The notes beneath the pieces were generated by a model. The model did no database searches. It was given only the letters and a program-made list of their open reading frames with translations, and was not told the origin of the DNA. The position numbers and the translations under genes are program-made. From a virus, in the IMG/VR virus record IMGVR_UViG_3300006870_000058, positions 1 to 28,954 of that record: a stretch of DNA of 28,954 nucleotides, one strand, 5' to 3'. Shown piece by piece: positions 1-28,954 of this stretch (positions are counted from its first letter, which is position 1; each line of letters begins with the position of its first letter).

Positions 1-2
1 GT

Positions 3-2426
3 AAGGTTGATTCTGGTATTATACCCGAAGAAAAGACAGATGTATACATAGAGCGTGTAAAGACGGAGTTAGACTTGATTCACAGTAAGGGTTACGTTGA
101 TTACTTCCTACTCACAAGAGATTTTTGTAACTGGGCTGAGGAGAATGATATAGTTCAATCACCCGGTAGAGGTAGCGCTGCAGGTAGTCTTATCTGTTGG
201 TTGTTAGGTATAACAAGAGTTGACCCAATCAAGTATGACTTATTCTTTGAGCGTTTTATGAACCCAGAACGTATCAAGGAACCCGATATTGACAATGACT
301 TCCAAGATAGTCGCAGGCAAGAAGTAAAAGATTATGTTGCTAAGAAGTGGGGTAGTGCTAATATCGCTTCATGTTGTGCGTATAGTAGATATACATCTAA
401 TACTTTATTGAGAGAAGTTCTTAAGCATTACAATATAGATTTCAAAGAAGCCAATAAGATAGCTAAGAGTATTAGTGGTCATGTGTCTCTCAACAAAGAT
501 ATGGCTACTTTATCACAAATAATGGATGAAAATAAAACTGTCCGTGAGTTTATCAATGGGTTAGAATCCTCTCAACGTGATAATATAATCAACATTCTTG
601 ATACAGTTATTGGTAATGTTCGTAACGTAACTATTGCGGGTGGTGGAACTATTGTTAGTAGTGAGCCTCTCAATGAGATGATGCCGTTGCGTATAAGTAA
701 AGATGAAGGTATTATCACTGAGTGGCAGGTAGAAGAGCTTACCAAGATGAAGTTTCTCAAGATTGATATACTCGGTATATCCACTCTATCAGTAATTAAG
801 ACTATTATGGATGACGTAGGTATGACACTGGATGATTTATATAATCTACCTATGGAACGTGAAGAATACTCTGATGAGGATAAACAATACTATGACAAAG
901 CATATGAACTATTACGAGCGGGCGATACACAAGGTATATTCCAGTTTGCAGGAGCAAATATCACAAGATGCTTAGTTAACACCAAACCCACTCAATTAGA
1001 AGACTTAGCTGCTGTTAATGCTATATATCGTCCCGGTGTTATTAAGATGGGTGCATTAGATAAGTTTATCAATAGACGTAATGGTAAGGAAGAGTCTAAG
1101 AATGACATACATCCATTATTTGATGATATTCTATCACCTACAGAATACATTATGATCTACCAAGAGCAATTCATTCAAATGTTTAACAAGCTTGGTTTGG
1201 ATTTTGGTAAGGCTGATATCATGCGTCGTATGGCAGAAGCTAATGATAAGGATGCTTGTCGTAAGTATTTGGAAGATAATCTATACAACGATGAGTCACG
1301 TATGGTTCTTTCATTGGAAGAAACCCGTAAGGTAGCTGATAAGATTATTGACGGCGCGGGTTATCTCTTCAATAAGAGCCACGCATTGTGTTATTCTCAG
1401 TTAGCATACTGGACAGCATACATGAAGGCTCGTTATCCAGATCGTTTTAGTGAGGTTATGTTTAATCATCATGTGTCTGATAAGGATAATCTTGGTATTA
1501 CATTAACAATGGCTAAGAGGTTATTAGATAATCCAAAGGTTTCATTGGGCGATATAAATAACTTCAGTAAGGATTATACTGTTAAGGATAATAATATTAC
1601 TATTGGTCTTAAATCTGTAAAAGGTATAGGTGATTCTGTTATAAATAAGATTATTAAATATCGTCCTGCAGGTGGTTGGTTAACCTTTCAAGAGTTTATT
1701 CAAGATAATTTATCTCTTAAGCTTATACCTTTTGGAACAAGAGAAGATAAGTTAAGTGGTATACAATTATTAATTCATTTGGGCATGTTTGATAATCTTC
1801 CAATTAATGGTAGTGGTGTTTTATATAGTAGAAAAGCATTATGTGATGTTGTTGATTGCCTAACTAAAATAGATTCTGAGAAGAAGAAAAGACAAAAAGA
1901 TATAATGGAGAAACTTACCGGTGATAAAGATACAAAATTGTATGAATTATTAGGTAAGGTAAACTTAGAAAACTTGGTTTCTTGTTTAGAAATAGATATT
2001 GAAGAAGAATATGATGAAGTATATACAATTAACACAGAGGTTGAGTATGTTGGTTTTCGTTTAAATGAAGACGAAGAAAGACAGAATGTCATAGTTGACT
2101 GTGTTAAAGATATGGATATAAGTCATATAGCTGATTTTGATGACAATAACCAAGAAGAAAGTAAGCATTTTTGGTCTATAATACGTTCTGTGGAGTCTTT
2201 AAAAACTAAGAAGGGTAAACCCTACGCTAATGTTCGTTTGGATGATGGCACGAGTTTTAGGGTGTGGTGGAATAAACTGCAGTATATAAAGGAAAGTCTA
2301 TTGCCCGGTAAGGTTATAATGATACAGTTAAACTCAGATACTTTTGGTAGAAGTCTCTCTTTTTCAAAGAATAGTTTTATAAGTGAGGAAGATATCATAA
2401 AGCTTTATAAAGAAGTTTCTAGATGA
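3..2426 (+). CDS. dnaE: DNA polymerase III alpha subunit (DnaE-type, C family), 5' partial
   Basis: Replicative C-family DNA polymerase. The frame is open to the left edge, so the gene begins upstream; the TTG at 75 is only an internal codon. Numbering from that codon, the palm begins with PGRGSAAG (about 30-37), followed by PDIDNDF with catalytic D71 and D73, and the third catalytic Asp in KIDILG (D231). Fingers and thumb follow, then a helix-hairpin-helix near VKGIGD and a C-terminal OB-fold around 700-775 (KTKKGKPYANVRLDDG). The PHP domain would lie mostly upstream. No obvious tau-binding extension follows the OB-fold. T4 itself uses a B-family polymerase, so this points to a mosaic replication module. 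Family assignment is very secure; subtype is not. Confidence 0.95.
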   Translation, partial: KVDSGIIPEEKTDVYIERVKTELDLIHSKGYVDYFLLTRDFCNWAEENDIVQSPGRGSAAGSLICWLLGITRVDPIKYDLFFERFMNPERIKEPDIDNDFQDSRRQEVKDYVAKKWGSANIASCCAYSRYTSNTLLREVLKHYNIDFKEANKIAKSISGHVSLNKDMATLSQIMDENKTVREFINGLESSQRDNIINILDTVIGNVRNVTIAGGGTIVSSEPLNEMMPLRISKDEGIITEWQVEELTKMKFLKIDILGISTLSVIKTIMDDVGMTLDDLYNLPMEREEYSDEDKQYYDKAYELLRAGDTQGIFQFAGANITRCLVNTKPTQLEDLAAVNAIYRPGVIKMGALDKFINRRNGKEESKNDIHPLFDDILSPTEYIMIYQEQFIQMFNKLGLDFGKADIMRRMAEANDKDACRKYLEDNLYNDESRMVLSLEETRKVADKIIDGAGYLFNKSHALCYSQLAYWTAYMKARYPDRFSEVMFNHHVSDKDNLGITLTMAKRLLDNPKVSLGDINNFSKDYTVKDNNITIGLKSVKGIGDSVINKIIKYRPAGGWLTFQEFIQDNLSLKLIPFGTREDKLSGIQLLIHLGMFDNLPINGSGVLYSRKALCDVVDCLTKIDSEKKKRQKDIMEKLTGDKDTKLYELLGKVNLENLVSCLEIDIEEEYDEVYTINTEVEYVGFRLNEDEERQNVIVDCVKDMDISHIADFDDNNQEESKHFWSIIRSVESLKTKKGKPYANVRLDDGTSFRVWWNKLQYIKESLLPGKVIMIQLNSDTFGRSLSFSKNSFISEEDIIKLYKEVSR

Positions 2427-2433
2427 TATTTAT
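2426..2433 (+). promoter_or_regulatory. Intergenic octamer ATATTTAT (copy 1)
   Basis: Copy of the recurring intergenic octamer, starting on the last base of the polymerase stop codon and 18 bases before the next ATG. Function inferred only from recurrence. Confidence 0.4.
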
Positions 2434-2451
2434 AATGGAAGGAGATATAAC

Positions 2452-3021
2452 ATGGCCATAAGAAGAGACAATACAAAAATGACTAGGGAAGATATAATAT
2501 CCAAACCCGGTGCTTTAGCAGCTAAAATTGTTTTCAATAATCTTTATGATGATGATTTTAACTTATGTTTCATTGGAAATGTTATGGGCAATACATTATA
2601 TACTGTTCAGTTAAACAACAGAGAAAGAGCTATAGTTGGTTTTACAGATGAATCCTTACTAGAAGCGTATGCTAATAGATTGAGAATAGTGAAGAACCTT
2701 AAAACTACATTTGGAGCTAAAATAGTTAGTGTTAAATTAAATATTTGCACACTTAACAGTCTTATAGAAACTAGTCAAGATGTTGGTGATGTTGTAGATT
2801 TTGTAAGTGATGATATAGTAAGAACTCTTATAATTAACCCTAATAATAAAGATTTTTTTATACCTATACACATACCTGCAATGTCAAAAATGTTAATAGA
2901 ACAAGGATTAATAGAAGAAGATGATATTGAAGAAGTAGCTGATAAAGAAAATTTAAAAATTTTAGAATATAACAAAAAGTCAAAAAGGTTTGCTTTTGAG
3001 GAAACCGATACTAATTTTTAA
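2452..3021 (+). CDS. SseB-like N-terminal-domain protein (tentative)
   Basis: A 189-aa acidic protein of unknown function with a strong GGAGG-like ribosome site (AAGGAGATATAAC before the ATG). The pattern (A)IVGFTDESLLEAYANR, a short beta strand, a leucine-rich helix and then LIINPNNKDFFIPI resembles the SseB N-terminal domain, where a 'vFTs...L..w' stretch is followed by 'vvlNPgs..f'. This is a fold-level resemblance read by eye. The C-terminus (about 155-189) is charged and probably flexible. It lies between the polymerase and the 87-bp inverted-repeat element and may end a transcription unit. No catalytic residues are recognised. Confidence 0.65.
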   Translation: MAIRRDNTKMTREDIISKPGALAAKIVFNNLYDDDFNLCFIGNVMGNTLYTVQLNNRERAIVGFTDESLLEAYANRLRIVKNLKTTFGAKIVSVKLNICTLNSLIETSQDVGDVVDFVSDDIVRTLIINPNNKDFFIPIHIPAMSKMLIEQGLIEEDDIEEVADKENLKILEYNKKSKRFAFEETDTNF

Positions 3022-3024
3022 AAA

Positions 3025-3111
3025 ATGGTTAGTTATATATAACAAGATTTAGCATCTCCCGAATAAATGTTTTTATGCTAATACAATTCTTTATTATATA
3101 TAACTAACCAT
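3025..3111. repeat. 87-bp element with perfect 18-bp terminal inverted repeats
   Basis: Left arm 3025-3042 (ATGGTTAGTTATATATAA) is the exact reverse complement of right arm 3094-3111. Nested inside is a second perfect 7-bp stem, TTAGCAT (3049-3055) with ATGCTAA (3075-3081), closing a 19-nt loop (3056-3074) that starts CTCCC. As RNA it would be a long rod with an internal loop. There is no T-tract right after the right arm, so it is not a standard intrinsic terminator. It could be a structured leader or small RNA, a processing site, or a MITE-like remnant. It occupies nearly all of the gap between the SseB-like gene and the next gene. Confidence 0.8.
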
Positions 3112-3133
3112 ATTATTTTACAAAGGGGTTATT

Positions 3134-3490
3134 ATGAGTGATGAAGAAGTTTTAATAGATATTAAAGATGAATCATTAGTTGCAAGAGTTGAGCATATTA
3201 AAGAAGAGTTGATTAAAATATCATATGCTCTTAGATCACAACTTAGTGGCGATATGTCTAATGAACAGTTGTTAGAAAGTGTTTATTTTAAGCAGTGGAT
3301 AATTTCTAATGAAATTATTAAGAAGTTAAATGAAGGTGGAGATTATAATAGGTTATTGTATTTTTTATATGAGAAATGTGATAAAAATATATTATATTTG
3401 ATGTCTCATTATGATATTGATTTTGAAACTGATCAAGATGGTAATATAACAAAAATTAATCTTGTAATATTAGAGGAACAAGATGGATGA
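3134..3490 (+). CDS. Hypothetical protein, 118 aa
   Basis: Unrecognised acidic, mostly helical protein. The ATG follows AAAGGGG (3121-3127 region), a good ribosome site directly downstream of the 87-bp inverted-repeat element, so its translation or transcription could be affected by that structure. It has heptad-like leucine/isoleucine spacing in the first 60 residues and a short beta-like tail (ITKINLVILEEQDG). No transmembrane segment or signal peptide. It is the first of three small genes joined by 8-nt overlaps (with the next gene at 3483-3490), which suggests translational coupling and a shared role. Confidence 0.75.
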   Translation: MSDEEVLIDIKDESLVARVEHIKEELIKISYALRSQLSGDMSNEQLLESVYFKQWIISNEIIKKLNEGGDYNRLLYFLYEKCDKNILYLMSHYDIDFETDQDGNITKINLVILEEQDG

Positions 3491-3959
3491 GCAAGATGAT
3501 GAATATTATGAAAAAAGAGAAAAAATAATACAAATGTTTTTATCTTTGATGAGCGACATTGCAATAATAAATGATATGTCATATGGGTTCAATTCAAAAT
3601 CATCAGAGATGATATCAAATAAAGATGTTACAGATTTAACTACACCTAATATGATTTTTGATTTAATGCAATCAATAGAAGGGTTAATATCTAGTAGTCA
3701 TCTTGTTAATCAAAAATTATTGGCTATAATATCTAATATTGAGATTGATAGTAAAGAGAATAGTGAAGAAGAAATAAAAATAAGAAAAGATGAGGGTGAA
3801 ATAAAAAAGGTTGAAGACGCTTTAAAAAAACTAAAAGTAGAAATAGTTAATGATAAAAATAAAGATACTGAACAACCTCAAAAAAACCCTTTAATAGATA
3901 ATGCAATAGAATACTTAAAAAACAAGTTATTAGATGAAAAGGAAGAAGATGATGAGTAA
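3483..3959 (+). CDS. Hypothetical acidic helical protein, 158 aa
   Basis: Starts inside the end of the preceding gene (overlap 3483-3490, ATGGATGA). Unrecognised. The N-terminal half is helical and methionine-rich (IIQMFLSLMSDIAIINDMSYGF). The middle is a lysine/glutamate-rich probable coiled coil (about 90-125). A final helix (NPLIDNAIEYLKNKLL) precedes an acidic EKEEDDE tail. No enzymatic motif, membrane segment or zinc site. Codon use is strongly AT-rich like its neighbours. Function unknown; coupling to its neighbours suggests a small multi-subunit complex, but this is inference. Confidence 0.75.
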   Translation: MDEQDDEYYEKREKIIQMFLSLMSDIAIINDMSYGFNSKSSEMISNKDVTDLTTPNMIFDLMQSIEGLISSSHLVNQKLLAIISNIEIDSKENSEEEIKIRKDEGEIKKVEDALKKLKVEIVNDKNKDTEQPQKNPLIDNAIEYLKNKLLDEKEEDDE

Positions 3960-4191
3960 TATATTAACACCAGATCAAATACAAACTGCTGATACTGCTG
4001 AGCCACATCAAATACTTATGGCTGTTCATAAGAGATTGGTTAATGCAGAAAATCTTATATCTCAATATAAGGCTGTAGTAAATGATTTGGCTATTCAAGT
4101 AGAAATGTTTAGAGATAAGAATAAAGAGATTACAGAAGATGTTGCTAAAATATATAAAGAATTAAATGAACTCAAAGAAGAAAAAAATTAA
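3952..4191 (+). CDS. Small coiled-coil protein, 79 aa
   Basis: The frame is open from an ATG at 3934, but the ATG at 3952 is preferred: GGAAG at 3941-3945 is well spaced from it, and it gives the same 8-nt overlap (ATGAGTAA) seen at other junctions here. The protein begins MSNILTPDQIQ. From about residue 20 it is predicted to be one long amphipathic helix (HKRLVNAENLISQYKAVVND, then EDVAKIYKELNELKEEKN), so an oligomerising coiled coil is likely. No homologue recognised. It overlaps the following nuclease gene by 26 bases. Confidence 0.7.
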   Translation: MSNILTPDQIQTADTAEPHQILMAVHKRLVNAENLISQYKAVVNDLAIQVEMFRDKNKEITEDVAKIYKELNELKEEKN

Positions 4192-4657
4192 TAGGGAAAA
4201 AGCAAAAAGATTAAGAGAAAAGCTTTCAAACTCTTATTCTCATAAACCTAAAAGAACAAGAAAACACAAACAAAGAACATTACCAGAACAGTTAACTCAA
4301 GATCTGTTAGAAGAACTGAGTATAGAATTTGAGATAGAAAAATCACTGCAGTATAAGTTTTCTTGGAAACATTATGATATATGTTTGATAGATTACCCTA
4401 TACTTATAGAAGTAGATGGCAACTATTGGCATGGAGAAAAAAAGACGGTTGATAAAAAAATGAGATTGGTGCATTATAAAAATAAACAAAATGATGCAAT
4501 AAAGAATTGGTTGGCTAAAAAAAATGGTTATAAACTAATTCGAATCTGGGAAAATGAAATAAAAGATGATAGAGAATCTGTCAAACAAAAAATCCTAGAT
4601 ACAATTTCAAACATTATAACCGAGAATAAAATTGGAACAAGAGAAAGTAATAAATGA
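4166..4657 (+). CDS. Vsr/DUF559-like PD-(D/E)XK endonuclease
   Basis: 163 aa. The N-terminal 40 residues are extremely basic (KKKKINREKAKRLREK...KPKRTRKHKQR), suited to DNA binding. The core matches the very-short-patch-repair/DUF559 nuclease layout: TLPEQLTQDLLEEL helix, then YDICLIDYPILIEVDGNYWH with D71 and E82-x-D84 as likely metal ligands, then a helix with NDAIKNWLAKKNGYKLIRIWENEI (last strand plus 'W..ei'). Phages carry this family as repair or homing-type nucleases. The start at 4166 is the only ATG before the core; its 26-nt overlap with the upstream gene is longer than usual here. A D12 methylase occurs 2.2 kb downstream. Confidence 0.75.
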   Translation: MNSKKKKINREKAKRLREKLSNSYSHKPKRTRKHKQRTLPEQLTQDLLEELSIEFEIEKSLQYKFSWKHYDICLIDYPILIEVDGNYWHGEKKTVDKKMRLVHYKNKQNDAIKNWLAKKNGYKLIRIWENEIKDDRESVKQKILDTISNIITENKIGTRESNK

Positions 4658-5033
4658 GGCAATTAACAGTAGTGTTGGTTTGTTTTTTGGAGAGTATGCG
4701 TGGGTTACATTATTAGCTTTAATAGCTATACTTTTTAAATCAACAATAGAAAGTTCTGTAGCTGGATTAATGATTTTTCTTGGTAGGGATTATGACGATG
4801 ATGATGTAGTTTATTTAAATGATAAGCCAGCAAGAATAATAAGAGTTGGTATATGGTCTACGGTTTTTTACATATATGATATAGAAACAAAAAATGGTGA
4901 ATCATATATAGCAGGTGGAAAAAAATTAGTTGTAAGTAATGTTAAATTAAAAGATATGATGTTAGAGAAGCCATTACAAAATATAGAATTAAAGGAGAAT
5001 TTTTTTGTCAAAGAAAAAAAAGAGATTGATTAA
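4632..5033 (+). CDS. MscS-like membrane protein (single beta-domain, truncated channel)
   Basis: 133 aa from a TTG start at 4632, overlapping the nuclease gene by 26 bases. One hydrophobic segment (about 20-52: WVTLLALIAILFKST...SSVAGLMIFL) is followed by GRDYDDDDVVYLNDKPARI and a beta-rich stretch ending IAGGKKLVVSNVKLKD. This mirrors the MscS pore helix plus beta domain, where '..aGimI...RpF..GD.V.i....G.V..I..r.T' is followed by an 'iPNs.l' strand. It lacks the first two MscS helices and the large C-terminal cage, so it may be a minimal or regulatory version. The TTG start has only a weak ribosome site; a GTG further in is an alternative. Recognition by eye only. Confidence 0.5.
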   Translation: MEQEKVINEAINSSVGLFFGEYAWVTLLALIAILFKSTIESSVAGLMIFLGRDYDDDDVVYLNDKPARIIRVGIWSTVFYIYDIETKNGESYIAGGKKLVVSNVKLKDMMLEKPLQNIELKENFFVKEKKEID

Positions 5034-5256
5034 GGTTTTATCAAATATGGTAGAAAAAGAACAAGATTTATTAAACAGGATAGAGGTTTTAGAAACATAC
5101 ATAAATCATTTAGAGGGTATGATATTTAATGAAGAATTTCAAGAATCAGATTCTTTTCTTAATAAAATGAGTAAAGAAGATATAGAATCAACAAAGATGT
5201 GGTCAATAGATGACCTATTAAAAGATATAGAGGATACTAACAATAATGACAGTTGA
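5005..5256 (+). CDS. Small coiled-coil protein, 83 aa
   Basis: TTG start at 5005 is supported by AAAGGAG at 4991-4997, seven bases upstream, inside the end of the MscS-like gene (29-nt overlap). The protein opens with a lysine-rich stretch (MSKKKKRLIKVL) and then a clear heptad pattern (VEKEQDLLNRIEVLETYINH), followed by an acidic C-terminus (DDLLKDIEDTNNND). No membrane segment. Not recognised. Its tight packing between two membrane-protein genes suggests it may be a cytoplasmic partner of one of them (inference). Confidence 0.7.
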   Translation: MSKKKKRLIKVLSNMVEKEQDLLNRIEVLETYINHLEGMIFNEEFQESDSFLNKMSKEDIESTKMWSIDDLLKDIEDTNNNDS

Positions 5257-5575
5257 TGTTCTGATAGCTATAATTATAGTGTTGGTTACAGAGTTTGGAA
5301 TAGTTTTCACTCATGTTTTTCCAGCCGCATATAATCATGATCATTGGGCACATAAGCCATGGATAGATGGTCTTGGCATAGCTAATTGGTATCATGTTGC
5401 ATCTTTTTTAAGTCATTGGCCCGCGGTATTTTTTATACATATTAATTTTATACCTTTTTTTTTGTGGCCAGTAACATTAATATTATGTGATATTATATGG
5501 TCTTTTGTTAAAAGTAAGGGTGGAAAGAATTGGGATCGTTGGTATATACAATTAATTAAACGTATATTAAGATAG
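5246..5575 (+). CDS. His/Trp-rich membrane protein, 109 aa
   Basis: The ATG at 5246 overlaps the preceding gene by 11 bases. Two to three hydrophobic segments are visible: VDVLIAIIIVLVTEFGIVFT (3-22), a middle segment around ASFLSHWPAVFFIHINF, and FIPFFLWPVTLILCDIIWSF (about 68-88), with a basic C-terminus (KNWDRWYIQLIKRILR). Between them lies a His/Trp-rich loop (NHDHWAHKPWIDGLGIANWYH), unusual for such a short protein and potentially metal-binding. No family recognised. The neighbourhood (MscS-like protein upstream, PAP2 enzyme downstream) suggests an envelope role. Holin function cannot be excluded, but a better holin candidate is at 13551. Confidence 0.65.
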   Translation: MTVDVLIAIIIVLVTEFGIVFTHVFPAAYNHDHWAHKPWIDGLGIANWYHVASFLSHWPAVFFIHINFIPFFLWPVTLILCDIIWSFVKSKGGKNWDRWYIQLIKRILR

Positions 5576-5587
5576 TGGGGTGGAGTT

Positions 5588-6238
5588 GTGATTATAGATT
5601 ATAAAAAAATAAAAAAAATAAAAAATACAAAATTTAATAATAAGATTCCTAATAATCATAAAAAAATATTGAACTCTTTAGAAAAATCATATTTTTCAAA
5701 TTTTGTAAAAGAAAATAAAATTCCAACTCCTCCTCCTAATAACTCTGTTAAAACAGTAACGGAATTAAAAAAGATTTCCAAAATAACTTTCAAACAAAAT
5801 ATTGTTAAAAAGTATGATAATATTTATAAAGTTTTTGTTGATTTTTTAGAAAGTAAAGGTTTAGAAGTAAACAAAGCATTAATAAGAGGTTTGTTAAAGG
5901 AAAGTTATAGAGTTGTTTTATTTTATAAGTATAAGTTCAACAGACCTAGACCTAAACAATTAGCAGAACTATATGATATAGATTTAGTCAAACTGTCAGA
6001 ATTAGATAGTATGAATACGCCAGCTTATCCATCTGGGCATAGCACACAAGGTTTTTTTATAGCTAAGGTATTATCTGACGCTCATCCTGATCATAAAAAC
6101 GATCTGATGAATATAGCTAAGAAAATATCTTATAGTAGACAGATTGCCCGCGCACATTATCCATCAGACTCAAAAGCTGGCGAAAAATTAGGATTGCAAT
6201 TATATAAGGAGTATATAAAGAATCAAAATGTTGATTGA
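5588..6238 (+). CDS. PAP2-type acid phosphatase / haloperoxidase-fold protein
   Basis: 216 aa. All three phosphatase motifs of the PAP2 superfamily are present: K-x6-RP as KYKFNRPRP (114-122), PSGH (148-151), and SR-x5-H-x3-D as SRQIARAHYPSD (183-194). These hold the catalytic histidines and the vanadate/phosphate pocket. The first 70 residues are lysine-rich and low-complexity. No transmembrane helix is evident, unlike lipid phosphatases such as PgpB, so this resembles soluble class A acid phosphatases or phage PAP2 proteins. GTG start after a GGGGTGGAG ribosome site. Substrate unknown: lipid phosphate, nucleotide or pyrophosphate are all possible. Confidence 0.85.
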   Translation: MIIDYKKIKKIKNTKFNNKIPNNHKKILNSLEKSYFSNFVKENKIPTPPPNNSVKTVTELKKISKITFKQNIVKKYDNIYKVFVDFLESKGLEVNKALIRGLLKESYRVVLFYKYKFNRPRPKQLAELYDIDLVKLSELDSMNTPAYPSGHSTQGFFIAKVLSDAHPDHKNDLMNIAKKISYSRQIARAHYPSDSKAGEKLGLQLYKEYIKNQNVD

Positions 6239-6404
6239 AACAAATAGTTATTATTATGCACAATATGCAATGGCATATTATAATGCTACAAAAGGCACTG
6301 ACAATATGTCATACAAGAAAAAACAATTAGTAGAAAAACCTTCCAAAATAGCTGCAATATTTAGAAACAAATCTAGCAAAAATAATATTGACTTATTGGT
6401 GTAA
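6228..6404 (+). CDS. Small basic protein, 58 aa
   Basis: A short frame beginning with an ATG that overlaps the PAP2 gene's end by 11 bases, the same overlap length as at 5246. The product begins MLIETNSYYYAQYAMAYYNA, which is tyrosine-rich, and continues with a lysine-rich half (SYKKKQLVEKPSKIAAIFRN). No motif or membrane segment. An AGGAG lies about 16 bases upstream of the ATG, farther than usual, so initiation may rely on coupling. It fills what would otherwise be a 180-base gap in an otherwise densely packed region, which favours it being real. Confidence 0.5.
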   Translation: MLIETNSYYYAQYAMAYYNATKGTDNMSYKKKQLVEKPSKIAAIFRNKSSKNNIDLLV

Positions 6405-6422
6405 ATTCACTATATTATATAT

Positions 6423-6884
6423 ATGAAAATTTTAAGAGACATAAAACACATATATCAAAAAATACGTTATGGTTATTCTGGTAGGGATTTGTGGTCACTG
6501 GATCACACCATAACGGATTTTGTATTGCCCCGACTTATTTCTTTTCGTAATGGTGGTGGAAACTCATATTTGGATGGGCCTAGTGGTTCACCTTTATTAG
6601 AAGGATATACAGAAGAGCAACATGATGAAATGTATGAAGAGTGGTTGAGAATATTGGATAAAATGATATTGGCATTTGAGTATCATAAGTTAGATATGAA
6701 TGATGTTGATTCTGGTATTGATACAGATCGGTTGTTTGTTGATGAGCCGGGTGGTAAAGTGCACTTTCAACATGATTACGAAGAAAAGTGGGAAGAATAC
6801 AAGTTAGAGGCTGAAAGGCGTGATAAGGTTATAGAAGAAGGATTTGCATTGTTCGCGAAGTATTATAGAAACTTGTGGGACTAA
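6423..6884 (+). CDS. Conserved-looking phage hypothetical, 153 aa
   Basis: Soluble acidic protein with the pattern YGYSGRDLWSLDHTITDF, then LPRLISFRN, a glycine/proline loop and EEWLRILDKMILAFEYHK. I recognise this W-x-LD-x2-I-x2-F ... RL-x-F ... M-x3-FE pattern as recurring in annotated phage hypotheticals, with no known function. The C-terminal third is a charged helix (EEKWEEYKLEAERRDKVIEE) ending FAKYYRNLWD. No catalytic signature. It precedes the D12 methylase by 15 bases and is probably co-transcribed with it. Confidence 0.8.
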   Translation: MKILRDIKHIYQKIRYGYSGRDLWSLDHTITDFVLPRLISFRNGGGNSYLDGPSGSPLLEGYTEEQHDEMYEEWLRILDKMILAFEYHKLDMNDVDSGIDTDRLFVDEPGGKVHFQHDYEEKWEEYKLEAERRDKVIEEGFALFAKYYRNLWD

Positions 6885-6899
6885 AAGAAACGAGGTTAT

Positions 6900-7940
6900 G
6901 TGATAAGTTATATTGGTGGTAAGAATAGAATGGCAGAATGGATTAGTAGTTACATTCCAGAGTGTGAAACGTATGTAGAGGTATTTGGTGGTGCATTTTG
7001 GGTGTATGTAAACTCTGACATCCATGAAAGAGCACAGAATGTTATTTACAACGATTTCAATCCTTACATGGTAAATCTATTTCGTTGTGCGTCAGAACCA
7101 AAGAAGTTTATGAAGTTTATTGAGAGTAAGAATCCACCAGTTCAAACTAAAGGGCAACCAGAACTAAGTAGAGAATGTAATGATTTCTTTTATCAGTGTA
7201 AGAAAGAAATGTTTGGTAGGAATGCGTTGAAGAAATTTTTATCAGACAAGGTTCGTCGCCATCAAATAGCTACACACATTCATTATTTAGAGGGTGGCAC
7301 TTCTACTCTTGAAAAGATTGAGAAAGATATTCTTTCTGAGATAAACTATTGTATAAAACAGTTGCGTGAAAGAACTAGTAATAGTCAATCAGTAGCAAGA
7401 GACAAGATTAGGGAAAAGATACAAGCAGGTAAGAAAGACCAATCCATAGCTATGAAGTATGCTTACATACTTGCATCATCATTTAGTGGTGTAGATCCTG
7501 TTGACGCAGAGTTTCAAGATTACAAGGGTATGTATGGTTCTAAATTTACTGCATTTACAAACAGATTAACTAGTGATAAGTTTATTCCCAAGTTGAAGAA
7601 GATACATACTTGTGAGAATATGTCATTTGAGGAGGTAATAGCAAAGTATGATTCACCCACAACATATTTCTACGTTGACCCTCCTTATTGGAATACTGAG
7701 TCTTACTATAGTTTACATGAGTTTGGAAGAGAACAGCATTACCAGTTGAGAGATTCTCTTCATGGCATATCTGGTAAGTTTTCATTATCATATTATGATT
7801 TTGATGAGTTGAGTGAGATGTATCCAAAGAATGATTTTGTTTGGGAAAGAAAAGAGTTTGCGAAACCTGCAGGAGCAAAAGAAGGTGTTGATCAAGGTGT
7901 AGGTGAAGAACTTCTTATTATGAATTATAATAATGTATGA
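6900..7940 (+). CDS. D12-class DNA adenine-N6 methyltransferase (Dam-like)
   Basis: 346 aa. Motif X/start region SYIGGKNRMAEWI (3-15), SAM-binding motif I YVEVFGGAFWVYVNS (25-39), the acidic YNDFNPYMVN (50-59), and catalytic motif IV DPPYW (D260-W264). This order (alpha class) and the 'GGK' start are diagnostic for D12 methylases such as Dam and T4 Dam. The central 130 residues hold a long charged helical insert (about 100-190), larger than in Dam, presumably the target-recognition region; the target sequence cannot be read. GTG start at 6900 with CGAGG upstream. Likely role: marking phage DNA or evading restriction. No cognate restriction enzyme is adjacent. Confidence 0.92.
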   Translation: MISYIGGKNRMAEWISSYIPECETYVEVFGGAFWVYVNSDIHERAQNVIYNDFNPYMVNLFRCASEPKKFMKFIESKNPPVQTKGQPELSRECNDFFYQCKKEMFGRNALKKFLSDKVRRHQIATHIHYLEGGTSTLEKIEKDILSEINYCIKQLRERTSNSQSVARDKIREKIQAGKKDQSIAMKYAYILASSFSGVDPVDAEFQDYKGMYGSKFTAFTNRLTSDKFIPKLKKIHTCENMSFEEVIAKYDSPTTYFYVDPPYWNTESYYSLHEFGREQHYQLRDSLHGISGKFSLSYYDFDELSEMYPKNDFVWERKEFAKPAGAKEGVDQGVGEELLIMNYNNV

Positions 7941-7947
7941 TATTTAT
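7940..7947 (+). promoter_or_regulatory. Intergenic octamer ATATTTAT (copy 2)
   Basis: Overlaps the methylase stop codon and lies 41 bases before the metallothionein-like ATG. A weak TTAAGA/TCTTAA dyad follows directly. Shares the octamer with seven other intergenic leaders. Confidence 0.4.
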
Positions 7948-7988
7948 ATTAAGAATAACTCTTAACCCTTATTTTATGGAGAAGATCA

Positions 7989-8144
7989 ATGTCTTGTTCA
8001 TGTAGTGTCAAAAAACAGTGTAAATGTTCCCATAAGAGTCAATGTTGTGATGATTGTTCTTGTGGCAAAAAGATAACTAAAGAACAAGTTGTCATAGATT
8101 GCGAAAAAGAAGAAAACGAGAACATAGTAAGAGGTTTAGATTAA
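7989..8144 (+). CDS. Metallothionein-like cysteine-rich protein, 51 aa
   Basis: Begins MSCSCSVKKQCKCSHKSQCC. Eight cysteines fall in the first 25 residues (C3, C5, C11, C13, C19, C20, C23, C25) and one more at C38, arranged as CxC, CxC, CC, CxC. This spacing is the hallmark of metallothioneins, which bind Zn, Cu or Cd in thiolate clusters; H15 could add a ligand. The C-terminal half is acidic and free of pattern. The ATG has a good ribosome site (GGAGA at 7978-7982). It lies alone between an ATATTTAT motif and a 26-bp palindrome. Similarity to a named metallothionein family is not established; a small zinc-cluster regulator is the alternative. Confidence 0.75.
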   Translation: MSCSCSVKKQCKCSHKSQCCDDCSCGKKITKEQVVIDCEKEENENIVRGLD

Positions 8145-8148
8145 TCTT

Positions 8149-8174
8149 TGTTGGCGGTGTTAACACCGCCAACA
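8149..8174. repeat. 26-bp perfect GC-rich palindrome
   Basis: The half-site TGTTGGCGGTGTT (8149-8161) is followed exactly by its reverse complement (8162-8174), centred on a GTTAAC. As RNA it forms an 11-bp GC-rich hairpin with a TTAA loop. No T-run follows on either strand, so it is a poor intrinsic terminator. It could be an operator for a dimeric protein, an mRNA-protecting hairpin or a processing site. Its GC content stands out strongly against the surrounding sequence. Confidence 0.85.
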
Positions 8175-8192
8175 TCAAAAAATGGAGTTTTT

Positions 8193-8480
8193 ATGTTAGA
8201 GTATACGATTATAACAATTCTTTTATTTGTTTGTTGTTTTTTATATTTCTTGTTAAATAGATCTATAAACACTATTCAAAGAAATGAAAATATTATTAAC
8301 AACATATATGAAGAATTAAATACGATGGCTGAAGCCATAGAGATAGTTTTAGGTCACGGTATTTATAGTAACGATCCTGTTATTACAAATTTTATAGATA
8401 GGTTAAAGGTTATTGGAGAATATATAGGGCAAATAAACAGTGATTATGATTTTAATGATTTAGGTGAAAGAAATGAATAA
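8193..8480 (+). CDS. Membrane-anchored small protein, 95 aa
   Basis: ATG at 8193 is preferred over the TTG at 8148, which would lie in front of and read through the palindrome; GGAG at 8184-8187 fits 8193. One N-terminal transmembrane segment (about 4-22: YTIITILLFVCCFLYFLLN) is followed by a polar helical region (INTIQRNENIINNIYEELNT) and an acidic C-terminus. The topology suggests an inner-membrane anchor with a cytoplasmic coiled-coil domain. Not recognised; a spanin-like or holin-related function is possible but unsupported. Overlaps the next gene by 8 bases (8473-8480). Confidence 0.75.
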   Translation: MLEYTIITILLFVCCFLYFLLNRSINTIQRNENIINNIYEELNTMAEAIEIVLGHGIYSNDPVITNFIDRLKVIGEYIGQINSDYDFNDLGERNE

Positions 8481-8925
8481 AAGCAGTATTGATAAATTAA
8501 AGAATATAGAAATATTTGAAGGTAAATCTGTTGATGAAATATTTAAAGTTATATTTGAGTATTCTTTAGAAGAGAGAAACGCCGCTTTAGATACTTTTAA
8601 TGAGTTTAAAAAACACATTAAGGATGGAGATGATTTGTTCATGTCTGGTGATAAACCACAAGGGTATTTGGATTCGGCTCATAAGGCTACTGAAAATCTG
8701 ATAAAACTAATATCAGCAGCTCAAAAATTAGTTGTTGTAGAGGAAGAAAACGAAAACAATATTAACGCAACTGATATATTAGATATACTTGATAAGCAAG
8801 GAATAGCTCCAGATAGATTTATTGACAGAAAAGAAGAAGAAGAAGAGACAAAGGTAAAAAATAAAAAAGATGAATCAGCCATGAAGGAAATAACATTTCC
8901 AACTTTAAAGAAAAAGGTTGATTGA
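8473..8925 (+). CDS. Hypothetical protein, possible terminase small subunit-like
   Basis: 150 aa from the ATG at 8473 (AGG eight bases upstream; the GTG at 8464 is less likely), overlapping the preceding stop as ATGAATAA. A helical N-terminus (LKNIEIFEGKSVDEIFKVIF) leads into SLEERNAALDTFNEFKKHI, then GDDLFMSGDKPQGYLDSAHK and LIKLISAAQKLV. The spacing of this helical hairpin (helix, 'SG..P..Y' turn, helix, 'A.KL') recalls gp16-like small terminase subunits of T4-type phages. The tail is highly charged (KEEEEETKVKNKKDE). It is remote from the large subunit at 24086. The terminase idea is weak. Confidence 0.7.
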   Translation: MNKSSIDKLKNIEIFEGKSVDEIFKVIFEYSLEERNAALDTFNEFKKHIKDGDDLFMSGDKPQGYLDSAHKATENLIKLISAAQKLVVVEEENENNINATDILDILDKQGIAPDRFIDRKEEEEETKVKNKKDESAMKEITFPTLKKKVD

Positions 8926-9452
8926 TATGTTTAGGCTTGGATGTCAGCACAAGAATAGTTGGTTATTCTATACTAAGTGAAGATAAGGTGTTGATTAGAG
9001 CAGGTTTTATTGATTTGAGTAAGATAGAAGATTTATCAGACAAGACTACTTACTTGAAAGATAAGTTGTTAGAAATAAAAGAAGAATATGAAATAGACAA
9101 TATAGGTATAGAAGATTGTCTTACAAAGTTTGCAGGTGGTAGAAGTAGTATAAAGACTATAGGTAAACTTATAGCCTTTAACTATCTTACTAGATACATA
9201 TGTCATGTTGTGTTTGATATAAAACCTGTGGTATTGAATGTTATACGAGCAAGAACACTGGCTGATTGTAAGGTTCCAAGGGGTGAGAACTCAAAGGAAT
9301 ATATAGTTTCAAGAGTTATGGAGTTATACGAGAACATAGATTGGCCTCGTATGAAGAAAGATAAAACAAGGTTTTCTAAAGAGTGTGAGGATATAGCAGA
9401 TTCAGTTGTTATATCAAGAGCGCTAGTAAAGGAGATTACTTCTATTGAATAA
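8922..9452 (+). CDS. RuvC-like Holliday junction resolvase
   Basis: 176 aa, RNase H-fold nuclease. First strand with catalytic Asp: CLGLDVSTRIVGYSIL (D7, with the typical 'D.S....G.s'). Second acidic residue in NIGIEDCL (E64). C-terminal acidic pair in ECEDIADSVVIS (D157, D160), matching the RuvC D...E...DxxD quartet. The R/K-rich stretch VIRARTLADCKVPRG would contact DNA. Likely resolves branched DNA before packaging, taking the place of T4 gp49 endonuclease VII. TTG start at 8922, four bases after AAAGG, overlapping the preceding stop codon. Confidence 0.85.
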   Translation: MICLGLDVSTRIVGYSILSEDKVLIRAGFIDLSKIEDLSDKTTYLKDKLLEIKEEYEIDNIGIEDCLTKFAGGRSSIKTIGKLIAFNYLTRYICHVVFDIKPVVLNVIRARTLADCKVPRGENSKEYIVSRVMELYENIDWPRMKKDKTRFSKECEDIADSVVISRALVKEITSIE

Positions 9453-10368
9453 CACATTAGAGGTTTTAAAAGGTTGTTTGGGTGAACATACCAAAATAGA
9501 TGCAAAGGGTAATGTTCAGTTTTATTGTATAAGTTGTAAACATAAGAATAAGAAATTAGCTGTTAATATAAACACATTAAGGTTTCAGTGTTGGGTGTGT
9601 GGTGAAAGAGGTAACATAGCTAGTTATCTTTATAAGATGGGTTTTAAAACAGAGGCCAATAAAATAAGCCCATATAAAGAAGAATTAAATATTGATGATT
9701 TGTTTGGTGAGAATAAAAAGACAGAAGTAAAAAAAGAACTAATATTTCCAGAATCATATTATGGAATTTATGCAAACAAAAATAAGAAGTTTTTTAAAAA
9801 ATCTATAAACTATCTTTTATCAAGAGGATTAAGTGAAGATGATTTTATAAAGTATAATATACACTACTCTATAAAAGAAGAAAGAATATTGTTTCCCTCC
9901 TATGATCTTGACGATAATTTAAATTATTATGTGACAAGAAGTTTATCTCCAAATGCATTTATGAAATACAAAAATGCAGATGTTAGAAATCAAGATATAA
10001 TTTTTAATGAAAGATTTATAAATTGGAAAGAAAAACTTTATATAGTTGAAGGTATTTTTGACTCTATAACTTGTAGAGAAAACTCAGTTCCATTATTGGG
10101 TTCTAGTCTTTCAAGATCTAGTGCGTTGTATAAAAAAATTGTAAAACACCAAACCCCGATTATTCTTGCATTAGATCCAGATGCAAAGAAAAAAATGTTT
10201 AAATGTGCAGAGAATATTATTACATTTAACAATAATATTTTTTATGTTGATTGGGGTGAAGAAAAAAGAGATATATCTGAGATGGGCAGTAATATATTTT
10301 CCTCCTATACAGAAAAAAATATCAAAAAATATACATTAAGTGATGAAGTTCTTTCAAGGTTATTATAA
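9445..10368 (+). CDS. DNA primase (DnaG/TOPRIM type)
   Basis: 307 aa. N-terminal zinc ribbon FYCISCKHKNKKL ... FQCWVCGERGNI (C28, C31, C49, C52) for template recognition. A linker with 'YLLSRGLSEDDFIKYNI' matches the DnaG RNA-polymerase domain entry. TOPRIM follows: YIVEGIFDSITC (E202, D206) and ALDPDAKKK (D244, D246) carry the metal-binding acidic residues. No helicase domain is fused, so a separate replicative helicase is expected elsewhere. TTG start at 9445 is supported by AAAGGAG at 9428-9434 and overlaps the resolvase stop by 8 bases (TTGAATAA). Confidence 0.9.
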   Translation: MNNTLEVLKGCLGEHTKIDAKGNVQFYCISCKHKNKKLAVNINTLRFQCWVCGERGNIASYLYKMGFKTEANKISPYKEELNIDDLFGENKKTEVKKELIFPESYYGIYANKNKKFFKKSINYLLSRGLSEDDFIKYNIHYSIKEERILFPSYDLDDNLNYYVTRSLSPNAFMKYKNADVRNQDIIFNERFINWKEKLYIVEGIFDSITCRENSVPLLGSSLSRSSALYKKIVKHQTPIILALDPDAKKKMFKCAENIITFNNNIFYVDWGEEKRDISEMGSNIFSSYTEKNIKKYTLSDEVLSRLL

Positions 10369-10371
10369 TAT

Positions 10372-13300
10372 ATGATAAAAAAAATAATGCATTTATCCGA
10401 TATTCATATCCGTCTTCAACAAAGACATAAAGAATATCGTCATGTTTTTAGAAACTTTTATAAGCATGTAGTAAAACAAAGACCAGATATTATTGTTATA
10501 AGTGGTGACATATTTCACCAAAAGGTTCACCTCTCACCAGAGGCTATAAAAGTAGCTGGTGAGTTTTTCACTAAATTATCAACGCTAGCTCCTGTTCATA
10601 TGATTATAGGTAATCACGACACTATTGTTTCTCAAAAGGGAAGAATAGATTCTGTTACTGCAGTTCTTAATCTAGCTAATCTTGATAACATATATCTTTA
10701 TACAAAGAGTGGTTTGTATGAAGTTGACAATATTGTATTTGGTGTTTTTGATATCAACGATGATAAGAAGTGGCCCTACAACCCAGATAAAGAAGATGGA
10801 AAGTCATATGTAGCATTATTTCATGGGCCAATAAACAACTCAGTAAATGAGGTCAAGTTCTCAATGGAGAGTAAGTATAAGCTTGATATGTTTGATGGTT
10901 ATGATGTTGCAATGTTAGGAGATATTCACACTCGTCAAGTATTGCAAGAAAGAAGTGAAGGTAAGCCACAAGTAGAGTATTCTGGTAGTTTCATACAACA
11001 GAACTTTGCAGAAGATAAATCAAAAGGTTATTTGATGTGGGATATGGAAACACTCACATCAGAATATTTTGAAGTAGAAAGTGATTATGGTTATAGAACT
11101 ATATCATTATCAAAAACAGATGTAGATAATATTGATATTATTAGTTTTGATTTACCTAAGTATCCTTATATTAGAGTTTTACTAGATCATGATTCTTATG
11201 ATATAACCAAATCTAAATATATAGAGTCACACATCATATCTAAATATAAGCCTTCTTATTTGACAATAGAAATAAATCATACAAAAGAAATAAATAAAGC
11301 AAACATATCTGATGTTCATATTGAAAATGTTGTAGATTTAAATGTTCAAAAGAAAATATTAAAAGAGTATTTAAAGAGTTTTCCCAATATGGAATCTGAC
11401 GCTATTGAAGAAGTTATGCAAGTGCATGAATCCATGTATAATAACTTTACAACAAATGAGTTTGATCATTATAAGGGTTTAAATTGGGATATAAAGAGAA
11501 TGAAGTTCTCTAATGTTTTCTCTTATGGTGAAGACAATGTTATTAATTTTGACAAACTAAGAGGTCTAACAGGTATATTTTCAGCTAATGCATCTGGTAA
11601 GAGTAGTTTGTTGTATACTATACTTACGGCGTTTTTCAATATGTCTACGAGAGCGAGTAGAGGTAATATAGTAGATGTCATAAATAAGAACAAAGATATT
11701 GCAACTATTGATGTTGAGTTTTTTATTGATAATAAAGAGTATCTTATTCGTAGAGAGATAAAGAGAACAAAGAAAGATCCAAACAGAGCAAAGAACACAA
11801 TAGAGTTTTATGAAGTTGTTGGTGGTGAGTTGAACAATATAATGGGAACAGCTAACACTAATGCTACAGAAAAACAGATAAGAGGTATGTTAGGTTCATT
11901 TGAAGAACATGCAATGACAACATTTTCTCAGCAGTTTGATGCAACTAGCTTTATTGACTATAACCAATCCAGTAGAAAAGAGTTATTATCTAAGTTCTTG
12001 GGGTTAGACATTATAGAAAACTTATATCAATCGGTTAAGGAAGAAACATCTGCGTTAAGGAGAACTCTTACTGAATATAAGAAATATGATTATAAGATTA
12101 TAGAAAGAGAGTATGAGGAGAAAGAAGATAGGTTACAGAGTGAACTTATTGAGCTTGGAGAAAAGAAAGAAGAGTTATATTATAATCTCAAGGAAAAGAA
12201 TGAAAAAATAAATAAGTTGCACACTCAGTTGAAAAATACAGAAGGTATAGATTTAGATGTAGAAGAGTTGAATGATGAGTTAGAATACTGTGACAGTGAA
12301 ATAGAAAACATAAACAATGATATAAAAACTCATCACAATACTATAGAAGATACAACATCTAAGTTAGAAGATTTAGAAGAAGAAAAGAAAACATTGCAGC
12401 CTCTTGAAGTTATTGAGAAAAAACGAGATGAATATAACTCTCTGTTATCAAAAGGTATGAAGTTAGAAAACGATATTACAAACTTACAGAAGGAAATAAA
12501 TACTAGTAAGCGTTCTGTAGAGATTCTCAATATGCATGATTGGTTTGAGAAGGAGAGTGTATGTTCAAAGTGTTCTTTTTTACAGGATGCATTTAGTGCC
12601 AAAGAAAATCTCATCCAGTTAGAAGATCAAGCTAAGGTTATAAGAAAACCATTGAGTGAAATAACTAATAAGTTAGAGGATTATGATGGTGAGAATCTTG
12701 ATGATTTATTAGAAAGGCATCAAAAGATAAGTTTTTCTATACAAAGTTCTGAACAGTATTTACAAAATGTAGAGAATCAACTTAGCACATATGAGGATAG
12801 ATTATCTTTGTTAGAAGAAAAGAAGACAGTAATAAAAGATAATATAAATAGATATAATATCAACGAACATAATATCAAAATAAATAAGGATATACAAGAA
12901 AAAATAGATTTTCTTCGTAAAGAAGTAAATGAAACAGAGGAATATATAAAGAATAATATTGATAATGAGATAAATAGTAAGAATATAGAGTATGGTCAAA
13001 CACATCAGCAGTTGATGGAACTATCTGAAACTATAGAGAAAGTAGAAAAGATAGAGAATAAATATAATACATATAACATACTTAAAAACGCTTTGTCTAA
13101 TAATGGAATTCCTTTGTTGATTATGAGTAAGGTTATTCCTATAATAAATGAAGAGATTAGAAAGATATTAGCTAAGATATCTAATTTTGATGTTATGATA
13201 GAAGTTGATTCTATAGAACAAGACTTACACATATTTATTGAAGATAATATTTCTAAGAGAAAAGTCGAGTTAGGTAGTGGTATGGAAAAGACAGTAGCTG

Positions 13301-13551
13301 CTTTAGCTATTAGAGCGGCTTTAGCTAATATATCATTATTACCAATATGTAATCTATTTATTGTTGATGAGGGTTTTGGAACATTAGACGCAGAGAACTT
13401 AATAGAAATAAATGAATTACTTCAATATTTGAAGACAAGATTTAATAATGTTATGATAATAAGTCATATTGATGTAATGAAAGACGTTACAGATAATATA
13501 ATATCAATAGAAAAAGATGAGTATGGATACTCTAGCATAAGGATAGAATAA
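10372..13551 (+). CDS. Single-chain SbcD-SbcC (Mre11-Rad50; T4 gp47-gp46) nuclease
   Basis: 1059 aa, one uninterrupted frame. Residues 1 to about 340 form a calcineurin-like Mre11/SbcD nuclease: LSDIHIRL (D10, H12), ISGDIF (D46), IGNHD (N81-D83), LFHGP and LGDIHTRQ. From about 370 a Rad50/SbcC ATPase follows: Walker A GIFSANASGKSS near 401-412, two long coiled coils flanking the zinc hook CSKC (731-734), the signature LGSGMEKTVAALA (967-979), and Walker B LFIVDEGFGTLD (D999, E1000). In T4 these are two genes, 47 and 46; here they are fused in nuclease-to-ATPase order. Role: end processing and recombination-dependent replication. It starts four bases after the primase. Confidence 0.95.
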   Translation: MIKKIMHLSDIHIRLQQRHKEYRHVFRNFYKHVVKQRPDIIVISGDIFHQKVHLSPEAIKVAGEFFTKLSTLAPVHMIIGNHDTIVSQKGRIDSVTAVLNLANLDNIYLYTKSGLYEVDNIVFGVFDINDDKKWPYNPDKEDGKSYVALFHGPINNSVNEVKFSMESKYKLDMFDGYDVAMLGDIHTRQVLQERSEGKPQVEYSGSFIQQNFAEDKSKGYLMWDMETLTSEYFEVESDYGYRTISLSKTDVDNIDIISFDLPKYPYIRVLLDHDSYDITKSKYIESHIISKYKPSYLTIEINHTKEINKANISDVHIENVVDLNVQKKILKEYLKSFPNMESDAIEEVMQVHESMYNNFTTNEFDHYKGLNWDIKRMKFSNVFSYGEDNVINFDKLRGLTGIFSANASGKSSLLYTILTAFFNMSTRASRGNIVDVINKNKDIATIDVEFFIDNKEYLIRREIKRTKKDPNRAKNTIEFYEVVGGELNNIMGTANTNATEKQIRGMLGSFEEHAMTTFSQQFDATSFIDYNQSSRKELLSKFLGLDIIENLYQSVKEETSALRRTLTEYKKYDYKIIEREYEEKEDRLQSELIELGEKKEELYYNLKEKNEKINKLHTQLKNTEGIDLDVEELNDELEYCDSEIENINNDIKTHHNTIEDTTSKLEDLEEEKKTLQPLEVIEKKRDEYNSLLSKGMKLENDITNLQKEINTSKRSVEILNMHDWFEKESVCSKCSFLQDAFSAKENLIQLEDQAKVIRKPLSEITNKLEDYDGENLDDLLERHQKISFSIQSSEQYLQNVENQLSTYEDRLSLLEEKKTVIKDNINRYNINEHNIKINKDIQEKIDFLRKEVNETEEYIKNNIDNEINSKNIEYGQTHQQLMELSETIEKVEKIENKYNTYNILKNALSNNGIPLLIMSKVIPIINEEIRKILAKISNFDVMIEVDSIEQDLHIFIEDNISKRKVELGSGMEKTVAALAIRAALANISLLPICNLFIVDEGFGTLDAENLIEINELLQYLKTRFNNVMIISHIDVMKDVTDNIISIEKDEYGYSSIRIE

Positions 13552-14072
13552 TGGATATATCTACTATAGGTAATATAATAACTGGTGGAGTTTTTAAAGA
13601 TGTAGGTCTTAAAGTTTTAGACACAATTATTGGAAGATTTCCAGAAAAGATGAGTGATGAGGATCGTCATCAGGCTGAAATTGAAGTTATGAAAATAGTG
13701 AATGAAAAAGAAATTGAAGCCTTAAAACAATGGAATGAGCAAGAAAGAAACTTTCAAAAATTTATCACAGATATGGAAGGAACATCAGCTGATTTAAAAC
13801 AAATGCCAATAATTGGCAGAGCTATACTTTTTCTTAGAGGTGCTTTTAGACCACTTATGGCTTTTGGCATAGCTTATACAGATTTACAAGTTTTTTCTGG
13901 TGGGTGGAATTTGCAAGAAGTTGGAGGAGCACAAGCAGATCAGGTTTGGAGTTTGTTGTATGTTATAAATTTTTTGGTTATAGGTTTTTACTTTGGTGAA
14001 CGAGCTTTAAGAAATTTGCAACCATTAATAGAAAAAATGATGGATAGAGTTATTGGTGGAGAAAAAAAATGA
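13551..14072 (+). CDS. 3TM-type holin (holin superfamily III-like)
   Basis: 173 aa; the ATG shares its first base with the preceding stop codon (TAATG). An amphipathic helical N-terminus (KMSDEDRHQAEIEVMKIVNE) with a charged helix is followed by GTSADLKQMPIIGRAILFLRG and RPLMAFGIAYTDLQVF. 'G-T-x-A-D-L ... LR ... RP' is the recognisable pattern of the Holin_3TMs family. Two clear hydrophobic segments are about 94-116 and 134-154 (WSLLYVINFLVIGFYFGERA). A charged tail follows. Next door is a candidate cell-wall enzyme, consistent with a lysis cassette that times membrane permeabilisation. Confidence 0.75.
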   Translation: MDISTIGNIITGGVFKDVGLKVLDTIIGRFPEKMSDEDRHQAEIEVMKIVNEKEIEALKQWNEQERNFQKFITDMEGTSADLKQMPIIGRAILFLRGAFRPLMAFGIAYTDLQVFSGGWNLQEVGGAQADQVWSLLYVINFLVIGFYFGERALRNLQPLIEKMMDRVIGGEKK

Positions 14073-14602
14073 GCATAATTGATAATTTTTTTAAGATATC
14101 TAAAAAAATTAAAATAATAGCTTCTAATGAAATGAGACTTGAAGTTGTAAGATATTCATCAACAGATGAATCAACAATAGGTGCTTTATTTGATGTAACA
14201 AAAGAAAGAAAGTTTTTGTGTTATACATTAGAAGACGCACCACAAATAGAAAAAATACCCGGCAGAACAAGAATACCAGCTGGAACTTATGATATGAGAT
14301 TAAGATCAGAAGGTGGTTTTCATAGAAAATATACTTTAAGGTTTGGTAAGAGTTTTCACAAGGGTATGTTACATATACAAGATGTTCCTAATTTTAAGTG
14401 GATATTAGTTCATTGTGGTAATACACAAGAAGATACATCTGGTTGTTTGTTATTAGGTGATGTATCTTATAATAACACAATTAAGAATGGATTAATAAGT
14501 CAATCAGAATCTGCTTATCATAGAATATATCCTATTTTAGCTGATCATCTGATAAAAGATGGTATAATTACCATAACATATGTAGATTATGATAATAATT
14601 AA
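14069..14602 (+). CDS. DUF5675 protein, candidate endolysin/peptidoglycan-active enzyme
   Basis: 177 aa, overlapping the holin stop by 4 bases (ATGA). Residues about 25-170 match the DUF5675 layout: FLCYTLEDAPQIEKIPGRTR, then IPAGTYDMRLRSEGGFHRKY, MLHIQDVPNFKWILVHCGN and QEDTSGCLLLGD. The conserved H-x-GN ... D-x-x-GC-x-x-x-G pattern places a His and a Cys in the way L,D-transpeptidase-like folds do. The family has no firmly established activity that I know of; its position behind the holin suggests a cell-wall role. No signal peptide, which is consistent with holin-dependent export. No lysozyme- or amidase-type lysin is visible in this window. Confidence 0.75.
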   Translation: MSIIDNFFKISKKIKIIASNEMRLEVVRYSSTDESTIGALFDVTKERKFLCYTLEDAPQIEKIPGRTRIPAGTYDMRLRSEGGFHRKYTLRFGKSFHKGMLHIQDVPNFKWILVHCGNTQEDTSGCLLLGDVSYNNTIKNGLISQSESAYHRIYPILADHLIKDGIITITYVDYDNN

Positions 14603-14603
14603 C

Positions 14604-14611
14604 ATATTTAT
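14604..14611 (+). promoter_or_regulatory. Intergenic octamer ATATTTAT (copy 3)
   Basis: Lies 2 bases after the DUF5675 stop codon and 35 bases before the ATG at 14647, within an all-AT leader. Same octamer as in seven other leaders. Confidence 0.45.
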
Positions 14612-14646
14612 TAATATAGTATTTTATTAATTATAGGAGTTTTAAA

Positions 14647-15171
14647 ATGAATTTACAATCTTTTGATCAAATAAAACTACAAAGCCTTGATGTAGTTGGT
14701 TTATCTGCCACTGGTGATGATGGTTTTGGTGTTGTTAATACGCAAAGAACATTGCCTATAGAGGTGGCTGGTCGCCCTTTTTCTGTTATTTTTAAATCAA
14801 ATGATGAAGCTGGAGCGCCAACATCATATCCCGCAACTATTAATTACACAATACAGGTAAACAATAGCAGATATCTTGATCCAACAATTCAAAGAGCTTT
14901 TCACCCATCTCAGTTAGGAATACAAAGTGTTTATGAAAAAGCTTATAATAATGGTTTGTTAGATATTGAACCATCAAATCTAGATTCAACCTTTAACGCT
15001 AATTGGGTTGATTTAATTGGTGGGTTAGATCCAACAACCGCTTTCTTTTATTCTAGTGGAATGGCTGGTGATTATGGTTTTAGATATATAAGAGTTGTTA
15101 GTAATGTTCCTATGACATCAAATGAAAAGATTTTTGTTTATTATGGTGGTTTGGATCATATGGGTAAGTAA
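14647..15171 (+). CDS. Probable virion (beta-rich) protein, 174 aa
   Basis: Unrecognised. Preceded by a strong ATAGGAG ribosome site and its own leader with an ATATTTAT motif, which suggests high expression. Low lysine content and a glycine/aromatic/serine-rich, strand-forming composition (IEVAGRPFSVIFKSNDEAG, PATINYTIQVNNSRY, AFFYSSGMAGDYGFRYIRVV, KIFVYYGGLDHMGK) look like a capsid-decoration, tail or fibre-associated protein rather than an enzyme. No signal peptide or membrane segment. The composition differs clearly from the lysine/glutamate-rich early proteins. Virion assignment is an inference. Confidence 0.75.
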   Translation: MNLQSFDQIKLQSLDVVGLSATGDDGFGVVNTQRTLPIEVAGRPFSVIFKSNDEAGAPTSYPATINYTIQVNNSRYLDPTIQRAFHPSQLGIQSVYEKAYNNGLLDIEPSNLDSTFNANWVDLIGGLDPTTAFFYSSGMAGDYGFRYIRVVSNVPMTSNEKIFVYYGGLDHMGK

Positions 15172-15193
15172 AAAAATAAGAAAGCAGGTTTAA

Positions 15194-15445
15194 TTGAGTG
15201 AATTAGAGTCAAATCCTTTAGGTTTACCTACCAAAACTACAAAAAAGTGGAAGGTAGATGAAAATACTAAGGTAAAAGAAGAAAGAAGAGTGTTGTTCCC
15301 TAACTTTTGCCCACATATCAGAAACGATACCAATAAGAAGTGTGGAAACTTCATGCGAAATTGGGATCAAGTGTTTTATGATGACTATGATATGTGTGAA
15401 GAGTGTTATTTAAGAGAAAAACCTAAAAAAACAGTTGAAAAATGA
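15194..15445 (+). CDS. Small four-cysteine zinc-ribbon-like protein, 83 aa
   Basis: TTG start at 15194 with a GCAGG ribosome site 6 bases upstream. Basic N-terminus (LGLPTKTTKKWKVDENTKVK) followed by a zinc-ribbon-like arrangement: C39-P-H41, C50, then C68-x2-C71 (FCPHIRNDTNKKCGNFM ... DMCEECYLRE). Four cysteines spaced C-x10-C ... C-x2-C would bind one zinc. Possibly a DNA- or RNA-binding accessory protein or a virion component. Not recognised as a named family. Sits between a probable virion gene and hsp20. Confidence 0.7.
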   Translation: MSELESNPLGLPTKTTKKWKVDENTKVKEERRVLFPNFCPHIRNDTNKKCGNFMRNWDQVFYDDYDMCEECYLREKPKKTVEK

Positions 15446-15458
15446 GAATATTTTTATT

Positions 15459-15466
15459 ATATTTAT
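15459..15466 (+). promoter_or_regulatory. Intergenic octamer ATATTTAT (copy 4)
   Basis: In the 109-base gap before hsp20, 88 bases upstream of its ATG and 8 bases before the 14-bp inverted repeat. Same octamer as in seven other leaders. Confidence 0.45.
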
Positions 15467-15474
15467 AAAATAAT

Positions 15475-15488
15475 GTTGGATTCCCCAA
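15475..15488 (+). repeat. Left copy of a 14-bp inverted repeat flanking hsp20
   Basis: GTTGGATTCCCCAA; its exact reverse complement lies at 16032-16045, just beyond the hsp20 stop codon. Locally it can also form a bulged hairpin TTGG(A)TTC with GAACCAA (15476-15496). Confidence 0.85.
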
Positions 15489-15528
15489 AGAACCAATAAA
15501 AAACAAGCCACTCATAAGAGGGCATTAA

Positions 15529-15551
15529 AATTTATCCAAATAAGGAGAATT
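15529..15551 (+). promoter_or_regulatory. Possible RNA thermometer hairpin over the hsp20 ribosome site
   Basis: AATTTATCC (15529-15537) can pair with GGAGAATT (15544-15551): C37-G44, C36-G45, U35-A46, an A-G mismatch, then U-A pairs, with a AAATAA loop. This would partly mask the AAGGAG ribosome site with a weak, mismatched stem, as in known heat-shock RNA thermometers. The pairing is short and AT-rich, so this is tentative. Confidence 0.3.
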
Positions 15552-15554
15552 ATT

Positions 15555-16016
15555 ATGAATAAAGTAATTGTAAGTGATCCATTTGCAGGTTCAAACGTTT
15601 TTAACAATGTGGAAGCATTATTTGATTCTATGTTGAGAGATACTTTTAACACGGTGAATAGATCACCTATTGGCACTACCTTAAAAAAGGTTTCGTATCC
15701 AAAGGTAGATATTAGAGACACACATGACGCTGTTTATATTGACGCTACGGTCCCCGGATTGAAGAGTGAAGATATAAACATTGATTTTGATGATGGTTTT
15801 CTCAAAGTGTCTGCAGATAAGCAGGGTGATGTAGATGGCGAGTTTGTTCATAGAGAAATCCATCGCTCTTCATTCTCAAGATGGTTTCCTGTTGATGTAA
15901 AGGTTTTTGATGTAGAACAGATTAGTGCAAACATTGAAGATGGTATTCTAACAATTGTTGTTCCTAAGAAAGAGGAAGCAAAGAAGCCATTACCAAGAAA
16001 AATTGAAGTAAAATAA
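15555..16016 (+). CDS. hsp20: Small heat-shock protein, alpha-crystallin family
   Basis: 153 aa. N-terminal region with phenylalanine-rich helices (NNVEALFDSMLRDTFNTV), then an alpha-crystallin domain from about residue 47 to 143: YPKVDIRDTHDAVYIDATVP, GLKSEDINIDFDDGFLKVSA, FVHREIHRSSFSRWFPVDV and the hallmark ANIEDGILTIVVPKK. Short C-terminal tail (KKPLPRKIEVK) with an I-x-V oligomerisation-type motif. Holdase chaperone preventing aggregation. Hsp20 is a known accessory gene of marine T4-like phages, thought to help virion assembly or protect host machinery. Strong AAGGAG ribosome site, and the gene is flanked by a 14-bp inverted repeat. Confidence 0.95.
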   Translation: MNKVIVSDPFAGSNVFNNVEALFDSMLRDTFNTVNRSPIGTTLKKVSYPKVDIRDTHDAVYIDATVPGLKSEDINIDFDDGFLKVSADKQGDVDGEFVHREIHRSSFSRWFPVDVKVFDVEQISANIEDGILTIVVPKKEEAKKPLPRKIEVK

Positions 16017-16025
16017 AAATTTAAT

Positions 16026-16045
16026 ATTGGATTGGGGAATCCAAC
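16026..16045 (+). repeat. Right copy of the hsp20-flanking inverted repeat, with local hairpin
   Basis: TTGGGGAATCCAAC (16032-16045) is the exact reverse complement of 15475-15488. The overlapping TTGGATT (16026-16032) also pairs locally with AATCCAA (16038-16044). It lies just upstream of the ribosome site of the next gene, so long-range and local folds would compete. Confidence 0.85.
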
Positions 16046-16064
16046 TATATCGGAGAAAATTAAG

Positions 16065-16454
16065 ATGATGATGGTAAATCCAGAGGTATACACAAACTCA
16101 CCTAATAGAGTAGAAGAAGATCAATCAGTTCAAAGCGCAATAGAGGTGATAGCTAATTATGTAGAAAAAGTTCCAGAAACAAACGCGAAATTTGCTGATG
16201 ACTTACTTATGTTAAGCACTACAGTTGTTAGTAAGATTTCTGACGCTAATCAAGCGCAGATAGATTTTGAACAACAAATGGCTGAATTATCAAAATTAAT
16301 TGTAAAAGATCTAAAAGATAACGGTTATTCAAGTGCAAGACTTACAATGATTAATGTTGATGTTAACCCCGGCATGTATAGATATGCTGGAAGTGGCACA
16401 CAAAACAGACAAGCTATGTATACTGCAGTAGCTACGTTTCAAATTTTTGTTTAA
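16065..16454 (+). CDS. Hypothetical, possibly virion-associated protein, 129 aa
   Basis: The frame opens with a TTG at 16032 inside the inverted repeat, but three consecutive ATG codons at 16065, 16068 and 16071 follow GGAG (16052-16055) at normal spacing, so 16065 is preferred. An N-terminal helical part (SAIEVIANYVEKV, ADDLLMLSTTVVSKISDANQ) leads to a beta-rich C-terminus (ARLTMINVDVNPGMYRYAGS, MYTAVATFQIFV). No motif, membrane segment or cysteine pattern. The hydrophobic, aromatic C-terminal strand suggests a multimeric structural protein. Not recognised. Confidence 0.7.
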   Translation: MMMVNPEVYTNSPNRVEEDQSVQSAIEVIANYVEKVPETNAKFADDLLMLSTTVVSKISDANQAQIDFEQQMAELSKLIVKDLKDNGYSSARLTMINVDVNPGMYRYAGSGTQNRQAMYTAVATFQIFV

Positions 16455-16468
16455 AGAAAAGAGGACTA

Positions 16469-17779
16469 ATGGTAGATGATTTAAATCTTCAATTTAGAGA
16501 TGGTGAAGAAAGAGAAAAGATTAAGAAGTTATTTATGACTCCACCTTCTATTAATGAAGAGAGACCAACAATTGTTTTTTCAACCCCTTCTGAAACAGGG
16601 ACTAGTTATTTTAGGTTATTTGAACCTATGAGAGCAATGTATAAAAAGTTTTCTGATGAAGCTAATTTTGTTTATACAGAAAAATTACAACCAGAGCATG
16701 TAGATATGGCAGATTGTATTTTAATGCATCGTTGTGGTGAACTTCATTCTAAATATTTAAATGTTGCAAGAATGTGGCCCAAGACAGAGGTCCGGCCATT
16801 AGTTATACATGATGTAGACGATAATGAGTTCAATCTTCCAGCAACTCATCCGATGAAGGAGTTATGGGAACAGGCTGGTAAGGATAAGATGAGTGTTCAT
16901 TCTTTAAAGTATAGTGATTACATAACAACTACTACACCCAAATTAAAAGAAACTTTTAATAATTTTAATCAAAATGTTAGTGTTTTTCCAAATAAATTTG
17001 ATTGGAATTTACATCAATGGAATTTAGATAAAGAGCAAGTAAGAAGAGAAATGTTGGAAGAATGGTTTCCAACTGATGATAAAATTATTATTGGTTGGGC
17101 TGGATTAACATCTCATTATGCGGATATTGAAAAGATGGCTCCAATACTTAAAGTTATTCACGATAGATATCCTAATACTCACTTTATCATTGCCGGTTTA
17201 GCTTTAAAGGATTCAAATGTAAAGGTTGAGATGGTTAATGGTAAGAAAACCTTTAAAGAGGTTGATGTAGAAGATGAATCAAAAACATATAGTGGTAGAG
17301 TAAAAGCTCTTTTTAATAGATTTGATCAGAAAAGAGTTAAGTTTTTTAAGGCTCTTCCATTAGAAGAATATGGTAAGTTTTATAGTTTGTTTGATATTAG
17401 TATGGCTTATATTGAGCATAATACTTTTAACTCTTGTAAGTCAGAAATTAAAGTTGTTGAATCTTTAAGGTATGGTTGCCCAACTATATATTCAAATTTT
17501 GGTGGGTATAGAGATTTTTCACAATCTTTGCCAAGTAGTCTTGATAATAAGGGATTTTATCTAAAGGATAACAGTAGGCAGAAGTGGGTAAATGCTCTTG
17601 CAAATTGTATTGATAACTTGGATGAATCAAAAAAACATGCTCTTGCTTTAAGAGATTATGTAAGTGATATTTATAATATTGACAACTCTATTGAAGATCA
17701 TTTTTATTTCATAAGAGAAAAGATAGAAGAACATAGAGAAAAACAAGTTAATAACGCAGCAAGGTATATGGAAATATAG
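16469..17779 (+). CDS. Glycosyltransferase, GT-B fold (GT1/GT4-like)
   Basis: 436 aa. The N-terminal Rossmann half starts with PTIVFSTPSETGTSYFRLFEP and contains 'DCILMHRCGEL' and 'PLVIHDVDDNEF'. The C-terminal half has the GT4-type nucleotide-sugar site: IIIGWAGLTSHYADIEKM, HFIIAGLALKDS, VKFFKALPLEEYGKFYSLFD and CKSEIKVVESLRYGCPTIYS (acidic residue plus E-x3-G loop). Catalyses sugar transfer from a nucleotide donor; donor and acceptor are not readable. In a phage it could glycosylate virion proteins, DNA or host surface structures. ATG with GAGGAC upstream, 15 bases after the previous gene. A SAM methyltransferase at 22189 could act on the same glycan. Confidence 0.85.
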   Translation: MVDDLNLQFRDGEEREKIKKLFMTPPSINEERPTIVFSTPSETGTSYFRLFEPMRAMYKKFSDEANFVYTEKLQPEHVDMADCILMHRCGELHSKYLNVARMWPKTEVRPLVIHDVDDNEFNLPATHPMKELWEQAGKDKMSVHSLKYSDYITTTTPKLKETFNNFNQNVSVFPNKFDWNLHQWNLDKEQVRREMLEEWFPTDDKIIIGWAGLTSHYADIEKMAPILKVIHDRYPNTHFIIAGLALKDSNVKVEMVNGKKTFKEVDVEDESKTYSGRVKALFNRFDQKRVKFFKALPLEEYGKFYSLFDISMAYIEHNTFNSCKSEIKVVESLRYGCPTIYSNFGGYRDFSQSLPSSLDNKGFYLKDNSRQKWVNALANCIDNLDESKKHALALRDYVSDIYNIDNSIEDHFYFIREKIEEHREKQVNNAARYMEI

Positions 17780-17780
17780 T

Positions 17781-18062
17781 ATGGAAGAAAAACAAAACAT
17801 ATTAGGTGATGAATATGAGGTTTTAAGTTCTGGTAAGGTTATAAAGGGAGATTACTGGTATATACTTGATGGTAAGAAAACACTTATCTTAAATCTCCCC
17901 AATACCATTAACGAAAATGACATAGAAGAAATACTCTCAGATTATAAGAAACTTCAGTGGGGTAAATTTTATAATCCTTTTAAAAAGAGAACATATGTTG
18001 TTGTTAGGGAATATAATATAAATAAGTTAGAATCTAGTTTGTTTAATATTACGGAGACTTAG
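17781..18062 (+). CDS. Hypothetical protein, 93 aa
   Basis: Starts one base after the glycosyltransferase stop (TAGT-ATG), so it is probably translationally coupled. A compact, mixed alpha/beta protein: YEVLSSGKVIKGDYWYILDG, KKTLILNLPNTINENDIEEI, then a conserved-looking 'WGKFYNPFKKRTYVVVREYN'. No cysteines, membrane segment or known motif. Not recognised. Confidence 0.7.
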   Translation: MEEKQNILGDEYEVLSSGKVIKGDYWYILDGKKTLILNLPNTINENDIEEILSDYKKLQWGKFYNPFKKRTYVVVREYNINKLESSLFNITET

Positions 18063-18064
18063 TT

Positions 18065-18394
18065 TTGGATAACAAAGATTTAGAATTAAAAAAAATAGCT
18101 GAGGACATATATGTTGATTGTCTTAATGAGTTATTATACGAACAAGTTGGCGATGCAAAGATTTTATTTGGGCCACTAGTAAGAAAATTAAGAAGAGTCA
18201 ATGGGTCTTTAAAGGTTGTTCGTAAAAGAAAGAAGAAACTTCCTTTGTCATTAAGAAATATAACTAAAGCAGCTGCTCGCAGAAGAGCAAGAAGGTCAGC
18301 TATAAATAGAAAAGCCAAACAAAAGCTAATCAGTAAGAAAGCTCAAAGAACTACCAAAAAAGGTAGAAGAATGGGTCTTTATAAAAACAAGTAG
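18065..18394 (+). CDS. Highly basic small protein, 109 aa
   Basis: TTG start at 18065 with GGAG at 18053-18056. The first 45 residues are neutral (ELKKIAEDIYVDCLNELLYE, GDAKILFGPLVRKLRR); the rest is extraordinarily basic (RKRKKKLPLSL, KAAARRRARRSAINRKAKQK, KKAQRTTKKGRRMG). This suggests nucleic-acid binding or condensation, for example an internal head protein packaged with DNA or a ribosome-associated factor. No zinc motif. Not assigned to a family. It starts 2 bases after the upstream stop codon. Confidence 0.7.
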   Translation: MDNKDLELKKIAEDIYVDCLNELLYEQVGDAKILFGPLVRKLRRVNGSLKVVRKRKKKLPLSLRNITKAAARRRARRSAINRKAKQKLISKKAQRTTKKGRRMGLYKNK

Positions 18395-18402
18395 GTGATT
18401 TT

Positions 18403-18564
18403 ATGACATATTCAACAGATACATTAATATGTGGCGTTTGTAAAGGTAAAAAGATTATAGTAAATGAATCTACTAAGAAGAATGAACTTTGTCCGAAATG
18501 TCAAGGACAAGGTAATCTAAATGAATCTTTAGGTCAGAAAAGTAAGACACTACTAAGAGGATAA
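18403..18564 (+). CDS. DnaJ-type zinc-finger small protein, 53 aa
   Basis: Short frame with two CxxCxG(K/Q)(K/G) repeats: CGVCKGKK (C10, C13) and CPKCQGQG (C30, C33). These match the paired zinc-binding repeats of the DnaJ cysteine-rich domain, without any J-domain. GTAGGTGATTTT upstream gives a ribosome site. The stop codon ends exactly one base before the first nucleotide of the tmRNA, so the two are almost certainly on one transcript. Possible roles are a zinc-dependent chaperone adaptor or a small structural zinc protein. Confidence 0.7.
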   Translation: MTYSTDTLICGVCKGKKIIVNESTKKNELCPKCQGQGNLNESLGQKSKTLLRG

Positions 18565-18848
18565 GGGCCAGAAATGGCATCGACTGGTGTTGGATTTATT
18601 AGACGCATGGCGGAGAAGATGCTTGGCTCCGTTATCAAAGTATCAAAACAATAACTGACGAAACTCAGGAATATCGTTTAGCCGCTTAGAGCTAAACCAC
18701 TCAGTAACAAAATTTATTCTTTTGATAGTTACATAAGAGTGTCATTATAAAAGAAGCATTGTCGATTATGTGAGTAGTAACTAACCATGTATATCGGGTA
18801 ATAATGAAGATAGACAGGACATGGGTTCGACTCCCATCTGGTCCACCA
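18565..18848 (+). ncRNA. ssrA: tmRNA (transfer-messenger RNA), one-piece, CCA encoded
   Basis: The 5' end GGGCCAG (18565-18571) pairs over 7 bp with CTGGTCC (18838-18844), followed by ACCA. A T-arm is clear: ATGGG-TTCGACT-CCCAT (18821-18837). The 5' part GGCATCGACTGG matches the conserved tmRNA D-region. A tag frame ends ...GAA TAT CGT TTA GCC GCT TAG; aligned to the E. coli resume context (A-A-T-A before it), the likely resume codon is GAC at 18657, giving tag DETQEYRLAA, although a start a few codons earlier cannot be excluded. The stop codon (18687-18689) lies in the loop of helix 5, GTTTAGC (18676-18682) with GCTAAAC (18691-18697). The downstream region would hold the pseudoknots. It rescues stalled ribosomes and tags products for proteolysis, with host SmpB. 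Confidence 0.93.
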
Positions 18849-18874
18849 ATATTTAAATATGGAGATTTATAATC

Positions 18875-19201
18875 ATGGCAAAAGCTAAGGCCAAAACAAA
18901 GGCAAAAGTAAAAACAGTAGCAAAGAAAACGTTAACAAAGAAAATTGAAGAGACAAAGGTTGATGAAGAAAATAAAACAGAAGTAGCTTCAGCATATGAA
19001 GCACCCACCCCTCAACCTCCTCCTCCTGTAGAGGTTAAAAAAACAAATCAAACAAAAACTTTCAAACATGCTGGTGTTGATATAGCCAGAAAAATGGCTG
19101 ATGATTTTATTGCTGAAAGTGGTGTGGAGGTTGTTAGTAAGACTTCTTCTGTTAATAGAGAAGTTGGCAGATACGAGGTTGTTGTTACCTATTTAGCTTA
19201 A
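18875..19201 (+). CDS. Lys/Ala-rich histone-H1-like N-terminus fused to a small domain, 108 aa
   Basis: ATG with TGGAG upstream, 26 bases after the tmRNA. Residues 1-25 are low-complexity Lys/Ala (MAKAKAKTKAKVKTVAKKTL), like H1-type or phage DNA-binding tails. A proline-rich linker (APTPQPPPPVEV) follows, then a compact 45-residue domain (FKHAGVDIARKMADDFIAES, EVGRYEVVVTYLA). Likely nucleic-acid associated. Not recognised. A strong intrinsic terminator follows. Confidence 0.75.
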   Translation: MAKAKAKTKAKVKTVAKKTLTKKIEETKVDEENKTEVASAYEAPTPQPPPPVEVKKTNQTKTFKHAGVDIARKMADDFIAESGVEVVSKTSSVNREVGRYEVVVTYLA

Positions 19202-19219
19202 TTTATTAAAATATAGTTT

Positions 19220-19249
19220 AAAAACCCATGTTTTTACATGGGTTTTTTT
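19220..19249 (+). terminator. Rho-independent terminator
   Basis: CCCATG (19225-19230) pairs with CATGGG (19237-19242) across a TTTTTA loop; a preceding A-run pairs with the T-run 19243-19249. Classic intrinsic terminator closing the transcript that carries the tmRNA and the gene at 18875. The A-run upstream would partly support the reverse direction too. Confidence 0.9.
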
Positions 19250-19257
19250 ATATTTAT
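19250..19257 (+). promoter_or_regulatory. Intergenic octamer ATATTTAT (copy 5)
   Basis: Directly follows the T-run of the terminator and lies 28 bases before the ATG at 19286. A terminator followed at once by this motif is what a unit boundary with a promoter would look like. Confidence 0.5.
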
Positions 19258-19285
19258 TATGTAATTTATTTTTGGAGTGTGTTTT

Positions 19286-19576
19286 ATGACATTATCAGAA
19301 CTATTAAGAGATTTAATGTCTCAACTTGAAGAAAGAAAATGGGGTAAGGCTCAAGGTAGGGATTACTCTAAGGAGAAAGATTATAATAACTCTCCAGAAA
19401 GAATAAAATATCGTTCTGAACTAAATAAGTATAATCGCAAGAAGGGAACTTATGGTAATGGTGATGGTAAGGATGCATCCCATAAGAATGGTAAGATAGC
19501 TGGTTTTGAGAAATCTAGTAAGAATAAAGGTCGTAAAGAGAAAAGTAGATTAAAGGGATATAATAAAAGAAAATGA
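19286..19576 (+). CDS. Conserved phage basic protein with MTLSELL N-terminus, 96 aa
   Basis: ATG at 19286 is chosen over the GTG at 19277 because TGGAG (19273-19277) is correctly spaced from it. It begins MTLSELLRDLMSQLEERKWG; the rest is very basic and glycine-rich: NSPERIKYRSELNKYNRKKG, TYGNGDGKDASHKNGKIAGF, KGRKEKSRLKGYNKRK. I recall this 'YR..LNkyNR..GTYGNGDGKDaSHk.GKI.Gf' pattern from annotated marine T4-like phage hypotheticals. The leader contains (L/I)-x-E sites like those cut by T4-type prohead protease, so a packaged internal protein is a plausible inference. Confidence 0.8.
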   Translation: MTLSELLRDLMSQLEERKWGKAQGRDYSKEKDYNNSPERIKYRSELNKYNRKKGTYGNGDGKDASHKNGKIAGFEKSSKNKGRKEKSRLKGYNKRK

Positions 19577-20727
19577 AACTATATCGCATAATAGAAGAAA
19601 CTAAACATTCATCAAGGAGCAATGCTTCTGTTCAAGCTCAAAAGGCTGGTTTGACAAATATTGGATTTGGTCGATGGGTAGATAAAGATAATAATTTAGT
19701 AGCATTTTCATCAGCTGATGGTAACACACTTATACCTAAAGATCAGTCTTATAACAATAAGAGTGCTAGTAAATCTCAACAGCAACCAAATTTTGATAAG
19801 GAAGATGGTTGGGGTATGGTTGATCATAAATCTTCAAAAGTTAGAAAGGTTAGAGATTATACCGATAAAGAGTATGAAGAAGAAACTGGTGAATACTTTG
19901 AGAATGATTTTACTAAAAATTTAGCTCCTAATGCTTTCAAAGATAAGGATGATATGATTGAAAAGATGCGAGAAGCAAAACCTCAATTTTTATCATCAAA
20001 AGAATTAGAGAGTATTAATAATTGTGATGCTGGAGAGATACTAAGCTCTACTGATGGATTGGTAGGTGATGAAGCTAAAAAAGCTATGATGAGTTTAGGT
20101 AAGGAAAAAGCTGAAGATTATGGTAAGGATTGGGATAGAATAGGTGATGCAATAGAGAAGAATGATCCTGTTCCTTCTCCGATGGTTTTAAGAGATAAGA
20201 ATGGAGATATGTCTCTATTAGCTGGTAATACGAGATTGATGTCATATACAGCACACGGTAAGAATATGCCGGTGAAAATTATTGATTACGAAGGTTATTT
20301 TAATTGGCCACAAGAAAAGAATGAAGGAAATAACATGAAACTAACAGATTTATTAAAAAAAGAAGCTAAGGGTGATAAAGACGAATACCAACAAAAGTTT
20401 AGAGATATGATGTCTAAACACGGTATTGATTCTATAGATGACTTAGAGGATGATGAAAAAGATGATTTCTTTAATGATGTTGATGATGCACACGTTAGCG
20501 ATGAAGAAGAGTTAAAAAAAGAAGGTTATAAACCAAGAATAACTCGCAAAGAAATGGCTGAGGTGAAACTTTTTACAGAAAAGAATACACCTACAGATAA
20601 AAAGAAGTGGGCGGCTTCTGTAGCTGCAGCTAAGAGAAAGTTCAAAGTGTATCCTTCAGCATATGCAAACGCATGGGCAGCAAAACATTATAAGAAGAAT
20701 GGCGGATCTTGGAGATCTAAGGGATGA
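19573..20727 (+). CDS. Two-part protein: ParB/Srx-like domain fused to a phage internal-protein-like domain
   Basis: 384 aa, starting within the end of the previous gene (ATGA overlap). N-terminal leader MKLYRIIEETK. Residues about 150-245 hold a ParB/sulfiredoxin-like core (PVPSPMVLRDKNGDMSLLAG, NTRLMSYTAHGKNMPVKIID). At residue 255 a fresh leader appears, NNMKLTDLLKKEAKGDKDEY, preceded in DNA by AAGGAA seven bases before the ATG at 20335: an in-frame start that would give a separate 130-aa product. The C-terminus carries a familiar phage motif, KKWAASVAAAKRKFKVYPSA then YANAWAAKHYKKNGGSW. Either a fusion of two ancestral genes or one gene with an internal start. Confidence 0.8.
   Translation: MKLYRIIEETKHSSRSNASVQAQKAGLTNIGFGRWVDKDNNLVAFSSADGNTLIPKDQSYNNKSASKSQQQPNFDKEDGWGMVDHKSSKVRKVRDYTDKEYEEETGEYFENDFTKNLAPNAFKDKDDMIEKMREAKPQFLSSKELESINNCDAGEILSSTDGLVGDEAKKAMMSLGKEKAEDYGKDWDRIGDAIEKNDPVPSPMVLRDKNGDMSLLAGNTRLMSYTAHGKNMPVKIIDYEGYFNWPQEKNEGNNMKLTDLLKKEAKGDKDEYQQKFRDMMSKHGIDSIDDLEDDEKDDFFNDVDDAHVSDEEELKKEGYKPRITRKEMAEVKLFTEKNTPTDKKKWAASVAAAKRKFKVYPSAYANAWAAKHYKKNGGSWRSKG
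20335..20727 (+). CDS. Possible internally initiated product of the preceding gene, 130 aa
   Basis: In-frame ATG at 20335 with AAGGAA at 20324-20329. The product would begin MKLTDLLKKEAKGDKDEYQQ, the same kind of N-terminus as neighbouring small genes, and would contain the acidic EDDEKDDFFNDVDDAHVSDE region plus the VYPSAYAN domain. Whether it is made separately cannot be told from sequence. Confidence 0.4.
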   Translation: MKLTDLLKKEAKGDKDEYQQKFRDMMSKHGIDSIDDLEDDEKDDFFNDVDDAHVSDEEELKKEGYKPRITRKEMAEVKLFTEKNTPTDKKKWAASVAAAKRKFKVYPSAYANAWAAKHYKKNGGSWRSKG

Positions 20728-21035
20728 AACTAAGAGAAGTGTTGGATACACTTTATTTAAGTGAAAAAGTTTATAAGAATTCCGGACTAGGTAAATGGTT
20801 TGGAGAAAAATGGGTCGATGTTAGTCGTAAGAACAAAGACGGTAGTCACCCGTCTTGTGGAGCATCTGCCGGTAAGAAGTCTCGTAAGGGTGGTCAAAGA
20901 GCTTATCCTAAGTGCCGTAAGAAGTCTGTTGCTGCAAGTATGTCTAAGAAAGATAAGAAGAATGCTGTAGCAAGAAAAAGAAAACATTACGGTAGTAAGG
21001 GTAGACCTAAGAAAAAAGCTATAATGCAAAAGTAG
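20724..21035 (+). CDS. DUF5872-like basic protein with MKL leader, 103 aa
   Basis: ATG at 20724 overlaps the previous stop (ATGA). Leader MKLREVLDTLYLSEKVYK, then GLGKWFGEKWVDVSRKNKDG, SHPSCGASAGKKSRKGGQRA, YPKCRKKSVAASMSKKDKKN and RKRKHYGSKGRPKKK. The 'KW.gekWvDvsr....G.h..CG.s......YPkCrp...a..ms..ek..av.RKr' pattern matches DUF5872-type phage proteins. Two cysteines (in PSCG and PKCR) are conserved in that family as I recall it. Very basic, hence likely DNA-associated inside the head. An L-S-E site follows the leader. Confidence 0.8.
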   Translation: MKLREVLDTLYLSEKVYKNSGLGKWFGEKWVDVSRKNKDGSHPSCGASAGKKSRKGGQRAYPKCRKKSVAASMSKKDKKNAVARKRKHYGSKGRPKKKAIMQK

Positions 21036-21042
21036 AATTATT

Positions 21043-21123
21043 ATGTGTATACTTAGATGGATAAAGAAAATATTTAATAGAATAAAAAAGGTGGATGAGT
21101 TAGATACATCTTGGAGAGATTAG
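21043..21123 (+). CDS. Very small amphipathic basic peptide ORF, 26 aa
   Basis: ATG at 21043 to TAG at 21121-21123, ending one base before the next ATG. It begins MCILRWIKKIFNRIKKVDEL and ends DTSWRD, forming a basic amphipathic helix that could bind membranes or proteins. The ribosome site is weak. It exactly fills the gap between flanking genes, which supports it, but 26 codons can occur by chance. Confidence 0.35.
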   Translation: MCILRWIKKIFNRIKKVDELDTSWRD

Positions 21124-21124
21124 T

Positions 21125-21328
21125 ATGAAGTTAAAAAACTTACTTGAAGGTGATGATGAAGGATCTATGGCAAGAAGTGAGTTAAAAAGAACTGCCAAGA
21201 TAGCATCAATGTTGTTAGATAAAATAGAAGATGGTGATGAGTTACCAGCATGGACACAATCTAAGATTACAAAAGCACTGGATTATGTGCAATCAGTTTT
21301 CAATTATATGGATGGAGATAAGAAATAA
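21125..21328 (+). CDS. Small phage protein with MKLKNLLEG leader, 67 aa
   Basis: Starts MKLKNLLEGDDEGSMARSEL. The body, KRTAKIASMLLDKIEDGDEL then PAWTQSKITKALDYVQSVFN, is a helical hairpin whose 'L...a..A..L...i.d.deL..W.QskItkA.dy...v..Y' pattern I recall from many T4-like phage hypotheticals. It has an L-L-E site (residues 6-8) right at the end of the leader, as expected for prohead-protease processing. Its last base is shared with the next ATG (TAATG). GGAGAG lies 10 bases upstream of the start. Confidence 0.8.
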   Translation: MKLKNLLEGDDEGSMARSELKRTAKIASMLLDKIEDGDELPAWTQSKITKALDYVQSVFNYMDGDKK

Positions 21329-21915
21329 TGAAATTATCTACAATAATAAAAAAAGAAAAAGTTATTACTGAAGCTATAAAGTTTCATAAAAAAGATTCTA
21401 TTCCTCTTTCAGAAAGTGTTTTTAGAAATGGAAGTGAGAATTATTTCTCCTTATATAGAGAAGCTAGAAAACAATATAATGATGGCAAATTAGAAGGTCT
21501 TACTGCAGAAGATATGGAAATATTGGAAACAGATATTGGTGAGTTTGCAGAATTTGAAGGCAATAAAGTTCCTCTTGATTGCCCAATAATGGTTGATGTA
21601 TCTGAAGAAATTGACGAAGCAGAATACCAAGGCAAGAAGGTTCAGTTAGGTAAACCTAAAAGAGGTGGTAGTAAAAAGTTTTATGTTTATGTAAAGAACC
21701 CTAAAACTGGAAATGTAAAGAAAGTAAGTTTTGGTGCTAAGAGTGGTGGGGGATCTCTATCTGTAAAACTTAAAGATCCAAAAGCTAAGAAGGCTTTTGC
21801 TTCAAGACATAATTGCGAACAAGCTAAAGATAAGACAAAAGCTTCATATTGGGCATGTAGACTTCCTAGATATGCAAAGTCATTAGGTCTATCTGGTGGA
21901 GGTAAGTGGTGGTAG
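21328..21915 (+). CDS. Phage protein with MKL leader and conserved KFYVYV...RHNC domain, 195 aa
   Basis: Leader MKLSTIIKKEKVITEAIKFH with an I-T-E site. The middle (about 60-95) is acidic. The C-terminal domain (about 105-195) reads KRGGSKKFYVYVKNPKTGNV, KKVSFGAKSGGGSLSVKLKD, KKAFASRHNCEQAKDKTKAS and YWACRLPRYAKSLGLSGGGK. The combination 'KFyVyVknpktGnvkkVsFGa ... f.sRHnC......kt.a.YWaCR' occurs widely in large phages without known function; two or three conserved cysteines could bind metal. In such phages this domain is often attached to a head-targeting N-terminus (inference from recalled annotations). Confidence 0.8.
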   Translation: MKLSTIIKKEKVITEAIKFHKKDSIPLSESVFRNGSENYFSLYREARKQYNDGKLEGLTAEDMEILETDIGEFAEFEGNKVPLDCPIMVDVSEEIDEAEYQGKKVQLGKPKRGGSKKFYVYVKNPKTGNVKKVSFGAKSGGGSLSVKLKDPKAKKAFASRHNCEQAKDKTKASYWACRLPRYAKSLGLSGGGKWW

Positions 21916-22187
21916 ATAAACCATATATAGAACAAAGAAAGTTAAAATATATTAAAAGAGAATTTTCAGCTGATGTTGATTCGGATGAGTTAGTATGGCA
22001 CAGAGATAGAAAAGACAGAACAGTTTTAGTAAAACAATCTGACGATTGGTATATACAGATGGATAATAAAATGCCAGAAAAACTAACAGAAAATTCTGAA
22101 TTTTATATTCCAAAAAATTTTTATCATAGGTTAATTATAGGCAGTAATGCACAAAAAAATCTTATTATTTATATAATGGAGTCTTAA
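21909..22187 (+). CDS. Cupin-like small protein, 92 aa
   Basis: GTG at 21909 preferred (GGAGG at 21898-21902, six bases away; another GTG lies at 21906). Begins VVDKPYIEQRKL. The core ELVWHRDRKDRTVLVKQSDD, WYIQMDNKMPEKLTENSEFY and IPKNFYHRLIIGSNAQKNLI reads as a small beta-barrel cupin with H and E/Q residues in metal-binding positions (WHRD...; FYHRL). The same arrangement ('ELVWHrD.eDR.v.v....gw..QmDne.P..l..gd.f.ip...yHRl') is familiar from cyanophage and other marine phage hypotheticals. Substrate unknown; overlaps the previous gene by 7 bases. Confidence 0.75.
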   Translation: MVDKPYIEQRKLKYIKREFSADVDSDELVWHRDRKDRTVLVKQSDDWYIQMDNKMPEKLTENSEFYIPKNFYHRLIIGSNAQKNLIIYIMES

Positions 22188-22188
22188 T

Positions 22189-22845
22189 ATGTCAAACCAT
22201 ATGCATAAGATAGGAGAAAAATATTCAACAGATAAGATTTCTTTACATAAATATCATTTAATATATGATTTCTTTTTTCAAAGCTTATATAATCAATCTG
22301 GTTCTTTACTTGAGATAGGTATTCAAAAAGGTGAATCATTAAGAATGTGGCATGAGCTTTTTAAAAATATGAATATATATGGTGTTGATATGGATAATTA
22401 CTCAATAAGCGATATTCAAAAACAAGGTGATAATCTAGATAGACTAACATTATTAAGTAATATAAAGCAAGGTGAAAATATTGATCACCTTGATAAAGTG
22501 GATATTCCAGAGTTACGTATAGTTATTGACGACGCATCTCATTACCCACCACATCAAATAGAAACCTTTAATAAGTTATTTCCTAGATTAGAAAATGGTG
22601 GTTTATATATAATAGAAGATATTGAAACTTCTTACTGGACTGCTGGTAGAAAACTTTATGGCAATTCAATGAATTATGGTGTTGGGTCAAACGGATCAAC
22701 TGTTGAAATTTTTAAAGGTGTTGTTGAGGGTATTAATAATAAAAATAGTAAAATTTATAGAGAACAGTTTATACCTCAAGTAATACAGGAATATATTATG
22801 AGTGTTGTTTTTGCTCTAAATTGTATAATAGTAATAAAAAAATAA
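22189..22845 (+). CDS. Class I SAM-dependent methyltransferase (sugar O-methyltransferase-like)
   Basis: 218 aa. Begins HKIGEKYSTDKISLHKYHLI, then SAM motif I LLEIGIQKGESLRMWHELFK, acidic motif II IYGVDMD, and ELRIVIDDASHYPPHQIETF, with NGGLYIIEDIETSYW. This order ('YGTDK..H.Y' start, 'LEIGi..G.SL..W', 'iDDaSH', 'GGlyiiED..tsYW') is that of macrocin/mycinamicin-type sugar O-methyltransferases and related glycan methylases. Together with the glycosyltransferase at 16469 it could modify a glycan on the virion or host surface. GGAG ribosome site 8 bases upstream. Soluble. Confidence 0.85.
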   Translation: MSNHMHKIGEKYSTDKISLHKYHLIYDFFFQSLYNQSGSLLEIGIQKGESLRMWHELFKNMNIYGVDMDNYSISDIQKQGDNLDRLTLLSNIKQGENIDHLDKVDIPELRIVIDDASHYPPHQIETFNKLFPRLENGGLYIIEDIETSYWTAGRKLYGNSMNYGVGSNGSTVEIFKGVVEGINNKNSKIYREQFIPQVIQEYIMSVVFALNCIIVIKK

Positions 22846-22855
22846 GGAAGATAAA

Positions 22856-23125
22856 ATGAAATTAGGCGATTTGATTAATGAGGTTGATGAAAAAATTATT
22901 AAGAAGAGCACCATAATGATGTTAAAAAATCTTCTTGATAAACAGGATGAATCATCTTGCGGTTCAGACAAAGAAGAAGTTAATAGTAGTGATGTAGAAG
23001 AAGATTCTCCCCCCGGTGATAATTATAAACGTATGGTAAAACATTTAAAAGATAGGTTTGGTAAAGATTCAGAAATACCTTATCAAATTGCTTGGTCAAA
23101 ATATAACAAAAGAAATAAAAAATAA
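22856..23125 (+). CDS. Acidic/basic small protein with MKLGDLINE leader, 89 aa
   Basis: Starts MKLGDLINEVDEKIIKKSTI after AAGGAAG. The leader carries an I-N-E site. An acidic, serine-rich linker (VNSSDVEEDSPPGDN) separates a helix from a basic C-terminal domain: YKRMVKHLKDRFGKDSEIPY, QIAWSKYNKRNKK. The last part resembles the 'f......p.qiAws.aN.ykk' motif seen in phage virion-associated small proteins. Function unknown. Confidence 0.75.
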   Translation: MKLGDLINEVDEKIIKKSTIMMLKNLLDKQDESSCGSDKEEVNSSDVEEDSPPGDNYKRMVKHLKDRFGKDSEIPYQIAWSKYNKRNKK

Positions 23126-23149
23126 TATACAAAAAAATGTTTTTTTATT

Positions 23150-23157
23150 ATATTTAT
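23150..23157 (+). promoter_or_regulatory. Intergenic octamer ATATTTAT (copy 6)
   Basis: 25 bases before the ATG at 23183, in the context TTATATTTATTATG that is shared with copy 5. An A-run/T-run precedes it but does not form a GC stem. Confidence 0.45.
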
Positions 23158-23182
23158 TATGACTTTTAATAAGAGAGTAAAA

Positions 23183-23917
23183 ATGAACAATAATTTAAAA
23201 GAATTTAAAGAAGTTATTAAGGAAGAAATACTAGAACTTCTAAAAGAAGAAACCTCAAACGTAGAAGATATAGTGTTTTCTATTTTAGATGCTCAATCAA
23301 GTGGAAACACAAAAAAAGCAGAGAAATATTTTGGTATTCTTTTTCCAAGATTAGCAAGCCTTGGCTTTGATAGAAATACTCTTTTAAAAATGAAGTCTCA
23401 ATTAACCTTAATCAACAACGAAAAAGAAGCAACAAAGTTTATTACCAGATGGAAGTTATCAGATCAAGATATAAATAAAAATAATGTTTATACATATAAG
23501 ATGATTGTTTCTGTTCCTTTTGCAACAAATAAAAATGAAGAAGAATTAGTTAAGAAATTAAAATATGATTTAGTATCTAACGGTCATAAAATATTGGGAT
23601 ATAAAAAAATGCCCGTATCAAAGATAGCATCAGCAGGAGCGGCAGGTGAGGTTATAGATCTCAAGATTTTGGTTAAGATTAAAACAATGGCTAAGCCTAA
23701 CGAAATAGAATCAGAACTACAACCAGACTATGGTGTAGATAAAATAAAAGGATTTGATGTTGAACAATCGGTCAAAACTAAAGAGATCAAGTCGAGTGAT
23801 AGATTTGATAAGAGAAGCTCCAAACTTAATGGTAAAGAGGACAAACAAGACGATAATAGAATCAATCCAACAAAAGGTTTTAGTAAGGATCATTTATCGA
23901 AAGCTAGAAACAAATAG
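23183..23917 (+). CDS. Hypothetical charged protein, 244 aa
   Basis: ATG at 23183 is preferred over 23159, which sits 1 base after the octamer motif and lacks room for a ribosome site; AAGAGAG precedes 23183. N-terminal helix MNNNLKEFKEVIKEEILELL, then helical repeats (AQSSGNTKKAEKYFGILFPR), then a beta-alpha-beta part (VYTYKMIVSVPFATNKNEEE, GHKILGYKKMPVSKIASAGA, VIDLKILVKIKTM) of ferredoxin-like appearance. The C-terminus (about 185-244) is polar and disordered. No family recognised. Its 3' end overlaps a second reading frame for about 90-160 bases. Confidence 0.7.
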   Translation: MNNNLKEFKEVIKEEILELLKEETSNVEDIVFSILDAQSSGNTKKAEKYFGILFPRLASLGFDRNTLLKMKSQLTLINNEKEATKFITRWKLSDQDINKNNVYTYKMIVSVPFATNKNEEELVKKLKYDLVSNGHKILGYKKMPVSKIASAGAAGEVIDLKILVKIKTMAKPNEIESELQPDYGVDKIKGFDVEQSVKTKEIKSSDRFDKRSSKLNGKEDKQDDNRINPTKGFSKDHLSKARNK

Positions 23918-24086
23918 AGTTATAACTCGTATAATAGAACCTTATGAGTTAAAAGAAGAAGATGGTAAGGTTTATTTATATGCATATGATACTACTGGTA
24001 GAACAAGAAGTATAAAGTCCTTTTTATTAGAAAACATATTATCTGCAAATAAACAAAGAAGAGAATTTACCCCTAGGATATTTTAA
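23829..24086 (+). CDS. WYL-domain-like protein, start uncertain
   Basis: Open from a TTG at 23754, but ATG at 23829 (85 aa) is a more sensible start; neither has a good ribosome site. The recognisable part is VLVRIIYRKLETNRVITRII, EPYELKEEDGKVYLYAYDTT and GRTRSIKSFLLENILSANKQ, matching the WYL pattern (strand, 'R.i.Py.l...dg..YlyAy', 'iRsF.l..I......f.pr'). WYL domains sense nucleic acids or nucleotides. No helix-turn-helix is attached. It overlaps the upstream frame by at least 89 bases, unusual here, so initiation might be non-canonical. Its stop overlaps the terminase ATG (TAATG). Confidence 0.55.
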   Translation: MVKRTNKTIIESIQQKVLVRIIYRKLETNRVITRIIEPYELKEEDGKVYLYAYDTTGRTRSIKSFLLENILSANKQRREFTPRIF

Positions 24087-25735
24087 TGGATAAACAACAA
24101 ACAGCTGAATACATAGAGTGCAGAAAGAATCCTTCTTACTTTATGAAAAAATACGGCAGAATTAGGCATCCATTAAGGGGAATTATATCTTTTGAGTTAT
24201 GGGATTTCCAAGAACACACACTTCAGCATTTTTTAGACAATTCATATAACATAGTTCTCAAGGGTAGGCAGTTGGGTATATCCACATTAGTAGCTGGATA
24301 TGCTGCTTGGTTGTCAAACTTTTTTAAGAACAAAGAAATATATATTCTTGCTACAAAAAGAGATACTGCTCAAAATATGGTTGATAAAGTAAGAGTTTTT
24401 TTAGAGGGTATTCCGGAGTGGATGAGAGCAGATTTTATTACTGATAATAAACAAAGTTTAGAATTAAATAATGGTTCTAAAATAAAAGCATCGGCTTCTA
24501 CACCAGATGCGGCTCGTTCAGAGGCATTAAGTTTGCTCATTGTTGATGAGGCAGCTTTTATTAATAAGATGGATAGTATATGGATAGCAGCTCAACCTAC
24601 ACTAGCAACTGGTGGTGATTGTATAGCATTATCTTCACCTAATGGAGTTGGTAACTGGTTTCACAAGATATATAATGAGGCGGAGGCTGGTATTACAGAA
24701 AAGATAGGTAATAAGATAGTAGGGTTCAATCCAATAAAATTACACTGGTCGGTTCATCCAGACCACGATGATGATTGGGCGAGAGAGACACGCAAGAAGA
24801 TTGGGGATCAAGCTTTCGCTCAAGAGCATGATTGTGACTTTGTTCAATCTGGTAGTAATGTTATTTCACTTAAGGCTTTGGAGTGGTATCTAGAGCATCC
24901 AACAGAACAAGAGACACTTGACGATGGTTATCGTCCATTCGTTAGGGAACCATTAGAAAGAACTTGGGTTGATAAGGGTTTGTGGGTTTGGAAATATCCG
25001 GATTATACCAAAAAATATATTATATCTGCAGATGTTGCTCGCGGTGATGGAGAAGATTATTCAGCTTTTCATGTCATAGATATTGAAAATTATGAGCAAG
25101 TGGCTGAATATAAGGGTAAGGTAGCTACAGATGTTTATGCTCACCTAATACACAACACAGCTGTTCAATATAACAACGCTTTTATAGTAGTTGAAAATGC
25201 ATCAATGGGTCATCATACAGTAATGAAGATTGTAGAGATGGAATATAAGAACGTGTATTGGACAATAAAAGATTTAGCTAAATTACACGAAAGTAATGCA
25301 AGAGATCAATTATTTTATGACCCATACAATCCTCCTAAAAATGCAGTTCCCGGATTTACAATGTCTTCAAGAACAAGGCCAGCAGCGATAGCTCGACTGG
25401 AAGAGGATTTAAGGCAACATGAGTTTATTTTACACTCACAAAGAACTATGAAAGAATTAGAAACTTTTATCTTTCATAATGGTAAGCCCCAAGCTTTGGA
25501 CGGATACAATGATGATTTAGTAATGTCTTTAGCTATTGGTATGTATGTAAGAAACACAACTATAAAGTTTACTAATGCTGATAATGATATAACTCAACAT
25601 TTAATGTCTAACCTTTCTTTTAACCCTGTTCCTTATGAGTTCGGAATAAGTAGTAATTCTAATTCTGTTGGTAATGAATCTTATTCTATGAAAGTAAATA
25701 AAGAACAGGTTGAAGATTTAAGATGGTTGTTATAA
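24086..25735 (+). CDS. terL: Terminase large subunit (T4 gp17-like)
   Basis: 549 aa DNA-packaging motor. ATPase: Walker A-type loop LKGRQLGISTLVAGYAA (K59-T67; the usual GK is replaced by GI, as in many phage terminases with RQLGIST), Walker B LLIVDEAAF (D154, E155), coupling motif IALSSPNGVGNWF. C-terminal RNase H-like nuclease: ISADVARGDGEDYSAFHVID (D316), VVENASMG, and DGYNDDLVMSLAIG (D476/D477). The order and ASASTPDAARSEAL are typical for T4-type headful terminases. It works with the portal two genes downstream; the small subunit is not adjacent. ATG overlaps the preceding stop by one base. Confidence 0.97.
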   Translation: MDKQQTAEYIECRKNPSYFMKKYGRIRHPLRGIISFELWDFQEHTLQHFLDNSYNIVLKGRQLGISTLVAGYAAWLSNFFKNKEIYILATKRDTAQNMVDKVRVFLEGIPEWMRADFITDNKQSLELNNGSKIKASASTPDAARSEALSLLIVDEAAFINKMDSIWIAAQPTLATGGDCIALSSPNGVGNWFHKIYNEAEAGITEKIGNKIVGFNPIKLHWSVHPDHDDDWARETRKKIGDQAFAQEHDCDFVQSGSNVISLKALEWYLEHPTEQETLDDGYRPFVREPLERTWVDKGLWVWKYPDYTKKYIISADVARGDGEDYSAFHVIDIENYEQVAEYKGKVATDVYAHLIHNTAVQYNNAFIVVENASMGHHTVMKIVEMEYKNVYWTIKDLAKLHESNARDQLFYDPYNPPKNAVPGFTMSSRTRPAAIARLEEDLRQHEFILHSQRTMKELETFIFHNGKPQALDGYNDDLVMSLAIGMYVRNTTIKFTNADNDITQHLMSNLSFNPVPYEFGISSNSNSVGNESYSMKVNKEQVEDLRWLL

Positions 25736-25760
25736 AATAAATGTTTATATTTATTTTATA
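25731..25760. repeat. AT-only 12-bp perfect inverted repeat at the terL end
   Basis: TATAAAATAAAT (25731-25742) and its reverse complement (25749-25760) flank a GTTTAT loop and include the terL stop codon. It could act as a weak transcript-end hairpin, but the all-AT composition makes it less specific. Confidence 0.5.
25747..25754 (+). promoter_or_regulatory. Intergenic octamer ATATTTAT (copy 7)
   Basis: Lies within the right arm of the AT-only inverted repeat, 62 bases before the ATG at 25817. Same octamer as in seven other leaders. Confidence 0.4.
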
Positions 25761-25816
25761 GCCTTCTTGATTTTTATTATATTATAAAGATTGGGATTAC
25801 TATAAGGAATTATAAA

Positions 25817-26044
25817 ATGGCTAAATATTCTGAAGCTCAAAAAGGTGATTGGCACGAATATCAAAAATTAGTTTTAAGTGAGTTAGAGAGACATAACTCT
25901 TTATTGTTACAGATGGATAATAAGTTAGAAAAGGTTAATGTTGATATATCTTCTTTAAAAGTCAAATCTGGTATTTGGGGGTTAGCGGGAGCAGCTGTTC
26001 CTATTGGGATATTTATGGGGTTAAAGATTTTAAATATAAATTAG
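25817..26044 (+). CDS. XhlA-like small membrane-anchored protein, 75 aa
   Basis: ATG with AAGGAA upstream. A polar coiled-coil N-terminus (EYQKLVLSELERHNSLLLQM, DNKLEKVNVDISSLKVK) is followed by one C-terminal hydrophobic helix, SGIWGLAGAAVPIGIFMGLK. This 'coiled coil then LKvk.GiwGl.G...P' arrangement resembles haemolysin XhlA-type phage proteins, often near lysis or head genes. Here it sits between terminase and portal, a placement I recall in other large marine phages. It could localise to the membrane or participate in lysis; function not proven. Confidence 0.7.
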   Translation: MAKYSEAQKGDWHEYQKLVLSELERHNSLLLQMDNKLEKVNVDISSLKVKSGIWGLAGAAVPIGIFMGLKILNIN

Positions 26045-26053
26045 AGGTAAAAA

Positions 26054-27841
26054 ATGGCAAGTAAATTTGATACACTTAAAAAGTTATTGAATGGTGGTTC
26101 TGCACAATATAAGGTTCCAACAGAGCGTCCATCAATGAGAACACAAAGAAATGTTTTCGATACTTTTCAAAAAGCAGCGTCTTCTATATATCAGCAAGGT
26201 TTGGCGGGTGGTATAGAAAGATCAGAAAGGTATAGAGAGTATAATGAGATGGACCATTACCCAGAGATATCAAGAGCGTTGGATATTTATGCTGATGATT
26301 CTATGGTTTATGGTATTGATGGAAATATACTAAATATATTTTCAGAAGATCAGAAAATCAAGGAAGAGTTAGAAGAACTTTATTATGAGAGATTAGATAT
26401 TGATTTTCACTTATGGACATGGATTAGAAACATGGTTAAATATGGAGATCATTTTAATCTTTTAGATTTAGTTGAAGGTGAAGGTGTTTTAGGTTCTATA
26501 GCTTTACCAGTTGAGGAAATAGCAAGAGAAGAGGGTTATGACAATGATCCTAACTCTCTTAGGTTTAATTGGGTTGGTCAAGGAAACACTTCTTTTCAAA
26601 ATTATCAAGTATCTCACTTAAGAATACTTGGTGATGATAAGTTTTTACCATATGGAAGAAGTATTTTGGATTCTGGTCGTAAGGTATACAAACAATTATT
26701 AATGGCAGAAGATGCTATGTTAATATATCGTATCACCAGAGCGCCAGAAAGAAGGGTTTTTTATATTGATGTAGGTAATATACCACCAGCACAAGTTGAC
26801 ACATATTTGATGCAAGCCAGAGATAAACTAAAAAGAACACCAATGGTTAATCAACAGACTGGTAATCAAGATATGAGATTCAACCCAGAATCAATATTAG
26901 AAGATTTCTTTATTCCTATTAGGGGTGAGAGAGGAAGTAGAATAGAGACATTACCCGGTGGTGAAAACGCCGCTGCTATTGAAGACATTCAGTATTTGCA
27001 GAATAAACTTTTTATATCACTTGGTGTTCCTAAATCATACTTAACAGCAGAAGAAGATTTAGCTGGTAAGGGAACATTGGCACAAGAAGATATAAAGTTT
27101 GCAAGAACAATTCAAAGAATACAAAAGATAGTAGTCAGTGAGTTGGCAAAAGTTGGGTTGGTTCATTTGTTTTTAAGAGGGTATGATGAAAGTGATATAT
27201 ATAATTTTGATTTGAAGTTAGCTAATCCATCAACCGTCACAGAGATGATGAATCTTGACTTAATGGATAAGAGATTTAATGTAGCAAGTCAAATGTCAGA
27301 ATCCCCACTTCTTTCTAAAGAGTATATACAAAAAGAAGTATTACAGTTATCTATGGATGATATCGTTGAAATAAAGAACGATAGAGTAAAAGAAGCTTCT
27401 AATGAATATACTATAGAACAAGTTAAGATGGGTGCACAAGAAGAACCAGCTGCTATGCAGCAACCAGTAGAAGAAAATCCAAACGATCAAGAAGGTGATA
27501 ATGAGAGTGATGTTGAGGAAGATAGTAAATTTAAATCATTTAAAAATGTTACTCCATATGACCCACTGGGAACTGATGAGTTGGAGGGATATCCTAAGTT
27601 TGATTCTTTTGAGAGAAATTTTGAGAGTAGTATAGATCAAATAACAAGTGATATAGAGAAAAAAGACATTATCAAGAAGAAAAAAGGAAGAAAATCTAGA
27701 ACAGATTCTTTTAATAAAACCATTACAGAAATAATGCGTTTTGACCAAGAATCGAATAAAATTATGGATAATATTAGAAAAGATATGAAAAATAATAAAC
27801 TTTCTAATACAGGAAAGGTATATTTTGTATCAAAAGATTGA
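26054..27841 (+). CDS. Portal protein (T4 gp20-like)
   Basis: 595 aa dodecameric portal at the capsid vertex through which DNA is packaged. Recognisable gp20-type stretches: YREYNEMDHYPEISRALDIY, ADDSMVYGIDGNILNIFSED, LPYGRSILDSGRKVYKQLLM-like (read FLPYGRSILDSGRKVYKQLL), YRITRAPERRVFYIDVGNIP, and GGENAAAIEDIQYLQNKLF with GVPKSYLTAEEDLAGKGTLA. The C-terminal 150 residues, after about 450, are a polar acidic then basic extension (EENPNDQEGDNESDVEEDSK ... KKKKGRKSRTDSF) beyond the structured core. AGAGG ribosome site before the ATG. Located just after the terminase, as expected for the packaging machine. Confidence 0.95.
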   Translation: MASKFDTLKKLLNGGSAQYKVPTERPSMRTQRNVFDTFQKAASSIYQQGLAGGIERSERYREYNEMDHYPEISRALDIYADDSMVYGIDGNILNIFSEDQKIKEELEELYYERLDIDFHLWTWIRNMVKYGDHFNLLDLVEGEGVLGSIALPVEEIAREEGYDNDPNSLRFNWVGQGNTSFQNYQVSHLRILGDDKFLPYGRSILDSGRKVYKQLLMAEDAMLIYRITRAPERRVFYIDVGNIPPAQVDTYLMQARDKLKRTPMVNQQTGNQDMRFNPESILEDFFIPIRGERGSRIETLPGGENAAAIEDIQYLQNKLFISLGVPKSYLTAEEDLAGKGTLAQEDIKFARTIQRIQKIVVSELAKVGLVHLFLRGYDESDIYNFDLKLANPSTVTEMMNLDLMDKRFNVASQMSESPLLSKEYIQKEVLQLSMDDIVEIKNDRVKEASNEYTIEQVKMGAQEEPAAMQQPVEENPNDQEGDNESDVEEDSKFKSFKNVTPYDPLGTDELEGYPKFDSFERNFESSIDQITSDIEKKDIIKKKKGRKSRTDSFNKTITEIMRFDQESNKIMDNIRKDMKNNKLSNTGKVYFVSKD

Positions 27842-27859
27842 TTTTCTCTTATTTTAGCT

Positions 27860-27867
27860 ATATTTAT
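27860..27867 (+). promoter_or_regulatory. Intergenic octamer ATATTTAT (copy 8)
   Basis: In the 60-base gap after the portal gene, 34 bases before the ATG at 27902. Context CTATATTTATACTAG. Confidence 0.45.
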
Positions 27868-27901
27868 ACTAGACTAATAATATAATTTTGGGGTTAAATT
27901 T

Positions 27902-28735
27902 ATGAAACATAATAAGTATAGAAATATTGGTGTTTTGTTTGAATCAATGATTCACTATACTATGGGATTAGTTTCTGAGGGTAAAACTACTCAAGCTTCA
28001 CAAATGATGAAGATAATCAGAAATAATTTCATGAAAAAGACAACAATATCTGAAGCATATAACGTATTTTCACAACTTTTGTATACAGAGGCAATAAACT
28101 ACTTTCATGCAAGTAGGTTTTATAGTAATTTAAGAAAAGAGTATAATCGTATTGATGATAAGGTATTAAATGCCGAAATATCTAATATGAAAAGACAAAT
28201 TAAAGAAAATTTTAATTTGAAAGAAGTTCTTAATACAAAAATTCCTAATTACAAACTATTTTCAAGTTTTCAGATATGTTCATTGAAGGAAAATACTTAT
28301 TTATCTTCTAAAAATCAAACTAATTTAGAACAGTTTATTATGGAACACCTTATTAACAATAAGGAGTTGAAGAAACTTAGTGAAAATAATATTGTTGTTG
28401 AAGAATACCCCAAAGAACAACAAAAGATTGATAAAATAGCAATGGCTATTGCTTTTAATAATTTTAAGAAGAGTTTTCGCGGTAAATTAACAGAAAATCA
28501 AATACAATACCTAATAAATTTTTATTCTATGAATTCAAAATCATTTAATAAGTGGGTTATGAAAGAAATTGATGGTATGGTAAATGATATATCCTCAGAA
28601 AAAATTGTCGTTGAAAACGAAGGGTTACGAACAAAGTTAGAATTAGCTGTAGAAAGATTAAAAAATATAAAAGAAATTAACAGTGATAATATCGTTGAAG
28701 TTTTGTTATTTGTAGAACTTTGTGATAACCTGTAG
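27902..28735 (+). CDS. Hypothetical head-module protein, 277 aa
   Basis: ATG with a GGGGTT ribosome site, alone behind an ATATTTAT motif. Almost entirely helical and basic: KYRNIGVLFESMIHYTMGLV, QASQMMKIIRNNFMKKTTIS, FSQLLYTEAINYFHASRFYS, IAMAIAFNNFKKSFRGKLTE and a C-terminal helix LRTKLELAVERLKNIKEINS. No membrane segment, zinc or catalytic motif. In T4 the portal is followed by prohead core proteins, protease gp21 and scaffold gp22; this position and helical content make a core or scaffold-related role possible, but sequence similarity to those proteins is not evident to me. Protease and major capsid genes are not reached in this window. Confidence 0.75.
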   Translation: MKHNKYRNIGVLFESMIHYTMGLVSEGKTTQASQMMKIIRNNFMKKTTISEAYNVFSQLLYTEAINYFHASRFYSNLRKEYNRIDDKVLNAEISNMKRQIKENFNLKEVLNTKIPNYKLFSSFQICSLKENTYLSSKNQTNLEQFIMEHLINNKELKKLSENNIVVEEYPKEQQKIDKIAMAIAFNNFKKSFRGKLTENQIQYLINFYSMNSKSFNKWVMKEIDGMVNDISSEKIVVENEGLRTKLELAVERLKNIKEINSDNIVEVLLFVELCDNL

Positions 28736-28753
28736 AATTATTGGAGAATAATA

Positions 28754-28954
28754 ATGGCATTAATTGATTTGTGGAAACAAAGAGTAGCAGACAATTTAAG
28801 TGGGGTTTCTAATCTGAACGTCACCGACGCGAACGCTGGAGGATATAAAGGACATAATAGTCCAGATCGACCAGAAGAAGATACTCTTATTAAAAACAAA
28901 AGCACCGACGCCGCGGAGGGTGTAGCTTATTTTAAAGGGTTAGAAAAACCCAGC
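28754..28954 (+). CDS. Truncated gene, possible structural protein (3' end beyond window)
   Basis: ATG at 28754 with TGGAGAA upstream; the frame runs off the right edge (67 codons seen). Begins MALIDLWKQRVADNLSGVSN and continues LNVTDANAGGYKGHNSPDRP, KNKSTDAAEGVAYFKGLEKP. Unlike every other gene here it has GC-rich codons (ACC GAC GCG AAC; ACC GAC GCC GCG GAG), and CACCGACGC occurs twice (28822-28830, 28903-28911), both reading T-D-A. The composition could reflect a highly expressed or acquired gene. No family recognised from the visible part. Confidence 0.7.
   Translation, partial: MALIDLWKQRVADNLSGVSNLNVTDANAGGYKGHNSPDRPEEDTLIKNKSTDAAEGVAYFKGLEKPS

Follow-up and report, generated by a model that had tools for sequence, protein, structure and literature searches.

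A T4-like phage carries, inserted as cargo between the genes for an adenine methylase and a small membrane protein, an open reading frame (ORF) for a 51-residue, cysteine-rich protein, and the explanation that we favour, with some reserve, is that this cargo gene encodes a small metal-thiolate cluster protein. The gene lies in a 28,954-base IMG/VR contig, analysed over its whole length and referred to below as the window, with the following features.

6900–7940, plus strand: DNA adenine methylase gene, upstream neighbour and left border of the slot.
7941–7948, plus strand: TATTTATA element, a promoter-like candidate upstream of the 51-residue ORF, also found in the related contig L122.
7978–7981, plus strand: Shine-Dalgarno-like GGAG, ~7 nt before the ATG of the ORF.
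7989–8144, plus strand: cysteine-rich, metallothionein-like orphan ORF (51 residues, 9 Cys).
8149–8174, no strand assigned: perfect 26-nt palindrome that folds into a strong hairpin, lacks a U-tract and occurs once in the window.
8193–8480, plus strand: gene for a 95-residue protein with an N-terminal membrane segment, downstream neighbour and right border of the slot.
2427, 7941, 15460, 23973, 27861 and also 22166: positions of TATTTATA in the window.

The cysteine-rich frame and its phage

Judged from its genes, the contig belongs to a T4-like environmental phage. Its genes for the large terminase and the portal match phrog_2 and phrog_213, and it also has SbcC-like, primase and DNA polymerase genes. 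Among named phages, those closest by terminase are the Flavobacterium phages 'immuto' and Microcystis phage Mel-JY01, at ~45% identity. The polymerase gene (75–2426) matches phrog_405, and its product looks like bacterial PolIII-alpha (DnaE), not the family B enzyme of T4.

Translation of 7989–8144 gives MSCSCSVKKQCKCSHKSQCCDDCSCGKKITKEQVVIDCEKEENENIVRGLD, with cysteines at residues 3, 5, 11, 13, 19, 20, 23, 25 and 38, bearing out the initial annotation, which had described nine cysteines in 51 residues, eight of them in the first 25, in CxC/CC/CxC arrangements. Residues 3–25 hold eight of the nine in the spacing CxC-x5-CxC-x5-CC-x2-CxC, so that eight cysteines fall within 23 residues, and the overall cysteine share is 17.6%. 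The spacers in this region are rich in Lys and Ser and free of aromatic residues, the C-terminal tail is acidic, and the protein has one His. This cysteine density is far beyond chance: at the frequency of 0.78% observed in the other genes of the window, the binomial probability is 2.5e-10 for at least nine Cys in 51 residues and 1.4e-11 for at least eight in 25, and no ORF of at least 25 residues with eight Cys in 25 residues arose in 150 simulated windows (first-order Markov), compared to exactly one, 7989–8144, in the real window. Synonymous codon usage did not distinguish the ORF from decoy ORFs and is uninformative at such length. Nonetheless, 7989–8144 is a credible gene, because it has an ATG with GGAG ~7 nt upstream, shares its strand with the neighbouring genes and faces no competing gene; Shine-Dalgarno sites similar to this GGAG precede the phage's other genes. 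Neither a signal peptide nor a hydrophobic segment can be seen in the sequence, and the protein is therefore probably cytoplasmic and reduced.

The variable slot and its signals

Between the methylase and the small membrane-protein gene lies a variable slot, at 7941–8192 in the window. Six IMG/VR contigs share the adjoining methylase at 53–88% identity, and profile queries added further ones. Nothing occupies the site of the cysteine-rich gene in either of the two relatives whose methylases are 88% identical. In L122, one of these, the methylase stop is followed by TATTTATA-GGAGATAAT-ATG, which leads directly into the small membrane-protein gene, and compared to it the window has ~230 extra bases between the common borders, holding the cysteine-rich ORF and the palindrome. 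The slot is empty in L122, L123 and L126, and is occupied by an FkbM methyltransferase gene with a small ORF in L124, by a 67-residue ORF in L125 and by a 39-residue ORF in L127, with the borders keeping their order among the relatives. Since the slot is empty in the closest relatives and holds unrelated cargo in others, the cysteine-rich gene is an accessory cargo ('moron') gene, one of several fillings of a variable slot. As far as found, it is a one-off accessory gene of this T4-like phage.

The TATTTATA element, which read on the opposite strand gives the T4 late promoter TATAAATA, may be a promoter element of this phage. It occurs five times in intergenic DNA, as called in our analysis, against 0.6 expected, a number reached in none of 500 simulations, with the qualification that the motif was picked post hoc from the same data and that the copy at 23973 possibly lies within an ORF. 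The copies sit 25–113 bases ahead of a gene. The initial annotation had credited the cysteine-rich gene with a leader motif of its own, of which a GGAG Shine-Dalgarno and an upstream TATTTATA indeed exist, but the string ATAACTCTTAACCCTT occurs only once in the window, and TATTTATA is not specific to the gene, as L122 carries it without the gene.

The palindrome that had been noticed downstream was confirmed as a perfect 26-nt inverted repeat, TGTTGGCGGTGTTAACACCGCCAACA, GC-rich in a genome of 31% GC and with a folding energy of −19.8 kcal/mol (z −6.4). No second hairpin like it was found in the window or in the related loci examined. With no run of T 3′ of the hairpin, and hence no U-tract, the palindrome does not qualify as a canonical intrinsic terminator; formation of a transcript end and RNA stability are candidate roles.

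Relation to known metallothioneins

Metallothioneins typically carry CxC and CC clusters separated by Lys/Ser spacers, and in composition (small size, high Cys content, CxC/CC motifs) the 51-residue protein has the features expected of a metallothionein in the broad sense. Like the window protein, members of the prokaryotic family PF02069 (SmtA/BmtA) have ~50–75 residues, nine to ten Cys and CxC motifs. However, the window protein lacks their CxCxxCxC start as well as the GLYYC and CGHxxC motifs, which supply the His ligands of the PF02069 core, and the PF02069 profile gave no match to it up to E 10, let alone one above the curated cut-off. A six-frame search of the record with the same profile gave no match either, the control in Synechococcus elongatus being positive. 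Thus, by profile and motifs, the protein falls outside PF02069, and the search against metallothionein families that the initial annotation had proposed as a check matched it to no profile. When its cysteines were registered without gaps against those of four known metallothioneins, agreement was no better than for shuffled versions (P 0.09 to 0.70), and the metallothionein reading is therefore weaker than appearance suggests. The Neurospora-type fungal copper metallothionein has a CxC-x5-CxC start in common with the window protein, and five Cys of the two line up ungapped, but 8.6% of shuffled versions match it equally, so the resemblance does not indicate kinship. Small zinc-ribbon proteins of phages, such as that encoded at 18403–18564 in the window, are also small and cysteine-rich, but have paired CxxC knuckles, unlike the CxC and CC of the window protein. 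The description 'metallothionein-like' holds for cysteine-cluster composition, CxC/CC motifs and small size, but not for profile match or for cysteine spacing, which is within the range of shuffles.

Profile and sequence searches of Pfam, PHROGs, NCBIfam and PDB sequences revealed no homologue, the sole NCBIfam match (E 0.029, below cut-off) involving only the tail, and tblastn against phages and plasmids gave no match. Scans of DNA from IMG/VR and GTDB contigs for the peptide pattern and cysteine spacing yielded, among the matches listed, low-complexity or out-of-frame artefacts and one plausible real cysteine-rich ORF, from Paenibacillus apiarius (L265). The latter packs 20 Cys into 50 residues and matches nothing in Pfam; kinship with the window protein could not be demonstrated. 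Inspection of small cysteine-rich ORFs in ~90 loci bearing the methylase or neighbouring genes, and in Microcystis phage Mel-JY01, also gave no counterpart. Because such pattern scans are insensitive to short, divergent proteins, 'orphan' here means none found by these means among the matches listed.

Metallothioneins were regarded in the initial annotation as not commonly described in phages, and this novelty is weakened by one case. When the same tblastn approach was applied to the phage collection with SmtA as query, Microcystis phage MaAM05 was matched at 44% identity (E 1e-4), and the protein scores 46.1 bits against the PF02069 cut-off of 33. Its gene (L269:1498–1719, corresponding to MW495066.1 111775–111996) is annotated 'hypothetical protein'. 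By this match, at least one phage record includes a metallothionein gene; the window protein aligns with the MaAM05 product at a BLAST E of 0.23. A narrow two-sequence query found no PF02069-like proteins in IMG/VR, and our literature search on phage or viral metallothioneins turned up nothing on point: in the Ab31 paper, metallothionein is listed in a table belonging to the section on bacterial genome analysis, and the text describes no such phage gene.

Proposed metal binding and competing readings

Given the cysteine composition and spacing, together with what is generally known of metallothioneins, metal-thiolate binding is our best, moderately confident, reading of the 51-residue protein. 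The product would most likely be small, cytoplasmic and hardly folded by itself. Its N-terminal 25 residues, with eight Cys, would enclose a small number of soft metal ions, possibly Cu(I), Zn(II) or Cd(II), in a cluster of thiolates, and behind them comes an acidic tail that may form a helix. In the infected cell, the protein could reduce the level of free metal or mop up oxidants or electrophiles. A single-sequence AlphaFold model (pLDDT 75) predicts a helix at 31–47 and short strands in the cysteine part; it had no match in the PDB and only chance-level matches among viral structures.

This model also bears on an unlikely but not negligible alternative, a small structural zinc protein, built like a finger around one or two fixed Zn sites, that would act by binding a protein or nucleic acid of the host or the phage and not as a metal buffer. 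Phages encode numerous small zinc-binding regulators, and the predicted short strands and the helix containing the ninth Cys would suit such a protein, but eight Cys in 23 residues with CxC/CC motifs are denser than a single-site finger needs, zinc-finger profiles went unmatched and no structural match emerged. Less probable again is a thiol-rich or disulfide-forming peptide, acting for example in redox buffering or by binding to the membrane or a host target: the high thiol content and the location in a variable cargo slot, typical of host-interaction genes, accord with it, whereas the apparent lack of a signal peptide or hydrophobic segment points to a reduced, cytoplasmic protein. Least probable, by a little, is a non-expressed chance frame in an inserted spacer, which would account for the failure of every search to find homologues and for the uninformative codon usage, but hardly for a cysteine enrichment of P about 1e-11 that none of the 150 simulations yielded, nor for a good ribosome-binding site on the strand common to the neighbours.

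Within the metal-thiolate reading, the metal bound and the benefit to the phage are, like the binding itself, inferred. That the protein supplies zinc to phage enzymes, as the initial annotation had suggested, is speculation, and relatives with 88% identical neighbouring genes manage without the gene at this site. A bolder version, which we regard as rather doubtful, is that the gene represents a new metallothionein family, carried by a phage and with no sequence kinship to known ones, and acts as cargo that controls free copper or zinc in the host during infection. On present comparisons, the gene is a single orphan of putative function. The MaAM05 case indicates that a metallothionein gene can sit unannotated in a phage record. 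If metal binding by the 51-residue protein is true, it would be an independently evolved metallothionein-like protein, and metal buffering would join the auxiliary functions carried by phages.
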